Assembly (NCBI RefSeq): GCF_002135335.1
Contig: NZ_NEGC01000001.1
Span: 310,001 to 374,000, forward strand
Direction of reading: 5' to 3'
Origin: Acinetobacter sp. ANC 4470
Lineage (GTDB): Bacteria; Pseudomonadota; Gammaproteobacteria; Pseudomonadales; Moraxellaceae
Length of the DNA: 64,000 nucleotides
The position numbers were made by a program, and so were the translations under genes. How positions within the stretch are numbered: position 1 is the first letter of the stretch; each line of letters opens with the position of its first letter. This document shows positions 1-64,000 of the stretch, piece after piece. The notes beneath the pieces are model-generated. The model saw only the letters and a list, made by a program, of their open reading frames with translations, searched no databases and was not told the DNA's origin.

Positions 1-59
1 TAGACTACTCTTAAGTAGAATTCGTGGAGGATAATTACTGATATATACAAATAGATGTT

Positions 60-665
60 CTAATCAGATATTAGATCGTTCAGCACATTACTGAGATTTT
101 GTTTTTTATTTCGTTCTATTAACCTTGCTGACATACCTAAAGAAATTGGTACTTCAACATCTAAAATCGGATGATCACCGACAAAGAGTACATCACACAT
201 TTGACAGGAGAACTGTTTTAGTATTACTTCATAAATATGCTTTTCAGGCTTTATCGCACCAACCTCATAACTTAGAAAAACTGCATCAAATGAGCTTGGA
301 AGTATCGCTTTTAGTTTCTCACCATAAGGCTTTGCCAAATTTGAACATAGCACTAATTTAAAACCAAGACTCTTTAGCTTTCGAAGTGTTGGAATAGTAT
401 CTTTATACAACTCAATTGTATTCAGTTCAAAATCAATATCTTCTTCTATTTCTTGAAATAATTGCTTTGGGATTTCTTTCCCAAAAAGTTTAGCCAATTG
501 TTCAATATCAACATCATTAGACATAATAATATTGGCATCTTTTAAACTAGGTTTTCTACCACCCTCCTTAAGCCATTTCATTAATTTACGATACGGGGAT
601 TTGCTTTGACCAATTTGTACAAGCGTTCCAAAGGCATCAAAAACAATTACTTTAGGGGAGTTCAT
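60..665 (-). CDS. HAD-superfamily hydrolase
   Basis: This 201-residue protein has the haloacid dehalogenase fold signature. Motif I is DAFGTL near residue 10, with the nucleophilic Asp. Motif II is the CSN segment near residue 108, motif III a Lys in the IKPEK segment near 140, and motif IV the GDHPILD acidic patch near 163. The family covers phosphatases, phosphonatases and dehalogenases; the substrate cannot be told from sequence. It is probably a cytoplasmic phosphatase. The ATG start directly precedes the MNSPKVIVFDAFGT segment that begins the fold. It stands alone, convergent with nothing in view. Confidence 0.85.
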   Translation of the reverse strand: MNSPKVIVFDAFGTLVQIGQSKSPYRKLMKWLKEGGRKPSLKDANIIMSNDVDIEQLAKLFGKEIPKQLFQEIEEDIDFELNTIELYKDTIPTLRKLKSLGFKLVLCSNLAKPYGEKLKAILPSSFDAVFLSYEVGAIKPEKHIYEVILKQFSCQMCDVLFVGDHPILDVEVPISLGMSARLIERNKKQNLSNVLNDLISD

Positions 666-1021
666 AATAGACTTATAACGAATGTAATGATTGAAGTCAG
701 TTTAGTCGATATCTTATTTTTGAGACAATCACATTTGCAATCTAATCTGGCGATTTTAGCTTATGGTTTAGACATAAATAATACTTAATCCGTTGGTAAT
801 CGTAAAAGCTTTAAAATAAGTTGGGAATCTTGAATTTCAAGGTAGGTTAAGAAACATAAAAAAATTTATATATCTTATATAATTTCAACTAGAGATAACC
901 AAATTTAAAACATTACAGTTGAGTCCAAATAGACTCCCTTGAGAGTCTATTTGATATGTTTTATATATTTACAAGTACTAGTAATAACAATTGCAGCGTT
1001 TTTTTATTTCAAACAGATTGC
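666..1021. other. intergenic gap with a perfect inverted repeat
   Basis: This gap has no convincing gene. It is very AT-rich and holds one perfect inverted repeat at 926-953: CAAATAGACTC, a 6-base loop, then GAGTCTATTTG. The stem is not followed by a good T-run on either strand, so it is not a typical rho-independent terminator for the phosphate permease gene that ends at 1022. It could still serve as a transcript 3' end hairpin. Confidence 0.5.
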
Positions 1022-2641
1022 TTAAACAAACTGTAAGAACAACCAATACAAACCACCAGATAAACAAATCGTGGCGGGTAAAGTGAAGACCCATGCAGAA
1101 AGAATGGTTTTCACAGTTGCAAAGTTTAAGCCTGATTTATTGGCAACCATGGTACCTGCAACAGCACTGTTCAAAACATGTGTGGTTGAAACGGGCATAC
1201 CAAAACCATCTGCTGCTGCAATGGTGGTCATTGCCACAAGTTCAGCCGACATCCCCTGACCATAAGTCATATGATCTTTACCAATACGCTCACCCACTGT
1301 CACCACAATACGTTTCCAACCCACCATTGTTCCTAAACCAAGTGCCAGTGCGACTGCGACTTTCACCCAAGTTGGAATATATTGTAAGAATGAATCTAGG
1401 TTAGAGCGATACTCTTTAACCACTTTGGTTTGTGCTTCCGACATAGCAGGCAACTGTTTAGTTTTATCTAAACGCTTAAATGCAGTACTACTTAAATACA
1501 TATCATTGCGAATAACAGAAATATCCGCTTCAGGAATATCTTTTAAATCACCATACTGAGCAACATGATCGCCTAAATGATCGGTTAAGCTTGCTAAAGC
1601 AGGAATGACATCTTTATTCATTTCTTTGGTTTGAACGTATGACGTCAAGACTTCACGTGCTTGAGTATCCGAAATATGACTATGATTGGCGTAAATAACC
1701 GTCGCAGTTTGATTTGATAATTGATCAAATGACTGAATATGTTTAGCATCTAAATTTTTATTCAACGAATATGCGAGCGGCACAACACCAATCAAAATGA
1801 GCATAATTAAGCCCATACCTTTTTGACCATCATTTGATCCATGCGCAAAACTCACACCTGTACAGGTAAAAATTAAGATGGCACGAATTAAAGGTGGCGG
1901 TGGCTTATTACCTTCAGGTGGCTGAAACAATTCAACTTGTTTTTTAAAGACTTTTTTTACCAACAAGAACACAACAGCAGCAAATGCAAAACCAATTAAA
2001 GGTGAAAAGAATAAAGCCTTACCGACTTTAATCACTTGGTCCATATCTACACCACTGGCACCATTACCTGCATGCAAGATGTAGTTCATAATGCCCACAC
2101 CTAAAATCGAACCGATTAAAGTATGTGAACTTGACGCTGGAATACCCAAGAACCAAGTCCCTAAGTTCCACAGAATAGCGGCGATTAGCATGGCGAAAAC
2201 CATGGCAAAACCTGCGCCCGAGCTGACATTCATAATCAACTCTACAGGCAACAAAGCAATGATGCCATAAGCAACAGCACCACTTGCCACCATTACGCCC
2301 AGAAAATTACAAAAGCCTGCCCACATGACCGCAACAGGTGCAGACAAGGCATTGGTATAAATGACCGTAGCTACTGCATTGGCAGTGTCATGAAAACCAT
2401 TTACAAATTCAAAGCCTAAGGCAATAAAAAGTGCTGTCGCTAAAAGAATGACGGAATATAAACTTAAAGTTGGAACATGTGACAAATCAGCTGAAAGTTG
2501 AAAGCCAATGTACACCAAGGTAGAAACAATAACCGTGAGAAACACCGGCATAAAAAATTTCGGTGTGGCAACATGCACATTCGTCGATCTTGTTGGCACG
2601 GATTGCACCTGATCTTGGACGGGAGGAATATTAGAATTCAT
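1022..2641 (-). CDS. Pit-type inorganic phosphate transporter
   Basis: This 539-residue inner-membrane protein belongs to the PiT family, which imports phosphate (often as metal phosphate) with H+ or Na+. The two family half-signatures are visible: NGFHDTANAVAT near residue 82 and FAHGSNDGQKGMG near 265, each followed by hydrophobic helices. A long hydrophilic stretch (about residues 295-420) interrupts the two membrane halves, as in bacterial Pit proteins. The last helices contain the VSTTHV motif typical of the C-terminal repeat. A PhoB-like box lies upstream at 2691-2708, so phosphate starvation control is likely, although E. coli pitA is largely constitutive. Confidence 0.93.
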   Translation of the reverse strand: MNSNIPPVQDQVQSVPTRSTNVHVATPKFFMPVFLTVIVSTLVYIGFQLSADLSHVPTLSLYSVILLATALFIALGFEFVNGFHDTANAVATVIYTNALSAPVAVMWAGFCNFLGVMVASGAVAYGIIALLPVELIMNVSSGAGFAMVFAMLIAAILWNLGTWFLGIPASSSHTLIGSILGVGIMNYILHAGNGASGVDMDQVIKVGKALFFSPLIGFAFAAVVFLLVKKVFKKQVELFQPPEGNKPPPPLIRAILIFTCTGVSFAHGSNDGQKGMGLIMLILIGVVPLAYSLNKNLDAKHIQSFDQLSNQTATVIYANHSHISDTQAREVLTSYVQTKEMNKDVIPALASLTDHLGDHVAQYGDLKDIPEADISVIRNDMYLSSTAFKRLDKTKQLPAMSEAQTKVVKEYRSNLDSFLQYIPTWVKVAVALALGLGTMVGWKRIVVTVGERIGKDHMTYGQGMSAELVAMTTIAAADGFGMPVSTTHVLNSAVAGTMVANKSGLNFATVKTILSAWVFTLPATICLSGGLYWLFLQFV

Positions 2642-2652
2642 GCAGACGGTTC

Positions 2653-2674
2653 AAGGGGATAATAAAATCCCCTT
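2653..2674 (-). promoter_or_regulatory. hairpin in the leader of the phosphate permease mRNA
   Basis: AAGGGGAT and ATCCCCTT flank a six-base AT loop, giving a perfect 8-bp stem about 12 bases before the ATG at 2641. The region holds the only purine-rich AGGGGA stretch near the start, so the stem could mask ribosome binding. It has no adjacent T-run. The role is inferred. Confidence 0.35.
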
Positions 2675-2690
2675 ATTGTTCAATTTAATT

Positions 2691-2708
2691 GTGACAATTA
2701 TATGACAA
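2691..2708 (-). promoter_or_regulatory. PhoB box (Pho regulon)
   Basis: Read on the minus strand the site is TTGTCAT ATAA TTGTCAC: two 7-base direct repeats separated by 4 bases. This is the architecture of the E. coli Pho box, whose consensus repeat is CTGTCAT. It sits about 50 bases upstream of the phosphate permease ATG. A further TGACACC lies just upstream. Confidence 0.65.
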
Positions 2709-3071
2709 ACAGGTGTCATATAAAGCCAAATCTTAACAATTGACTTAATTTAAATCACTCCGCTTCATTTTAGGGAGCTAAATTCTTTTAAATCCATCAT
2801 TTTGCAATATCTGAAGCTCAAAATAGTTTGTGCCTTAATATTTCAAAATATTTGGATAACTACATAAAAAATATTTTTAATCGTCGCATCGCTCAATTTT
2901 TTGTACTCTCTATTGGATAATAGCGTTGTCATATTTCAATTCGATGAAAAATACAGCAGCAACAGGCTTATTTTAAAGTCGATCTGCCGAAATCGGCTGA
3001 ATATTCCTCAAATGCAGTGTAATTCTGCTAAAATAATGCCCATTTTGTATTCCACTGGATTGGGGTTATTT

Positions 3072-6000
3072 ATGTCCACGCTTGCCACCCTAAAAGAGCT
3101 TCTTGCCAAACGCATCCTAATTATTGATGGTGCGATGGGCACCATGATTCAACGCCATCAATTAGAAGAAGCAGATTATCGGGGTGAGCGTTTTGCTGAC
3201 TGGGCATCTGACTTAAAAGGTAATAATGACCTTTTAGTGCTGACCCAACCACACATTATTCAAAGTATCCATGAAGATTACTTAGATGCGGGTGCGGATA
3301 TCATTGAAACCAACAGCTTTAATGGTACGCGCGTTTCTATGTCTGACTATCACATGGAAGATTTAGTCCATGAGATTAACTTTGAAGCAGCACGTATTGC
3401 CAAAGCAGCCTGTAAAAAATATTCAACCCCAGACAAACCACGTTTTGTAGCAGGTGTACTTGGACCGACATCACGTACCTGTTCAATTTCACCGAATGTC
3501 AATGATCCTGCATTTCGTAATGTCACTTTTGATGCGCTAAAAGAAAACTATATTGAAGCGACACATGCCTTAATTGAAGGCGGTGCAGACATTTTATTGA
3601 TTGAAACTGTATTTGATACCTTGAACTGTAAAGCGGCAATTTTTGCAGTAAAAGAAGTCTTTAAACAGCTGGGTTACGAATTACCGTTAATGATTTCAGG
3701 CACCATTACCGATGCTTCAGGTCGTACTTTAACGGGTCAAACTGCGGAAGCTTTCTGGAATTCTGTACGGCACGGTGATTTACTCTCGATTGGTTTTAAC
3801 TGTGCCCTTGGTGCAGATGCCATGCGTCCACACGTAAAAACTGTGGGTGACGTGGCTAATACCTTTATTTCAGCGCATCCAAATGCAGGCTTACCGAATG
3901 CTTTCGGTGGTTATGATGAGACCCCAGAAGAAACTGCGGCATTCTTAAAAGAATTTGCGGAAAGTGGTTTGATTAATATCACAGGTGGTTGTTGTGGTAC
4001 GACCCCAGATCACATTCGTGCCATTTACAATGCAGTAAAAGACATTGCGCCACGTCAAATTCCAGACATTCAACCCGCTTGCCGCCTTTCAGGTTTAGAA
4101 CCTTTTAACATCACTAAAGATTCATTGTTTGTAAATGTCGGTGAGCGTACCAACGTTACAGGTTCAAAAAAATTCGCACGTCTGATTCGTGAAGAAAACT
4201 ATACCGAAGCTTTAGAGGTTGCCTTAGACCAAGTTCAAGGTGGCGCGCAAATTGTCGACATCAACATGGATGAAGGCATGTTGGATTCGCAAGCAGCAAT
4301 GGTCACGTTCCTGAACCTGATTGCATCTGAACCCGACATTTCCCGTGTACCGATCATGATTGACTCATCTAAATGGGAAATTATTGAAGCGGGCTTGAAA
4401 TGTGTGCAGGGTAAACCTGTCGTCAACTCTATTTCCCTAAAAGAAGGTTATGACGAGTTTGTCGAAAAAGCGCGTTTATGCCGTCAGTATGGTGCTGCAG
4501 TTATCGTCATGGCATTTGATGAGCAAGGTCAAGCTGACACAGCTGCACGTAAGCGTGAAATCTGTAAACGCTCGTATGATGTTTTAGTGAACGACGTTGG
4601 CTTCCCTGCTGAAGATATTATTTTCGACCCGAACGTGTTTGCTGTGGCAACGGGTATTGAAGAACACAATAACTACGCGGTTGATTTCATTGAAGCAACA
4701 GGTTGGATTAAACAAAACCTTCCCCATGCCATGATTTCTGGTGGTGTATCAAACGTATCGTTTTCATTCCGTGGTAACGAGCCTGTCCGTGAAGCGATTC
4801 ATGCAGTGTTCTTGTATCATGCCATTCAACAAGGCATGACCATGGGCATTGTAAATGCAGGACAACTTGCAATTTATGATGATATTCCGAAAGAGTTAAA
4901 AGCAGCGGTTGAAAATGTTGTTCTCAACCAAAACCAAGGTGAAAGTGGTCAAGATGCCACAGAAAAGCTACTTGAAGTTGCAGAACAATACCGTGGTAAA
5001 GGCGGTGCACAACGTGAAGCTGAAAACCTTGAATGGCGTGATCAGCCTGTTGAAAAACGTCTTGAATATGCTTTAGTCAAAGGGATTACCGCTTATATTG
5101 ATATCGATACCGAAGAAGCACGTTTAAAATCTACCCGTCCTTTAGATGTGATTGAAGGACCTCTCATGTCAGGCATGAACGTGGTCGGTGACTTATTTGG
5201 TGCAGGTAAAATGTTCTTGCCACAAGTCGTGAAATCGGCACGTGTAATGAAACAAGCCGTAGCTTGGCTGAACCCGTACATCGAAGCAGAAAAAGAAGAA
5301 GGTCAAACCAAGGGTAAAATCTTGATGGCGACGGTAAAAGGCGATGTACATGATATTGGGAAAAATATCGTGGGCGTCGTTTTGGGTTGTAATGGTTATG
5401 ACATCGTTGACCTTGGCGTGATGGTGTCTGCGGAAAAAATCTTACAAACTGCGATAGATGAAAAAGTCGATATTATTGGTTTATCAGGCTTAATCACGCC
5501 ATCTTTAGATGAAATGGTGTTTGTTGCCAAAGAAATGCAACGTAAAGGTTTCCATATTCCATTGATGATTGGTGGTGCAACCACATCGAAAGCACATACA
5601 GCAGTTAAAATTGATCCGCAATATTCAAATGATGCCGTCATTTATGTCGCTGATGCATCTCGTGCAGTGGGTGTTGCGACGTCCCTGCTTTCACCTGAAA
5701 TGAAGCCTGAGTTCATTAAAGGCTACCGTGATGAATATGTGAAAGTGCGTGAGCGTATTGCCAATAAACAACCAAAAGCTGCGAAATTGTCTTATCAAGA
5801 ATCCATTGCCAATGGTGTAAAAATTGATTGGACAAACTATGTGCCGCCTAAACCAAATGTGCTTGGTCAACATGTCTTAAAAAATTATCCGCTTGCGACT
5901 TTAGTCCCTTATTTTGACTGGACACCGTTCTTTATTTCGTGGAGTTTGGCAGGTAAGTTCCCTGCTATTCTGACTGATGACGTCGTCGGAGAAGCGGCAA

Positions 6001-6764
6001 CAGATTTATATGAACAAGCGCAAATCATGCTGAAAGACATTGTGAAAAATAATCGTTTTGATGCGCGTGCAGTGTTTAGCCTTGCACCTGCAAAACGCAC
6101 TGATGCAGATACGGTTGCTATTTATGATGAAAATCAAACCGTAACACATAAGTTTGAACATACACGTCAGCAGTCAGACAAAGTATCTAAAAAACCAAAC
6201 TTCTCATTGGCAGATTTTATTGCTCCTGAAGATGCAAACCTTGAAGATTACTTAGGTGGCTTTACAATTTCTATTTTCGGTGCAGAGGAAATGGCACATG
6301 AATACAAAGCCAAGGGCGATGATTATTCAGCTATTTTAGCGCAATCTTTAGGTGACCGTTTTGCAGAAGCTTTTGCTGAGCATTTGCATGAGCGTATTCG
6401 TAAAGAATTCTGGGGTTACCAAGCAGCTGAACAACTGTCGAATGAAGACTTGATTAAAGAGAAGTATGTCGGGATTCGTCCTGCACCGGGTTACCCTGCC
6501 TGCCCTGAACATTCTGAAAAAGCGACTTTGTTTAGTTGGTTGGATTCAACCAATACGATTGGTACGGAACTCACTTCGAGTTTTGCAATGTGGCCACCTT
6601 CAAGCGTGAGTGGTTTCTATTACAGCAACCCGCAATCTGAATACTTTAATGTTGGTAAGATTGCACAGGATCAGCTGGATAGTTATACAGAGCGTAAAGG
6701 CTGGTCAATGGATGAAGCGAAGCGTTGGTTGATGCCGAATTTAGATGATTCGATTGATATTTAA
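3072..6764 (+). CDS. metH: Cobalamin-dependent methionine synthase MetH
   Basis: MetH transfers a methyl group from 5-methyltetrahydrofolate to homocysteine through methylcobalamin. The ATG at 3072 gives 1230 residues, matching E. coli MetH (1227), and starts the [11 protein letters not shown] segment; an in-frame extension upstream to 2901 is not family-like. All four modules are visible. The homocysteine domain (about 1-330) has the zinc ligands GFNC and GGCCGTT. The pterin domain is at about 350-620. The cap and B12 domain (about 650-900) has the base-off signature GDVHDIGKN. The reactivation domain has the AdoMet-binding [12 protein letters not shown] near residue 1140. No cobalamin riboswitch was recognised upstream. 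A terminator follows at 6803-6833. Confidence 0.97.
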
Positions 6765-6767
6765 ATA

Positions 6768-6800
6768 AATCCTCCCCAACCCTCCTTTTTAAAGGAGGGA
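6768..6800. repeat. palindromic REP-like element, copy R1
   Basis: Just after the metH stop codon there is an AATCCTCCCC head, a short spacer, and a CCCTCCTTTTTAAAGGAGGG hairpin. The same head-plus-hairpin design recurs at 8079-8109, 8135-8172 and 8491-8526. It marks the left edge of the accessory island between metH and the deformylase gene. Confidence 0.6.
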
Positions 6801-6802
6801 GC

Positions 6803-6833
6803 AAAAATTCCCTCGATTGAGGGGATTTTTTTC
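6803..6833 (+). terminator. rho-independent terminator of metH
   Basis: AATTCCCTC, a four-base loop and GAGGGGATT form a 9-bp stem with one G-U pair, followed by a run of T. It lies about 40 bases after the metH stop codon. Confidence 0.75.
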
Positions 6834-6878
6834 ATTTTTGTGATAAATTATTTAAATTACAAATTATTTAATAAGCTT

Positions 6879-7319
6879 ATGAACATAAAACAAACAGACT
6901 TTGAATCCCAAGAATTTGAGAATTACCAAAACTTAATGATTGTTCCAGAACTAATAGAAGATGAACAGAATATCTACTCATCCTCATCCATATCATTTTA
7001 TAAATATGCAAAAAATCAAGTTAATCTCAATTATATAAAAAAACCTGATATTGTTTTAGAGCAGAGATCTATAGATTGGTTCGGACCAACTCTGTTAATT
7101 ACTACGACAGCCTTAACACAAAATCCTGAATTAATTTCAATAACACTTAATGTAATATCAAATTATATAACGGATTTTCTCAAGGGACGCAATGAACCAA
7201 ATATTAAATTCAGCCTTTTAATCCAAGAATCAAGAACACGGTTCAAAAAGCTTGATTATGAAGGTAACAAAGAAGGCCTGAAAGAAGTCGATAAATTAAT
7301 TAAACAGTTAAAAAAATAA
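6879..7319 (+). CDS. unrecognised protein, first gene of an AT-rich pair
   Basis: I do not recognise this 146-residue protein. It is acidic in the first third, has one moderately hydrophobic stretch (PTLLITTTALTQNPELISI, about residues 68-86), and ends in a Lys-rich charged helix (KEVDKLIKQLKK). The ATG at 6879 is used; a GTG at 6840 in frame would add 13 residues and lies only a few bases after the metH terminator. Neither has a clear ribosome binding site. It is followed after 4 bases by the next gene, so the two are probably cotranscribed. Base composition is more AT-rich than the neighbouring core genes, which suggests acquisition. Confidence 0.65.
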   Translation: MNIKQTDFESQEFENYQNLMIVPELIEDEQNIYSSSSISFYKYAKNQVNLNYIKKPDIVLEQRSIDWFGPTLLITTTALTQNPELISITLNVISNYITDFLKGRNEPNIKFSLLIQESRTRFKKLDYEGNKEGLKEVDKLIKQLKK

Positions 7320-7323
7320 TTTT

Positions 7324-8049
7324 ATGAATACATATACTTTTAAGGAAATCCATTCCCAATTTTGTGAAACAATTGATAAATTGCAAATTTATAATAACTA
7401 TACAGCTTCTCTAGAACTAAAAAAAACAGCTATAGACGACTGTATTCTCTTTCTAAAATTTATAAGAAATGAAAAATATAAAGCTATAAAAAACGAAAAT
7501 TCGGTCATCGCAAACCACTTGTTTCACATGCAATGCGTACTAAATAGTTTATTATCATCACTAAAAATTTGGCTATATATTGATAATAACGAGTTCAAAA
7601 ATGCATGGGACTCTTTAATAAATGCATATGAATATTTATCTATTGCGAAAAAAATAAATGAATATGAAGGTCTTTTAAATCTAGAAAAGCATTTAAACTG
7701 CATTGAAAACTGTATATTCCCGAAAAGGAAAATCTATTTAAGTGCTGCATTCACATCAACAATTGGGAATTGTTCTATTTGTAATAAAGACTTCCATGAG
7801 TGTATCCACATTGAAAATAATATTTATTGTGGACAGCTATGCTACAGAGCAAATATAAAAAATATTAAAGGTAATCATGTTGCTTTAGTTGAAAATCCAA
7901 AGGACAGAAGATGTATCGTTACTAGTTATGGACAAGAAAATTCAATTATAGACTCTTTCACTCTAGAAAAAGTTGAACTTAAAGAACAAACTCAAGAAGG
8001 TATATTCCATGCCCATATTCTATCTTTTTCAACATTAGATTGGGATTAA
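7324..8049 (+). CDS. unrecognised protein with a Cys-rich zinc-binding-like segment
   Basis: I do not recognise this 241-residue protein. The first 130 residues look all-helical and repeat-like, with Leu, Lys and Tyr rich amphipathic segments. Around residue 150 is a Cys cluster, CSIC-x5-C-x8-CxxxC (CSICNKDFHEC then YCGQLC), that resembles a small zinc-binding treble-clef or ribbon. The rest is beta-rich. It starts 4 bases after the previous gene and ends just before palindromic repeats. The codon use is very AT-rich, like its partner. A two-gene accessory system (defence or toxin-like) is possible, but nothing in the sequence proves it. Confidence 0.65.
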   Translation: MNTYTFKEIHSQFCETIDKLQIYNNYTASLELKKTAIDDCILFLKFIRNEKYKAIKNENSVIANHLFHMQCVLNSLLSSLKIWLYIDNNEFKNAWDSLINAYEYLSIAKKINEYEGLLNLEKHLNCIENCIFPKRKIYLSAAFTSTIGNCSICNKDFHECIHIENNIYCGQLCYRANIKNIKGNHVALVENPKDRRCIVTSYGQENSIIDSFTLEKVELKEQTQEGIFHAHILSFSTLDWD

Positions 8050-8078
8050 GCCCAATAGTTTCTAGCAGAGAATTAGGA

Positions 8079-8109
8079 ATCCCTCCTAGCCTCCCTTTAA
8101 AAGGGAGGA
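8079..8109. repeat. palindromic REP-like element, copy R2a
   Basis: AATCCCTCCTAGCCTCCC leads into a CTCCCTTT/AAAGGGAG hairpin. This is the mirror orientation of the copy at 8491-8526, so the two copies form outward-facing ends of a segment of about 450 bases that carries the DUF559 and IS3 remnants. Confidence 0.65.
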
Positions 8110-8134
8110 ACTCAACGAATTTAATAACTCCATT

Positions 8135-8172
8135 AAATCCCCCTTTACAAAAGGGGGATTTAGGGGGATTCT
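8135..8172. repeat. palindromic REP-like element, copy R2b
   Basis: AAATCCCCCTTTACAAAAGG and the following GGGATTT close a hairpin that is followed by AGGGGGATTC. It is a variant of the same head-plus-hairpin design, in the orientation of the copy at 8491-8526. The stop codon of the DUF559 remnant (8160-8162) lies inside it. Confidence 0.6.
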
Positions 8173-8333
8173 TTCGCTAACCGAGATGCAACCACTCCAG
8201 AAATCACATGAATAACTGCATCAATCTCTCTCAAAACTTGCCCATTATTACACCTTAACACTCTCAATCCAAGCTGTGCCAAGACTTCATCACGTATACG
8301 ATCAGATTCTAAACCTGAATAGCCACCAAAACT
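8160..8333 (-). pseudogene. C-terminal remnant of a DUF559 endonuclease-like protein
   Basis: The open frame of 57 codons reads GGYSGLESDRIRDEVLAQ, then GLRVLRCNN, then REIDAVIHVI. This is the conserved C-terminal half of the DUF559 (restriction-endonuclease-like, Vsr-related) domain: Asp/Arg-Asp helix, then the LGLRVLR strand, then the N-x-x-V-L turn. The N-terminal half with the rest of the active site is missing, replaced by an IS3 remnant in the same frame. It must be non-functional. Confidence 0.7.
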
Positions 8334-8489
8334 CTAGACACACATAACCATCTTTTGATGGGTCCTTTCATAATCTAATGGAGAACGTTGACCATTGAAA
8401 CCATGTCTTCGTTTTGAGTTATAAAACATTTCAATATATTCAAATATGTCTGCTCTAGCATCTGATCCAAGCCAATTAAATACATGACA
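8334..8489 (-). pseudogene. 3' fragment of an IS3-family transposase (OrfB)
   Basis: The minus strand reads DARADIFEYIEMFYNSKRRH, then GFNGQRSPLDYE, and stops at a TAG (8334-8336). This is the C-terminal tail of the IS3-family DDE transposase, with the catalytic-core E helix neighbourhood and the YN..R.H motif. Sequence just past the stop (TGTCTAGAGTTTTGGTGG) resembles an IS3-group terminal inverted repeat. The rest of the element is absent; the fragment is cut by the palindromic repeat at 8491. Confidence 0.75.
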
Positions 8490-8490
8490 A

Positions 8491-8526
8491 CACCTCCCTT
8501 TTTTTAAAGGGAGGTTAGGAGGGATT
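8491..8526. repeat. palindromic REP-like element, copy R3, overlapping the end of def
   Basis: A CCTCCCTTT/AAAGGGAGG hairpin is followed by TTAGGAGGGATTC, the reverse complement of the copy at 8079-8109. The last codons and the stop of the deformylase gene lie within it. Confidence 0.65.
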
Positions 8527-9022
8527 CTATGAATGGAGCATCCATCCGCTCTACAAACAACACCCCATCCAAATGATCAACTTCATGCTGCACGATCCGC
8601 GCAGGAAAACCATGAAATACACTTTCAACTAGCTCACCTTGCAGCGTCAAATACTTCACCTTGACCATTTCCGCCCGTGCGACCTGCCCACGTTCATTTG
8701 GCACACTTAAACAACCTTCTTCACCTAAAATAGTACTTTCAGATTGTTCTAAAATTTCAGGATTCACCATCACCACAGCATCCATATCAGGTGCATCTGG
8801 ATAGCGAAGGTTCGAACGTGAAGCCACTATAATGACTCGTTTAGACACATATACTTGCGGAGCTGCAATCCCTACACCATTACGTTCAAGCATGGTGGCT
8901 TGCATCGCTGCTGCAAGTTCATTTAACCATGAACTATTCAATTCCGCCTCTGAAACGGGTGCTGCTTTTAAAGTTAAGATAACTTCTCCACGCTGCGCTA
9001 CAGGTAAAATAGTGCTCATCAT
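8504..9022 (-). CDS. def: Peptide deformylase
   Basis: The 172-residue enzyme removes the N-formyl group from nascent proteins. All three metal-site motifs are present: GVGIAAPQ (about 49-56), EEGCLSVP (about 100-107, Cys ligand) and QHEVDHLDG (about 144-152, two His ligands and the catalytic Glu). It is divergent and not beside fmt, so it is probably a second paralogue rather than the housekeeping copy. Two adjacent ATG codons at 9022 and 9019 follow an AGGAAAG ribosome binding site. The C-terminal ESLLTSL is encoded by a palindromic repeat that also supplies the stop codon. Confidence 0.92.
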   Translation of the reverse strand: MMSTILPVAQRGEVILTLKAAPVSEAELNSSWLNELAAAMQATMLERNGVGIAAPQVYVSKRVIIVASRSNLRYPDAPDMDAVVMVNPEILEQSESTILGEEGCLSVPNERGQVARAEMVKVKYLTLQGELVESVFHGFPARIVQHEVDHLDGVLFVERMDAPFIESLLTSL

Positions 9023-9506
9023 TTCTTTCCTATAATTTTATTTAACCATTTCAAATTTTTAATAAGACTAAGCCTTTTCAGGTTAAACGATGTCGCTTTG
9101 AAATGGGCTATTTAGAATTAATTAACCGTTAATGATTTTGTATTTAACCTAAAAGCCACGTCATTTAAGCTAAATTTAATCTTCTACTTTAGAATAAGCC
9201 CAATTCTACATAAACATCATAAATATGAATACCACTCAACTTTGGCTCGGTATTCTCCTTAGTTCTATAGGTTTCACCTCATTCTTTATTGCAAGATTCA
9301 TATAACAACAAGTTTGAATCCTACTCATCATGACTTTTTAAATAAGAAGAATTCTTTAAGCAGAAATTAGCGTTATTCTCTATCTTCAGAAAAGCCCTAA
9401 AAAATATATTTTTTATAAAAAGAATCGCCCTTATTTTGTAAAAATAAGGGCGATTCTTTCAATTAAATAAGATCAATCATGAGCTTAAATAGCTCACTTT
9501 TTCAAA
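9023..9506. other. intergenic gap; terminator and a doubtful small ORF
   Basis: No convincing gene is present. An open frame at 9225-9305 on the plus strand would encode a 26-residue hydrophobic peptide (MNTTQLWLGILLSSIGF and so on, ending ARFI), shaped like a single-span small membrane protein, but it has no visible ribosome binding site. The terminator at 9421-9457 occupies the right end. Confidence 0.4.
9421..9457 (-). terminator. strong rho-independent terminator
   Basis: A perfect 17-bp inverted repeat (AGAATCGCCCTTATTTT and its complement) has a 3-base loop and is followed on the minus strand by TTTT. It ends the DUF2505-like gene whose stop is at 9507. Confidence 0.85.
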
Positions 9507-10004
9507 TTAAATTGTTAAATTTTTCTTTAATTCATCTTCTACAATTTGGATTTCCAAATCACTAAATTTACGAATTTCACCTTCTGCATGTTTTTCTAGG
9601 AGCCCGCCGATAAGTGGCACTTTAATTTTAACGGTCCAATCTAATTGAATATCAATTTGCTGAGCATTGCCCGTAACAGAACGCTCACCTTGTGCTGCTA
9701 AAGGTAAATTTGCACCTAATTCAACGGTCGAAGTTAAAGCCTCTAAATTGGTAATATCTGTACGTTTTAAACGGAACGCATCTTTAAGCAATTTTTTGGC
9801 GATATCTGGAATATTCACATCTAAGTTATAAGCACGCTTTAATGTGTAAATATCCCCCTCAACTTTAGATTCTAAAATTTCTAATTTTTCTCCAGGAATA
9901 CGTTTACAAACAGCTTCATGCATCTCTGGGTCTGCCGCTAAGCGACGAAACTCATCCAAAGAAACACCATGAATAGTGGCATTGACGGTAAAACGATGTG
10001 CCAT
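9507..10004 (-). CDS. DUF2505 domain protein (START-like fold)
   Basis: This 165-residue soluble protein starts MAHRFTVNATIHGVSLDEFR and alternates beta strands as expected for the DUF2505 family, related to polyketide cyclase/START-like lipid-binding domains. The C-terminal segment has the VPLIGGLLEKHAEGEIRKF helix that closes the cavity in this fold, including the PLIGG-x5-G pattern. There is no signal peptide. Function is unknown; binding of a hydrophobic ligand is inferred from the fold only. It is monocistronic with its own strong terminator. Confidence 0.75.
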   Translation of the reverse strand: MAHRFTVNATIHGVSLDEFRRLAADPEMHEAVCKRIPGEKLEILESKVEGDIYTLKRAYNLDVNIPDIAKKLLKDAFRLKRTDITNLEALTSTVELGANLPLAAQGERSVTGNAQQIDIQLDWTVKIKVPLIGGLLEKHAEGEIRKFSDLEIQIVEDELKKNLTI

Positions 10005-10139
10005 ATTGCTCTCCTTTATTTTTTAGTTGTTTGAATATTTTAAATCGTGAGATCAGCTCAGCACTGAACTAACGTATTTTATCCTAGCTTATTTAATTGA
10101 ATTTGAATGATGCTGTCATTGACCGCGTATTCCGAACTA

Positions 10140-10412
10140 TTAAGCATGTACGCCAGAACAAATCTCAATTTTATCAACACAAGAAATTTTGAGGAAATGA
10201 GTTCTATATTCAATAATGGCATAAAATTGTTCAGCGCCATCATCTAGACCTGTAGCTGACCATGTGGTGCCTTTCGGAAAATCATTCAGCCATTGGGCTT
10301 TATAAAAATCTGAGACAGAATCAAAATTGATATATTTCTCAGGTGCAGCCTGAATGCGTGCTGCCATTTCATCAAATTGTGTGAATTGATATTGTATGAA
10401 ATCAATCAGCAT
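10140..10412 (-). CDS. small conserved-looking protein of unknown function
   Basis: The 90-residue protein begins MLIDFIQYQFTQFDEMAARI, is Tyr and Phe rich and acidic, and shows no signal peptide, membrane helix or known motif. It starts 33 bases after the pnuC stop on the same strand, so it may share the pnuC transcript. I do not recognise a family. Confidence 0.55.
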   Translation of the reverse strand: MLIDFIQYQFTQFDEMAARIQAAPEKYINFDSVSDFYKAQWLNDFPKGTTWSATGLDDGAEQFYAIIEYRTHFLKISCVDKIEICSGVHA

Positions 10413-10444
10413 CTTTATTCACCCACATACACCCATAAAATATG

Positions 10445-11029
10445 TTACACACCCTTAAAATGGGTGATCGCTTGTTTCTTTTTCACTTGTTCCCACTGCC
10501 ACCAACCAAAAGCGGCCAAACCAACAAAAGCAGCATATAAACCCGCAGTTAGGAATAAATCTTTATAAATAAACATGCCCACATAAACAATATCGACAAA
10601 AACCCAAAGCACCCAAGTCGCGATATGTTTACGGCTGGTCCAATAGGTTGCCAACAAGCTAAATGCAGCCAATTGTGAGTCAAGCATCGGTACGGCAGCA
10701 TCGGTAAAATGTTTTAAGGTTAAACCGAAAATTAAACCACCCACTGCTGCCAACAGCATTTGGGAAATAACCGTTTTTTTAGCAATCGGTTCAATGCGAA
10801 TCTCATGATCTTGTTGTTTACCCTTGAACCAGTGATAGAAACCATAAAAGTTCACTGCCATAAAGAAAAACTGCAAAATGGTTTCGCCATACAACTTAAA
10901 CTCATAAAACAAATAAGCATATAAAACGAAAGCTGCGAAGTTAAACCACCAACACCACATATTTCGTTTAACGGTTAATGTCACACCAATAACACTAATA
11001 ATGACCGCAATAATTTCTAAAGGTGACAT
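10445..11029 (-). CDS. pnuC: Nicotinamide riboside/NMN transporter PnuC
   Basis: PnuC imports nicotinamide riboside or mononucleotide for NAD salvage. The 194-residue protein (ATG at 11029; an in-frame TTG at 11038 would add three residues) has about seven hydrophobic helices. Family features visible are the WCWWFNF segment near residue 26, QFFFMAVNFYGFYHW near 57, and the WVLWVFVDIVYV helix near 140 followed by GWWQW close to the C-terminus. The next gene downstream is a small unknown protein. No NadR/NiaR/NrtR operator was recognised upstream. Confidence 0.92.
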   Translation of the reverse strand: MSPLEIIAVIISVIGVTLTVKRNMWCWWFNFAAFVLYAYLFYEFKLYGETILQFFFMAVNFYGFYHWFKGKQQDHEIRIEPIAKKTVISQMLLAAVGGLIFGLTLKHFTDAAVPMLDSQLAAFSLLATYWTSRKHIATWVLWVFVDIVYVGMFIYKDLFLTAGLYAAFVGLAAFGWWQWEQVKKKQAITHFKGV

Positions 11030-11192
11030 AACAATCAATAAGCTTAAAAGAAGTGTGGCTATTATGAAAAAAATAGCGCTGAACGCAAGATAAATTATGC
11101 CTATTCCTCTGCTAATTCACCGTGCATCGCGCTCCCTGCTCCCATAACAATGTATCAATACAAACATCACACAGAAATTTGACTAAACAGAT

Positions 11193-11221
11193 TTGACAGT
11201 TTTCTAACGATCGTTTAAAAA
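11193..11221 (+). promoter_or_regulatory. promoter with a palindromic operator in its spacer
   Basis: TTGACA at 11193-11198 is followed by a 17-base spacer and TAAAAA at 11216-11221. The spacer holds the perfect 10-bp palindrome AACGATCGTT (11206-11215). It precedes the crotonase-hydrolase-TetR operon, so the TetR regulator encoded at 12990 is the likely ligand-controlled repressor. The last point is an inference. Confidence 0.55.
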
Positions 11222-11252
11222 TATAAAAAATGATCAATCTGGAAGAATAAAA

Positions 11253-12038
11253 ATGTCAGAACAACAAGGCAAAGTTAGTCGTGAAATTCGCGGACATCTG
11301 TTCATTATTGGTTTAGACCGTGCGACGAAAAGAAATGCTTTTGATAGTCACCTTATTCATGACTTATCCCTCGCCTTAACGGAATATGAAGACCATCCTG
11401 AGTTACGCTGTGCAGTTATTTTTGCACATGGCGATCACTTTACCGCAGGTTTAGATTTAGTCGAATTACAACCTAAGCTCAGTAGCGGCATCTTTAATTA
11501 TGATCAACAGCACATCAACCCATGGGGAACCAGTGGACGACCACGCAAAAAACCAATGATTGTTGCAGTACAAGGCTTTTGCTATACCGCAGGAATAGAA
11601 CTGATGTTAAATGCCGATATTGCTATTGCGCAGGACAATACCCAATTTGCCCAAATGGAAGTGCAACGTGGCATTTTACCTTTTGGCGGTGCAACTGCCC
11701 GTTTTGTACAAGCTGCGGGTTGGTCAAAGGCTATGCGTTATTTACTCACGGGTGATGCATTTGATGCAGCAACGGCACTCGATTTAAACCTGATTAATGA
11801 AATCACCACTGAGTCACCGCTCAATCGTGCCATTGAACTGGCTGAACGTATTGCTCAAGCTGCACCACTCGCAGTGCAAGCGACCCTTGCCTCTGCCAAA
11901 GAAGCAACTGAACACGGTGCTGAAATAGCATTCTCAAATTTACAACAACACCTCACCCCGTTGTTAACAACACAAGATGTACAAGAAGGTGTAATGGCTA
12001 TGCTGCAAAAACGTGCTCCACAATTTAAAGGTCAATAA
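11253..12038 (+). CDS. Crotonase-family enoyl-CoA hydratase/isomerase
   Basis: The 261-residue protein has the crotonase fold. The first oxyanion-hole segment is HFTAGLDLVEL (about 70-80) and the second is GFCYTAGIELML (about 109-120). Conserved downstream elements include PFGGATARF and the LTGDAFDAATALDLNLIN segment. In place of the usual catalytic Glu pair it shows a Glu at EVQRGILPFGG, so it could be a hydratase, isomerase or a divergent member. An AGGAAG-like site (GGAAGAA) precedes the ATG. It is the first gene of an operon with an alpha/beta hydrolase and a TetR regulator. Confidence 0.85.
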   Translation: MSEQQGKVSREIRGHLFIIGLDRATKRNAFDSHLIHDLSLALTEYEDHPELRCAVIFAHGDHFTAGLDLVELQPKLSSGIFNYDQQHINPWGTSGRPRKKPMIVAVQGFCYTAGIELMLNADIAIAQDNTQFAQMEVQRGILPFGGATARFVQAAGWSKAMRYLLTGDAFDAATALDLNLINEITTESPLNRAIELAERIAQAAPLAVQATLASAKEATEHGAEIAFSNLQQHLTPLLTTQDVQEGVMAMLQKRAPQFKGQ

Positions 12039-12073
12039 TTTAAGCCTAAACCTAAATAAAAAATGAGTTCGTT

Positions 12074-12976
12074 ATGTCCCATTTAAATCAGAGTCTACAA
12101 AAACAAGATTTTAGTGTTGCTACACAATCCTTTACTGCAAGCGATGGATATACTCTGGTTGGCACACTTTACATACCAACACATGGTATAAAAGCCAATA
12201 TCGTACTGTCTAGTGCAACAGGTGTTCCACAAACTTTTTATCGCCGCTTTGCTGAATATGCCACGCAGTTTGGCTATCAAGTGCTGACGTTTGATTATCG
12301 TGGTATCGCACAATCTGCACCGAAGCGACTCAAAGGCTTTAAAATGTCTTACTTAGATTGGGGTGCTTTAGACCTTGCTGCGGCCATTGATTATCTGGCA
12401 CAGGATCAGGTTCCGCTCTTTATGGTCGGTCATTCTTACGGTGGACAAGCACTTGGTTTAGCGCCAAACCATGCCAAAGTGACAGCAATGTATTGCTTTG
12501 GCACGGGCGCAGGTTGGCATGGCTATATGCCTTTTAAAGAAAAAATGAAGGTTCAGGTGATTTGGAATATTATCTTCCCCCCTATGGTTGCAGTCGCAGG
12601 CTATTTACCGTGGAGCAAACTGAATATGGGGGCAGATCTACCCATCGGGGTCTATCAACAATGGCGAAAATGGTGTAAAAATCCGACCTATTTCTTTGCA
12701 GACCCTGAACAGCATGCCTTAATTGCACAATATGCACAGGTGAAAACCCCTATTTATGCAGTATCTGCACTGGATGATGATTGGGCTTTACCTAATTCAC
12801 GCCATGCTTTTATGCAATATTACCGCCAAGCACCGATGCAATTTATCAATATTTCAGCGTCTAACTATGGCTTAAAAGAAATCGGGCATATGGGTTATTT
12901 CCGTAAAGGCTCAGAAAAAATCTGGGATGAAATTTTACAAGCCTTTCATGACTTCATTGCCACAAAAAATGGATAG
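12074..12976 (+). CDS. Alpha/beta hydrolase (serine aminopeptidase S33-like)
   Basis: The 300-residue protein has the nucleophile elbow GHSYGG (about 117-122), an acid in SALDDDWAL (about 235) and a terminal His in EIGHMGYF (about 276), giving a complete Ser-Asp-His triad. The N-terminal FTASDGYTLVGTLY strand pair and the FDYRGIAQS loop are typical of lysophospholipase/S33-like hydrolases. It lies 36 bases after the crotonase gene and 14 bases before the TetR gene. A role in ester or lipid turnover is plausible but unproven. Confidence 0.85.
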   Translation: MSHLNQSLQKQDFSVATQSFTASDGYTLVGTLYIPTHGIKANIVLSSATGVPQTFYRRFAEYATQFGYQVLTFDYRGIAQSAPKRLKGFKMSYLDWGALDLAAAIDYLAQDQVPLFMVGHSYGGQALGLAPNHAKVTAMYCFGTGAGWHGYMPFKEKMKVQVIWNIIFPPMVAVAGYLPWSKLNMGADLPIGVYQQWRKWCKNPTYFFADPEQHALIAQYAQVKTPIYAVSALDDDWALPNSRHAFMQYYRQAPMQFINISASNYGLKEIGHMGYFRKGSEKIWDEILQAFHDFIATKNG

Positions 12977-12989
12977 AGACTTTAAATAA

Positions 12990-13553
12990 ATGCGTCCACA
13001 GAAACTGAGCCGAGAGCAGATTCTTAACAGATGTGCCTTACAATTTAAGACATATGGATATGCAGCGACCAGTATGGGCATGCTCGCCAAAGCCTGTGGA
13101 CTGACCAAAGCTTCTTTTTATTATTACTATGCCAGTAAAGAAGCTTTATTGATGGATGTACTCGAACTCACCCAGCAATATTTAAATACGCATTTATTTA
13201 AGTTCAGTGAACATAGAACACTTTCTGTCGTTGAGCATTTTGAACAACTGCATGAGCGTGCGGTACAATTTTTTAGTTATGGGGTCAAAGGCTGTTTAGT
13301 GGGAATTCTTTCTATCGAAGCGCTATATCAATCTACCGATATTTTAGAAAAAATTCGCAGTATTTTTAAGGACTGGGAAATGGCATTTTACCAATTTTTT
13401 AAAGTCCAACTGAGCGATCATGAAGCCTCAATTTTAGCTAAACAAAGCGTAGCTGATTATGAAGGCGCTATTTTAATGTACCGTCTAAATGACGATAGCT
13501 TTTATCTTGATCAAGTGAAACGTCGAATTTTAAAACAGTTAGATGCTGTATAA
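12990..13553 (+). CDS. TetR/AcrR-family transcriptional regulator
   Basis: The 187-residue protein has an N-terminal helix-turn-helix: ILNRCALQFKTYGYAATSMG, then LAKACGLTKASFYYYYASKEALL (about 10-55), a classic TetR pattern. The C-terminal ligand-binding domain is variable. It is the last gene of the crotonase-hydrolase operon, so it probably autoregulates this operon by binding the palindrome in the promoter at 11206-11215. The operon context points to an acyl-CoA or ester ligand; this is inference. Confidence 0.88.
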   Translation: MRPQKLSREQILNRCALQFKTYGYAATSMGMLAKACGLTKASFYYYYASKEALLMDVLELTQQYLNTHLFKFSEHRTLSVVEHFEQLHERAVQFFSYGVKGCLVGILSIEALYQSTDILEKIRSIFKDWEMAFYQFFKVQLSDHEASILAKQSVADYEGAILMYRLNDDSFYLDQVKRRILKQLDAV

Positions 13554-13588
13554 AGTTTTGCTCTCGCAACCCCATTCATCAAAGCTAA

Positions 13589-14071
13589 CTATGCTTTTTG
13601 CTTTTCTTTAAGCTCCAATTTATGCTCATAACCAAAACGGTCGACATGGGTATAAAATACCCCATAGCGCCCCACATAGTATTCCAAAGACTGATCGTAA
13701 AAAGTCCAGTAAATAGACCATTCACTTAAATCAAGTTTACGAATTAGCGTTTTGGTTTTAGCTGGCATTTTTCTTAACGCATTTTCTTGTAACGTTATCG
13801 CTTTAGCCATCTCTCGTTCAGTCGGTTTTTGTTCAAAAAATATTTGGCAGATATCATCAAAAAGCTGCTGTTCATATTCTTCAACGTCCTCTGTACACGT
13901 TTCAGTTACAAGGGTTATCTCGCCCATAGAAGTCGCAGCAGGTTTATTTGAATATTCTTGCTGCTTATTTCGGTATTGCTGAAAATGTTGATGTATATGA
14001 ATTTTAAACAATACTTTCCAAAGCCCAATAAACACGATGAAAAGACACAACCACAAAAGTATTTTCAACAT
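13589..14071 (-). CDS. membrane-anchored protein of unknown function
   Basis: The 160-residue protein has one N-terminal hydrophobic helix (LLWLCLFIVFIGLWKVLF, about 4-21) followed by a basic Gln-rich linker and a soluble acidic domain (about 55-160). No known motif is visible. It is convergent with the TetR gene. The DNA is ordinary in composition for this window. Confidence 0.6.
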   Translation of the reverse strand: MLKILLWLCLFIVFIGLWKVLFKIHIHQHFQQYRNKQQEYSNKPAATSMGEITLVTETCTEDVEEYEQQLFDDICQIFFEQKPTEREMAKAITLQENALRKMPAKTKTLIRKLDLSEWSIYWTFYDQSLEYYVGRYGVFYTHVDRFGYEHKLELKEKQKA

Positions 14072-14192
14072 AACGTCACTCTCGCGAGTAAATAGTTATT
14101 ATTTTTATATTATATAAACTAATTTGAGTAAAATTCATACAATTTTTAAAATATTATGCTATAAAAAATGTTCATTCATAGATCTTTTCTAC

Positions 14193-14333
14193 ATGTTACC
14201 TATTCCATATCCTCAAGACCCGCTTGCGAATTGTTTCGCTTTGGACATTCAAGTCAACAAGGCCCATTCACGACGTGTGGACTTTTTACACGAGGTGCCT
14301 TGGAAGCAGTACCGTGATCATTTTTTAGAATAA
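14193..14333 (+). CDS. small 46-residue protein, unrecognised
   Basis: ATG at 14193 opens a frame encoding MLPIPYPQDPLANCFALDIQ, then a basic and aromatic tail ending QYRDHFLE. The ORF has non-random composition and ends 24 bases before a rho-independent terminator at 14358-14382, which supports a real short transcript. No ribosome binding site is obvious. I do not recognise a family. Confidence 0.4.
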   Translation: MLPIPYPQDPLANCFALDIQVNKAHSRRVDFLHEVPWKQYRDHFLE

Positions 14334-14357
14334 TCACTACAGCATAAAATCACTCCA

Positions 14358-14382
14358 GGTCGCCTCAATAGCGACCTTTTTT
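14358..14382 (+). terminator. rho-independent terminator
   Basis: GGTCGC, a 7-base loop and GCGACC are followed by TTTTTT. It lies after the 46-residue ORF and directly before the TTG start of the EamA transporter gene. Confidence 0.8.
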
Positions 14383-14383
14383 A

Positions 14384-15349
14384 TTGCCAAAAATAAGGAC
14401 ATCACCCATAAGTAATCCATTCCATTCAAAAGACTTATCCTCGCCACTGTGCGATCCGGTTGCAGCGCCTTTAAATCGAAACTCACGCCTCGCTACAACC
14501 GGTCAATTTATTATTGTTGTGCTGATTTGGTCGCTGACACCACTTGCAGCCGTCTGGACAGTGAATGAAATTCATTGGGCGTGGGGTTTATTTATTCGAT
14601 TTAGCTTGGCTATTGCAATGGCCTTCCTTTGTCAGGTTTACTTTAAAGTCAAAATACCACTCCATCCGCAAGCGCTGCTTAGCTATGCCGCAGGTGCAAT
14701 TGGCTTATTTGCCTCCATGACCTTTTGCTATATGGGGGCATCCAAAGTTCCTTCAGCTATTATTTCAATGATCTATGGCATTGCCCCATTGATGTCGGGC
14801 TTAATGGCAATCTATATGTTTAAAAGTACCAAGTTTAATGCCTATCAATGGATGGGTTTAATGCTAGGTATGTTCGAATTATTTTTCGCACTCGGTTTCG
14901 GCTCTCAAAACTTCGTACTTAATTATTTTGGAGTTGGTTTAGAACTGATTGCGATGATGCTGTATGTGCTTTCTGCTTTTGCAGTGCGATCTGTCAATGC
15001 GAACATCCACCCGATCAGCCAAATGACAGGTGCAACCCTAGTATCATGGATCGGCTATTGTGGTTTATTGCCCTTTTTCTGGTCGGATATGCCAATACAA
15101 CTACCCTCCTTACAGGCGTGTATCGCACTCATTTATAGTGCTTTATTTTCGTCCGTGTTGGCCATGATTTTTTATTATGCATTACTCACGACCACACTGA
15201 TGCTTATTACCCTCATAACGCCAGTGCTTGCCACTGTTTGGGGCAGTTGGCTGAATCAAGAGCAATTAAGCACAGATTTAATTTTTGGACTATTTTTACT
15301 CTGTCTTGGCTTGGCTCTCTATTCTTTTCAAGCCCGCAATAAAGTCTAA
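14384..15349 (+). CDS. EamA/DMT-superfamily transporter
   Basis: The 321-residue protein has about ten hydrophobic helices in two EamA repeats (about 45-170 and 185-315), typical of drug/metabolite exporters such as RhaT/YdcZ-like permeases. The start is uncertain. No ATG occurs before the first helix; the frame opens with TTG at 14384, directly after a terminator T-run, and the first 40 residues are hydrophilic. An AAGGA followed by a non-canonical ATA at 14409-14411 is an alternative. Substrate is unknown. Confidence 0.8.
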   Translation: MPKIRTSPISNPFHSKDLSSPLCDPVAAPLNRNSRLATTGQFIIVVLIWSLTPLAAVWTVNEIHWAWGLFIRFSLAIAMAFLCQVYFKVKIPLHPQALLSYAAGAIGLFASMTFCYMGASKVPSAIISMIYGIAPLMSGLMAIYMFKSTKFNAYQWMGLMLGMFELFFALGFGSQNFVLNYFGVGLELIAMMLYVLSAFAVRSVNANIHPISQMTGATLVSWIGYCGLLPFFWSDMPIQLPSLQACIALIYSALFSSVLAMIFYYALLTTTLMLITLITPVLATVWGSWLNQEQLSTDLIFGLFLLCLGLALYSFQARNKV

Positions 15350-15351
15350 AA

Positions 15352-15386
15352 AAATCCCGAGTTTGACCTAAACTTGAGATTTTTTA
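15352..15386 (+). terminator. rho-independent terminator of the EamA gene
   Basis: AATCCCGAGTTT and AAACTTGAGATT pair through two G-U pairs around a short loop and are followed by T-rich sequence, immediately after the stop codon at 15347-15349. Confidence 0.6.
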
Positions 15387-15431
15387 AAATTTTGGGTTAA
15401 AGCCAACCTCTATTATTCAAATAAAATTGCT

Positions 15432-15578
15432 TTAAGAAATAAGTTTGTTTGATTTCAAATAAAAAGCTCTACGTAACGCTTCGGTATCTAAATAATCTGG
15501 ATGATCTAAAATAGAATAATCTGGTAAGCCACATGTATTACACCTTGTTGCTATAAAGGCCGTATGGTTTCCGTCATT
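15432..15578 (-). pseudogene. possible gene remnant with a CxxC motif
   Basis: An open frame of 48 codons without a start codon reads HTAFIATRCNTCGLPDYSI, then LDHPDYLDTEALRRAFYLKS, with a stop at 15432-15434. Its composition looks protein-like (CNTC knuckle, amphipathic C-terminal helix). An ATG frame at 15601 runs into it one frame off, so a frameshifted small gene is possible. I do not recognise a family. Confidence 0.3.
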
Positions 15579-15603
15579 TCATCGGTGGCATGCAAAATCA
15601 TAT

Positions 15604-17511
15604 TCAAATTTGTTGCGCAGATATAACCGTACTTATCGCATTATGCACTTGATATTGATCTCGCCCAGCATGCTTCGCGGCATAAAGTTGTACATCCGCA
15701 GCTTTCATTAATTCATGAATATCCGCATATTGATGTTCTTGATCTATCCACGCAACGCCCATGCTTAGAGTCACATATTGCTTTTGGTCGGGGCGATTTA
15801 AATGTTCAAATTGATTTTTTCTGACTGCATTTAATACCTGCTGTAAAACATTTAATACCACGGCATTTGGGACATCATGCAAAATAATCGCGAACTCCTC
15901 TCCACCATAACGTGCGACATAGGCAGATTCTGGTAAAGCCTGTTGTATCACCTTAACCAAATCTTTTAGAATGATATCGCCCTTTAAATGCCCATAGTAA
16001 TCATTATAATTTTTAAAATAATCCACATCTAACATGGCAAAGGTCAAAGTACTGTTGGTATGATTTTGCGTCTGTATGAATAAACGCTGAATTTCAATAT
16101 TTAAAGCATGACGGTTAAACGTCCCTGTTAATGCATCAATTTGAATTTGTCGTGCTAACTTTTCATTTAACTGATGTAATTGTGAGGTACGTTGTTGTAC
16201 TTTGTGATCTAAAGAACTGTTCAACTCAACTAAATTGTCATTCAATTGCTGAATATAATACGTATGCTGTGCGTAATTTTTCGACTGCTGAAACATAATC
16301 AGCAAGGCATAAAAACTGGTTGAAATAAATGAAAGGTTAAAAGAATCAATTAAATTGAGCGTCAATAAAAAGTCATGTAAAAAGGTTACACATAATAAAA
16401 TAATCGCCCATAAATTGGTCGTAGAATAGGGTTCTTTATGTTTTAGTGTTAAATAAAAACCATAAGTAAAATTAAAAAATATCACCAAGCTAAAGATGGA
16501 ACTATAAAATGCGAAACGCTGAAAGACTTCTGGTAATGTTAAAACCGTGACCACAATGTTAATAACCAGTAAAATCATGGCAGCAAAATACACCAGCGGA
16601 TGTAAATAACGTTGATTGAGTAAAAACATATAACTTAAGAAAAATATCACTGCCAAATAAGTAAATAAATATTCTAAGCGTGCTCCCCACAACCAGCTAA
16701 TGTCTGTAAATGCAGTGTAAGCATATGGTGCCGAAAATAAATTATGTAAGGCTAAAAACAGGATAAAAACCCCAAAGACAAATACTCTAATACTACTGCG
16801 CCCAATAATTACACCTTGGAAAACCGAAAACATTACCGTGAATATTCCAACACCTAATACTGCACCACACACTAAACCGATGCTCATCATCATCTGTTGG
16901 AATTGTCGACTGACTGTTTTAGAAGCACCAATTTTCATGGGGTTCTCTAAACCGCCATGTAGATGATTAAAGTTTGAGGCTTGTATGGTAATGGTGAAAT
17001 ATTCTTCATTCACAACAAAAAAAGCAATTCTAGGTGCATTTTCTGTTTGATGATTTTTCTCATTCTTACCAACTTCACCTAAACGAAGTAGAAAGTCTCC
17101 ATTTAGGTACATACGATAAGCACCATATTGATTCGGAATAAAAATCGAGATACGGCGCCCAAGATATTGTTTCGGCATTTTAAAGTGCCCAATAAATGTA
17201 CCGTAAGTTTGATTGGTTCCAGTGAGTGCTTTGAAAGAAGTCGGTAACTGTACTGTTTTTGATTGTAAGACTGAACTGGGTTTAATGATCAATTGTTCAG
17301 GATAATACTGCCACTGCCCATTCAGTGGACTAGTGGTATTGTCCTTAAAATCGACCTGATTGATTAATTCTTGGTGTAGGTAATAAGACTCAGGTGCGGC
17401 TTCATATTGTGCCCATGCGTGCTTTTGCCACATGAATAAGCATAAACATGCCAAAAGAAAAAACTTAAAAAAATGTAGTAAATATTTTGTTTTAAACAAA
17501 AAGCGAATCAT
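15604..17511 (-). CDS. Diguanylate cyclase with 7TM-DISM sensor
   Basis: The 635-residue inner-membrane enzyme makes cyclic di-GMP from two GTP. An N-terminal signal/anchor is followed by a periplasmic 7TMR-DISMED2-like beta domain (about 45-195, with the NGQWQYYPEQL entry motif). About seven hydrophobic helices (about 205-405) form the 7TM-DISM core, then a short coiled coil (about 415-450). The C-terminal GGDEF domain (about 455-620) has an intact GGEEF active site near 535, so it should be active. The ligand of the DISM domain is probably a carbohydrate; this is a family inference. It is the most obvious signalling enzyme outside the Pil-Chp cluster in this window. Confidence 0.9.
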   Translation of the reverse strand: MIRFLFKTKYLLHFFKFFLLACLCLFMWQKHAWAQYEAAPESYYLHQELINQVDFKDNTTSPLNGQWQYYPEQLIIKPSSVLQSKTVQLPTSFKALTGTNQTYGTFIGHFKMPKQYLGRRISIFIPNQYGAYRMYLNGDFLLRLGEVGKNEKNHQTENAPRIAFFVVNEEYFTITIQASNFNHLHGGLENPMKIGASKTVSRQFQQMMMSIGLVCGAVLGVGIFTVMFSVFQGVIIGRSSIRVFVFGVFILFLALHNLFSAPYAYTAFTDISWLWGARLEYLFTYLAVIFFLSYMFLLNQRYLHPLVYFAAMILLVINIVVTVLTLPEVFQRFAFYSSIFSLVIFFNFTYGFYLTLKHKEPYSTTNLWAIILLCVTFLHDFLLTLNLIDSFNLSFISTSFYALLIMFQQSKNYAQHTYYIQQLNDNLVELNSSLDHKVQQRTSQLHQLNEKLARQIQIDALTGTFNRHALNIEIQRLFIQTQNHTNSTLTFAMLDVDYFKNYNDYYGHLKGDIILKDLVKVIQQALPESAYVARYGGEEFAIILHDVPNAVVLNVLQQVLNAVRKNQFEHLNRPDQKQYVTLSMGVAWIDQEHQYADIHELMKAADVQLYAAKHAGRDQYQVHNAISTVISAQQI

Positions 17512-17639
17512 CCTTTAATTACGCTTAGCCATACCTTAATGTAACGATAAAAAAATAAAACTCAAATAACTTTTGTATTCTCTACAAGATCCATCCTTGT
17601 CTCTTGTAGAATATTTGTTAATCAAAGCATGCAATGCTC

Positions 17640-17984
17640 TTAATCACGTGTTTTTACGTCAAATAATTCAATTTCAAAAATAAGGTTTGAGTTAGCAGGA
17701 ATCACTTTACCCATTTTACGTTCACCATAAGCCAAATGTGCTGGAACGAGTAATTTACGTTTACCACCCACTTTCATCCCCATAATACCTTGATCCCAAC
17801 CTTTAATCACACGGCCCGTTCCAATCACTGTTTCAAAGTAATTACCACGGTCAACAGATGAGTCAAACTTGGTTCCATCTTCTAACCAACCTGTGTAATG
17901 AGTGGTAATCAGTGCGCCTTTGACCGCTTCCTTCCCTTCACCCACTTTCAAATCAATAATTTCTAATTCATTCGACATTGTCAT
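17640..17984 (-). CDS. FKBP-type peptidyl-prolyl isomerase
   Basis: The 114-residue protein is a single minimal FKBP domain. Visible signature elements are VKGALITTHYTGWLEDGTKF (the strand with the Tyr and the DGTKFDSS loop), VIKGWDQGIMGMKVGGKRKL and HLAYGERKMG, ending VIPANSNLIFEIELF. There is no signal peptide, so it is cytoplasmic. It assists folding by proline cis-trans isomerisation. Two ATG codons (17984 and 17978) are possible starts. Confidence 0.93.
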   Translation of the reverse strand: MTMSNELEIIDLKVGEGKEAVKGALITTHYTGWLEDGTKFDSSVDRGNYFETVIGTGRVIKGWDQGIMGMKVGGKRKLLVPAHLAYGERKMGKVIPANSNLIFEIELFDVKTRD

Positions 17985-18064
17985 TTACCAAACCTACAGC
18001 TGTGTTTTCAGTCCATAGTATAAACTGGATTATCAAATTCCTTGCAATTTGAATGTTGCAACAT

Positions 18065-18688
18065 TTAAAAACTGAGTTCTTGAATATTGGGATCATTGAG
18101 TAAATAAGCCGTCAATTTTTTATGATTTTCAGCTGAACCAATTAAAATCCAGCGTCCTCTAATTTTATGTTCTGTTTTATGCTGCACGCTGCGTACAACC
18201 TTCATTTCATAGGTTTTGAATAGATTTTCATATTTATCTAAAGTTTTTTGTTGAAATTCGCAAACAATTCGATAAGTTCGTGCTTGGTTAAGTGACTCAA
18301 TCTGCTCTTGCACATAAACTAAAAAAATTAAAACGATCAGCACAATCAGCGTGCCAAACAAACTTAAAAGTTCGTAGCCAGCACCCACAGCCATACCCAG
18401 TGCAGCCGTCATCCAAATAGTGGTTGCCGTGGTGATCCCCGAAATACGATTTTCATCTTTAAAAATTACGCCTGCACCCAGAAAACCCAGCCCTGTTAAG
18501 ATATTGGCTGCTAAGCGATCAGGATTTTCCACACCAATTTTTAACGACAAAATAGTAAACAAACACGAGCTTAAACTGACCATAATCATGGTCCTTAATC
18601 CCGCAGATTTGCTTCTATATTCGCGTTCTGCACCAATAATTGCACCAATACCAAGCGCAATCAGCAAATGATATAAATCAGAATCCAT
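18065..18688 (-). CDS. MgtC/SapB-family membrane protein
   Basis: The 207-residue protein begins with four to five helices (about 8-125) that carry the MgtC signature: ALGIGAIIGAEREYRSKSAG, LRTMIMVSLSS, ILTGLGFLGAGVIFKD and TTATTIWMTAALGMAVGAG. The C-terminal domain (about 135-207) is a soluble ACT-like regulatory domain. MgtC proteins in pathogens help survival in low Mg2+ and inhibit ATP synthase; whether this homologue does so is unknown. Confidence 0.9.
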   Translation of the reverse strand: MDSDLYHLLIALGIGAIIGAEREYRSKSAGLRTMIMVSLSSCLFTILSLKIGVENPDRLAANILTGLGFLGAGVIFKDENRISGITTATTIWMTAALGMAVGAGYELLSLFGTLIVLIVLIFLVYVQEQIESLNQARTYRIVCEFQQKTLDKYENLFKTYEMKVVRSVQHKTEHKIRGRWILIGSAENHKKLTAYLLNDPNIQELSF

Positions 18689-18773
18689 TGATCTACCCGC
18701 TTTAAATTATTCTTTTAAGGTATACGCAATTTTGCTATACGGATGCAAGCCTAAACCTGCATCCTGAAATGAT

Positions 18774-19304
18774 TTACTGTAACTGTTCCCACTCAACCAA
18801 TACTTGTGCTTGATCACCAATTAACGTCCACTCGCCATCCATTACATTTAATTGTAACTGCATGGTGCGTTCACATAATTGCGGCAAAGCATCCGTTGTG
18901 GCAGTGGATAACTTCCAGACCTGTACATTACTCATAGTTTTTAATTTACTGTTGCGCTTATACCACTCGTCGACAGCCGAGCCATACGTGACTACGGCAA
19001 CTTGTTTACAGCGCGCGCTGGCTTTTTTAACTTTATCTTCATCTGGACTACCAACTTCAATCCATTTTATCAATTGACCTGTTAAATCTTTTTCCCACAA
19101 AGCAGGTTCATTCGTTTCAAATAAATCTTTGGTAAATTCTAAAGCTTCACCAGCAAAACGAGCATATGCCAAAATACGTACCATCAATCGCTCAATCGTT
19201 TCTGACGGATGTAAAGCCATCGTCAGCTGATAATCAGCATATTGATGATCATCCATATTGGCAATATTCAAATCAGCCTTATAAATCGTTGCTTTAAGCG
19301 CCAT
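18774..19304 (-). CDS. yaeQ: YaeQ family protein
   Basis: The 176-residue protein matches the YaeQ family, which has a PD-(D/E)XK nuclease-like fold of unknown cellular role. The ATG at 19304 starts MALKATIYKADLNIA, matching E. coli YaeQ, with AGGAC a few bases upstream; an upstream in-frame ATG (19334) is rejected. HPSETIERLMVRILAYA near residue 32 and LWEKDLTGQLIKWIEVGSP near 68 are the conserved core. It follows the COG0523 GTPase gene by 43 bases on the same strand. Confidence 0.9.
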   Translation of the reverse strand: MALKATIYKADLNIANMDDHQYADYQLTMALHPSETIERLMVRILAYARFAGEALEFTKDLFETNEPALWEKDLTGQLIKWIEVGSPDEDKVKKASARCKQVAVVTYGSAVDEWYKRNSKLKTMSNVQVWKLSTATTDALPQLCERTMQLQLNVMDGEWTLIGDQAQVLVEWEQLQ

Positions 19305-19346
19305 AAAAAAGTCCTCAAATTTGGTGCTTAGCATATAAGATTTAGA

Positions 19347-20378
19347 CTAAATTTGCTGAGTTGTTTTATCCGTATTATCGGCATTTAGCTGACATTGAAA
19401 TAATTGATCTTCAAAGTGTTGCCAATCTCGCTGATCTTGCACAATAATTTCAATACGGTTATCAATCCCCTCTTCTGAAGACTGATAATTAAATTGCTGC
19501 GGATTAAAATTAAAGGTTTTCCAGCCCTGATTGGTATGAAAAATACCTTTAATTCGCAGCCAATTTTGTTGCTCACACAGTAAGTCTAATAATGGATAAA
19601 AATCGAAGAGCCAACGCTTAGGTAATTTCCAACCCGCCACACTGTACCCTTGTGTCGTTTCGACATAGTGATAAGGCACCTGTTTAATCTCAGGTAAAGT
19701 TTGTCCTACAAGCAGTGTTTTTTGAATTTTCAACAAAGGTTGAATCTTACGTTCAGTCCCGATATAAGGCTGATCAATTTGCGCAAGGGCAATATCCGCT
19801 TGCCCACTCCTGAGCCAAGTTTGTGCATACGCTTGATATTCTGTCTGTAAGATATCTAAGGCTTGCTCATCGGCAAAATCCATACGATCTGCATGAGAAA
19901 CCACTATAATTTGTGCAGCTTTCAATTGGTCTGCATACAAATTTTGCTCAGTCCATTGCGTATCGTGTAAGCGTGAACCATCCACCACGGTCACTAAAGC
20001 ATGCATCGCGATACTTTGCTGCCAATGTGGTTCTGTGAGTTGTTCCAACAGTTGTGCAGGATGTCCCAAACCCGTTGGTTCAATAAACAATCGGTCTGGC
20101 TTTGTTTCCGACAATAGTCGCGATAAAGCAATTTGCATTGGTAATTGACTACTGCAACACAAACACCCCCCCAAAAGTTCTTTGACTTCATAGCCTTGTG
20201 TTTGTGGCAACATCTGCTGATCGACACCAATTTGCCCAAATTCATTCATCAACACTGCCCAGACTTCATTTTCTGGCTTTTGGCTAAGCAAATGCTTAAG
20301 CAAAGTGGTTTTTCCAGCGCCTAAAAATCCAGAAATAATATGGGTAGCTACCGCCTTCGTTGGAGAAATCAGTTTCAA
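19347..20378 (-). CDS. CobW/COG0523-family GTP-dependent metallochaperone
   Basis: The 343-residue GTPase has the Walker A loop GFLGAGKTTL (about 17-26), the metal-binding GGCLCC motif (about 69-74) that defines COG0523, the SHADRMD base-recognition segment (about 155-161; this is the family's NK[T/A]D element, altered to SHAD) and a C-terminal CobW_C domain (about 235-340). Members deliver Zn2+ or other metals to enzymes. The start is a TTG at 20378; no ATG is available upstream of the first strand. No Zur box was recognised. It is followed by yaeQ. Confidence 0.9.
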   Translation of the reverse strand: MKLISPTKAVATHIISGFLGAGKTTLLKHLLSQKPENEVWAVLMNEFGQIGVDQQMLPQTQGYEVKELLGGCLCCSSQLPMQIALSRLLSETKPDRLFIEPTGLGHPAQLLEQLTEPHWQQSIAMHALVTVVDGSRLHDTQWTEQNLYADQLKAAQIIVVSHADRMDFADEQALDILQTEYQAYAQTWLRSGQADIALAQIDQPYIGTERKIQPLLKIQKTLLVGQTLPEIKQVPYHYVETTQGYSVAGWKLPKRWLFDFYPLLDLLCEQQNWLRIKGIFHTNQGWKTFNFNPQQFNYQSSEEGIDNRIEIIVQDQRDWQHFEDQLFQCQLNADNTDKTTQQI

Positions 20379-20959
20379 AACTTACTCGCTTTTGACTAAA
20401 GTGAAAATCAATTCAGGTCGTAATCAGCGCAAATTACGCTTAGGATCTGCTGAATGGTTCCACTTTAATTTCTTCCTTGCGAGATGGCAATGTAATCCCA
20501 CTATTTAAAAAGTTCACACAACATGCTTATTCAATTTATTAAGATAACTCAATAAAATATAAAAATTAAAGTCAGTGTCAACACGCTATTTTTACTATAT
20601 TAAAAGACCAAGCATATGAAATATCTCACCGTAATTTGAAATATTTTTTTACATTTAATATAAAAAGCAATCCATTTAAAAACACTGATATCAAGCTAGC
20701 TTGTTTGTTCTTAGTAAAAAACAAGGCTTTAAAATGAGGATATTGAAATATTTACATACAATTTTCCTTCAGTTTATGCAGCATTTTTTACAGTAAATAA
20801 ACATGTTGCACTTACTTGTATTTTTCACGTTAATAGCTCTGTTTCACTTTGTTGCTTTGATTGCTCTACAACCCTAGCCTCTTTAGCATGGGCCCTGTTC
20901 ATATTTATGTGATGATAAATGTGGGCTAATAACTTTTTAAAGAATAAAGGATGCCTAAA
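20379..20959. other. long intergenic gap
   Basis: No supported gene is present. A 20-codon frame at 20734-20796 (MRILKYLHTIFLQFMQHFLQ) has a good AAGG ribosome binding site 8 bases upstream and could be a small membrane peptide. It is too short for confidence. The rest is AT-rich with no terminator. Confidence 0.4.
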
Positions 20960-21181
20960 ATGAAATTAACTCAACTATTACTTGCTTCAACGTTTACCAT
21001 TGCTGCTGCAACAACGTTTGCTACAAGTTCGGATACACAAAGCAAAGAAGAGAAAGTAATTGTTTCTACTCAAGAACAACCTGAAATTGCAGCATCTGAA
21101 AGTGCTGCAACCAACCCAACATCGGCTAATCCTGCATCGGAAGTGGCTGTTGAAGAAGCACCTGCTAAACCTGCTCAATAA
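20960..21181 (+). CDS. small exported Ala/Glu-rich protein
   Basis: The 73-residue protein starts MKLTQLLLASTFTIAAATTF with a cleavable signal peptide, probably cut after TTFA. The rest is low-complexity, rich in Ala, Glu, Ser and Pro, ending APAKPAQ. An AAAGGA lies 8 bases before the ATG at 20960, which is preferred over the in-frame ATG at 20951. No function can be assigned; it is probably a secreted or periplasmic disordered protein. Confidence 0.65.
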   Translation: MKLTQLLLASTFTIAAATTFATSSDTQSKEEKVIVSTQEQPEIAASESAATNPTSANPASEVAVEEAPAKPAQ

Positions 21182-21244
21182 TATTTAAATCCAATCGCTC
21201 GCTTATTAACTCTACCTTGTTCAAATAAGCCAGTGAAAGAGTAA

Positions 21245-21280
21245 AAAAGCTGAATTATTCTAATAATTCAGCTTTTTATT
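21245..21280 (+). terminator. rho-independent terminator
   Basis: AAGCTGAATTATT and AATAATTCAGCTT form a 13-bp stem followed by TTTT, about 65 bases after the small exported protein gene. Confidence 0.75.
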
Positions 21281-21497
21281 TTTGAGTAATTCTTCATTTA
21301 TAATAGAAAAAAATGATTACTTATTTAAAAAAACGTATGGTTAAATTTAAAATTATTTTATATTTTTCAATATATTAATATATTACATAGTCTTTTAGAT
21401 GTTTCCTTTTTAAGCAATCTATCTACTATGGCATAGCTTGTTTAGCCCCTCAAATTCATCGTTAATAGCATTATCGTGAATCGAATGGATATTCGCT

Positions 21498-23108
21498 GTG
21501 AGCACAAACAAAACGAATTACACCACTGAAGTGGCTATCTTGGGCGCAGGTCCTGTTGGTTTAACGATTGCGAATTATTTAAGCAAGCAAGGTATACAAG
21601 TCACTATTATTGAGCAGTTGGATAGTTTAATTGACTACCCACGCGCGATTGGCATTGATGATGAATCTTTACGTACTATTCAATCCCTCGGTTTAGTGGA
21701 TCAAGTATTACCACATACCACACCAAACCATGCAATGCGTTTCTTAACCCCTAAAGGTCGCTGTTTCGCAGATATTCAGCCGCTTACTCGTGAATTTGGT
21801 TTCTCACGTCGTAATGCCTTTATTCAGCCTCAAGTCGACAATGTTTTACTACAAGGTTTAAAACAATACGAAACAACTAATGTATTATTTTCACGTCAGC
21901 TTAATGAATTTAGCCAAAATGCAAATGGCGTAACACTAAAACTTCAAGACAAAAATCAAAAAGAAGAGACTATTCATGCCCAATATTTAATTGCCTGTGA
22001 TGGTGGTAACTCCATTGTACGTCGTAACTTAAATATTGCTTTTGATGGTAAAACTGCACCAAACCAATGGATCGTCATTGATATTGAAAATGATCCTTTA
22101 GCAACACCACATATTTACCTTTGTTGTGACCCTGTACGTCCATATGTATCTGCGGCTTTACCACACGGTATTCGTCGTTTCGAATTTATGGTCATGCCAG
22201 GTGAAACACAAGAAGAGCTCAGCAAACCAGAAAATATTGCAAAATTATTGTCTAAAGTTTTACCAAATGCTGAAAACATTGAAGTGATTCGTCAACGTGT
22301 CTATACCCACAATGCACGTATTGCCGATAAGTTCCGCGTAGACCGTATTTTACTGGCCGGTGATGCTGCACACATTATGCCTGTATGGCAAGGTCAAGGT
22401 TATAATAGTGGTATGCGAGATGCCTTTAACTTAGCGTGGAAAGTTGCGCTGGTGGTACAAGGTAAAGCAACTCCTGATTTATTGGATTCATACCAAGTTG
22501 AACGTAAAGACCATGCCAAAGCGATGATTGATCTTTCTGTAATGGCAGGTCACGTACTTGCACCACCTAAAAAATGGCAAGGTTTTGTCCGTGATGGTAT
22601 TGCTTATGCACTGAATTACATCAAACCGATTAAGCAATATTTGCTTGAAATGCGTTTTAAACCTATGCCTAAATATAACGATGGCGCATTGCTGGCAGAT
22701 GGTAAAAAAGAATCGCCTATTGGTAAAATGTTCATCCAGCCACATGTAAAACTTGAGTCTGGTGAAAAAGTTTTACTTGATGACATCATTGGCAATGACT
22801 TTGCAATTATCGCTTGGGGTGTCGACCCTCAATGGGGAATTAATGATACCAATATGCAAGTGTGGAAAAATTTAGGGGTTAAATTCATTCAAATTATTCC
22901 TGAAGTTCAATTTGGCAATGAAAACCGTAAAAAGTTTGAAGGCGTGATTACTTTAGGCGATATTGGTACTGATATTCGTACATGGTTTGGTAAAACATCT
23001 GAATCTGTTGTTATTTTACGTCCTGACCGTTTTGTAGCAGCGCTTGCGATTCCACAAACTTTAGATCAGATCAGCCAACAATTGTTCAAAAAATTACATG
23101 TAAAATAA
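21498..23108 (+). CDS. mhpA: 3-(3-hydroxyphenyl)propionate hydroxylase-like FAD monooxygenase
   Basis: The 536-residue flavoprotein closely resembles MhpA, which hydroxylates 3-(3-hydroxyphenyl)propionate using NADH and O2. Landmarks are the FAD loop [19 protein letters not shown], the conserved [20 protein letters not shown] and [18 protein letters not shown], the [19 protein letters not shown] segment, and the second FAD motif [20 protein letters not shown]. The C-terminal thioredoxin-like domain is present. Start is a GTG at 21498. Mhp operon partners (mhpB, C, D) are not adjacent, so the substrate may differ. Confidence 0.88.
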
Positions 23109-23131
23109 TCCATAAACTGGATTATATTCAG

Positions 23132-23166
23132 AGATCTGACCGCGCTTTCGCGTGGTCTCTTTATTT
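23132..23166 (+). terminator. rho-independent terminator of mhpA
   Basis: GACCGCG and the GCGTGGTC arm form a stem with a G-U pair, followed by TCTCTTTATTT, 24 bases after the stop codon. Confidence 0.6.
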
Positions 23167-23201
23167 CATCTTGATGATTAAATGAATCACATAGAAAAAA
23201 A

Positions 23202-23819
23202 TTAGCTATTTAATTTCTGAAACCAAATTACACCTTTCATCGAATCACGCTGTTCAATCAATTCAATAAAAGGTTTGAACTCGTCCAGATAAGGTAAAAT
23301 TTTGAAGGCAATTGCAAAAACTAGCCAATAAGCCAAATATAAATCTGCTGCTGAAATTTTTTCCCCCAACAAATATGGATTCGCTTGTTGCATACCATTT
23401 TTTAGAAATAAAAAGACACTATCTTCATTACCAAAAGTCAAACTGCTTCTTTTCGCTTCAATCTGTTCATTCGAAATATGAAAACTTTTGAAATCCATAT
23501 ACTCAGTCAAAGGACCATGACAAAAAAACATCCATCTCAAATAGGCTCCACGCTTTGGATCATCCAATGCTGGTGCCAAACCCTTTTCAATATATTTATC
23601 TGCCAGATAGGTAAATATTGCAGCCGTTTCAGAAATCACGATACCTTGATCGACCAAACAAGGCACTTTCCCCATAGGATTAATTTTCAAATAATCTGCT
23701 TTATGCATATCTTCATAAGCAATCTGAATTTGATCAATTTGGTCTTCAATGCCCAGCTCTTTTAGCAAAGGGAAAAGAGTCATGCCACGTGATTGTGCAT
23801 TGTTATAAAGCTTCATCAT
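23202..23819 (-). CDS. Glutathione S-transferase family protein
   Basis: The 205-residue protein has an N-terminal thioredoxin-like GST domain, with NAQSRGMTLFPLLKELG (Ser/Arg near the active site) and the GSH-contact stretch NPMGKVPCLVDQG, ISETAAIFTYLADKY. A helical C-terminal domain follows. It carries glutathione to electrophiles or hydrophobic substrates; the substrate is unknown. Two adjacent ATG codons open it. It lies between mhpA and a LysR regulator gene, so aromatic or xenobiotic use is suggested by context only. Confidence 0.87.
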   Translation of the reverse strand: MMKLYNNAQSRGMTLFPLLKELGIEDQIDQIQIAYEDMHKADYLKINPMGKVPCLVDQGIVISETAAIFTYLADKYIEKGLAPALDDPKRGAYLRWMFFCHGPLTEYMDFKSFHISNEQIEAKRSSLTFGNEDSVFLFLKNGMQQANPYLLGEKISAADLYLAYWLVFAIAFKILPYLDEFKPFIELIEQRDSMKGVIWFQKLNS

Positions 23820-23962
23820 TCTTGTCAGGCCTATATTGTTGTTTTAGATTTTAAGTATAGAGAGGTAAAATAGTTTGTACATTATTGTTATGTGATGTGT
23901 GCAATGATGCCTTTAATTTTTTAAAGCATCGCGCAACATTTAGGATTTTAATGCTTCGATTT

Positions 23963-24856
23963 TTAAAAGAAGCCCATATAAAACTGCTCTTTTAATATTT
24001 TTAAAATCAGTTCAATGACTTCATTTTTTTGACCTTTACGATAACTTGCATGCAGGTCAATCATCGGTAACGGCTCAATGGTATTTTTCACCACAATTTT
24101 GTCACCTAATAATGGAATCACATAGGCGGGCACCAAGCTCCACCCCACGCCCATCCCCACTAAGTTTACATTCAATAGAATATTGGTCGATTGTTGCACC
24201 ACATTTACATTCAGTTTGGACTGCTTAAAGAAATCTGTAATAATTTTATACAGTTGTGGTGATGCAACTTCATCACTAATAATAAAATCCTGATGATTAA
24301 AGCTCTTAATACTCACATGACGCTGTGCGGCAATGGCGGAATCTTTAGGAACAATTAAAGCCAAAGGCTCACTAAAAATTTGTACATGCTCAAGTTCACT
24401 TGACTCATCAACATAGCGCGTAAAAGCGATATCAATATCGCCTTTTTTTAATGCTTTAAATTGATTTGCATCCGTCAAACTATGAAAATTAATTTTAATT
24501 TCAGGAAAATGTGCCCGAATATTCGGCATGATATAAGGGAAAATTTTCATTTCAGCCACGGGAACAAAACCAATATTGAGTTGGTCTTTGTTTAAATTGG
24601 CAATTTTCCGTGCATCTTGAATGGCTTTTTCAGCATGCTCTAAACTTAGCAATGCTTCTTTTAAAAATGCTTTACCTTCTTCGGTCAGTTCGACTTTGCG
24701 ATTCGATCGAATCAGCAATTGCACACCCACTTCTTGTTCAAGGTCTTTAATTTGCTGGCTTAAGGAAGGTTGTACCGTGCACATACGTTGTGCCGCTTTA
24801 GTAAAATTCAGCTCTTCTGCCACTGCAACAAAATAGCGTAAATGACGTAATTCCAC
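23963..24856 (-). CDS. LysR-family transcriptional regulator
   Basis: The 297-residue protein has the LysR N-terminal helix-turn-helix (ELRHLRYFVAVAEELNFTKA, SQQIKDLEQEVGVQLL, about 1-62) and a C-terminal periplasmic-binding-protein-like effector domain (about 90-290). The N-terminus is close to the CatM/BenM group. The gene is 12 bases after the MFS transporter gene on the same strand, so it is the third gene of the TetR-MFS-LysR operon. The effector is unknown. Confidence 0.9.
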   Translation of the reverse strand: MELRHLRYFVAVAEELNFTKAAQRMCTVQPSLSQQIKDLEQEVGVQLLIRSNRKVELTEEGKAFLKEALLSLEHAEKAIQDARKIANLNKDQLNIGFVPVAEMKIFPYIMPNIRAHFPEIKINFHSLTDANQFKALKKGDIDIAFTRYVDESSELEHVQIFSEPLALIVPKDSAIAAQRHVSIKSFNHQDFIISDEVASPQLYKIITDFFKQSKLNVNVVQQSTNILLNVNLVGMGVGWSLVPAYVIPLLGDKIVVKNTIEPLPMIDLHASYRKGQKNEVIELILKILKEQFYMGFF

Positions 24857-24868
24857 GGTTTTACCTCT

Positions 24869-26062
24869 TTATTTGAGTTGTTTAAGTGTTGCTGAAACTG
24901 TGTATTTATAGACAAATAACGTTGCCACAGTAATAACAGCACAGAATAGATAAGTCGTTTGATAACCATAGTAGGCAATGATCAAACCAAGGATCACCGA
25001 CCCCATCGCCATGCCTAAATCAAATAAGGTGAAGAAGGTCGAAATTGCATGTCCCATGCGCTGTTTAGGCACCGACTGAATAGCCACTGTTTGAAAACAG
25101 GGAAATAATGAACCATAACCAATGCCAATAAATATAGCAGAGAGCCAAAGTATCCATTGATTAGCAATAAAACTGACCACTACTAAACCCATCGCAAAGA
25201 AAATAAAGGACGGATAAATAACTGCACTTGCACCTTTACGATCGTAAATTTTACCCACCCAAGGACGTACAATAATCATCGAAATAGCAAAGACAATAAA
25301 AAATAGACTGGTATAGGCAAGTAAATTTTCAGCTTCACTATATGCAGTAATAAAACTCATAATACTGGAGTAAGCAAATGCAGTGAGCAAAGCAACAAAA
25401 CCAATAGGTACTGCACGCATTTCAATAATGTCATGCAAACCTAGACGCTTTCCTACTCTTTTGTCATCATCGCTTGAATCAATCTGATTTTCTGCTATAG
25501 GAAGCATAAGACAAAACACAAAGCCCAGACAAACCACACTGGCTAAAATTAAAAATAGATTTTTAAAATCAGTGAATTGAATAACCATTAATGCCAGCAA
25601 TGGACCAAACACCACTGCAAGGTTGGTCGACATCACGAAATATCCCATACCTTCACCTTTACGATGATCAGGAATAAAATCATTGGCAATAGGCACTGTG
25701 ACTGTCGTCAAAACACTAAACCAAATACCATGAATAAAACGAACCACCAATAAAGCCCATAGACTATCGGCAAATAGATAGCTGAAAGCAAAAAGTACAA
25801 ATAAAAACCCAGAACCACGAAACGCTATTTTTTTTCCTAATTTTTCAACAATTAGTCCAGAAAATGGGCGGACTGCAATTGAAGATACCAAAAATAAGGT
25901 CAATGCCAAACCCGCTTCTTTTACCGTTCCACCTAAATTTTTCATGATATAAATCGGTAATATGGTCAGTAGCGCATAATAATAAGTAAATAAAAACAAA
26001 TTATTAAAAAGACACAATATAAAAGAGCGATTCCATAAACGCTCAGTGGCTGTCGTAATCAT
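24869..26062 (-). CDS. Major facilitator superfamily transporter
   Basis: The 397-residue protein has 12 predicted helices and the MFS loop motifs: RPFSGLIVEKLGKKIAFR after helix 2 and RPWVGKIYDRKGASAVIY after helix 8. ATG at 26062 is preferred over an in-frame TTG at 26071. The preceding TetR gene is 21 bases upstream and LysR follows 12 bases downstream. Export of a drug or organic compound is likely; the two flanking regulators suggest inducible expression. Confidence 0.9.
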   Translation of the reverse strand: MITTATERLWNRSFILCLFNNLFLFTYYYALLTILPIYIMKNLGGTVKEAGLALTLFLVSSIAVRPFSGLIVEKLGKKIAFRGSGFLFVLFAFSYLFADSLWALLVVRFIHGIWFSVLTTVTVPIANDFIPDHRKGEGMGYFVMSTNLAVVFGPLLALMVIQFTDFKNLFLILASVVCLGFVFCLMLPIAENQIDSSDDDKRVGKRLGLHDIIEMRAVPIGFVALLTAFAYSSIMSFITAYSEAENLLAYTSLFFIVFAISMIIVRPWVGKIYDRKGASAVIYPSFIFFAMGLVVVSFIANQWILWLSAIFIGIGYGSLFPCFQTVAIQSVPKQRMGHAISTFFTLFDLGMAMGSVILGLIIAYYGYQTTYLFCAVITVATLFVYKYTVSATLKQLK

Positions 26063-26083
26063 AATGACCAACTTACTGCATAG

Positions 26084-26653
26084 CTATGGCGAGTTTTGAA
26101 CAAGAATGGGTTGCATGACTAAACTGACCAGATGTTCAATGTAGGTTTGATCTGGTATTCGATTGAAGAAAATAATTTGATAATGGATTGGACCATAAAG
26201 CGTATCCAGCATGAGTTCAAAAGGATATTCAGCAATAATTTCATGACGCTGAATGGCGATTTGAATCAACTTACGCATTTGCTCACGGCGTGGTAATAAA
26301 TACTGTTTAAAGAATTCACCCGCAGCTTCACGATGTTCCGCCATCACCACCAATAAGGCTCGCCCCACAGGATGGTTTAATGCTTGAGATAACTTTAAGA
26401 GTTGCTGATTAAAATTAAATGCCAAACTTTGTTGAAAATCTAATTCAAATACAGGTGCAGTTTGTTCTTTAAATGCATCTAAGACTAAATCGGACTTATG
26501 CTTCCACCAACGATAGATCGTGGATTTACCCACCCCTGCACGTGCAGCAATATCTTCTACAGTTAAATGGCTGTAATCATGTTCTGCTAATGCCTCAGAA
26601 ACTGCATTTAAAATACATTGCTTACGCCGTGAAGTTTTTTCCGCTTCAGTCAT
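26084..26653 (-). CDS. TetR-family transcriptional regulator
   Basis: The 189-residue protein has an N-terminal TetR helix-turn-helix (NAVSEALAEHDYSHLTVEDI, ARAGVGKSTIYRWWKHKSDLV, about 15-57). The C-terminal domain begins about residue 75 and binds the unknown ligand. A perfect 18-bp palindrome lies directly upstream (26669-26686). Downstream genes on the same strand are an MFS transporter and a LysR regulator, so this protein probably represses its own operon. Confidence 0.9.
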   Translation of the reverse strand: MTEAEKTSRRKQCILNAVSEALAEHDYSHLTVEDIAARAGVGKSTIYRWWKHKSDLVLDAFKEQTAPVFELDFQQSLAFNFNQQLLKLSQALNHPVGRALLVVMAEHREAAGEFFKQYLLPRREQMRKLIQIAIQRHEIIAEYPFELMLDTLYGPIHYQIIFFNRIPDQTYIEHLVSLVMQPILVQNSP

Positions 26654-26668
26654 TATGCTACCAAATAG

Positions 26669-26686
26669 AAACGATACGTATCGTTT
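26669..26686. promoter_or_regulatory. perfect 18-bp palindromic operator
   Basis: AAACGATACGTATCGTTT is an exact palindrome. It ends 15 bases before the ATG of the TetR gene at 26653. This is the design of a TetR-family operator that would block the TetR-MFS-LysR operon promoter. Binding is an inference from family behaviour. Confidence 0.75.
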
Positions 26687-26792
26687 TATATTATGCTGAT
26701 TTATTGTGCCTGTATAGCGTAAATCTCATTTTTTGAATCAAAAAAAAGACCGCTTAAAAGCAGTCTATTTATTCAATCTATAATGCTTAGCA

Positions 26793-27308
26793 TTATGAAG
26801 TTTTTTTATAAATACTACATGATGGATGATGGCTTTCTTGTAGACGTGCTACTTTACGATGTTCAGCAGCTTCAAAACGGCAACGTTTCCAGTCATTGTC
26901 TAAATTTAATGCAGGAATTTGTTGTGGCTTACCATTTTCATCGACAGCAACCATGGTGAAATAGCAACTATTGGTATGGCGCATCGTACGTTTTTGAATG
27001 TTCTGTGCTTCTACACGAATCCCGATTTCCATTGAAGTACGACCCACATGGTTTACGCTAGCAAGAAAAGTAACTAACTCACCAACATGAATCGGTTCTT
27101 TAAAATTTACTTTATCGACTGACAAAGTCACTACATAGCTGCCTGAATAACGGCTAGCACATGCATAGGCAACTTGATCCAACAATTTTAAAATTGTTCC
27201 ACCATGAACATTACCTGAAAAGTTCGCCATATCAGGGGTCATTAATACTGACATGGTTAATTCAGCCTGGTCATCTAATGCTGGAGCAATTTGATCTAAT
27301 GGGGACAT
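26793..27308 (-). CDS. Acyl-CoA thioesterase (hotdog fold)
   Basis: This is a 171-residue YciA/BACH-type hotdog thioesterase that hydrolyses acyl-CoA to free acid and CoA. NFSGNVHGGTILKLLDQVAY (about 27-46) carries the HGG loop and catalytic Asp region. VDKVNFKEPIHVGELVTFLA (about 65) and HVGRTSMEIGI (about 90) are conserved strands. Start at the ATG 27308 (MSPLDQ) is preferred; an in-frame upstream ATG (27407) would add 33 residues unlike the family. The unusual C-terminal tail is basic and His/Cys-containing. Confidence 0.88.
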   Translation of the reverse strand: MSPLDQIAPALDDQAELTMSVLMTPDMANFSGNVHGGTILKLLDQVAYACASRYSGSYVVTLSVDKVNFKEPIHVGELVTFLASVNHVGRTSMEIGIRVEAQNIQKRTMRHTNSCYFTMVAVDENGKPQQIPALNLDNDWKRCRFEAAEHRKVARLQESHHPSCSIYKKTS

Positions 27309-27814
27309 CGCGTTCTCTAGACTCTTTAACAGACAATAGTATATGTAACTATTATTATATCGTTTTTCAAAGAAATTGAACGTCGTAATTGACAATAAAA
27401 CCATCATTATTATTTATAGTTAAAAAAGCATCATTCCAAATAACATATACCTATTTATTATAAACAATTGTATATTATGTGTTTTTTATATATTTCCAAT
27501 TTATAGAATAAATACTCAAAAAAAGTTATTACAAAAAATAGCCACCGATGAATTAAAAAAATTCTCAGTGAATCATTATTACATTCAGTATTTTACGGAT
27601 TAAACATGAATGAAATTTGATTTACATACACTTTATAATATATCGAATTATTAGAATAAAACTAAATAATGAGAGTCTATTCATCTAACTGTATTTCAAT
27701 CTATATACCATCTGTAGTATTTGGAATCATTGGAATAATAAAGCTCAACTCAAAAACTCATTTTACACTTACTAACTCTACCTTCATCATTACAATGACA
27801 ATGATCAGGCTGAA
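27309..27814. other. intergenic gap
   Basis: Very AT-rich, with no supported gene. A frame from ATG 27669 runs to near 27815 but its codons look random and it has no ribosome binding site. The patatin-like gene ends at the right edge. Confidence 0.4.
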
Positions 27815-28804
27815 TTAATCATATACACTAAATTTCTGAAGCTGCTGTTGTGGATTTTGTTTTTGATTAAATACCGCTGAAATTTGCTGTAATCGATTTT
27901 GTGCTGCATCAATGCCAGCTTGTATGGTCATTTCACGACCTTTAACATCAAAAATATGCCCCTTCTCTCTTAAATCAGGCTGAATCACGATATCTGCATG
28001 TTTAAGCTCTTCTTTGGCTAAATGATTCTGCATAATATTAATATTTTGATTGAACATTCCCCAAACATTACTGGTTTCGGTATGCATTGGTTGAGCTAAA
28101 ATATCAACTGCAATAATAATATCTGCGCCTAAATCACGGGCAACAGCGACAGGTACAGGACTGACTAAGCCTCCATCGACATATTCATCTTTACCAATTT
28201 TAGTGGGAACAAACATACTGGGTATAGACACTGATGCACGTACGGCTTGCCCAGTGTTACCATAATTAAATACCACTTTTTTGCCTTCTTTTAATCCTGT
28301 CGCCACCACATACATTGGCGTTTTAAGTAACTCTAAAGGCGTATTATTCACTTGTTGATTGACATAATCTTCAACTTTTTTGCCATCAAAAAAGCCTTTC
28401 ATATCCAGTTTAATATCACGCACATCATTAGCTTTCATATTCAGCGCAATGTCACGTAATTCATCAGCTGTTTTACCACTTGCATAAATTGAACCGACAA
28501 TACTTCCAGCACTCGTACCCACAATAAAGTCAGGACGAATACCTTGTTGTTCCAAAACTTTAATCACACCTATATGTGCATAACCACGCGCACCACCACT
28601 GCCAAGTACCAAGGCAATGATGGGACGATTTTGTTGTTGTTTTAATTTTTTGAAATTTATCCGATCTGCACGGACTTGAGCGTCAACACTCGGCGATTCA
28701 GATAAGCCTGTAGAGCCCACAGTAATCTTGGACTGCGGCATAGTCTGGCAGCCCACAACACTTAATACTGCGAAAGCCATAAAACCAGATTTGATCTTGA
28801 TCAT
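27815..28804 (-). CDS. Patatin-like phospholipase lipoprotein (RssA-like)
   Basis: The 329-residue protein starts with a lipoprotein signal ending VVGC (lipidated Cys19), so it is anchored in the envelope. The patatin catalytic elements follow: the oxyanion loop VLGSGGARGYAHIG (about 66-79), the GTSAGS nucleophile motif (about 95-100) and the VDGG Asp dyad (about 208-211). It is likely a lipid acyl hydrolase of the RssA/YchK group; the substrate is unknown. Confidence 0.9.
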   Translation of the reverse strand: MIKIKSGFMAFAVLSVVGCQTMPQSKITVGSTGLSESPSVDAQVRADRINFKKLKQQQNRPIIALVLGSGGARGYAHIGVIKVLEQQGIRPDFIVGTSAGSIVGSIYASGKTADELRDIALNMKANDVRDIKLDMKGFFDGKKVEDYVNQQVNNTPLELLKTPMYVVATGLKEGKKVVFNYGNTGQAVRASVSIPSMFVPTKIGKDEYVDGGLVSPVPVAVARDLGADIIIAVDILAQPMHTETSNVWGMFNQNINIMQNHLAKEELKHADIVIQPDLREKGHIFDVKGREMTIQAGIDAAQNRLQQISAVFNQKQNPQQQLQKFSVYD

Positions 28805-29005
28805 GAATCACCTAATGATAAATAAGCTTAGCTTTTAAAAGTTGTATAGTGTAGAAACGATCCATTTTTCACACTGTAGTATTTCGTTAAACTGTAATCC
28901 AAAAAGATTAGTCTGTATAAGACCAACCCGAATGAATTTGCCCATTTCACCTCTTTATTATCATACTACTTTCCTAACTTTTTAGATTAGAAAAATAGGC
29001 ATAAA

Positions 29006-29027
29006 AAAAGCCTGAGAACAGGCTTTT
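29006..29027 (-). terminator. rho-independent terminator of gltS
   Basis: AAAAGCCTG, a 4-base loop and CAGGCTTTT are followed on the minus strand by a T-run, 17 bases after the gltS stop codon. Confidence 0.8.
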
Positions 29028-29044
29028 CATAGCAGTATCAAAAC

Positions 29045-30289
29045 TTATGCAAAAAACTTAAGAATAAGCTGAATGACTGTCGCATTAATTAAATCTACAA
29101 AGAATGCACCACATAATGGAACGATCAAGAAAGCTTTATGCGATGGACCATACATGTTGGTAATAGCCTGCATATTGGCTACAGCCGTCGGTGTTGCACC
29201 CATACCAAAGCCACAATGTCCTGCTGAAAGTACAGCAGCATCATAATCTTTGCCCATCACACGGAAAGTCACAAATGCCGCATAAAGTGCCATCGTCAGT
29301 GTTTGTGCACCTAAAATAATCACCAATGGACCAGCTAAATCAGCCAATTGCCATAATTTTAATGAAAGTAAAGCCATTGCCAAATAAAGTGATAACGATG
29401 CATTACCAAATACGTCAATTGCACGGTCAAAAATTCCAACTTTAAATACCCCTTCAAGGACATTTCGTAGAATTACACCACCTGCCAAAGTCCACACAAA
29501 AGTTGGTAGCTCAAACCATGTACCTTTACTAAATCCAGTCATTAACTCAGCAAATGCTAAACATGCAGCGAACATACCCAATGTGGTAATCGCATTATCA
29601 GCCGTAATTAAACGAACCTGATGCGGATATTCAAATTGTGTAAACTCATCCGAATCTGTATCAGCATTAAGCGTTGAGTCACGATCTTCAATTTGTTTAT
29701 TGGTACGAGAAATAGCCAACTGATGACGATTAATCAACATTTTGGCTAAAGGCCCACCAATGATACCGCCAATAATTAAACCGAAAGTTGCGCTTGCCAT
29801 ACCCAAGGCTAATGCGCCCTGAATACCATGCTGTACTTCTAAAATCTCACCCCAAGCACCAGCTGTACCATGACCACCCGTTAGCGTAATTGAACCAGCA
29901 ATTAGACCAATTAAAGGATCAATACCTAATAAAGTTGCTAAACCAATACCAACAAAATTTTGTACGATAATAAATGAAGCAACACAAACTAAGAAAACAA
30001 CCAGTCCAAGCCCACCTTCTTTTAACTTGGCAAAGTTGGCACTTAAACCAATAGAGGCAAAGAAAATAAGCATAAAGCTGGTTTGTAACTCACGACTTGT
30101 CGAGATACTCAAACCCCATACACTGTGAATTAACAATAACGCAATAGCTGCAACCAAACCACCAGCAACGGGTTCAGGGATATTATAGCGCTTTAAAAAA
30201 TCAATTTTATTGACAAGAAAACGTCCTAATAAAAGGACGATTACCGCTGCAATGAGCGTATAAAAGGCATTAAAAGTAAATTCCATCAT
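29045..30289 (-). CDS. gltS: Sodium/glutamate symporter GltS
   Basis: The 414-residue inner-membrane protein has about 10-12 helices. It contains the GltS repeats with the glycine-rich GSITLTGGHGTAGAWG segment (about 132-147) and the second GHCGFGMGATPTAVANMQA (about 355-373) that form the two pore-lining re-entrant loops. It imports glutamate with Na+. It is monocistronic with its own terminator. The upstream gap has several inverted repeats that could bind a regulator. Confidence 0.94.
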   Translation of the reverse strand: MMEFTFNAFYTLIAAVIVLLLGRFLVNKIDFLKRYNIPEPVAGGLVAAIALLLIHSVWGLSISTSRELQTSFMLIFFASIGLSANFAKLKEGGLGLVVFLVCVASFIIVQNFVGIGLATLLGIDPLIGLIAGSITLTGGHGTAGAWGEILEVQHGIQGALALGMASATFGLIIGGIIGGPLAKMLINRHQLAISRTNKQIEDRDSTLNADTDSDEFTQFEYPHQVRLITADNAITTLGMFAACLAFAELMTGFSKGTWFELPTFVWTLAGGVILRNVLEGVFKVGIFDRAIDVFGNASLSLYLAMALLSLKLWQLADLAGPLVIILGAQTLTMALYAAFVTFRVMGKDYDAAVLSAGHCGFGMGATPTAVANMQAITNMYGPSHKAFLIVPLCGAFFVDLINATVIQLILKFFA

Positions 30290-30880
30290 TATTGTCCATA
30301 AAATAGTTGGATTCTTTTTGTTCTATAGCCTTAATTAACACTTGAAAGAAATGAAACTTCAAGAATCATTTGGTAAATACCAAACCGTAATGAAAGCTGT
30401 ACAACAAAAAGGAATAAGAACAAAAATTCATTTTTGATGAAACCACGGGACAGGGAGATGATTTCTACCATCATGGTGAAAAATCATTAAAAGAGACAAT
30501 ACGAGTTACTATGTTCCAGCTTTCAAATGAAAGAATCATTTCATTTGACGCCAACTAACCGACCGACTCATGAGAGATTATCTCATTTAAAGCTTCTAGT
30601 CCTGGTCATGTTTATTTACGCTGGGTATGCGAAAATAAACATACATCACTCAAAATAATAAAGGTATTACTGTAAGCAATGTTCAAAAAGAGCATACATT
30701 ATGCAGATTTAGCTATTAATGTCTTTAGTTTTTTACAATTTTATCTTTTACTGTAAATTATATTTTTTTATACTATTTTCAAAATTCTATATTTTTTCAT
30801 AAAAAATATTGAGATATTTGTACTACACATTAAAAAGAGGCGAATAAATCGCCTCTTTCACTCTGTCTAAACTTTTTAAA
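30290..30880. other. intergenic gap rich in inverted repeats
   Basis: No ORF is convincing. It holds consecutive inverted repeats: TTTGGTA/TACCAAA at 30369-30384, CAAATGAAA/TTTCATTTG at 30524-30547, ATGAGA/TCTCAT at 30570-30586 and the longest, ATGTTTATTT/AAATAAACAT with an inner CGC/GCG, at 30608-30642. They may be regulator sites for gltS or parts of a small RNA. Confidence 0.5.
30834..30858 (-). terminator. rho-independent terminator of the porin gene
   Basis: AAAGAGGCGA, a 5-base loop and TCGCCTCTTT form a perfect 10-bp stem, then a T-run on the minus strand, 22 bases after the stop codon of dcaP. Confidence 0.8.
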
Positions 30881-32155
30881 TTAGAAGCTATATTTAGCCA
30901 TTAAACCTACACGGTTGTCTTTATATGACGCTCCAGCAAATGTATCACGCTTACCATTGATATATTCAACACCTAAGTCAATTGGCGCAACTGGTGTATA
31001 GATAAAGTTAATCCATGCTTGTTGAACTTTTTCATTAGCCGTGGTATTGAGCATTGCATAATCAGTATCATCGGCAGCAAAACTTGCACCATATGCTAAA
31101 GTAGAACGTAATTTAGGCGAAAACTTATAGGTCGCACCCACTTGAACCGCATTAAATTCATTTTGTTCAATACTGTTATTCGTTGTATTCACAACATACG
31201 CGGAATTACTGCCGTATAAATAGTTGCTATTACCCACGACATGAGAGGCATCAGCAGAGATTTTTAATGGTGCAGATACTTGATAGTTCACACCTGCTGC
31301 AATACCCCAGCCAGTTTCATTATCATCAGCAGCAGTCGATTTATAATTTTCAACCAATGCACGTGCAGAAACAGAACCTTTACCTTCAGCAAAGCCTTGG
31401 GTTAATTTTGCAGTCAAATTCGGTAAACTATATTTGATTCCTGTACCTGAGCTATCGCCTTCTTCAGCTGAAATAAATAATTGAGTTGCAGGCGCAAGTT
31501 TCAGACCATAACGAACTTGAGGAACACGTGCTGTACCACCGCCCACGTTCGTACCAAAATCAATCATTTCAGGCGCATGATTCGACAAGAAGTTCGACGT
31601 TGTTTGACCAAATAACCAATCGTTATAAGTTAAATAAGCATGACGAATACGAAGTGCATCATTGGTTCCAGCAAAGTCGACTTCAACCTTACCACCGACT
31701 TTTCCACTTTCAACAGGTGTACTGAAATCTAGACCTAAACGTGTCGTTTTTCCGGTAGCGCGTAATTTATCTGAAGTTTTTCCGTCACTTGTGTGAACAG
31801 CGTTAAAGTCGTTATCCGCACCTTCAATAATATAGTTCGCATCACCACGAACAAAACCATATAAGTTTACACTTGCGCCAGCTTTAGTTTTAAATCCTGT
31901 TAACGGCAATTCAGGTTTAGCTACAGGTGCTGCAAGTTGTACAGGCTGAGCTTTTACTTGCTCAATTTGAGTTTGCTGCTGTTGTTGAACTTGATGTTGT
32001 TGTTGAATTAAAGATTTTAATGCTTCAACTTCATTACGTAATTGTTGAATTTGTTCTTGCTCAGCTTTACCAGCATGCGCTGTACCTACCATTACAGCTG
32101 TCACTGCCAATACTAGGCTTTTAGCCATAAATTTACCGTTGAGTAAGCGACTCAT
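30881..32155 (-). CDS. dcaP: DcaP-like outer-membrane porin
   Basis: The 424-residue protein forms a DcaP-type trimeric porin. ATG at 32155 (MSRLLNGKFMAK) is chosen because GGAG sits 8 bases before it; an upstream TTG-like frame adds 12 unlikely residues. A signal peptide ends near THA, then a Gln-rich coiled coil (about 30-70) and a barrel from about 85 to the C-terminal Phe (YSF). The conserved FKTKAGASVNLYGFVRGDAN segment near 90 and RIRHAYLTYNDWLFGQTTSN near 175 match DcaP. DcaP imports dicarboxylates and beta-lactamase inhibitors in A. baumannii. Confidence 0.92.
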   Translation of the reverse strand: MSRLLNGKFMAKSLVLAVTAVMVGTAHAGKAEQEQIQQLRNEVEALKSLIQQQHQVQQQQQTQIEQVKAQPVQLAAPVAKPELPLTGFKTKAGASVNLYGFVRGDANYIIEGADNDFNAVHTSDGKTSDKLRATGKTTRLGLDFSTPVESGKVGGKVEVDFAGTNDALRIRHAYLTYNDWLFGQTTSNFLSNHAPEMIDFGTNVGGGTARVPQVRYGLKLAPATQLFISAEEGDSSGTGIKYSLPNLTAKLTQGFAEGKGSVSARALVENYKSTAADDNETGWGIAAGVNYQVSAPLKISADASHVVGNSNYLYGSNSAYVVNTTNNSIEQNEFNAVQVGATYKFSPKLRSTLAYGASFAADDTDYAMLNTTANEKVQQAWINFIYTPVAPIDLGVEYINGKRDTFAGASYKDNRVGLMAKYSF

Positions 32156-32544
32156 TCTAATCTCCAATTTAACTATCTCGCGTCCGTGCATTAATGACCC
32201 CTAAAGACTCAACAAATTAATGAAAAACAAATATCCATCCTTGTCAAAAACTTCAAAAATCATTGCATTTTCTGCTATTAATACTGTGAAAAAATTTAAA
32301 ATATTATATACAGTGCAATATATGTAAACCGTATGTAAGCATCAATCTATCAAGTTCTATCCTTTATTAAAATCAATTTTCTCAAGCAACAATTTAAAAA
32401 CTATCTTATTTTTAGATACTTATTTCAAAATAATGAATACATTCTTAAACTTAGCTATTATTCACATAAAGTATTACGTACAAATATTCGACTAATGTAT
32501 ATAGTACAGTTCAACTAAAAAAAGGCATTTAAAAAGGAATTTTC
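32156..32544. other. divergent intergenic gap between dcaP and the nitroreductase gene
   Basis: The gap is very AT-rich and must hold both divergent promoters. No strong operator, terminator or small gene was recognised. The nitroreductase gene has an AAGGAA ribosome binding site 7 bases before its ATG. Confidence 0.4.
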
Positions 32545-33252
32545 ATGAATTTGCAACAAGTTCACCATGTAGATGATGCCATTACCTCACGCCATTCCGT
32601 CCGCGCTTTTTTAAATCAAACGGTTGATGCTCAAATCATCAAAGATATTTTAGCCGTAGCTAGCCGAGCGCCATCAGGAACCAACACCCAACCTTGGAAG
32701 GTCTATGTGGTAACTGGGAAAAAGCGTGATGAAATGGTGGATCGCGTCTGTAAAGCACAAATCGAACTGTTTACACAGCCTGAACTTGCAAACCAATATC
32801 AAGAAACCTTTGCTTATTACCCAGAAAATTGGATTGCACCATTCATTGATCGTCGCCGTGAAAATGGCTGGGGTTTATATGGTTTATTAAATATCCAAAA
32901 AGGTGAAAAAGAAAAAATGGCGCGTCAACAACTGCGCAATTACCAATTATTCGATGCACCCGTTGCTTTGTATTTTACCGTCAATAAAGCCATGGGCATT
33001 GGTTCTAAAATGGATATTGCCATGATGATTCAAAATGTCATGATCGCAGCAAAAGCACGTGGTCTCGATACCTGTCCTCAAGCAGCTTGGAATCATTTTC
33101 ATCCTATCGTACTGGATGTACTGGGTGCACCAGAGGATGAAGAATTGGTGTGTACCATTGCTTTAGGCTATGCCGATGCAGATGATATCGTGAATACTTT
33201 TATTACCCCGCGTATTGCAGTTGAAGAATTTACTGTTTTCTTAGATCAATAA
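32545..33252 (+). CDS. Nitroreductase-family FMN oxidoreductase
   Basis: The 235-residue protein belongs to the FMN-dependent nitroreductase fold. ITSRHSVRAFLNQTVDAQII near the start carries the FMN-phosphate Arg contacts, ASRAPSGTNTQPWKVYVV is the conserved FMN-binding loop, and GLDTCPQAAWNHFHPIV is the second half of the cofactor site. It reduces nitroaromatics or quinones with NAD(P)H, though the physiological substrate is unknown. An AAGGAA site lies before the ATG. Confidence 0.9.
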   Translation: MNLQQVHHVDDAITSRHSVRAFLNQTVDAQIIKDILAVASRAPSGTNTQPWKVYVVTGKKRDEMVDRVCKAQIELFTQPELANQYQETFAYYPENWIAPFIDRRRENGWGLYGLLNIQKGEKEKMARQQLRNYQLFDAPVALYFTVNKAMGIGSKMDIAMMIQNVMIAAKARGLDTCPQAAWNHFHPIVLDVLGAPEDEELVCTIALGYADADDIVNTFITPRIAVEEFTVFLDQ

Positions 33253-33270
33253 CTCAATTCATTTCAGCTA

Positions 33271-33302
33271 AAAAAGAGACCTATCATGAAGGTCTCTTTT
33301 TT
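33271..33302 (+). terminator. rho-independent terminator of the nitroreductase gene
   Basis: AAAAAGAGACC and GGTCTCTTTTTT frame a 7-base loop, about 20 bases after the stop codon at 33250-33252. Confidence 0.8.
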
Positions 33303-33384
33303 ATTCATTCACGGCGGAGTCTTGCTTTTTTAAATAAAATACTGGGAGCTCATCTGTTACTTTGGATAAGCCCAAATGAAAAGC

Positions 33385-33479
33385 CTCAAAATATATTTTG
33401 AGTTCGCAAGAAAGGCATCTTGCGCTGCAAAATAAAGCCGTGCTTTATTTATTGCTCAAGTTGCGGATGACGTTTCCGC
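33385..33479. repeat. cluster of four consecutive hairpins
   Basis: Four inverted repeats follow each other without overlap: CTCAAAATATATTTTGAG (33385-33402, perfect palindrome), CGCAAG/CTTGCG (33405-33424), AAATAAAG/CTTTATTT (33430-33450) and GCGGA/TCCGC (33463-33479). They sit between convergent genes. A minus-strand frame of 47 codons ending at 33301 also crosses the segment (CSARCLSCELK, LSKVTDELPVFYLKKQ). It could be a dispersed repeat or a structured RNA. Confidence 0.5.
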
Positions 33480-33577
33480 GTATCGAATAACATCATGAAT
33501 TTAAAATAAAAAAATAGTCCAGTTTTTAACCGACTAGCATTACCTCTGTGCAAGTCTCTTTTAAATTTATTCACATA

Positions 33578-34795
33578 TTAGCGATGAGTGCTTTGATGCT
33601 GTACAGGTGGTTTTAATTTCGTAATCGCAACCAGTGTAATCACCACAAAAATCAGCATCAGAATACCCATATTCAAAAGTGCATTCCAAGCAAGGAAATT
33701 TAAAATCACCCCACCGAGTAAACCGCAAGCAAACTGCATACTGCCCATAATAGCGCTGGCTGTTCCTGCTCGTGCACCTTGCTCAGACATTGCTAAAGCC
33801 ATGGCATTCGGACCAGTAAAACCTATGCCAGAAACAGCCAAAAACATGCCGATAAAGATAATCCACAGTGGACTATGACTAAACAAACCCGTAATGAATA
33901 AGACGGATGCACCAACAAGCTGTAGCATACCGCCCATTTTCAAACGACTCAGTACTGAAAACTTATATGCAAGTTTCTTATTAAGTGTCGATAACAACAT
34001 GATGCCAAAAGCATTTAGACCAAAAGCATAAGCGAATTGTTGTTGATTTAAGCCATAGTCATCCATGAGTACTGAAGCTGATGAGCTGATATAGCAAAAC
34101 AAAATACCACCAGAGAAACAGCCTGCAAGCATGGGCCATCTAAAACTATGATCTTTAAAAATAACTGCGTATAAATTTAAAATTTGATTGATATTTAACT
34201 TTAAACGGCGTTCAGGCGCTAAACTTTCTTTAAAGAAAAAATGTACACACAATAAACAGATCACACCCATTAAGGTCAAAAAGACAAAAACGGCATGCCA
34301 AGAAAAAAACTTAAGTACGATTGCACCAAGAGTAGGTGCAAGAATCGGTGCAATCCCCATCACAATCATCATACTTGCAAAAGCTTGAGCAGAAGCCTGC
34401 ATATCTAAACGATCACGAATTGCAGCGCGAGCAATCACCACCCCAACGCAGCCACCAACCGCTTGTAAAATACGTGCTGCAATTAAACTCCACTCATTCG
34501 TTGCAAAAACACATAATAGGCTAGCCACAATATAAAGGATTAACCCAAAATACAGTGGTGCTTTACGTCCAATTCGGTCGCTCAGCGGACCATAAACCAA
34601 TTGCCCCAATGCTAAACCTAAAAAATATGCAGGTAAGGTATTGGCAACCATTTGTGTACTTACGCCAAAATCCTGTGCCATTTGAGGCAACGCGGGTAAG
34701 TACATATCTATAGAAAGTGGGCCTAATGATGTCAGTAACGCCAATAACAAAATCCAATTTGTCGAATATTGTTGTCCTTGGTTTTTTTCAAACAT
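33578..34795 (-). CDS. Bcr/CflA-family multidrug MFS transporter
   Basis: The 405-residue protein has 12 predicted helices. It shows the Bcr/CflA signature LLTSLGPLSIDMYLPALPQM (about 17-36) in helix 1 and the loop motif QLVYGPLSDRIGRKAPLYFG (about 61-80). It exports drugs such as bicyclomycin or chloramphenicol in related bacteria; its own substrate is unknown. It is convergent with the nitroreductase gene. Confidence 0.9.
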   Translation of the reverse strand: MFEKNQGQQYSTNWILLLALLTSLGPLSIDMYLPALPQMAQDFGVSTQMVANTLPAYFLGLALGQLVYGPLSDRIGRKAPLYFGLILYIVASLLCVFATNEWSLIAARILQAVGGCVGVVIARAAIRDRLDMQASAQAFASMMIVMGIAPILAPTLGAIVLKFFSWHAVFVFLTLMGVICLLCVHFFFKESLAPERRLKLNINQILNLYAVIFKDHSFRWPMLAGCFSGGILFCYISSSASVLMDDYGLNQQQFAYAFGLNAFGIMLLSTLNKKLAYKFSVLSRLKMGGMLQLVGASVLFITGLFSHSPLWIIFIGMFLAVSGIGFTGPNAMALAMSEQGARAGTASAIMGSMQFACGLLGGVILNFLAWNALLNMGILMLIFVVITLVAITKLKPPVQHQSTHR

Positions 34796-34940
34796 AATGC
34801 TGTTTCGACGTAAAATACATGTAATTCTAATTAGTCTACAATCAACTTCATATTTTTTATACGATATTAAGGTGATTTTTTTACATTAATATGATTATTT
34901 TTATTATCATTAATCTCATATATTGATAAGGATCTCCCCC

Positions 34941-37097
34941 TTGAATCGTTGGCTAGCTGAATTACGCAAAGCGACCTACAACACCACGTTTTTGTATACG
35001 ATTCGGATGATTATTATCTTTGGAGGTACAGCATTTGTACCCTATTTTTTAGGTAATCAAATCTTAACTATTCCGCTTTCATTGGCTGTGGTCGCTGCTG
35101 GCTTAGGTGATATTGACGACCGTTTTTCAGTCAGAATTATGAATATGATCTATACCTATGTTGGTTTTTTCATTACCGCGACTGCTGTTCAATTGTTATC
35201 ACCTTATCCTATTGTATTTGCTAGCGGATTAATCGTTGCGTGTATTGGTTGGATTTTACTGGGCTCACTAGGAAGACGCTATGCATCCATTTCATATGGC
35301 TGCTTGGTCGTAACTGTATACGCGATGTTAGGTGTAGATCTATTTGAACCATGGTATGTGCAACCGACTTTATTGGTATGTGGCGCAGCTTGGTATGGGT
35401 TAATTTCAACGATCAGCTTTTTACTCTTTCCGATTCGTCAAGTTCAAGACCAACTATCACACTGTTACTCATCCTTAGGTGATTTTCTCTTTGCAAAATC
35501 GAATCTATTTGATGTGGATATGACATCTCCCAGTTATCAACGCAGTATGGTTAGCTTGTCATTGGAAAATAGCAATTTGATTGGCATGTTTAATGAAATG
35601 CGCACCACACTGTTAACCCGTTTAAAGGGAGATCGTGGGCGCCACGATACTCGTCGTAGTCTACAATATTATTTTGTCGCACAAGATATCCATGAACGTG
35701 CAGATTCCTCACATTTTGATTATCTAAAACTTGCCAAAATTTTTGAACATAGCGATATTATGTTTCGTTTCCAACGGATTTTTTCTTTACAAGGTAAAGC
35801 CTGTAAAGACTTAAGTGATAGTATTCTTCATGGGACTTACTATCATCATAGCTCTGATTTTGAACAAAGCTTTCAAAACTTGCGAATTTCACTTGAAAAA
35901 TTACGCAATACTCAACTGTACGACCTAGTCTGGATCAATGCGTTATGGTCTCTGTTTCAAAATCTAAAAGCCATTGATGCTCAACTCAATAATATAGAAA
36001 CTGAACAACATATTAAGCATGAAAAAGACAAACATATAGATCATCAACTCAATGATGATGATCTAAAAGGTTGGTCGGATATTGTCATCCGTGTAAAACA
36101 AAATTTAACCCCTGAGTCCATACTGTTCCGACATGCGATACGCTTATCGACCGTACTTTTTGTCGGTTATATCTTAGTTGAAATTACCGATATACCTTCA
36201 GGTTTTTGGGTATTACTCACTTCGGTATTTGTATGTTTACCTAATTTCAATGCCACGAAAAGACGTTTACATTTACGTATATTAGGAACATTTATTGGCG
36301 TTATTGTCGGTTATGCCATCCTGTATTTTATTCCATCTCTGGTCGGTCAATTATTAATTTTAACCGTCAGTGGCGCTTTGTTTCTGGTTATACGTAGCAA
36401 ACAATATGCTCAAGCGACTGCTTTCATTACAATTTTAGCGCTCATTAATTTTAATTTCGATGGTGTTGGTTATGAAGCAGCACTGCCACGTTTATTTGAT
36501 ACGATTGTAGGCTGTGTTTTAGCATGGTTGGGGGTAACTTTTATTTTCCCTGATTGGAAATTTCGTAACCTACCTCGGAGTATTCAACGGTCATTACAAT
36601 CTCAATGTGAATATCTTTCTGAAGTAATTAAGCAATACCGAGAAGGACGTAACAACAGCTTAAATTATCGCTTAGTGCGCCGCGCTGCGAATAATACCGA
36701 TGCTGAAATTGCTTCACTTATTTCAACATTAGAAACTGAACCGAATTATGATCCAACACATAAAGCTTTAGCATTTGAATTTTTATGTTTGAATCATACT
36801 TTCTTAAGTTATATTGCAGCTTTAGGTGCACATCGGGAACAGATAGAAGACGCTGAAATTCTTAATCTACTTGATCGTACATTTGAAGATATTCAAGCCG
36901 TATTATTACGCGATGAAACACCAGATGAAACAGCACTCAATGTATTGAAAACAGTTCAGCAACGCTTAGCTCAATCTGAAGAAAACTCATCTAAATTACT
37001 TATTATTGTTCAACAAATTTCGCTGATGTTTAGTATTTTGCAACAATTCAACACATTAAAACAGACCTTAAGTGATGAGCAAAATCAAACAGCATAA
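34941..37097 (+). CDS. yccS: YccS/YhfK-family inner-membrane protein, copy 1
   Basis: The 718-residue membrane protein belongs to the FUSC/YccS family. The N-terminal six-helix half (about 15-165) is followed by a long cytoplasmic insert (about 180-390, with RLKGDRGRHDTRRSLQYYFV and the HERADS motif), a second membrane half (about 395-515) and a C-terminal helical domain. The start is a TTG at 34941 with AAGGA 9 bases before it, mirrored by the neighbouring copy. Transport function is suspected but not established. It is the first of two adjacent paralogues. Confidence 0.88.
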   Translation: MNRWLAELRKATYNTTFLYTIRMIIIFGGTAFVPYFLGNQILTIPLSLAVVAAGLGDIDDRFSVRIMNMIYTYVGFFITATAVQLLSPYPIVFASGLIVACIGWILLGSLGRRYASISYGCLVVTVYAMLGVDLFEPWYVQPTLLVCGAAWYGLISTISFLLFPIRQVQDQLSHCYSSLGDFLFAKSNLFDVDMTSPSYQRSMVSLSLENSNLIGMFNEMRTTLLTRLKGDRGRHDTRRSLQYYFVAQDIHERADSSHFDYLKLAKIFEHSDIMFRFQRIFSLQGKACKDLSDSILHGTYYHHSSDFEQSFQNLRISLEKLRNTQLYDLVWINALWSLFQNLKAIDAQLNNIETEQHIKHEKDKHIDHQLNDDDLKGWSDIVIRVKQNLTPESILFRHAIRLSTVLFVGYILVEITDIPSGFWVLLTSVFVCLPNFNATKRRLHLRILGTFIGVIVGYAILYFIPSLVGQLLILTVSGALFLVIRSKQYAQATAFITILALINFNFDGVGYEAALPRLFDTIVGCVLAWLGVTFIFPDWKFRNLPRSIQRSLQSQCEYLSEVIKQYREGRNNSLNYRLVRRAANNTDAEIASLISTLETEPNYDPTHKALAFEFLCLNHTFLSYIAALGAHREQIEDAEILNLLDRTFEDIQAVLLRDETPDETALNVLKTVQQRLAQSEENSSKLLIIVQQISLMFSILQQFNTLKQTLSDEQNQTA

Positions 37098-37231
37098 GAC
37101 TTATTTCAACTTCTATGCGTAACCATGCAGACAAGCATATTACGCCATAGTATTATTTCTAAGAATTGAGAGTGAAAAATCACATAATTTAACTTCATGA
37201 TGCATAGATCACTTTGTGGTAAGGACATAAT

Positions 37232-39406
37232 TTGAAATCTTGGCTCACACGTATTAAACAAGCGACCTATAACACCACCTTTATGTATAACCTGCGCATG
37301 GTCATTGCGTTTTCAGGCACCGCCTTTGTTCCTTATTTTATGGGATACCAACTTGCAACCATTCCGCTCACCCTTGGGGTCGTTGCTGCTGGTTTAAGTG
37401 ATATTGATGACCGTTTTTCGGTCCGTATCATGAACCTGATTTATACCTATATTGGCTTTTTTATTACTGCTGCATCTGTTTATTTCTTATTTCCTTACCC
37501 GATTTTATTTGCTTTAGGCTTGATTATTTCCTGTGTTGGCTGGATCTTACTCGGCTCACTGGGTCGTCGTTATGCCACCATTTCCTATGGCTGCTTAGTC
37601 ATTTCCGTATATTCGATGTTAGGTGTTGGATTATTTGATCATTGGTATACTCAACCCCTACTTTTGGTGGCTGGCGCAGCATGGTATGGTCTAATTTCAA
37701 CCATTAGTTTTTTATTGTTCCCCGTTCGCCAAGTCCAAGACAAGTTATCGCAGTGTTATTCATCCTTAGGTGATTTTCTCTTTGCAAAATCGAACCTGTT
37801 TGATGTGGATATGACACCCAGCAGCTATCAACAAAGTATGATTGAACTGTCCTTAGAAAATGGCAAATTAGTTGGCATTTTTAATGAAATGAAAACCGCA
37901 CTACTGACCCGTTTGAAAGGTGACCGCGGACAAAAAGATACCCGTCGTAGCTTACAATATTATTTTGTTGCCCAAGATATTCACGAGCGTGCCGATTCAG
38001 CGCATATTGATTACCAGAAACTGGTCAAGATTTTTGAACACAGTGATATTTTATTTCGCTTCCAACGAATTTTATTTATTCAGGCCAAAGCCTGTAAAGA
38101 TTTAAGCCACAGTATTTTGCATCGTGAAACCTATCAACACAACAAACGCTTTAAACATGCTTTTGCCAATTTAAAGCTGTCTTTAGAAAAGTTACGTACA
38201 GAACAACAATATGATCAAGTCTGGGTCAATGCGCTATTTTCGCTCTATCAAAATTTAAAGGCGATTGATGCTCAACTGCGTAATGTAGAAACTGAACGTC
38301 ATATTAAATTTGATAAAAGCAAACATATTGAAAACCAACTCAAAGATGATGACTTAAAAGGCTGGGATGATATTGTTATCCGAATCAAACAGCATTTAAC
38401 CCCAGAATCGATACTGTTTCGCCACGCGATACGGGTCTCTATTGTCTTACTAATTGGTTATGTTTTTGTCCAAGTGAGCAATATTGAATATGGTTATTGG
38501 ATTTTGCTGACCGCACTTTTTGTCAGCCAACCCAACTTTAATGCCACTAAACGTCGTTTACGTTTACGCATTGTCGGTACTTTGGTGGGTATTCTTTTAG
38601 GTTATGCCATTTTGTACTTTATCCCTTCCATTGAGGGGCAATTACTACTGCTCATTTTAAGTGGTGTGCTTTTTTTTGAATTACGCAGTAAACAATATGC
38701 TCAAGCCACTGCTTTTATTACTATCCTTGCACTGATTAACTTTAACCTCGATGGTGTAGGTTTTGCAGCAGCATTACCTCGTATGATAGATACATTAATT
38801 GGTTGTGCATTGGCATGGTTTGGAGTCAGTTTTATTTTTCCCGACTGGAAATTCCGTCGTCTGTCACGCACCATTAATCGCTCCCTCACTGCACAATGTG
38901 ACTATTTAGCAGAAGTGACTGAACAATATAAACATGGGCGTAATAATGGTTTAAAATATCGTGTGGTACGTCGTGCTGCACATAATAATGATGCCGAAGT
39001 CGCATCACTCATTTCAACCTTAGCCACAGAACCTGATTTTGATCCAACTCAAAAAAGCTTAGCTTTTGAATTTTTATGTTTGAATCATACCCTATTAAGC
39101 TATATTGCAGCTTTAGGTGCACATCGTGAAAAGATAGAAGATCCAGAAGTGTTAACGCTTTTAGATCTCGCTTTAGAAAATATCCAAGGATCTTTATTAA
39201 AAGATGAAGTAGCTAACCTCAATGCGCAAAATATGTTGGATACAATACGTCAACGCTTAACCGCAAATAGCAATGATGATCAGAAAGCCCTGATTGTGTT
39301 ACAACAATTATCTTTAATGTTAAGCATCCTGAATCAACTTAGCCGTTTGAAGCAAAGCTTGAGTCATGACCGTGATGATAACGCCACCGAATTAGCCTCA
39401 TTATAA
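37232..39406 (+). CDS. yccS: YccS/YhfK-family inner-membrane protein, copy 2
   Basis: The 724-residue paralogue is largely identical in sequence and domain order to the gene 130 bases upstream, including the RLKGDRGQKDTRRSLQYYFV and HERADS motifs and an equal TTG start preceded by AAGGACATAAT. The copies differ mainly in the C-terminal 30 residues and scattered sites. Several stretches are nearly identical in nucleotides, such as TCATCCTTAGGTGATTTTCT. The tandem arrangement suggests duplication followed by partial conversion. Confidence 0.88.
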   Translation: MKSWLTRIKQATYNTTFMYNLRMVIAFSGTAFVPYFMGYQLATIPLTLGVVAAGLSDIDDRFSVRIMNLIYTYIGFFITAASVYFLFPYPILFALGLIISCVGWILLGSLGRRYATISYGCLVISVYSMLGVGLFDHWYTQPLLLVAGAAWYGLISTISFLLFPVRQVQDKLSQCYSSLGDFLFAKSNLFDVDMTPSSYQQSMIELSLENGKLVGIFNEMKTALLTRLKGDRGQKDTRRSLQYYFVAQDIHERADSAHIDYQKLVKIFEHSDILFRFQRILFIQAKACKDLSHSILHRETYQHNKRFKHAFANLKLSLEKLRTEQQYDQVWVNALFSLYQNLKAIDAQLRNVETERHIKFDKSKHIENQLKDDDLKGWDDIVIRIKQHLTPESILFRHAIRVSIVLLIGYVFVQVSNIEYGYWILLTALFVSQPNFNATKRRLRLRIVGTLVGILLGYAILYFIPSIEGQLLLLILSGVLFFELRSKQYAQATAFITILALINFNLDGVGFAAALPRMIDTLIGCALAWFGVSFIFPDWKFRRLSRTINRSLTAQCDYLAEVTEQYKHGRNNGLKYRVVRRAAHNNDAEVASLISTLATEPDFDPTQKSLAFEFLCLNHTLLSYIAALGAHREKIEDPEVLTLLDLALENIQGSLLKDEVANLNAQNMLDTIRQRLTANSNDDQKALIVLQQLSLMLSILNQLSRLKQSLSHDRDDNATELASL

Positions 39407-39492
39407 AGTAGGATAATTTTGGAACAATATACTCACTGAATCGCTATAAATAATGCTAAACTTTTTACAGTTCTAAATTTGTTATTTTCATT

Positions 39493-40053
39493 ATGACCAC
39501 GAAAAATTTATACGCTTATACCCTTCAACCTGTGAACTATGAAATTTCAGAGGCTGAACAACGTCAAGCTCAACTTACTATTTGGCGTAGTACCAACAAA
39601 ATCAGCACTAAATCATGGATTATCATGGCTGTCGTTGCTGCGTTATCTATTGTCGGTATTATCTTATTAAAAAACTATTCGACTATTTTTTGTTGGGTCG
39701 CATTGGTCGGTATTGTTGCTTACCTATTGGTTCGTAAATTCGGTTTGGAATGGTACGTTAAACGTAAAATGAATGAATTTCCAGTTCAGGAAATCAAAGG
39801 GATTCGTTTAGGCGTACAACCACACGGTCTAATTATGCGCCAAAAGATGGGGGCTCAAGAAGGTATGGGCGCTATTGACTGGAAAGATATTTATGAATGG
39901 TATAACACCCCAGACTTTTTGTTGATTAACTTCAAAGTGAAAGGTCAACAAGGTGCTTATATTCTGCCAAAACGCATGGATTCAAGAAACTTTTCATTTA
40001 ATACCATTCGTAAGCATTTAACTGAAACTGTTGGTGCAGCCAAACAAGTTTAA
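39493..40053 (+). CDS. YcxB-like membrane protein
   Basis: The 186-residue protein has two hydrophobic helices (about 42-60 and 65-83) and a C-terminal soluble domain (about 100-180) that matches the YcxB family layout (GMGAIDWKDIYEWYNTPDFL and LPKRMDSRNF strands). It follows the yccS copies in the same direction, separated by 86 bases, and may be transcribed with them. Function is unknown. Confidence 0.7.
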   Translation: MTTKNLYAYTLQPVNYEISEAEQRQAQLTIWRSTNKISTKSWIIMAVVAALSIVGIILLKNYSTIFCWVALVGIVAYLLVRKFGLEWYVKRKMNEFPVQEIKGIRLGVQPHGLIMRQKMGAQEGMGAIDWKDIYEWYNTPDFLLINFKVKGQQGAYILPKRMDSRNFSFNTIRKHLTETVGAAKQV

Positions 40054-40082
40054 TACATACCGTAATGCACATTTTTTGAATA

Positions 40083-40112
40083 AAAGACCTCCAAAACATT
40101 GGGGGTTTTTTA
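40083..40112 (+). terminator. probable terminator of the YcxB-like gene
   Basis: ACCTCC and GGGGGT (with a T-G pair) enclose an 8-base loop and are followed by TTTTT, about 35 bases after the stop codon. Confidence 0.5.
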
Positions 40113-40125
40113 ATGCAACAAACAT

Positions 40126-40145
40126 AAATGAGAATGAGAATGTAT
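40126..40145 (+). promoter_or_regulatory. Fur-box-like site
   Basis: AAATGAGAATGAGAATGTAT contains repeated GAGAAT hexamers, close to the Fur consensus (GATAATGATAATCATTATC; direct hexamers of GATAAT type). It lies about 90 bases before the ATG of the PepSY/flavoreductase gene. Iron repression is therefore likely. Confidence 0.55.
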
Positions 40146-40230
40146 ATTAATTTCAAAATTCATAACATCTACTCAAAGTTCAGTTATAATTCGCGTTAAT
40201 ACTATTCACCGCTCACATCGTTTTTCAGCT

Positions 40231-42834
40231 ATGTTAAAAAAAATCTTTTTTCAGATCCACTGGTTCCTCGGAATTACCGCTGGATTGATTCTCTCTATTA
40301 TGGGCGTCACAGGTGCCATTTATTCATATGAACAACCGATTCAAAAATGGCTGAATCCAGATAGTTATACCGTACAAGCTGAAAATCGTGAAAAATTAAC
40401 ACCGGCAGAGCTGTATCAGCATTTCCATAATACTGACCCAAAAATCAAAATTAACAGTATTACCATTGCCAAAGATCCTACGACCTCTTCGAGTGTGAAT
40501 ATTGTCAAAGAAGGTGCGCGTAAAGGTCATAACATGATGATCAACCCCTACACTGCCGAAGTTTTACCCGAAATTAAAGGTCGTGAGTTCTTCCAATTTG
40601 CCCAACAATTGCACCGAAATTTGACTGTAGGTCCTGTTGGAAAGCAGATTACTGGTGCATCTACCCTTATCCTTATTCTCTTTGTTTTAAGTGGTCTATA
40701 TCTACGCTGGCCTAAAAAACACTCTTTAAAACAATGGTTCATGATTAAACCTAAGCTCAAAGGTCGTAATTTTCTTTGGGATTTACATGCAGTAGTCGGC
40801 ACTTGGGTGGTGATTTTCTATTTAATACTCGCTTGTACAGGCTTGTATTGGTCTTATGACTGGTGGCGTAATGGCATGTTTAAAGTATTGGGAGTGGAGC
40901 CTCCTCAAGCAGAAGTACAAAAAGACAAAGGCAACCGTCAAAATGCAGGTCAACAGCGCAATAAAAATGAAGTAACTCATGGTGAAGCTGATTCAAAGCA
41001 TCAAGATGCGAAAAAAGCATTTTCACCAACGCAAATTAATCTCGCTTTAACCCAAACTTGGACAGGCTTCAATGCACAAGTCGGTCGTGACTATTCTACC
41101 CTGACAGTCAATTTACCGAAAAAACCTGATGGCAAAATTGAATTAAGTTTTGTTGATGCCATTCCGCAACATGAACGTGCACGTAACAAAGCTACATTTG
41201 ATTATCAAACTTCAAGCATTGAAAAAATGGATCTCTATGAAGATCAAAAACTAAATGAAAAAATCATGGGCAGCATGTTACCTGTTCACCGTGGTAGTTT
41301 CTTTGGTCCTGTGTACCAATTTTTCGCCATGCTTGCTGCGCTGGTCATGCCATTGTTCTTTGTCACAGGTTGGATGCTTTATCTCAAACGTCGTAAACAA
41401 AAGAAACTAACTCGACAAGCTCGCCTTGCTGCCACTGCAGTCACGATCGATCCCAATGCAAAACCTTGGCTCATTGCTTATGCAACACAAACAGGTACGT
41501 CAGAACAACTTGCTTGGCGGACTGCAACCAGTTTACAAGAGGCTCGTCAGCCTGTAACAGTCAAAGCCTTACAACATCTAAGCTTGGATGATTTAAAAAA
41601 TACTGAACAAGTCCTGTTTGTCGTCAGTACCTATGGTACGGGTGAAGCACCCGATTTAGCATCAAGTTTTGTGAAAAAAATACTTCCAATACAAGCTGAT
41701 TTAAGCCATCTCAACTATGCTGTTTTAGCCTTAGGTTCTCAAGAATATCCTGAAACCTTCTGTAGTTTTGGCCATGCTATAGATGATTGGTTAAAACAAA
41801 ATGCTGCGAAGCAATTGTTTGCTGCCATTGAAGTGGATAATGCCAATCATCAGCAGATCCAAGCATGGAATACGGCTTTAGCAAAAGTGACTCAACTTGA
41901 ATTACAAGCCATGAATATTGAAAAAACATTCGATTCATGGACATTAACTCAACGTGATGTACTCAATCCTGACAGCCTAGGTGCAGCAGCATTTAATATT
42001 GAACTCAAACCAACTCATGAAGTACATTGGCAAGCAGGTGATATTGCTGAAGTTCAACCTGGTAATAGTGCTGAGCGTATTGCCCACTTTATGCAGCAAT
42101 ATCACATTGCTACGCACAGCCCAGTTGAATCACTGAATATCAAGATTGAACAAGCATTATGGGATAAAGATTTAACCACTGAAGTTGAACCTTTTGCCAA
42201 TTTAGAACACTTGCTTGAGCAATTACAGACTCTACCTTCGCGTGAATATTCTATTGCCAGTATTCCATCGCAGCAGGTATTGCGTTTGGTGGTTCGCCAA
42301 CAATCAGATGATCAAGGTCAACTCGGTTTAGGCTCTGGATGGCTAACTCAACATGCAGCATTAAAGAGTGAAATTGCACTGCGTATTCGCACCAATGAGT
42401 CATTCCATCTGATTGATGATAATCGTCCTATTATTTGTATTGGTAACGGTACAGGTCTGGCGGGCTTAATGAGCTTATTGCATGCACGTACACGTCAAAA
42501 CTACACACAAAACTGGTTAATCTTTGGTGAGCGTCAACGTGAGCATGACTTCTTCTATCAAAGCACCATTGAAGCATGGCAAACCACAGGCATGCTACAA
42601 TGCCTTGATTTGGCTTTTTCTCGTGATCAAGAAGCCAAAGTGTATGTGCATCATAAACTTCGTGAACAAGCACAAAAACTTAAAACATGGGTCAACAATG
42701 GTGCTGCGATTTACGTTTGCGGTAGTATTCAGGGTATGGCAAGCGATGTTGATCAAGCCCTGATTACTATTCTAGGTGAAGCAACGGTTGACCAGCTTCG
42801 CCAAGAAGGTCGTTACCGTCGTGATGTCTATTAA
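40231..42834 (+). CDS. PepSY-TM/flavodoxin/FAD reductase fusion (ferric reductase-like)
   Basis: The 867-residue membrane enzyme joins three parts. A PepSY-associated transmembrane region (about 1-390) has three to four helices and the WFLGITAGLILSIMGVTG entry. A flavodoxin domain (about 411-550) shows the FMN loop YATQTGTSEQ and STYGTGEAP. A ferredoxin-reductase-type FAD/NADPH domain (about 590-867) has REYSIASIP (about 670) and IGNGTGLAGLM (about 733). The layout resembles siderophore-linked ferric reductases and CysJ-like sulfite reductase flavoproteins. Cytoplasmic NADPH would feed electrons to a haem or iron at the membrane. A Fur-box-like site lies upstream. Confidence 0.85.
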   Translation: MLKKIFFQIHWFLGITAGLILSIMGVTGAIYSYEQPIQKWLNPDSYTVQAENREKLTPAELYQHFHNTDPKIKINSITIAKDPTTSSSVNIVKEGARKGHNMMINPYTAEVLPEIKGREFFQFAQQLHRNLTVGPVGKQITGASTLILILFVLSGLYLRWPKKHSLKQWFMIKPKLKGRNFLWDLHAVVGTWVVIFYLILACTGLYWSYDWWRNGMFKVLGVEPPQAEVQKDKGNRQNAGQQRNKNEVTHGEADSKHQDAKKAFSPTQINLALTQTWTGFNAQVGRDYSTLTVNLPKKPDGKIELSFVDAIPQHERARNKATFDYQTSSIEKMDLYEDQKLNEKIMGSMLPVHRGSFFGPVYQFFAMLAALVMPLFFVTGWMLYLKRRKQKKLTRQARLAATAVTIDPNAKPWLIAYATQTGTSEQLAWRTATSLQEARQPVTVKALQHLSLDDLKNTEQVLFVVSTYGTGEAPDLASSFVKKILPIQADLSHLNYAVLALGSQEYPETFCSFGHAIDDWLKQNAAKQLFAAIEVDNANHQQIQAWNTALAKVTQLELQAMNIEKTFDSWTLTQRDVLNPDSLGAAAFNIELKPTHEVHWQAGDIAEVQPGNSAERIAHFMQQYHIATHSPVESLNIKIEQALWDKDLTTEVEPFANLEHLLEQLQTLPSREYSIASIPSQQVLRLVVRQQSDDQGQLGLGSGWLTQHAALKSEIALRIRTNESFHLIDDNRPIICIGNGTGLAGLMSLLHARTRQNYTQNWLIFGERQREHDFFYQSTIEAWQTTGMLQCLDLAFSRDQEAKVYVHHKLREQAQKLKTWVNNGAAIYVCGSIQGMASDVDQALITILGEATVDQLRQEGRYRRDVY

Positions 42835-42860
42835 CTCAAGAAGAAACCATTAATCAAATC

Positions 42861-42890
42861 AAAAACCGAGCCTCAATGCTCGGTTTTTTT
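42861..42890 (+). terminator. rho-independent terminator
   Basis: AAAAACCGAGC, a 6-base loop and GCTCGGTTTTTTT follow the stop codon of the flavoreductase fusion. Confidence 0.8.
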
Positions 42891-42961
42891 AAATCAACAC
42901 TAGAAAAATATCGAACTTCAGTTAGACTGCAAAATATCTCATCTACACTAAAACAGCCTTT

Positions 42962-43744
42962 ATGTCTGAAAAAATAAAAAAAATCTTCAGTTTGATCTTG
43001 GGCTGTATTCTATTTGGTGACGGTTTATTTTTAATTTTACAAAATAAAATCCATCTAGGTACTTTATTACCGCTGCTGCTTGGTTTGATATTACTGATTC
43101 ATGCTATTTTTTATCGTTCCATTCAGTGCTTTTTAGCGCAAAAAGTACAATTTAAAACTCTATATCAATGGGTCTGGAGTGGTTTTTTACTTTGGCTCAT
43201 CACTTTGGCTATTTTTTTCGCTTATATTCACCAACACACCCAACAACAAAATACCGAACAAACAGTACAAGCCATTATTATTTTGGGTAGTGGCATCCAA
43301 AATGGTCAACCCTCTCCGACTTTAGCGAAACGTTTAGATCAGGGCGCTGAACTGGCACAACAACAGACAAAAGCCATTCTTATTGTCACAGGTGGCATTG
43401 GTTATACTGAAAAAGAGACTGAAGCTGAAATTATGGCCAAATATTTATATCAACAGTATAACATTCCGCTACAACGCATTTATTTGGAAGATAAAAGTAC
43501 CAGTACTGAATTAAACTTATTCAATGCAAAGACCATTTTAAAGTATCAGAACATTCCACTCTCTGCGCCAATTGCCATTGTGACCAGTGACTTCCATACA
43601 TTGCGAGCAGCCGCCATTGCCAAAAAATTGGGTTATCAAAACATCATCACGATTGGTGCAAAAACTCCCTTAACGACGCGTTATAACGCATGGCTAAGAG
43701 AATATTTTGCTTTTATCAGTGGTTGGATATTGCAAGAATACTAA
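42962..43744 (+). CDS. YdcF/DUF218-family membrane protein
   Basis: The 260-residue protein has three N-terminal helices (about 7-95) and the DUF218 domain (about 105-250) with the signatures IILGSGIQNGQPSPTLAKRL, VTGGIGYTEKETEAEIM and ALNLIVTSDFHTLRAAAIAKK-like (here APIAIVTSDFHTLRAA). The family includes SanA, ElyC and YdcF, implicated in envelope integrity. Its substrate is unknown. Convergent with the DUF2750 gene, with stops only 2 bases apart. Confidence 0.85.
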   Translation: MSEKIKKIFSLILGCILFGDGLFLILQNKIHLGTLLPLLLGLILLIHAIFYRSIQCFLAQKVQFKTLYQWVWSGFLLWLITLAIFFAYIHQHTQQQNTEQTVQAIIILGSGIQNGQPSPTLAKRLDQGAELAQQQTKAILIVTGGIGYTEKETEAEIMAKYLYQQYNIPLQRIYLEDKSTSTELNLFNAKTILKYQNIPLSAPIAIVTSDFHTLRAAAIAKKLGYQNIITIGAKTPLTTRYNAWLREYFAFISGWILQEY

Positions 43745-43746
43745 AA

Positions 43747-44208
43747 TTAATTTAAACGGATATTGCGCGGTAAAGGAAGTTTCGTGTCTTTAAATAATTC
43801 TGGTTTTTGCACATAAATTTGATAAAGATATTTTTTTAGGTCTAAGAGTAATTTTTCAGGTGCAACCAATACGTTTTGCCCTTCTGGAGTTAAATCCATC
43901 GATATACAGGTTTTTTCTTGACGTAAAAAAGGAATCACTTTCTCAACAAAATCTTTGAGTGAAATTTCCTGAATTTGATAATTTTGCCAGTTATCTTTGA
44001 TCAGTAACTTGGCTAAGCTTTTATGCTGCCACACTGCAAAAGCACGCTGACCTGTTGGAGTTGCACATAAAGCCCATCCATCGTCAAATAAAGCACTCAA
44101 AGAGCCTTGAGCAACGATCGTTTCAATGAATTGTTTATAAATATCTTGAGCATTATAGCCCTTATTTTGATTTTTCGACGCAGCTTTGCGTTGATATTGA
44201 TTTCTCAT
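43747..44208 (-). CDS. DUF2750-like conserved protein
   Basis: The 153-residue protein has a basic N-terminal tail and then the core expected for DUF2750: VAQGSLSALFDDGWALCATP, FAVWQHKSLAKLLI and FVEKVIPFLRQEKTCISMDL. There is no signal peptide. It is the gene nearest the tRNA array. Function is unknown. Confidence 0.65.
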   Translation of the reverse strand: MRNQYQRKAASKNQNKGYNAQDIYKQFIETIVAQGSLSALFDDGWALCATPTGQRAFAVWQHKSLAKLLIKDNWQNYQIQEISLKDFVEKVIPFLRQEKTCISMDLTPEGQNVLVAPEKLLLDLKKYLYQIYVQKPELFKDTKLPLPRNIRLN

Positions 44209-44282
44209 AGTTTTTCAATATTCAAAATTACTATAGACTTGAGATTCTATGGAAAAAACAGAATTTGAGCAAGAAGAATATA

Positions 44283-44358
44283 TGGTGGGCGCTGACGGGA
44301 TCGAACCGCCGACATTCTGCTTGTAAGGCAGACGCTCTACCAACTGAGCTAAGCACCC
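44283..44358 (-). tRNA. tRNA-Val (UAC), last gene of the array
   Basis: The 76-nt cloverleaf has a D-loop AGCTCAGTTGGTAGAG, anticodon loop CTTACAA (anticodon UAC) and TTCGATCCC T-loop, with encoded CCA. It differs from the other three Val copies by T in place of C at acceptor position 4, giving a T-G pair. Confidence 0.95.
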
Positions 44359-44458
44359 TGAAGAAAAAATCCAAGAATTGAACTTTTGATGCAAGACCAA
44401 CGCTATGCTTAGTCTATGCTAATGTCACACATTTTTCAAAATTAAGATCTTTGAAAAA

Positions 44459-44535
44459 TGGCGCAGCGGACGGGACTCGAACCCGCGACCCTCGGCGTGA
44501 CAGGCCGATATTCTAACCAACTGAACTACCGCTGC
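44459..44535 (-). tRNA. tRNA-Asp (GUC)
   Basis: The 77-nt cloverleaf has acceptor GCAGCGG/CCGCTGC, anticodon loop CTGTCAC (GUC) and an encoded CCA. It is identical to the other Asp copies in the array. Confidence 0.95.
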
Positions 44536-44572
44536 ATTGTAAACTTATCACTAAGTTTTATATCCGAAGATA

Positions 44573-44648
44573 TGGTGGGCGCTGACGGGATCGAACCGCC
44601 GACATTCTGCTTGTAAGGCAGACGCTCTACCAACTGAGCTAAGCGCCC
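44573..44648 (-). tRNA. tRNA-Val (UAC)
   Basis: 76-nt copy with anticodon UAC and encoded CCA. Acceptor GGGCGCT pairs with AGCGCCC. Confidence 0.95.
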
Positions 44649-44678
44649 TTAAAGGGTCTAACATTTTCGATTTTAAGA

Positions 44679-44755
44679 TGGCGCAGCGGACGGGACTCGA
44701 ACCCGCGACCCTCGGCGTGACAGGCCGATATTCTAACCAACTGAACTACCGCTGC
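44679..44755 (-). tRNA. tRNA-Asp (GUC)
   Basis: 77-nt copy with anticodon GUC and encoded CCA. Confidence 0.95.
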
Positions 44756-44768
44756 ATCACAAAAAATC

Positions 44769-44844
44769 TGGTGGGCGCTGACGGGATCGAACCGCCGACA
44801 TTCTGCTTGTAAGGCAGACGCTCTACCAACTGAGCTAAGCGCCC
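44769..44844 (-). tRNA. tRNA-Val (UAC)
   Basis: 76-nt copy with anticodon UAC and encoded CCA. It is 14 bases from the neighbouring Asp gene. Confidence 0.95.
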
Positions 44845-44865
44845 TTAAAAGGTCTATCATGTAAA

Positions 44866-44942
44866 TGGCGCAGCGGACGGGACTCGAACCCGCGACCCTC
44901 GGCGTGACAGGCCGATATTCTAACCAACTGAACTACCGCTGC
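44866..44942 (-). tRNA. tRNA-Asp (GUC)
   Basis: 77-nt copy with anticodon GUC and encoded CCA. Confidence 0.95.
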
Positions 44943-44992
44943 ACTTACATAATATCGCTATTAAAGTACAAACAATTTATTAAGAACTAAAG

Positions 44993-45069
44993 TGGCGCAG
45001 CGGACGGGACTCGAACCCGCGACCCTCGGCGTGACAGGCCGATATTCTAACCAACTGAACTACCGCTGC
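44993..45069 (-). tRNA. tRNA-Asp (GUC)
   Basis: 77-nt copy with anticodon GUC and encoded CCA. It is adjacent to the other Asp copy and so breaks the strict Val-Asp alternation. Confidence 0.95.
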
Positions 45070-45093
45070 ACTTAAGTACCTAACGTAAAGACT

Positions 45094-45169
45094 TGGTGGG
45101 CGCTGACGGGATCGAACCGCCGACATTCTGCTTGTAAGGCAGACGCTCTACCAACTGAGCTAAGCGCCC
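45094..45169 (-). tRNA. tRNA-Val (UAC), first gene of the array
   Basis: 76-nt copy with anticodon UAC and encoded CCA. It is nearest the promoter at 45197-45224. Confidence 0.95.
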
Positions 45170-45196
45170 TTTACGACTTCATCGTTTGTGTCGTGC

Positions 45197-45224
45197 ATTA
45201 TAGAGAATCTATACCGCCTGTCAA
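45197..45224 (-). promoter_or_regulatory. strong sigma70 promoter of the tRNA array
   Basis: On the minus strand, TTGACA (45219-45224) is separated by 16 bases from TATAAT (45197-45202). Both hexamers match consensus exactly. The following GCACGAC is a GC-rich discriminator of the kind found at stringently controlled stable-RNA promoters. It reads into the tRNA-Val gene ending at 45169. Confidence 0.9.
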
Positions 45225-45455
45225 ACGCTTTTCTGCCTGTTTTGAGTTTTTTATGTTTGAGTGATTAAAAAATAGATGATTCGCTATAAAAACAAACAAT
45301 TTCTGCAACTTATTTAGGGTTTTACTAAAAAACCCCAGATCTATCGTACAGTTTTTATTCAAAAATATTTATGCTTTTGAATAAACTGTAAATCATCTTA
45401 TTCTTAATCAACATTCATAGAACATTTTTTGTTTTTAATCGCGACAGGTATTGTT

Positions 45456-45986
45456 TTATCTATTGGTACTTATTTCCAAGTCCGCTAAATTTAATTTATG
45501 CTCTGAAATAAAAACCAAAGCATCTTCAGCAATCAGATCAAATAATTCAATCACATCCTGATTACGCATACGAATACAGCCATGCGACATAGGAATGCCC
45601 ATCGGTTCAGTATCTGGCGTACCATGTATATAAATATAGCGTTTAAAGGTGTCACATCCCTCACCTTGATTAAAATTATCTTCTAAGCCACTTAACCAAA
45701 GAATACGAGATAAAATCCAATCTCGTTCAGGAAATTGTGCTTCTAGGGCTTCATCATAAACCTCACCCGTTTCTTGTCTGGCAATAAATACTGCATTTTG
45801 AGGCGCTGTTTGACCAAATTTCAGTGCAATCTTGTGCCAACCTCTGGGTGTCTTCCCTGTATTTTCTTGCTCACCGATGCCATTTTTACCTGAAGAAATG
45901 AGATAAAATTTATTATGCTTGGGTAAAGTTAAAGTTTGCTCAACCAAATCAATCCAGATATCTGCGTGTGCTAAAGAATATGACAT
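45456..45986 (-). CDS. L,D-transpeptidase family protein (YkuD domain)
   Basis: The 176-residue protein has a YkuD catalytic domain with HGTPDTEPMG (about 117) and the active-site SHGCIRMRN (about 135-143, catalytic Cys). YkuD enzymes crosslink peptidoglycan through diaminopimelate or attach lipoproteins. No signal peptide is visible and the N-terminus is short, so its location is unclear. It is 8 bases downstream of the DUF454 gene on the same strand and shares its transcript. Confidence 0.85.
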   Translation of the reverse strand: MSYSLAHADIWIDLVEQTLTLPKHNKFYLISSGKNGIGEQENTGKTPRGWHKIALKFGQTAPQNAVFIARQETGEVYDEALEAQFPERDWILSRILWLSGLEDNFNQGEGCDTFKRYIYIHGTPDTEPMGIPMSHGCIRMRNQDVIELFDLIAEDALVFISEHKLNLADLEISTNR

Positions 45987-45994
45987 TATGTGTA

Positions 45995-46393
45995 TTACTC
46001 AGGCTCTTTAATCTGTGGTTCTTTGATCTGTATAGTCGAAGGTTCAGGACGTAGCCACAGCCAAATTGCTACGCTTAACATAATCAAATCTGTAAACACT
46101 TTGACCAAAACAGGCGCATTGGTCAATAACATCAACATAGCGCTGATCAACATCATGATACTGGCAAACCATTTCGCTTTGCGCGGCACAGTCCCGCTTT
46201 CACGCCATGCTCTTAAGGTTTGACCATACTTAGGATGATTGAGCAACCATTCATCCATTTGTGGCCAACCTTTTGAAGCTGACCAAGCTGCTAAAATAAG
46301 AAATACTGTTGTTGGCATACCCGGTAAAAGCGCTCCGATAAAGCCTAGAATGACAAAAATCACCACTAAACTCCGCCAAAACAACATTTTCAT
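45995..46393 (-). CDS. DUF454/YbaN-family membrane protein
   Basis: The 132-residue protein has three to four hydrophobic helices and the family motif GFIGALLPGMPTTVFLILAAW near residue 18, followed by SKGWPQMDEWLLNHPKYGQTL, typical of YbaN. Function is unknown. It is upstream of the L,D-transpeptidase gene and divergent from the DUF1853 gene. Confidence 0.88.
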   Translation of the reverse strand: MKMLFWRSLVVIFVILGFIGALLPGMPTTVFLILAAWSASKGWPQMDEWLLNHPKYGQTLRAWRESGTVPRKAKWFASIMMLISAMLMLLTNAPVLVKVFTDLIMLSVAIWLWLRPEPSTIQIKEPQIKEPE

Positions 46394-46488
46394 AGCACTG
46401 CCTTATACAACCAATTGCGGTAGTATAAAGTGTTTTATCTTTGATCCGTTGTAATTCTGCACTTTTTAATTTAGCGCTAGGTGTTTCT

Positions 46489-47358
46489 ATGTTTGCTTTA
46501 AATCAAGCTTCTGATCTTCATGAACCTTGGCTACAATTTAAAAATCTATTGGTTAGACAGTTGGCATTTTGCGTATGCAGTCCAAATACTTTAAGTTCCA
46601 TTCCTCCTGAACTGGAGCTAAAGCATGCCTTTGAATTGCATAACACTGAAACATGGACAACGCATTTTCAATATTATCACGCCAGACTACTTTATTTAGA
46701 TCAACATCCTCAAGCGTTAGAAGTCTTTTTACAACAGCTAAAAAGTACCCGTTTAGGTCTACGTTTTGAAATGTTTATCTGGTTTTGGTTGCTCGATCAC
46801 AGCTACCACCCCTATGAATTGCTGGGTCATAGTATTCAAAAAATTGCGGGTTCTAAAACCTTAGGTGAGCTCGACTTTCTATTACGAAATACAGAAACCA
46901 ATAAAATTGAACACTGGGAAGTGGCTTTAAAATATTATTTAGCTGAACGAGATTTTTCTTTAGCCTATTGGTACGGCTTAAACCGTAGTGACACATTGCT
47001 GCGAAAGTTAAATCACTTTAGCCAAAAACAATTTCAATTTAAAGATGCACTTGAATATCAAATTGAACAACGCTTTGTGGTATTAAAAGGTCAACTTTAT
47101 CTTCCTATTGAGCATTCACAAGATCCGATTCCAACTTGGGTTAATTCACAACGTCGCTTAGGCTGTTGGGGAAATATGATTCCTGCTCAAGACCCAACAT
47201 TTTATCGCCTACAACGTCAAGAATGGATTTGCCCGCAAGCTGATTTGAGTAGTGAAACTGCACATTGGTGGATCAATGGTTTATATCAACAACAAAATCA
47301 ACCCAATGTCTATATGTTTAGAAATGCACCGCTACTTTCTCAATGTTTTAAGAGATAA
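46489..47358 (+). CDS. DUF1853 family protein
   Basis: The 289-residue protein has the DUF1853 core LGELDFLLRNTETNKIEHWEV, ALKYYLAE (about 127-160), which looks like a divergent PD-(D/E)XK nuclease with a Glu-x-Asp... E-x-K pattern. Conserved RRLGCWGN and WICPQAD segments follow near the C-terminus. ATG at 46489 is preferred over a TTG at 46441. Function is unknown. Confidence 0.75.
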   Translation: MFALNQASDLHEPWLQFKNLLVRQLAFCVCSPNTLSSIPPELELKHAFELHNTETWTTHFQYYHARLLYLDQHPQALEVFLQQLKSTRLGLRFEMFIWFWLLDHSYHPYELLGHSIQKIAGSKTLGELDFLLRNTETNKIEHWEVALKYYLAERDFSLAYWYGLNRSDTLLRKLNHFSQKQFQFKDALEYQIEQRFVVLKGQLYLPIEHSQDPIPTWVNSQRRLGCWGNMIPAQDPTFYRLQRQEWICPQADLSSETAHWWINGLYQQQNQPNVYMFRNAPLLSQCFKR

Positions 47359-47552
47359 CGTGATGAGAGATGAGTTTGGCTGTGTCGAGATTGAAAAAAT
47401 GAATTGCGTTATCGCAATGACTGTAAAATACCAACGAATCCGAATGCATAACAATTAATTACTTTTCTACCATCAAAAACTCATACTTTTTACACTGAGC
47501 ATTAATTAACCTAAAACCACATCAAAATAATGATTCATACTTGGAGATAATG

Positions 47553-47693
47553 ATGAAAAAAATTCTAGCTGCGTCCCTCATTATGGCTTTTGTTTTAACG
47601 GGTTGTAATACGTTTAAAGGTTTTGGTAAAGATGTTTCAAAAGCTGGCGATGCAGTCACTAATACTGCTGAGAAAACGCAAGACAAAATGTAA
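47553..47693 (+). CDS. entericidin-like small lipoprotein
   Basis: The 46-residue protein starts MKKILAASLIMAFVLTGCNT, a lipoprotein signal ending LTGC (lipidated Cys18). The mature part NTFKGFGKDVSKAGDAVTNT, AEK matches the entericidin A/B pattern (G-x-GKD-x-x-x-AGDA). GGAG lies 6 bases before this ATG. Entericidins are cell-envelope toxins or antidotes linked to stationary-phase lysis in E. coli. Confidence 0.85.
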   Translation: MKKILAASLIMAFVLTGCNTFKGFGKDVSKAGDAVTNTAEKTQDKM

Positions 47694-48950
<1,257 letters not shown>

Positions 48951-48963
48951 AATTCCCAAAAAT

Positions 48964-48992
48964 AAAAAGGAACTGTAAACAGTTCCTTTTTT
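48964..48992 (+). terminator. rho-independent terminator of dapE
   Basis: AAAAAGGAACTG and CAGTTCCTTTTTT flank a short loop just after the stop codon. It can also act for the opposite strand. Confidence 0.75.
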
Positions 48993-49021
48993 GTGTCTCG
49001 TATTTGCAATACGCAATAAAA

Positions 49022-49480
49022 TTAAACGCCTAAAGATGACTGAATTTGGGCTAGATTGGGTATATGAAAAATTTGATCAGCCATACGCACATATTGAAAT
49101 ACAGCTGGATCATTTAAAGCATATTCTTCATCAATAACTTCAGAAATACGCAAACGAATGGTTTTTGGCATCTCATTACACATCAATGCAAAACGCTGAC
49201 TCACATCATCGCCTTCAATAACCAAAGCGACCCCAGTTTTATGTTCAGGATTATTTACAGCATAGACAGGCAACTTGAGCTCATGCCATTCCACAAATGG
49301 AACGTCGGTAGCGCTATCGAGTGCTGACAAGACAATGTTTTGTGGTAATAACATTGACTTTTTACCATGACATTCAATAATATAAGAGTCAATAAAACCA
49401 GTCGATACAGTAATAAGATGATGTAACTCTTGTTGTGTCATTTTCTCAACAGCAGAGTTTGAAACACTATTTTGGCTCAT
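49022..49480 (-). CDS. CheW-domain-like protein of the Pil-Chp cluster
   Basis: The 152-residue protein follows chpA with a 4-base ATGA overlap, so the two are translationally coupled. Residues 30-150 look like a divergent CheW SH3-like fold (VSTGFIDSYIIECHGKKSML, LPVYAVNNPEHKTGVALVIE, FALMCNEMPKTIRLRI). This position holds ChpC-like adaptors in related clusters; I do not name it. Confidence 0.65.
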   Translation of the reverse strand: MSQNSVSNSAVEKMTQQELHHLITVSTGFIDSYIIECHGKKSMLLPQNIVLSALDSATDVPFVEWHELKLPVYAVNNPEHKTGVALVIEGDDVSQRFALMCNEMPKTIRLRISEVIDEEYALNDPAVFQYVRMADQIFHIPNLAQIQSSLGV

Positions 49481-52400
49481 TTAATTGCCCCATGATCGGC
49501 TGCTAACAAATTTTCAACATTGCTGAGCAATTCTGCTTCTTGGAATGGTTTACCCATATAGTCTGTTACCCCAAGACTGAAGGCACGCTCACGATGCTTT
49601 TCACCTGTTCTTGACGTAATCATAATAATTGGTAAATTTTGATGCACTTCGTGATGGCGAACCAAATTCGTGACTTCAAAACCATCCATACGCGGCATTT
49701 CAATATCGAGCAACATTAAATCAGGTTTCACATTTTCAAGTTGTTCAATCGCATCCACACCATCCTTAGCAGTCACGACATCATAACCTTGACGCTCAAG
49801 TAAACGTGATGTCACCTTACGAACTGTCACCGAATCATCGACAATCATAATTAAGCGACGTGCATTATTGTGTCGTGGCGAATCTCGTTGATCAGAGATA
49901 TCCTTAATGCGTTGTGTGGCTTGAATTTGTCGAGCAATGTTTTGACCTTCTAAAATCAAACAAACTTGACCATCACCTAAAATTGTTGCTCCAGCAACAA
50001 CACCAACACTTGAGAACTGTTGACCAATTGGTTTCACGACAATTTGTGCACGCGAACCAATCAATTGATCGACCAACAATGCAATGGTTTGATCATTATT
50101 ACCCTTAATAAGCAATACAGGTAAAGAATGTGCAATATTGCTTAAACGTGGTAAGGGCTGGTTTGAAACAAACTCAGATAAATAACGCAGTTTATAACTG
50201 GTATTATCAATTTTAAAGAAGTCATCTTTACTGTTGAAATACTCTTCCAATGCCGATGGTGCAATTCGCACAATACGTTCAATTTGAGCAAGTGAAATTG
50301 CAAATTGTTGATCGCCTGCTTTCACCATCAAGGCATCACTCACAGATACCGTGGTTGGTACACGAATGGTAAACGTTGTCCCCTGACCAATATTGGAGTC
50401 AACAGAAACATGTCCCCCTAACGCTTTAATTTCACTTTGGACCACATCCAAACCAACACCACGACCAGAAATTTGGGTCACTTCTTTGGCAGTACTAAAT
50501 CCAGGATGGAAAATAAATTGCAGAATTTCTTGTTTATCGAGGAATTGATCCGCTTTAATTAAACCCAAGTTAAGCGCTTTTTCTTGGATTTTAGACTCAT
50601 CAATACCCTTACCATCATCACTAAACGATACCAGTACATCTGTACCTTGACGGCTAATATTCAGTTCAATATGACCGACTTCTGATTTCTTAGCATGCAG
50701 ACGCTGTTCAATATCCTCAATACCATGGTCAATCGCATTACGCAGCATATGCTCAAATGGTGTGACCAAACGCTCAAGAATAGTACGGTCCAACTCACCT
50801 TCAGTATTATTCACAATCAATTCGGTCGGACGGTTTAAGGTCGATGAGGTCTGACGAACAATACGTTGTAAACGAGGCAATAGACGATCAAATGGTACCA
50901 GTCGGGTACGCATCAAGCTTTCTTGAATTTCCGCTTGAATACGTGATTGCTGCAACAGCAAGCCTTCTGTATCACGAATTTTTTCTGCCAAGGTCGTTTT
51001 AAAATCGACCAAGTCAGATGCAGATTCCGCCAAAGATTTCGATAACTGATTTAAAGATGAATATTGATCCATCTCTAATGGGTCAAAATCAGCATAACGT
51101 GAATTTTCTGAACCATGTTTAGCAATAATTTGTGATTCTAACTCACCCTCCATTCGACGTAATTGATCAGCTAAACGCTTCATCGCCAATTCCATCTCAT
51201 TTAAGGTATTACCAAGTTGCCCCAAGTCCATTTCAATACGCGAACGGTTAATCGCATTTTCACCAGACAAATCGATCATTTTCTCCACCAAATCGGCAGA
51301 AATACGGATCATTTCATTACTATTGTCTTGTTGAGAGCTTAAGTCCCACTCCCCCAACATTGCTGGTGGTTCAGTACCATCACCTTGAATAAATTCAAAG
51401 ATTTTAGGGGTAGATAAGCTATTCGCTTGAGTCACGCGATTTGGTAACTGAGCGGTGACATTCACCAACTCAATGGACTCCAAACTTAATCTTAAACTGT
51501 CGAAATTACTATAATCACGCTCAAAGATGGCTTGTTTCAACCATGAGAAGGTCGTTTGTAATAATAAATCGTAAGCATTCGAGTTAAAATGATGGACTGC
51601 AAACTGCTCGAACGTGGTTTCTAATTGATACGAAATTGCTGCGACAGGTTCATTTTCAACCATACGCGCACCACCTTTAAGGCTGTGGGCTGCACGTTGT
51701 AATTGAAGAAGTAAGCTACGATCGCTTCGTTGCTCAAACCATTTTGTTAAGAACTCATCTGTAGACGCTAGAATTTCTTCAGCTTCTTCCAAGAAAGTTT
51801 CTGCGGCAATTAAGCGAATACTTTCTTCTGGGTCTTCAAAATGCGCTACATTTGATACAACAGAGTCTTGCTCTGTCTCAATTTCTACCACAGCTGTTTC
51901 AACTGGCGCTGCTAATGTATCAACTTCAGCCGCATCCATTTCTATAATAGGTACGCCTGTAGACTTACCTTGTGCTATCTCTTGAATATTACGCAAAATT
52001 TCAATCGATTCACGACCAGCATAGTCAATATGATTGTCACGAATAATTTGAATTCGATCAGCAATATCATCTTGTACCAAACGAACTATACTAATGAGTT
52101 GTGGTGTTACCTCAATTTGTTGACGAATCACACGCTCATAAATTGACTCTAACTCATGTGAAATCAAACCAATATGCGTCGCTTGAATCATATTTGCACC
52201 ACCTTTTAAGGTATGCAAATAACGCATTAAATTATTCAATGAAGCTGTGTTGGTTTGATCCTTCGCCCAAGTATTCAAATCTTGGTCAATCCCCACCAAC
52301 AACTCTTCTGCTTCTTCTAAGAAGATATCCAGCAAATCAGTATCAAAATCATGATTCGCATCGGCTGCATGCATTTGAGCACGATCAGAACGGATTCTTT

Positions 52401-53862
52401 GTGAAATCTGCGCAAGATCGACAGCTGCTGACTCCGTACTGCTTGCTACAGATAATGTGTCAACCTCAGATTCATTCTCATCAAACTGTTCAACTTCTTG
52501 CTGAACGAAAGCAGAAAGGTCACTCAATACTTTCTGAACGTCCGCAGATAAAATGACGCGCTCTCCAGCAGCTAACGTGTCAAATAAATGGATGAATTCT
52601 TGATGAGCTTGTGCAAATAACTCATATGCATAATCAATATTTAAAAGTTCTGGCTTTAATGCCAATGTTTCATAACTTAACTTTAATTCATGGATAAATT
52701 GATGAATTCCAATCGCAGCACGATTATCGGTGTGATCTAATAATTGTTTTGCTTGTTCAGTTAAAGCCTGTATATATTCTGGGTATTCAACTTTTGCACG
52801 CTTCTCAAACTCGAACTCAGCATCCAATAACAAATCAATATTCAATGCGATAAGCTTAGAAACTAAGCCTTGAGGATTAACACCTTCATCTAATTCAGTT
52901 GAAGCAAAACCGTAATTATTCCATGCACTATTAAATGTGTCATAAATGGCATCTAGTTTTTGCGTTTGACCCTGTCTTAAGATATGTAAATAATCACGGA
53001 CAAACTCGACATACTGAATTAACAATGCCGTTTGATTCGATGTAGAAACAATATCGTCTTGCAATAGGGTTTTAAATAAATTTTCTACTTTGGTGCTGGC
53101 TTCAAAAATCTGCTCAATTTGAGCCATTGATGAACTACCACGTAAGGTATGCAAGGCACGAATAAGCCCATTATAATCTTGAGTATGTGCTTCTTCATTT
53201 TTCAAGAACCGATCTATCGTTACCAAATGCTCTTCAGCTTCCTCAATAAAGATAGCAACCGTTTCTTCTATATAATTATTATCTTCTACTTGACTATCTT
53301 CTGCTTCAGAATCAACTACACTTGATTCTTGATCTTTAAATTCTAAACCGGTAATACCATCTTCTGCCGTCAAACGTGTAGAAAGCTCTAGTAACTCTTC
53401 TAATGCAGGCTCCAGACTTAATTTTTGTTGTATCTGCTGACCCAATAAAACCAAAGGTCGCAAATCGATATCAGCAAGCTGAACGGTCTTAAAAATAGGG
53501 TATAACTTATATTGATAAATCTTAAATACTGTTTGAGCAAAGTATTGAACTTTGTCATCTAAAGGAATTGCACCTGAAATAGCTCGATTTAAAGTGTCTT
53601 CAACAATCCAAGCCAACTCACCTGCAGATTTTGCTCCAACCATTCTCCCAGACCCTTTTAAAGTATGGAAATGACGGCGAATTGTGCTCAACGTTTCTTG
53701 ATCACGTGGATTTTCAAACCATGTGGTAAATAAAGTACTTAATTCAACGAAGATCTCTTCTATTTCTTCAACAAAAATTTCTAAAATTTCTGCATCTTGA
53801 TCAAGATAACTATCTTCAGGGAGCGTAGTCGTTTCAACTAAATTTTTTAATATTTCTTTCAT
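49477..53862 (-). CDS. chpA: Chemosensory hybrid histidine kinase ChpA
   Basis: The 1461-residue CheA-like kinase of the Pil-Chp system controls type IV pilus extension and cAMP. From the N-terminus there are four Hpt domains with the phosphorylation motifs HTLKGS (about 67), HTLRGS (about 237), HTLKGG (about 553) and HSLKGG (about 728). Then come the dimerisation helices (about 895-1000), the ATPase with EHMLRNAIDHGIED, DDGKGID and GRGVGLDVV boxes, a CheW domain (about 1180-1325) and a receiver domain (about 1330-1450) with Asp in LLDIEMPRMDG. P. aeruginosa ChpA has more phosphotransfer modules, so this is a shorter version. Confidence 0.93.
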   Translation of the reverse strand: MKEILKNLVETTTLPEDSYLDQDAEILEIFVEEIEEIFVELSTLFTTWFENPRDQETLSTIRRHFHTLKGSGRMVGAKSAGELAWIVEDTLNRAISGAIPLDDKVQYFAQTVFKIYQYKLYPIFKTVQLADIDLRPLVLLGQQIQQKLSLEPALEELLELSTRLTAEDGITGLEFKDQESSVVDSEAEDSQVEDNNYIEETVAIFIEEAEEHLVTIDRFLKNEEAHTQDYNGLIRALHTLRGSSSMAQIEQIFEASTKVENLFKTLLQDDIVSTSNQTALLIQYVEFVRDYLHILRQGQTQKLDAIYDTFNSAWNNYGFASTELDEGVNPQGLVSKLIALNIDLLLDAEFEFEKRAKVEYPEYIQALTEQAKQLLDHTDNRAAIGIHQFIHELKLSYETLALKPELLNIDYAYELFAQAHQEFIHLFDTLAAGERVILSADVQKVLSDLSAFVQQEVEQFDENESEVDTLSVASSTESAAVDLAQISQRIRSDRAQMHAADANHDFDTDLLDIFLEEAEELLVGIDQDLNTWAKDQTNTASLNNLMRYLHTLKGGANMIQATHIGLISHELESIYERVIRQQIEVTPQLISIVRLVQDDIADRIQIIRDNHIDYAGRESIEILRNIQEIAQGKSTGVPIIEMDAAEVDTLAAPVETAVVEIETEQDSVVSNVAHFEDPEESIRLIAAETFLEEAEEILASTDEFLTKWFEQRSDRSLLLQLQRAAHSLKGGARMVENEPVAAISYQLETTFEQFAVHHFNSNAYDLLLQTTFSWLKQAIFERDYSNFDSLRLSLESIELVNVTAQLPNRVTQANSLSTPKIFEFIQGDGTEPPAMLGEWDLSSQQDNSNEMIRISADLVEKMIDLSGENAINRSRIEMDLGQLGNTLNEMELAMKRLADQLRRMEGELESQIIAKHGSENSRYADFDPLEMDQYSSLNQLSKSLAESASDLVDFKTTLAEKIRDTEGLLLQQSRIQAEIQESLMRTRLVPFDRLLPRLQRIVRQTSSTLNRPTELIVNNTEGELDRTILERLVTPFEHMLRNAIDHGIEDIEQRLHAKKSEVGHIELNISRQGTDVLVSFSDDGKGIDESKIQEKALNLGLIKADQFLDKQEILQFIFHPGFSTAKEVTQISGRGVGLDVVQSEIKALGGHVSVDSNIGQGTTFTIRVPTTVSVSDALMVKAGDQQFAISLAQIERIVRIAPSALEEYFNSKDDFFKIDNTSYKLRYLSEFVSNQPLPRLSNIAHSLPVLLIKGNNDQTIALLVDQLIGSRAQIVVKPIGQQFSSVGVVAGATILGDGQVCLILEGQNIARQIQATQRIKDISDQRDSPRHNNARRLIMIVDDSVTVRKVTSRLLERQGYDVVTAKDGVDAIEQLENVKPDLMLLDIEMPRMDGFEVTNLVRHHEVHQNLPIIMITSRTGEKHRERAFSLGVTDYMGKPFQEAELLSNVENLLAADHGAIK

Positions 53863-54035
53863 AGCTTAGGCTTCTTACGTTTATCTGCCACCAATGAGGG
53901 CGCTCAAACTTAATTATCACCATCACACGAGACCTAACTCTGAAGCTAAGTTTATCTCGTCGATGTTTTATCTGTGATTTATTGATGTGCCTTACTCGAA
54001 AGTAAGGCACATTACCCCATAGCTTTAGCTTTACC

Positions 54036-56108
54036 TTAGTCCGGTAATTTAAAGTCAGTTACAGATTCACGTAATGATTCGGCCATATTTGCCAATTCAG
54101 ATACTGAACGTGCTGTATCGAATGTTGCTGTTGTCGTTTGTGATGTAATTTCTTGTACAACATTCATCGTGGTTGCAATATGACCTGCAGAAGCAGACTG
54201 TAGTTTTGCAGCATCAGAAATGTTAGCAATCAATTTCGCCAAGTTACCAGATACGTTTTGAATTTCATCCAACGCTACGCCCGCATCTTTAGATAAGTTC
54301 GCACCACGAACAACCTCAGATGTAGTTTGTTCCATTGAAATTACAGCTTCGTTTGTATCTGTTTGAATGGTTTTTACCAGACCTTCAATCTGCTTGGTTG
54401 CTGATGCTGAACGTTCAGCTAGACGCTGTACCTCATCCGCTACCACCGCAAAACCACGTCCTGCTTCACCTGCCATAGACGCTTGAATTGCAGCGTTTAA
54501 TGCCAAGATATTGGTTTGATCGGCAATATCGTTAATTAAGGCAACAATGTTACCAATTTCTTGAGAAGATTCACCCAAACGTTTAATACGTTTTGAGGTT
54601 TCTTGAATCTGTTCACGAATCGTATCCATACCTTCAATTGAACGGTTTACGACATCAGCACCGTTGGCAGCAATTTTTACCGAACGTTCTGCAACCACCG
54701 CAGACTCTGTTGCATTTGAAGATACTTGGTCAATAGATATTGCCATTTCATTAATTGCAGCAGATGCACCCGCAATTTCTTGCGCTTGGTGTTCAGATGC
54801 TTCAGCTAACTGGTTAGTAATGCCCTGCGTATTTGCAGTATATTGTGCAACTTCTTGAGAAGTATCGGTAATACGTGAAACGAGGTCACGTAATTGGTCA
54901 ATCGCGAAGTTAATCGAATCGGCAATCGCACCCGTAAAATCTTCAGATACTGTTGCATATGAACGAAGGTCACCATCTGCTAAGTCAGCAATCTCATCGA
55001 GTAAACGTAAAATCGCATTCTGGTTACGGTCATACTCTTCTTGTAAACGTGCTACGCGCTGTTTATCAGATTCACCACGCAAACCAAGTAATTTGAATAC
55101 ACAGAATAAGAAACCGCCTAAACATAAAAGTAAAAACAGACCAGGAATTGCAATCGTTAAACTTGAACCAACCGATAATTTATACAAGTCTGCTAACAAT
55201 TCATCTGATTGTGCAAAAATTGCAGAAGAGGCTTGGCGTACTTTAACAATCTGTGCTGAGTTTTTAAGAATAGTTGCAGACGCTGATTTCAATACATCAT
55301 CATATTCAGCCTTAATACCTGTTAATGATTCAAGTAAAACTGGATCAGTAATACGCTCTACACCTAATTCAGCACTACCATTGAGCTGCGCATCAAGGTA
55401 CGAACCAAATGTTTCAGTATCGGCACTAAAGTCATCTGCTGATTCACGAGAGTTATCACTACCTGTCAGTACCGAACTGATAGAACGAAGAATACGTTCC
55501 GCAATAAATACCTGATTTTTCGCAATAACCACCTGATTACTTGGCATGTTTTGACGTGCCATTTGGTCAACCATCAGGTTATATTCAGCCTGAATACCAG
55601 GAATCGTTTCCCCAATCGCAATATTCGTATCATAAAGTTGATTAATCATTTTCTGTTGCGCAGCAATTAAATCAATCTCTTCTGATACTTTTTTCCATTG
55701 CGTCTCTACATCAGCCAGTGGCTGAGTACGAGCATGAATATCTTTTACAATTACCAGATTCTTAGCAAATGATTCTTGAGATTTTTTTAATTTATCAATC
55801 GATTCTTTCGTACCTGATGCTGTTGCTTCAGTCGCTTGACGTGAAATCGTTTGTGATAACAAACGTAAATCACCAACACTACGCGTTAACTCATTATTGC
55901 GCGGCACACTATAGAATAAATACAATAATAGGAATATTGCTAAGACAAGAGAAAAAGCTGCACCCAAAATTAATGGTTTGGACTTTTCACTGTCTCCAAA
56001 TACACGTGATAATTGATCTGTCTGTGATTGAATCTTAGCGAAAAAAGTATTACCAATCTTACGATTGCTGCCTTCACCTGTATTTTTCTTTTTAAGTTTA
56101 AAGCCCAT
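54036..56108 (-). CDS. pilJ: Methyl-accepting chemotaxis protein PilJ
   Basis: The 690-residue receptor feeds signals to ChpA. It has a first membrane helix (about 47-69), a long periplasmic or extracytoplasmic helical domain (about 70-310), a second helix (about 315-345), a linker HAMP-like region (about 350-420) and the MCP signalling hairpin with the invariant tip [20 protein letters not shown] (about 530), [20 protein letters not shown]. It lies 174 bases upstream of chpA (transcription order). Confidence 0.92.
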
Positions 56109-56153
56109 CCAGCTTCTCCCCGACTTTCGCCATCATTCTTCAGCGCGCGACTA

Positions 56154-56690
56154 TTAATTTATAAATTTTATAGATGCATTCATGTATTTTGGATTTTGCA
56201 ATAAACGACTAAATAAGAAAACATGCCAGTGTTGATTATGTTGATAAAAATATCCCTGACAATACTCTTTTAAATTGCTGTCTAACTCACTATTTTTAGA
56301 AAAAAAACTTTTCTTATTAAAGTGCTGAATCCCTAAAACTTGATCTACAACTAAACCGACATAATGGTCATTATGACTAATACACAATACTTTCTGAGTA
56401 GGTGAAAACTGACTTCTATGCCCAGAAATATATTGAGCTAAATCAGCTACTGAAAGTAAACGCCCCCGAATATTAGCCAACCCCATCACCCATGATTGAG
56501 TATTTGGAACTGGCGTATATTTAGGTGGATAAATCACCTCAGTTACTTCACCTAAAGGGGCAACGAAATATTGCCCCATCATCTCAAAAGCAATACCTGA
56601 CCATCGGTTTACTTCATTTTCAGTTGTAACGTAGTTTTTGTTACCACGTTTAGCAAGCCGAAGTAATTCGATAAATCCGTTAGCTGCCAT
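56154..56690 (-). CDS. pilI: CheW-like adaptor PilI
   Basis: The 178-residue adaptor links PilJ to ChpA. It has the CheW fold: FVAPLGEVTEVIYPPKYTPV near residue 50, the conserved VMGLANIRGRLLSVADLAQY near 70, and HYVGLVVDQVLGIQHF near 105. It precedes pilJ and follows pilH, as in the Pil-Chp order. Confidence 0.88.
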   Translation of the reverse strand: MAANGFIELLRLAKRGNKNYVTTENEVNRWSGIAFEMMGQYFVAPLGEVTEVIYPPKYTPVPNTQSWVMGLANIRGRLLSVADLAQYISGHRSQFSPTQKVLCISHNDHYVGLVVDQVLGIQHFNKKSFFSKNSELDSNLKEYCQGYFYQHNQHWHVFLFSRLLQNPKYMNASIKFIN

Positions 56691-56696
56691 AGAGCT

Positions 56697-57065
56697 TTAT
56701 CCTGCATTGAGGTGGCTTTTAATCACATCAATTAATTGTTGTTCATCTACAGGCTTGGTTAAATAATCACTTGCCCCTTGACGTTTCCCCCAAACTCGGT
56801 CTGTTGCTTGATCCTTGGTACTAACAATCACAATTGGAATGTGTTTTGTCGTGTCTCCACGTGCAATTTGACGCGTTGCTTGAAAACCATTTACCCCTGG
56901 CATCACCACATCCATTAACACAAGATCTGGCAACTCTGCTTGTGCCATTGTGACACCATCAGCGCCATTTGCCGCTTCAATAACCTCAAACCCATGTTTG
57001 GTTAGAATTTCTTTAAAACGGAATGTTTCTGTTGGTGAATCATCAACTATAAGGATACGTGACAT
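56697..57065 (-). CDS. pilH: Response regulator PilH
   Basis: This is a stand-alone CheY-like receiver of 122 residues. The ATG at 57065 gives MSRILIVDDSPTETFRFKEI with GGGGA nearby; a TTG upstream is rejected. Phospho-acceptor Asp is in LVLMDVVMPGVNG and the switch Lys in YLTKPV. PilH antagonises PilG in retraction control. Confidence 0.9.
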   Translation of the reverse strand: MSRILIVDDSPTETFRFKEILTKHGFEVIEAANGADGVTMAQAELPDLVLMDVVMPGVNGFQATRQIARGDTTKHIPIVIVSTKDQATDRVWGKRQGASDYLTKPVDEQQLIDVIKSHLNAG

Positions 57066-57088
57066 GCTTGTCCCCAAAAAAAATTAAC

Positions 57089-57472
57089 TTATGCTGTTAC
57101 GTGTGTTCGAATTGCGTTTAATAATTCATCTTTACTAAAGGGTTTGGTTAAATATTCATCCGACCCCACAACACGACCTTTTGCTTGATCAAATAAGCCA
57201 TCTTTACTTGACAGCATAATGACCGGAATATTTTGATAATTTTGAGAATTTTTGATTAATGCGCAAGTTTGATAACCATCTAAACGAGGCATCATAATAT
57301 CTACAAAGACAATATCAGGATTTGCTTCTGCAATTTTTGCTAAAGCTTCAAAACCATCTACCGCAGTTACGACTTCAAAACCTTCACGTTGCAATAATGT
57401 TTCTGCTGTACGACGAATGGTTTTTGAATCATCAATCACCATAACTTTTAGATTTTGGAATTTATCGTCCAT
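57089..57472 (-). CDS. pilG: Response regulator PilG
   Basis: This is a 127-residue CheY-like receiver: MVIDDSKTIRRTAETLL (acidic pair and start), IVFVDIMMPRLDG (Asp) and YLTKPFSKDELL (Lys). PilG drives pilus extension. It is the first gene of the pilG-pilH-pilI-pilJ-chpA series on the minus strand. Confidence 0.92.
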   Translation of the reverse strand: MDDKFQNLKVMVIDDSKTIRRTAETLLQREGFEVVTAVDGFEALAKIAEANPDIVFVDIMMPRLDGYQTCALIKNSQNYQNIPVIMLSSKDGLFDQAKGRVVGSDEYLTKPFSKDELLNAIRTHVTA

Positions 57473-57751
57473 TTAGTGACCCTTCCCATTTTTAGAATGT
57501 ACCAACAATTTGAGTAGAAAGTTCTATTACAAGTTATAGACATTTTTAACATATCTTTACTTGCATTTTCAACGACCATTTTCCAAACAAAGACTCATTT
57601 TTTTGCTTTTACCACAACAGCTTCACACTTTCTATCGACCAACGACTTTTTTTTGACTCAGAATAGTTTTTTATTCTCAATTTTGAGTCTAATATAGCAT
57701 TTTATTACTTCAAAATAAGTAATTTAGTTAACATACATATTGGGGGATACA

Positions 57752-58393
57752 GTGCAAAGTCAGTTTAAACAAAAACTCGCTTTCATTGCGCAAAAAACAA
57801 TGACTAGAAAATTCATTTTTCTATTTTTAATGATTTTTCAATCTACATCTATGTATGCTCAAGCTCCACTTAAAGCAACATGGTATCGTTACTATGATAG
57901 TAAAGGCATAGCCAATATCAGTACAAATGTAACACCCAACCACATTCGCCATGGTTATGAAGCCTTAGATCAAAACATGCAATTGATTCAGCGTAATCGT
58001 GCGTACAATAGTGAAGCCGATGTAAAAAAAGCGCCGTTACGTGCCGCACAAGCACAACAAAAATCAGCAGACTTAAAACTTAAAAAAGCCTATACCAACA
58101 GTCAAGTTGCCATCAAAAAGCGAAATGACGCATTGCTGCATATTAAAAAACAACTAACCTTTCAACAAGATCAGTTAAAACAGCTGCAAAGTGATCGAAT
58201 CTACTTTAAACGCCAGCAAATGGAACATTTACGCAAAGCTGAAAACATTCCTGTTACTTTAAAAAACAGCTTAGATTACAACCAAAAAAACATTGAAGAA
58301 AAAAAGAAAAATATTAATTCATTACAAGCGAACTATCTCAACACTCAAACAGAATACGACAACATTATCGCTCGTTTAAAAACACTTGATTAA
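57752..58393 (+). CDS. DUF4124-like protein with a coiled coil
   Basis: The 213-residue protein has an N-terminal signal-like helix (FIFLFLMIFQSTSMYAQA, ending about residue 38) and then a short beta region TWYRYYDSKGIANISTNVTP that looks like the DUF4124 fold. The remaining 120 residues are a Lys/Gln-rich coiled coil. A GTG at 57752 follows GGGGGA; an ATG at 57800 (MTRKFIF) gives a shorter N-terminus. It is divergent from pilG. Function is unknown. Confidence 0.6.
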   Translation: MQSQFKQKLAFIAQKTMTRKFIFLFLMIFQSTSMYAQAPLKATWYRYYDSKGIANISTNVTPNHIRHGYEALDQNMQLIQRNRAYNSEADVKKAPLRAAQAQQKSADLKLKKAYTNSQVAIKKRNDALLHIKKQLTFQQDQLKQLQSDRIYFKRQQMEHLRKAENIPVTLKNSLDYNQKNIEEKKKNINSLQANYLNTQTEYDNIIARLKTLD

Positions 58394-58970
58394 ATTTACG
58401 CCCATAATGTTTAAGCTTATTATTTTTAGCACCTTTTCGTTCGACTGCAATTACCGACTTAATCCTACTCACCCCCTACGTGATACATTAAGCTTTTTAG
58501 TTCCATCATCAACACGATGAAAGGCGTTAGCCCTCGCTCAGTATGGATATGCTGATTGATGATGCGATTGTGGTGCGTGAAAACATCACCCGATATACCA
58601 CTATGAATAAAAATTAAATTACAGCGACACCAAATAAGTCTAAAAATGAACTTGCCGTATTAACCACCACACTGACCATTGTTGCGATGTTTTTCCTATG
58701 GCATTTATAAATAGCATTACTGGGTACTTTTTCTATCAATATTTTAGCAAGATTCCCCCCTTATGCTCTTTCTTCCCTTTCACTGACTAAGATATTCCTC
58801 ACCTTAGTTTATGCTCTCCACTCACTTAGATGCCCTCAAAACTTGTATGATGCCTCAGTTTCACAAAGTGTCTCACCAGTTAATTTGCATGTAAGCGACA
58901 TTATGAAATGTTTACCTCATTTTTTATCGTATAATCTGGCTTTCATGCTTATATTTCTAGGACAGTTTCC
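58394..58970. other. intergenic gap with an RND-pump remnant and the proS promoter
   Basis: Most of this gap is unannotated. A decayed RND transporter fragment lies at 58543-58740. Close to proS, CGTATAAT at 58928-58935 is a good -10 candidate (TATAAT). No other gene was recognised. Confidence 0.55.
58543..58740 (+). pseudogene. decayed fragment of an RND efflux permease
   Basis: The frame reads MDMLIDDAIVVRENITRYTT, then a stop, then LAVLTTTLTIVAMF, then another stop and IALLGTF. This matches the conserved periplasmic-side/central segment of AcrB/MdtB-type RND pumps (IDDAIVVREN with the essential Asp pair and AxLTTTLTIVAVF). In-frame stops and frame breaks show that it is dead. It is a short remnant; the rest of the gene is missing. 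Confidence 0.75.
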
Positions 58971-60686
58971 ATGCGCGCGAGTCGCTTTTTGTTTGCTACG
59001 TTAAGAGAAACCCCAAACGATGCTGAAGTTATTTCACATCAGCTCATGTTACGTGCGGGGATGATTCGTAAATTGGCTTCGGGTTTATACACTTGGTTGC
59101 CAATGGGCGTACGTGTGCTAAATAAAGTGGAAGCGATTGTACGTGAAGAAATGAACCGTGCGGGATCTCTTGAAGTCTTCATGCCGGTGACTCAACCGTC
59201 AAGCCTTTGGGAAGAATCAGGTCGTTTTGTGCAATATGGCCCAGAACTATTACGTTTCAAAGACCGTCATAACAACGATTTTGTACTGGGTCCTACCCAT
59301 GAAGAAGTGATTACCGATCTTGCACGTAACGAATTGAAAAGCTACAAACAACTTCCGATCAATTTTTACCAAATTCAAACCAAATTCCGTGATGAAATTC
59401 GTCCACGTTTTGGTGTGATGCGCTCACGCGAATTCATCATGAAAGATGCTTATTCATTCCATGTAGACCAAGCATCATTACAAGAAACCTATGACGTGAT
59501 GTACGATACCTATTGCCGTATTTTCACCCGTTTAGGTTTGAACTTCCGCCCAGTACAAGCTGATACCGGTTCGATTGGCGGTTCTGGTTCACATGAATTC
59601 CATGTCTTAGCTTCAAGTGGTGAAGATGATATTGCGTTCTCAACAGACTCTGATTACGCAGCTAACGTCGAAATGGCTGAAGCAGTTCTTGTAGGTACAC
59701 GTACTACAGCAACGCAAGAATTAAAACTGGTTGATACACCAAATCAAAAAACCATTGCTGATGTTTCTGCATTCCTAAAATCAGATGCCAAAGATTCAGT
59801 AAAAGCACTACTGGTTCAAGGCGTTGCTGATGAGCAAGGTCATGTTCCTGTCGTGGCATTGTTCCTTCGCGGCGACCACGAATTAAACGAAATTAAAGCT
59901 GAAAAACATGCTGCAATTGCCACACCTTTAACCTTTGCAACAGAAGAGCAAATTGCTGCACTTGGTTTAGTGACTGGCTTCATTGGACCACAAGGTCTCG
60001 TTGAAAAAGGCTTAACGGTGATCGTTGACCGTGCAGCATCTGTACTTTCAGACTTCGTTGCAGGTGCAAACCAAGCGGACAAACATGCAACTGGCGTAAA
60101 CTGGGAGCGTGATGCAACATTCACTGAGGTTTATGACTTACGTAATGTGGTTGAAGGTGATCCATCTCCAGATGGCCAAGGCACACTTCAAATTAAACGT
60201 GGTATTGAAGTGGGTCACATTTTCCAATTGGGTCAAAAATATTCTGAAGCACTCAACTGTAAAGTGTTAGGTGAAGATGGTAAACCGCTTGTAGTCACAA
60301 TGGGTTGCTACGGAATTGGGGTAACACGTGTGGTTGCTTCTTCTATTGAACAAAACTTTGATGACAAAGGCATTATTTGGCCGATAGCGATTGCACCTTT
60401 TGAAGTTGCGATTGTGCCGATGAATGCACATAAATCACCGCGTACCGTAGAAGCTGCTGAAGCACTGTATGCAGAATTACAAGCGGCTGGTTATGATGTA
60501 CTTCTAGATGATCGTAACGAACGTCCAGGGGTTAAATTCTCTGATCTAGAATTGACAGGTATTCCACACCGCATTGTGATTGGTGAGAAAGGCTTGGATG
60601 CAGGCACTTTTGAATACAAAGGTCGTACTGATGCTGAGTCTGTAAATATCAGCAAAGAAGAACTTTTAGCTAAAATTGCCAAATAA
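58971..60686 (+). CDS. proS: Prolyl-tRNA synthetase (bacterial type)
   Basis: The 571-residue class II synthetase charges tRNA-Pro. Motif 2 is [20 protein letters not shown] (about 143-163). The editing insertion (about 225-390) of the bacterial-type enzyme is present, with [20 protein letters not shown]. Motif 3, [13 protein letters not shown], is near residue 445. The C-terminal anticodon domain is about 470-571. ATG at 58971 matches family starts (MRASRF). Confidence 0.96.
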
Positions 60687-60705
60687 TCCCTCATAATCCT
60701 TCAAT

Positions 60706-60734
60706 AAAAAATCCCGCTTAGTGCGGGATTTTTT
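60706..60734 (+). terminator. rho-independent terminator of proS
   Basis: AAAAAATCCCGC, a short loop and GCGGGATTTTTT form a stem after the stop codon at 60684-60686. Confidence 0.85.
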
Positions 60735-60759
60735 ACATCTATTTTAAGGCGGGACAGAC

Positions 60760-62052
60760 TTAGCAGAATTTCACACCACCATAACAGTTTGGTCGAAAAT
60801 TTTGCCCTTGCAGGGTCAAATTAGTTAAAGGAAAATCTAATGTCGTCGAATTCATTGGTACATTTCCTACAGCTAGATCTCCACCAAAAACACAACTACC
60901 CAAAATTCGCCCACAATCTCGAGGATTATCAGTCAAATCCTTATTAATCCCCGCAATGGTCTGTTTCAACACCTCATTGGTAATTGCAACCTGTGTGGTT
61001 GGACTTAAACTGCCTAGCTCAACTTCATCCTCCATTGCCAACCACCAACCCTTATTCGCTCCAACCGCTGCACCTGACCATAAAATACTTTGTGATTGTA
61101 ATGATAATGATGCAGGGTTATTTAAATACAGCGCATGAATCAATCCTAAACTCTGATTGACGGTAATATCCGTTTTTAATCCTGTAATGTTTCCAGTTAC
61201 CTTTTTCTCCAATGGTAACAATCCACCTAACACTTTTGCTGTCAAGTCCCCTGCAAAATCAATTTGTCCCACTGTTCCAGTTCCTTTAAGCTTCACATCT
61301 GTCATCCGAGATCCAGAAACAATGGTAGACCCAATGGTAAACGGGGCTGCGGTTGAACTGAGTTTTAAACTATAATTATTAGAAGTGTAGTCTAATGTTG
61401 TGGGAATACCCAAGATGGTTCCTTTTACCTTCCCCTTAATCTCAAGATTAGTATCTGCATAGGTCATTGTTCTCTCAGCCGTCTGGGCTATACCAGAAGC
61501 CGCTTTAGTTTTCATATAACCACTAAAACTATTTAAACCGTTCGGTGTCGCACTGTTTTCAGTACCCAGAGTCATTAAGCCTGAAATTTTTTCCGCGCTG
61601 AGCCTAAAGCCTAAAACCTCACGACTTGCAGCAGAAGTTGGATTTTTAATTGCAAATTGAATAAAAGGATTCGTAATTTTTGCTGAAGTTGCAGTCCGCT
61701 GATCTGCAGTATAATTTGGATCAGCAGGCAACCCGCTCAATGAAAGATTATCAATATCAAGATCGCATTTTCCCGCACCATTACTCCCCCCACAACCAAG
61801 CTGAAGCCTTTTAATATTTGCATTCAGCTCCATTTCGGCATTTAAACCCAACTTATAAAACCCAATATTGGTTTGGTTGTAATTTACACCTAAAGCATCC
61901 GTCTGATTGCTACCCTGCAAATATTCCAAATTCAATAAAGCTTGACCATCGACTTTCGATAATTCTTGATCGTCCAAACTCGTCATAGCATGGGTCATTG
62001 TAGTCAAACTTAAAGTAGAAGCTGCAATGCTTGCCATTATTGTTTTTTTCAT
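60760..62052 (-). CDS. large exported protein of unknown function (430 residues)
   Basis: The protein has a cleavable signal peptide (MKKTIMASIAASTLSLTTMT, ending AHA), then the segment SLDDQELSKVDGQALLNLEY found near the mature N-terminus of several Acinetobacter exported proteins. The rest is long, Thr/Ser/Gly/Asn-rich and beta-like, with four Cys in two pairs (GCGG..KC near 87-95 and CGRILGSC near 380) and C-terminal RPNCYGGVKFC. It is probably an envelope or fimbria-like beta protein, but no adhesin domain is clear. It follows the upstream gene by 24 bases. Confidence 0.7.
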   Translation of the reverse strand: MKKTIMASIAASTLSLTTMTHAMTSLDDQELSKVDGQALLNLEYLQGSNQTDALGVNYNQTNIGFYKLGLNAEMELNANIKRLQLGCGGSNGAGKCDLDIDNLSLSGLPADPNYTADQRTATSAKITNPFIQFAIKNPTSAASREVLGFRLSAEKISGLMTLGTENSATPNGLNSFSGYMKTKAASGIAQTAERTMTYADTNLEIKGKVKGTILGIPTTLDYTSNNYSLKLSSTAAPFTIGSTIVSGSRMTDVKLKGTGTVGQIDFAGDLTAKVLGGLLPLEKKVTGNITGLKTDITVNQSLGLIHALYLNNPASLSLQSQSILWSGAAVGANKGWWLAMEDEVELGSLSPTTQVAITNEVLKQTIAGINKDLTDNPRDCGRILGSCVFGGDLAVGNVPMNSTTLDFPLTNLTLQGQNFRPNCYGGVKFC

Positions 62053-62076
62053 TATATTTCCCTGTATTATAATGAG

Positions 62077-64000
62077 TTATCTAGGTGTAATCCCAAAAGT
62101 ACTTCGCATTACCCCTCCTGTAATTGCAAATTCCGCCACTTTTTGCATACTACCTGATGGTGACATCGCCATTTCAGCTCGAAACACACGCCCTACATTT
62201 CCCGCATCGATTTGTGCTTTTGTTAATGCTGTAGATGGATGATTGAAATTTATTTTATTATCCAAAACAATCGTATCTTTTTTAACATGAATTGCTGATT
62301 CAAGACCAACGTGACCTTGCATTTTATTTAAATTGACACTTGTTGAAGTAACAGAACCATTGCTTTTCACATCATCTGTAACAAAGCTCACATAACTCCC
62401 TAATACAGATTGATTATTTTTTTCTGCTGTCGTTAAGGGATTAAATTCAAAATTTGCTTTTAGACTTAAAAAATTAGTATCAGGCGTTGCTGTTGAAGAA
62501 TTCATACCTGGAATAATAAATAATTCCCCCTTACCATCGAGTTTAAAAGCGATTGAACTTAATACATCATCTTTACGGGCAAAGTTATCTATTGGAACAA
62601 CTTGACCACACTTACTCGAACCACTTTGACAGTTATATAAAGAACCTGGTAGTTGTCCTATTGCAATTTCTGCTTTGGCTGCAAATAATAAATTATCCGC
62701 TTTAATATAAATTCCATCATTTTCAAAACCAATCACACCATCTGATTTTAAATATGAATCGATATTTCTTAGACCCGCATAATAGTTAACTTCTTCATTA
62801 TGCAAACCTGTAGCTCCATCAACAATAATAATAGAAGTTGTACTTGGTGCATTGGTTTTTTTATCAATACCATATCCTTCTGTCGACATCGCCAAGTTAT
62901 AACCCAAACCAGATTTTGTCGTATTGTTATAGCTATAATTTTTAGAAAATAATGCTAAATTTGCATTTAAATTAAAGATAGGTAAGCCAATTCCCCATTT
63001 ACCAGAGGAACTTGTAATTTCCGCAATGGAGTTATCAGAAATAAAACGGGCTTTACGCGCAATCGCTTGAAAATCCATGCCACGAATGGCAATTAAAGCG
63101 ATATTTTGCCCCTTATCTGCTGGTACCATATCATATTTTAAATCTGTGCTCGTTGCACCTAATACCTTTTTAACATTTTCATTAACAATAAAACTTAAGC
63201 TTTTCACTTGCGCTGTATTGATATAAAGATCACCAAAATCAATATATGCATTACGCGTATTCAAGTCTGACACAACGGTCGAATTACGAATGGTTAAAGG
63301 CGATAAATTCGAAAATTCAAGCGCATAACTTCCATGCCCTGTATGTCCAATTTCTAGAGTTGTAGGGCTATCACCAACACCTAATAAAGCATTTCCTTCT
63401 CGAGTGAAGTCGGCAGAAACCCCCATATGTAGACCACCTGCACCTGCAAACTCATAACCTGTCGCCGTCTTTGTGGTTTCAGTAAGATTTGCTGATGCCC
63501 GATCAACAGAATTAAACTCTGCTAGACCAGTCTGATTTGCATTAAAAAAGACCTTTCCATTGGTCACGGCACCTGATGCCCCCATACGAATTAAATTCTT
63601 CTGGTTACTTGGATCTGATCCATAACGTAAATCAATATTCACACCAGGATTCTTTGCCCCAGTTCGACTTGAATCAACATCCGTTAAGTCCGTCACTCGA
63701 GCTAAATTTACAATATGATCAGTTTGACCATCTTTACTTTTTGTGGTTATCGCTATCCCCTCATTCGAGTCTAGATATAAATAACCATCAGCAGAAAAAT
63801 TAAAATTAAAATCCTTTAATGTTAGCGATTGCCCATTTAAACCATAACCGATACTGGCATTTTGTAATTGAAAATCTAAATGAGCTATTTCATCACGATT
63901 AAACAAACCAGCAGATGTTTGCAGATAAACTCGTAAAGGTGAAATAGTTGAAAGACTTAATGAGCCTAAATTTTGTGAAGCAGTGGTACAGTCAGCAGCC
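62077..64000 (-). CDS. large exported protein, 5' end beyond the window
   Basis: The open frame runs through the window edge at 64000, so this is a fragment of at least 640 codons; the true start lies outside. The visible part is a long beta-rich, Asn/Ser/Gly/Thr-rich, low-charge protein with repeated NLS, DLN and GYG turns, such as YLDSNEGIAITTKSKDGQTD. A Cys pair appears at LYNCQSGSSKC. No known adhesin or protease motif was seen. It is the first gene of the pair whose second gene begins 24 bases after its stop, probably an operon for secreted or surface proteins. Confidence 0.65.
   Translation of the reverse strand, partial: AADCTTASQNLGSLSLSTISPLRVYLQTSAGLFNRDEIAHLDFQLQNASIGYGLNGQSLTLKDFNFNFSADGYLYLDSNEGIAITTKSKDGQTDHIVNLARVTDLTDVDSSRTGAKNPGVNIDLRYGSDPSNQKNLIRMGASGAVTNGKVFFNANQTGLAEFNSVDRASANLTETTKTATGYEFAGAGGLHMGVSADFTREGNALLGVGDSPTTLEIGHTGHGSYALEFSNLSPLTIRNSTVVSDLNTRNAYIDFGDLYINTAQVKSLSFIVNENVKKVLGATSTDLKYDMVPADKGQNIALIAIRGMDFQAIARKARFISDNSIAEITSSSGKWGIGLPIFNLNANLALFSKNYSYNNTTKSGLGYNLAMSTEGYGIDKKTNAPSTTSIIIVDGATGLHNEEVNYYAGLRNIDSYLKSDGVIGFENDGIYIKADNLLFAAKAEIAIGQLPGSLYNCQSGSSKCGQVVPIDNFARKDDVLSSIAFKLDGKGELFIIPGMNSSTATPDTNFLSLKANFEFNPLTTAEKNNQSVLGSYVSFVTDDVKSNGSVTSTSVNLNKMQGHVGLESAIHVKKDTIVLDNKINFNHPSTALTKAQIDAGNVGRVFRAEMAMSPSGSMQKVAEFAITGGVMRSTFGITPR

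Follow-up and report, generated by a model that had tools for sequence, protein, structure and literature searches.

In Acinetobacter sp. ANC 4470, a nitroreductase-family gene and an MFS transporter gene converge on a region where four hairpins follow one another within 95 bases, which raises the question of what kind of element they represent. The window analysed here is the whole stretch of 64,000 nucleotides that holds this region. The initial annotation was right in describing four perfect stems between convergent genes: four non-overlapping perfect stems lie within 33385-33479 (Table 1), they add up to 30 pairs against a shuffle mean of 5.6, and a total of at least 30 was reached in 0 of 2,000 dinucleotide-preserving shuffles. 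When 95-base tiles were scored every 50 bases across the window, one of 1,279, at 9401, reached 30 pairs; the tiles over the four-hairpin site score just 21, because the tile frame is not aligned with the hairpins, and those at 23051, 2651, 41151 and 8051 score 21-23. Dense hairpins are rare in this window, though not unique; another dense cluster, at 9396-9460, consists of AAAAAATATATTTTTT and, after it, a long terminator-like stem. The full feature exceeds the four hairpins, and extends from about 33269 to 33562.

Table 1. Features of the intergenic region and its neighbouring genes (positions in the window; a dot marks features without strand).
Feature	Position	Strand	Description
Nitroreductase-family gene	32545-33252	+	PF00881; left neighbour
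Host bidirectional terminator TAAAAAAGAGACCT..AGGTCTCTTTTTTA	33269-33303	.	14-bp perfect inverted repeat; -17.2 kcal/mol; intact where the left end should be
Putative MITE remnant (family A)	33298-33542	+	Repeat matches start at ~33298 and end at ~33542; left boundary fuzzy within T run
Hairpin 1	33385-33402	.	9 bp, loop 0; palindrome CTCAAAATATATTTTGAG
Hairpin 2	33405-33424	.	7 bp, loop 6; CGCAAGA..TCTTGCG
Scar of 93-bp internal deletion (approximate)	33418-33425	.	Between two CTTGCG repeats; full copy L019 holds 93 bases there
Hairpin 3	33430-33450	.	9 bp, loop 3; AAATAAAGC..GCTTTATTT
Hairpin 4	33463-33479	.	5 bp, loop 7; GCGGATGACGTTTCCGC; within conserved right subterminal region of the element
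Right-end hairpin and T run	33508-33536	-	-5.2 kcal/mol; faces transcripts from the MFS gene
Right TIR TAATGCTAGTCGGTTAAA	33525-33542	-	2 mismatches to TAATGCYRRTCAGTTAAG
Second, eroded terminator loop and right arm CCTCTGTGCAAGTCTCTTTT	33543-33562	+	Target duplication and following bases; aligns with right half of the L123 empty site
MFS transporter gene	33578-34795	-	PF07690; convergent right neighbour

The suspicion that the hairpins belong to a dispersed repeat family was borne out. Used as a query, region 33300-33560 gives 48 matches in its own genome, which amount to about 24 places of this family (family A) by our own count, with pieces merged and a second family set aside; the 18-bp palindrome of hairpin 1 is found at 18 exact places in the same genome, against 0 for the reversed control. 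The region has matches in 28 of 58 genomes, its own included in the search, and a typed consensus matches 115 of 175 Acinetobacter genomes (own included, E <= 1e-5), many of these matches being partial or confined to shared modules. The dispersed element is ~300-400 bp long, and the four hairpins form the core of a single eroded copy of it. The minus-strand frame that had been drawn across them fared less well; FYLKKQDSAVNE is indeed part of a 24-aa ORF, but CSARCLSCELK occurs in no listed ORF of at least 20 aa, and the frame is unsupported. A coding frame in the element was rejected, given that only ORFs of 22-41 aa are found there; a further ORF of 53 aa overlaps its right edge and starts outside.

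Complete copies have 18-bp inverted ends, TAATGCTGATCAGTTAAG and TAATGCCAGTCAGTTAAG (the latter read in reverse complement at the right end), and short direct repeats flank them. Both ends, with 0-6 summed mismatches, are present in 22 of the 26 loci tried; L018, with chance ends (12 mismatches), and L029, L031 and L035, without two ends, were left out. The 22 copies measure 301-400 bp, and no transposase gene is present in the element. A target duplication (up to 3 mismatches), usually of 9-13 bp, accompanies 17 of the 22 copies and is absent in five; in a set from other species, of which 19 of 20 were used and L170, without ends, was dropped, it is present in 14 of 19 and absent in five. Being short, free of transposase, bounded by TIRs and target duplications, and having ends in common with an autonomous IS, the element is on these sequence features classified as a MITE of the IS4 subgroup. 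Its interior varies: the palindrome of hairpin 1 is common to family A and to a repeat family B whose ends differ, many copies in other species have a different palindrome in the same position, and hairpin 1 is apparently an exchangeable module; hairpin 3 is present in some copies only, CGAAC replacing it in others, which read CCTCGAACAGTT. Family B is a second dispersed repeat of ~314-353 bp, at loci L040-L047 of the same genome, that shares the palindrome module and ends near TAGATAACTTGCATAAATC and GACTTATGAAAGAAGTCTA. MITEAba12, also a non-autonomous, IS-derived element of Acinetobacter, differs in its length of 111-114 bp, its ends GGCTTTGTTGCACAAA and GGCTTTGTTGCATAAA, its 9-bp duplications and its lack of a predicted Rho-independent terminator, as given in the accessible part of its description (PMC6382973), and identity between the two was rejected because the ends differ.

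The ends are shared with a presumed parent IS. The right 35 bp of the element recur with 97-100% identity on four Acinetobacter plasmids, and are 100% identical to an IS end on NZ_CP024012. Two of the four places lie under an annotated IS4-family transposase gene; the IS in those two plasmids is ~1.39 kb long, has the 35 bp as its right end and encodes a 434-aa IS4-family transposase, a protein that matches Nterm_IS4 and DDE_Tnp_1 and also passes the NCBIfam IS4 model. The IS at L119 carries the left TIR of the MITE type, and the transposase at L058 has a YREK-type motif and is 36% identical to that of E. coli IS4. The IS4 subgroup is marked by a DDE transposase with a YREK signature and, in the main text of De Palmenaer et al. 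(2008, PMC2266710), by direct repeats of 10-13 bp and ends of the -AATR type. The parent IS has a DDE transposase with the YREK signature, and direct repeats and ends of this kind; among 42 IS copies the duplications are of 10-13 bp in 39 and of 14 bp in one, and the ends are TAATG in 41 and CAATG in the remaining one (L121). E. coli IS4 resembles the element studied in its TIR, which is TAATGCCAGTCAGTTAAG on one side and departs from it by one mismatch on the other, and in its duplication, which measures 12 bp in K-12; the element differs from it in its size of 300-400 bp and in having no transposase. Transposase matches were obtained in 50 of 175 Acinetobacter genomes (E <= 0.001), many of them weak or partial; the Acinetobacter genome G152 has the IS, with 100% identity, at the coordinates that it occupies on the plasmid of Acinetobacter sp. 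LoGeW2-3. A search of the own genome gave 0 matches at E <= 0.001, so that mobilisation by an IS4-type transposase has to be deduced from the ends of the element alone; beyond the genus, a sample of 369 genomes from the class gave 0 with a match to the transposase of the parent IS at E <= 1e-30, in a set without positive control that is weakly informative.

The IS sample comprised 40 copies from 12 genomes, picked before their flanks were seen, and two plasmid copies; exact target duplications of 10-14 bp are present in 40 of the 42. A two-way terminator hairpin, preceded by an A tract and followed by a T tract, lies at the insertion centre in 38 of the 42 copies, and the same score is reached at 28 of 12,776 positions of the window and, for non-coding positions, at 77 of 9,670, both controls being drawn from the 64-kb window and not from the IS-bearing genomes. 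This score admits stems that run beyond the A or T tract; an earlier score that missed such hairpins gave 31 of 42. The remaining four copies are terminator-like by eye. At two of these four, L114 and L118, halves of two different terminators flank the IS and there is no duplication; both copies perhaps derive from recombination between IS copies. For MITE copies a terminator is present at 13 of 22 sites, 11 of them two-way (control for one- or two-way hairpins, 299 of 9,670), and absent by the same test at nine; in other species the count is 10 of 19 with and nine without. The sites of the MITEs are less clear than those of the ISs, perhaps because the MITE copies are older. MITE copies tend to lie inside intrinsic terminators, and the presumed parent IS nearly always does so; the hairpin gives a classical IS group a precise target that is defined by structure.

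It could be argued that this location reflects survival between convergent genes, with insertions in genes being lost by selection, and not a choice of target by the transposase; 13 of 17 own-genome MITE copies are indeed flanked on both sides by the 3' end of an open frame of at least 80 codons. We regard this as unlikely, because intergenic survival alone would not centre the IS duplications on a hairpin (38 of 42, against 77 of 9,670 non-coding positions). A choice of target can be taken one step further, to the proposal that IS4-subgroup transposases recognise the intrinsic-terminator hairpin itself (A-tract, palindrome and T-tract), matching inward terminators having evolved in both IS and MITE; to this we would give an even chance. 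The form recognised might be a DNA cruciform, or the hairpin where RNA polymerase has paused. If the proposal is true, the transposon system would be one that parasitises transcription stop sites, leaving its host unharmed, and that has remodelled numerous Acinetobacter genes at their 3' ends. The target consensus of IS4 is AAA-N20-TTT, and an insertion of IS4 is known in the pheST attenuator. Eleven loci of E. coli IS4 represent four distinct site sequences, three of which look like terminators; the one beside eno and the one between tdk and adhE are among these three. In K-12 the site has a duplication and no convincing terminator. As there are just four distinct site sequences, no general claim is made for E. 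coli.

The second feature common to MITE and IS is an inward-facing hairpin followed by a T tract near each end. By a mechanical score it is present in 16 of the 22 MITEs at the left end, in 20 at the right and in 16 at both, the left-end score of L020 resting on a hairpin other than the usual one; in the ISs it is found in 42 of 42 at the left (first 110 bases) and 41 of 42 at the right, and in the MITEs of other species in 14 of 19 and 16 of 19, respectively. As a control, 161 of 2,000 random 80-mers from the 64-kb window reached this score. The end hairpins mostly stay paired as their sequences change: for the two end helices in 21 copies from several species, 92.5% of cells are paired and two-sided changes occur in 8 of 26 pairs. 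Pairing, two-sided changes and covariation score were each as high in 0 of 500 shuffles, and further pair types in 5 of 500, in a control that ignores the relatedness of the copies, which inflates the test, and with a structure drawn from the same sequences. The ends of MITE and IS probably replace the terminator that they split, restoring a stop for both neighbours; such insertions may be tolerated because the element mends the signal that it disrupts.

The copy in the window has to be read against these complete copies. It is identical to the full copy L019 at 223 of 244 aligned positions, and its left TIR and left-end terminator are missing, its own duplication being only partly readable. 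The hairpin near its right end appears to be the decayed inward terminator of complete copies. The 93-base deletion made hairpins 2 and 3 contiguous, and the back-to-back order is probably accidental; the position of the scar is approximate because the two CTTGCG repeats are identical. In a close relative (G013), whose nitroreductase gene is 92% identical, the same two genes are 60 bp apart with a single terminator between them (L123), versus 325 bp in the window, and both flanks of the element align to this empty site, with the whole terminator (33269-33303) on the left and its loop and right arm (33543-33562) on the right. Among the best 30 matches there were 29 loci from other genomes, and in 11 of them the same convergent gene pair was judged by eye to enclose a matching terminator; in the other 18 no such terminator was seen, most having 19-26 bp between the genes, four having no downstream MFS gene and two lying in a different neighbourhood. 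A terminator scanner run on 33200-33620 found none, presumably because the T tract is part of the stem.

Taken as a whole, the feature is very probably a decayed, non-autonomous MITE of the IS4 subgroup, moved by an IS4-type transposase into an intrinsic terminator and ending in inward hairpins. Under this explanation a transposase encoded elsewhere in the genus would recognise the 18-bp ends and place the element within an intrinsic-terminator hairpin; the terminator would be split, and ~9-13 bp of its loop and inner stem would be duplicated. The hairpin and T tract near each end would then still stop transcripts arriving from either convergent gene, and this replaced stop would make the insertion nearly harmless while shielding the element from transcription. 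In the copy of the window the left end would later have been lost, the host terminator being restored with that loss, and a deletion between the two CTTGCG repeats would have brought hairpins 2 and 3 together. The remark in the initial annotation that the structure is denser than terminators need holds in spirit, the locus being a terminator with an insertion, but the hairpins are no array of terminators. The explanation would extend to a class of hairpin-rich intergenic repeats of Acinetobacter that could otherwise be mistaken for small RNAs.

Dispersed, intergenic and palindromic copies, mostly between convergent genes, would also be expected of a REP- or BIME-like repeat that the host retains because it stabilises mRNA or binds protein, with no transposon involved, and a palindrome common to two repeat families with unlike ends agrees with it. 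REP and BIME consist of short palindromic units and lack TIRs and target duplications. The element has both, and these features together with the empty site of the relative indicate transposition, and at the right it ends exactly as an IS4-family IS does; we consider a REP- or BIME-like nature quite improbable. A structured non-coding RNA or riboregulator, which had also been suggested for this region, is very improbable, for although the stems are dense and sub-threshold Rfam matches to AbsR25 and AaHKsRNA82 occur in 32000-35000, five related loci (four of family A, one of family B) gave 0 Rfam matches at the gathering cut-off, 33200-33620 holds no promoter-like site, the internal hairpins are present or absent from copy to copy, and the consensus fold of 12 copies (a few rows with imprecise ends), across which the palindrome is invariant, has an unfavourable covariation term of +1.12 and two-sided changes in 7 of 62 pairs.

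The reading as an IS4-subgroup MITE finds partial parallels in known systems. For some elements of this subgroup, strong insertion specificity residing in the target arms is described in the main text of De Palmenaer et al. (2008, PMC2266710), where the word "terminator" is absent; here the target is a terminator hairpin. ISRm22, an IS4-family element, is counted among the REP-targeting ISs with nine copies in palindromic repeats; it differs in that its target is REP and that neither a MITE nor replacement terminators are described in the accessible part of that article (PMC1525189). The small repeats SPRITE, BOX and RUP of Streptococcus pneumoniae, the first with terminator-like sequences, belong to another host and are likened to the element by description only (accessible part of PMC10969869). 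In the accessible literature on terminator-targeting ISs and MITEs, mostly outside subscription journals, a terminator hairpin was not found stated as target, and neither this MITE family nor inward replacement terminators turned up. The target preference of IS4 is thus partly known, and the terminator hairpin as target, the MITE family and the inward terminators are apparently new.

Two minor observations can be added. The E. coli locus between tdk and adhE holds, in five sampled records (L178-L182), an IS4 remnant of 1,145 bp with a frameshifted transposase inside the terminator there, and L178 has the right flank of the hairpin in inverted orientation. In the window, two adjoining ORFs at 34923-39406, of 724 aa each, are alike by eye and are likely a tandem duplication.
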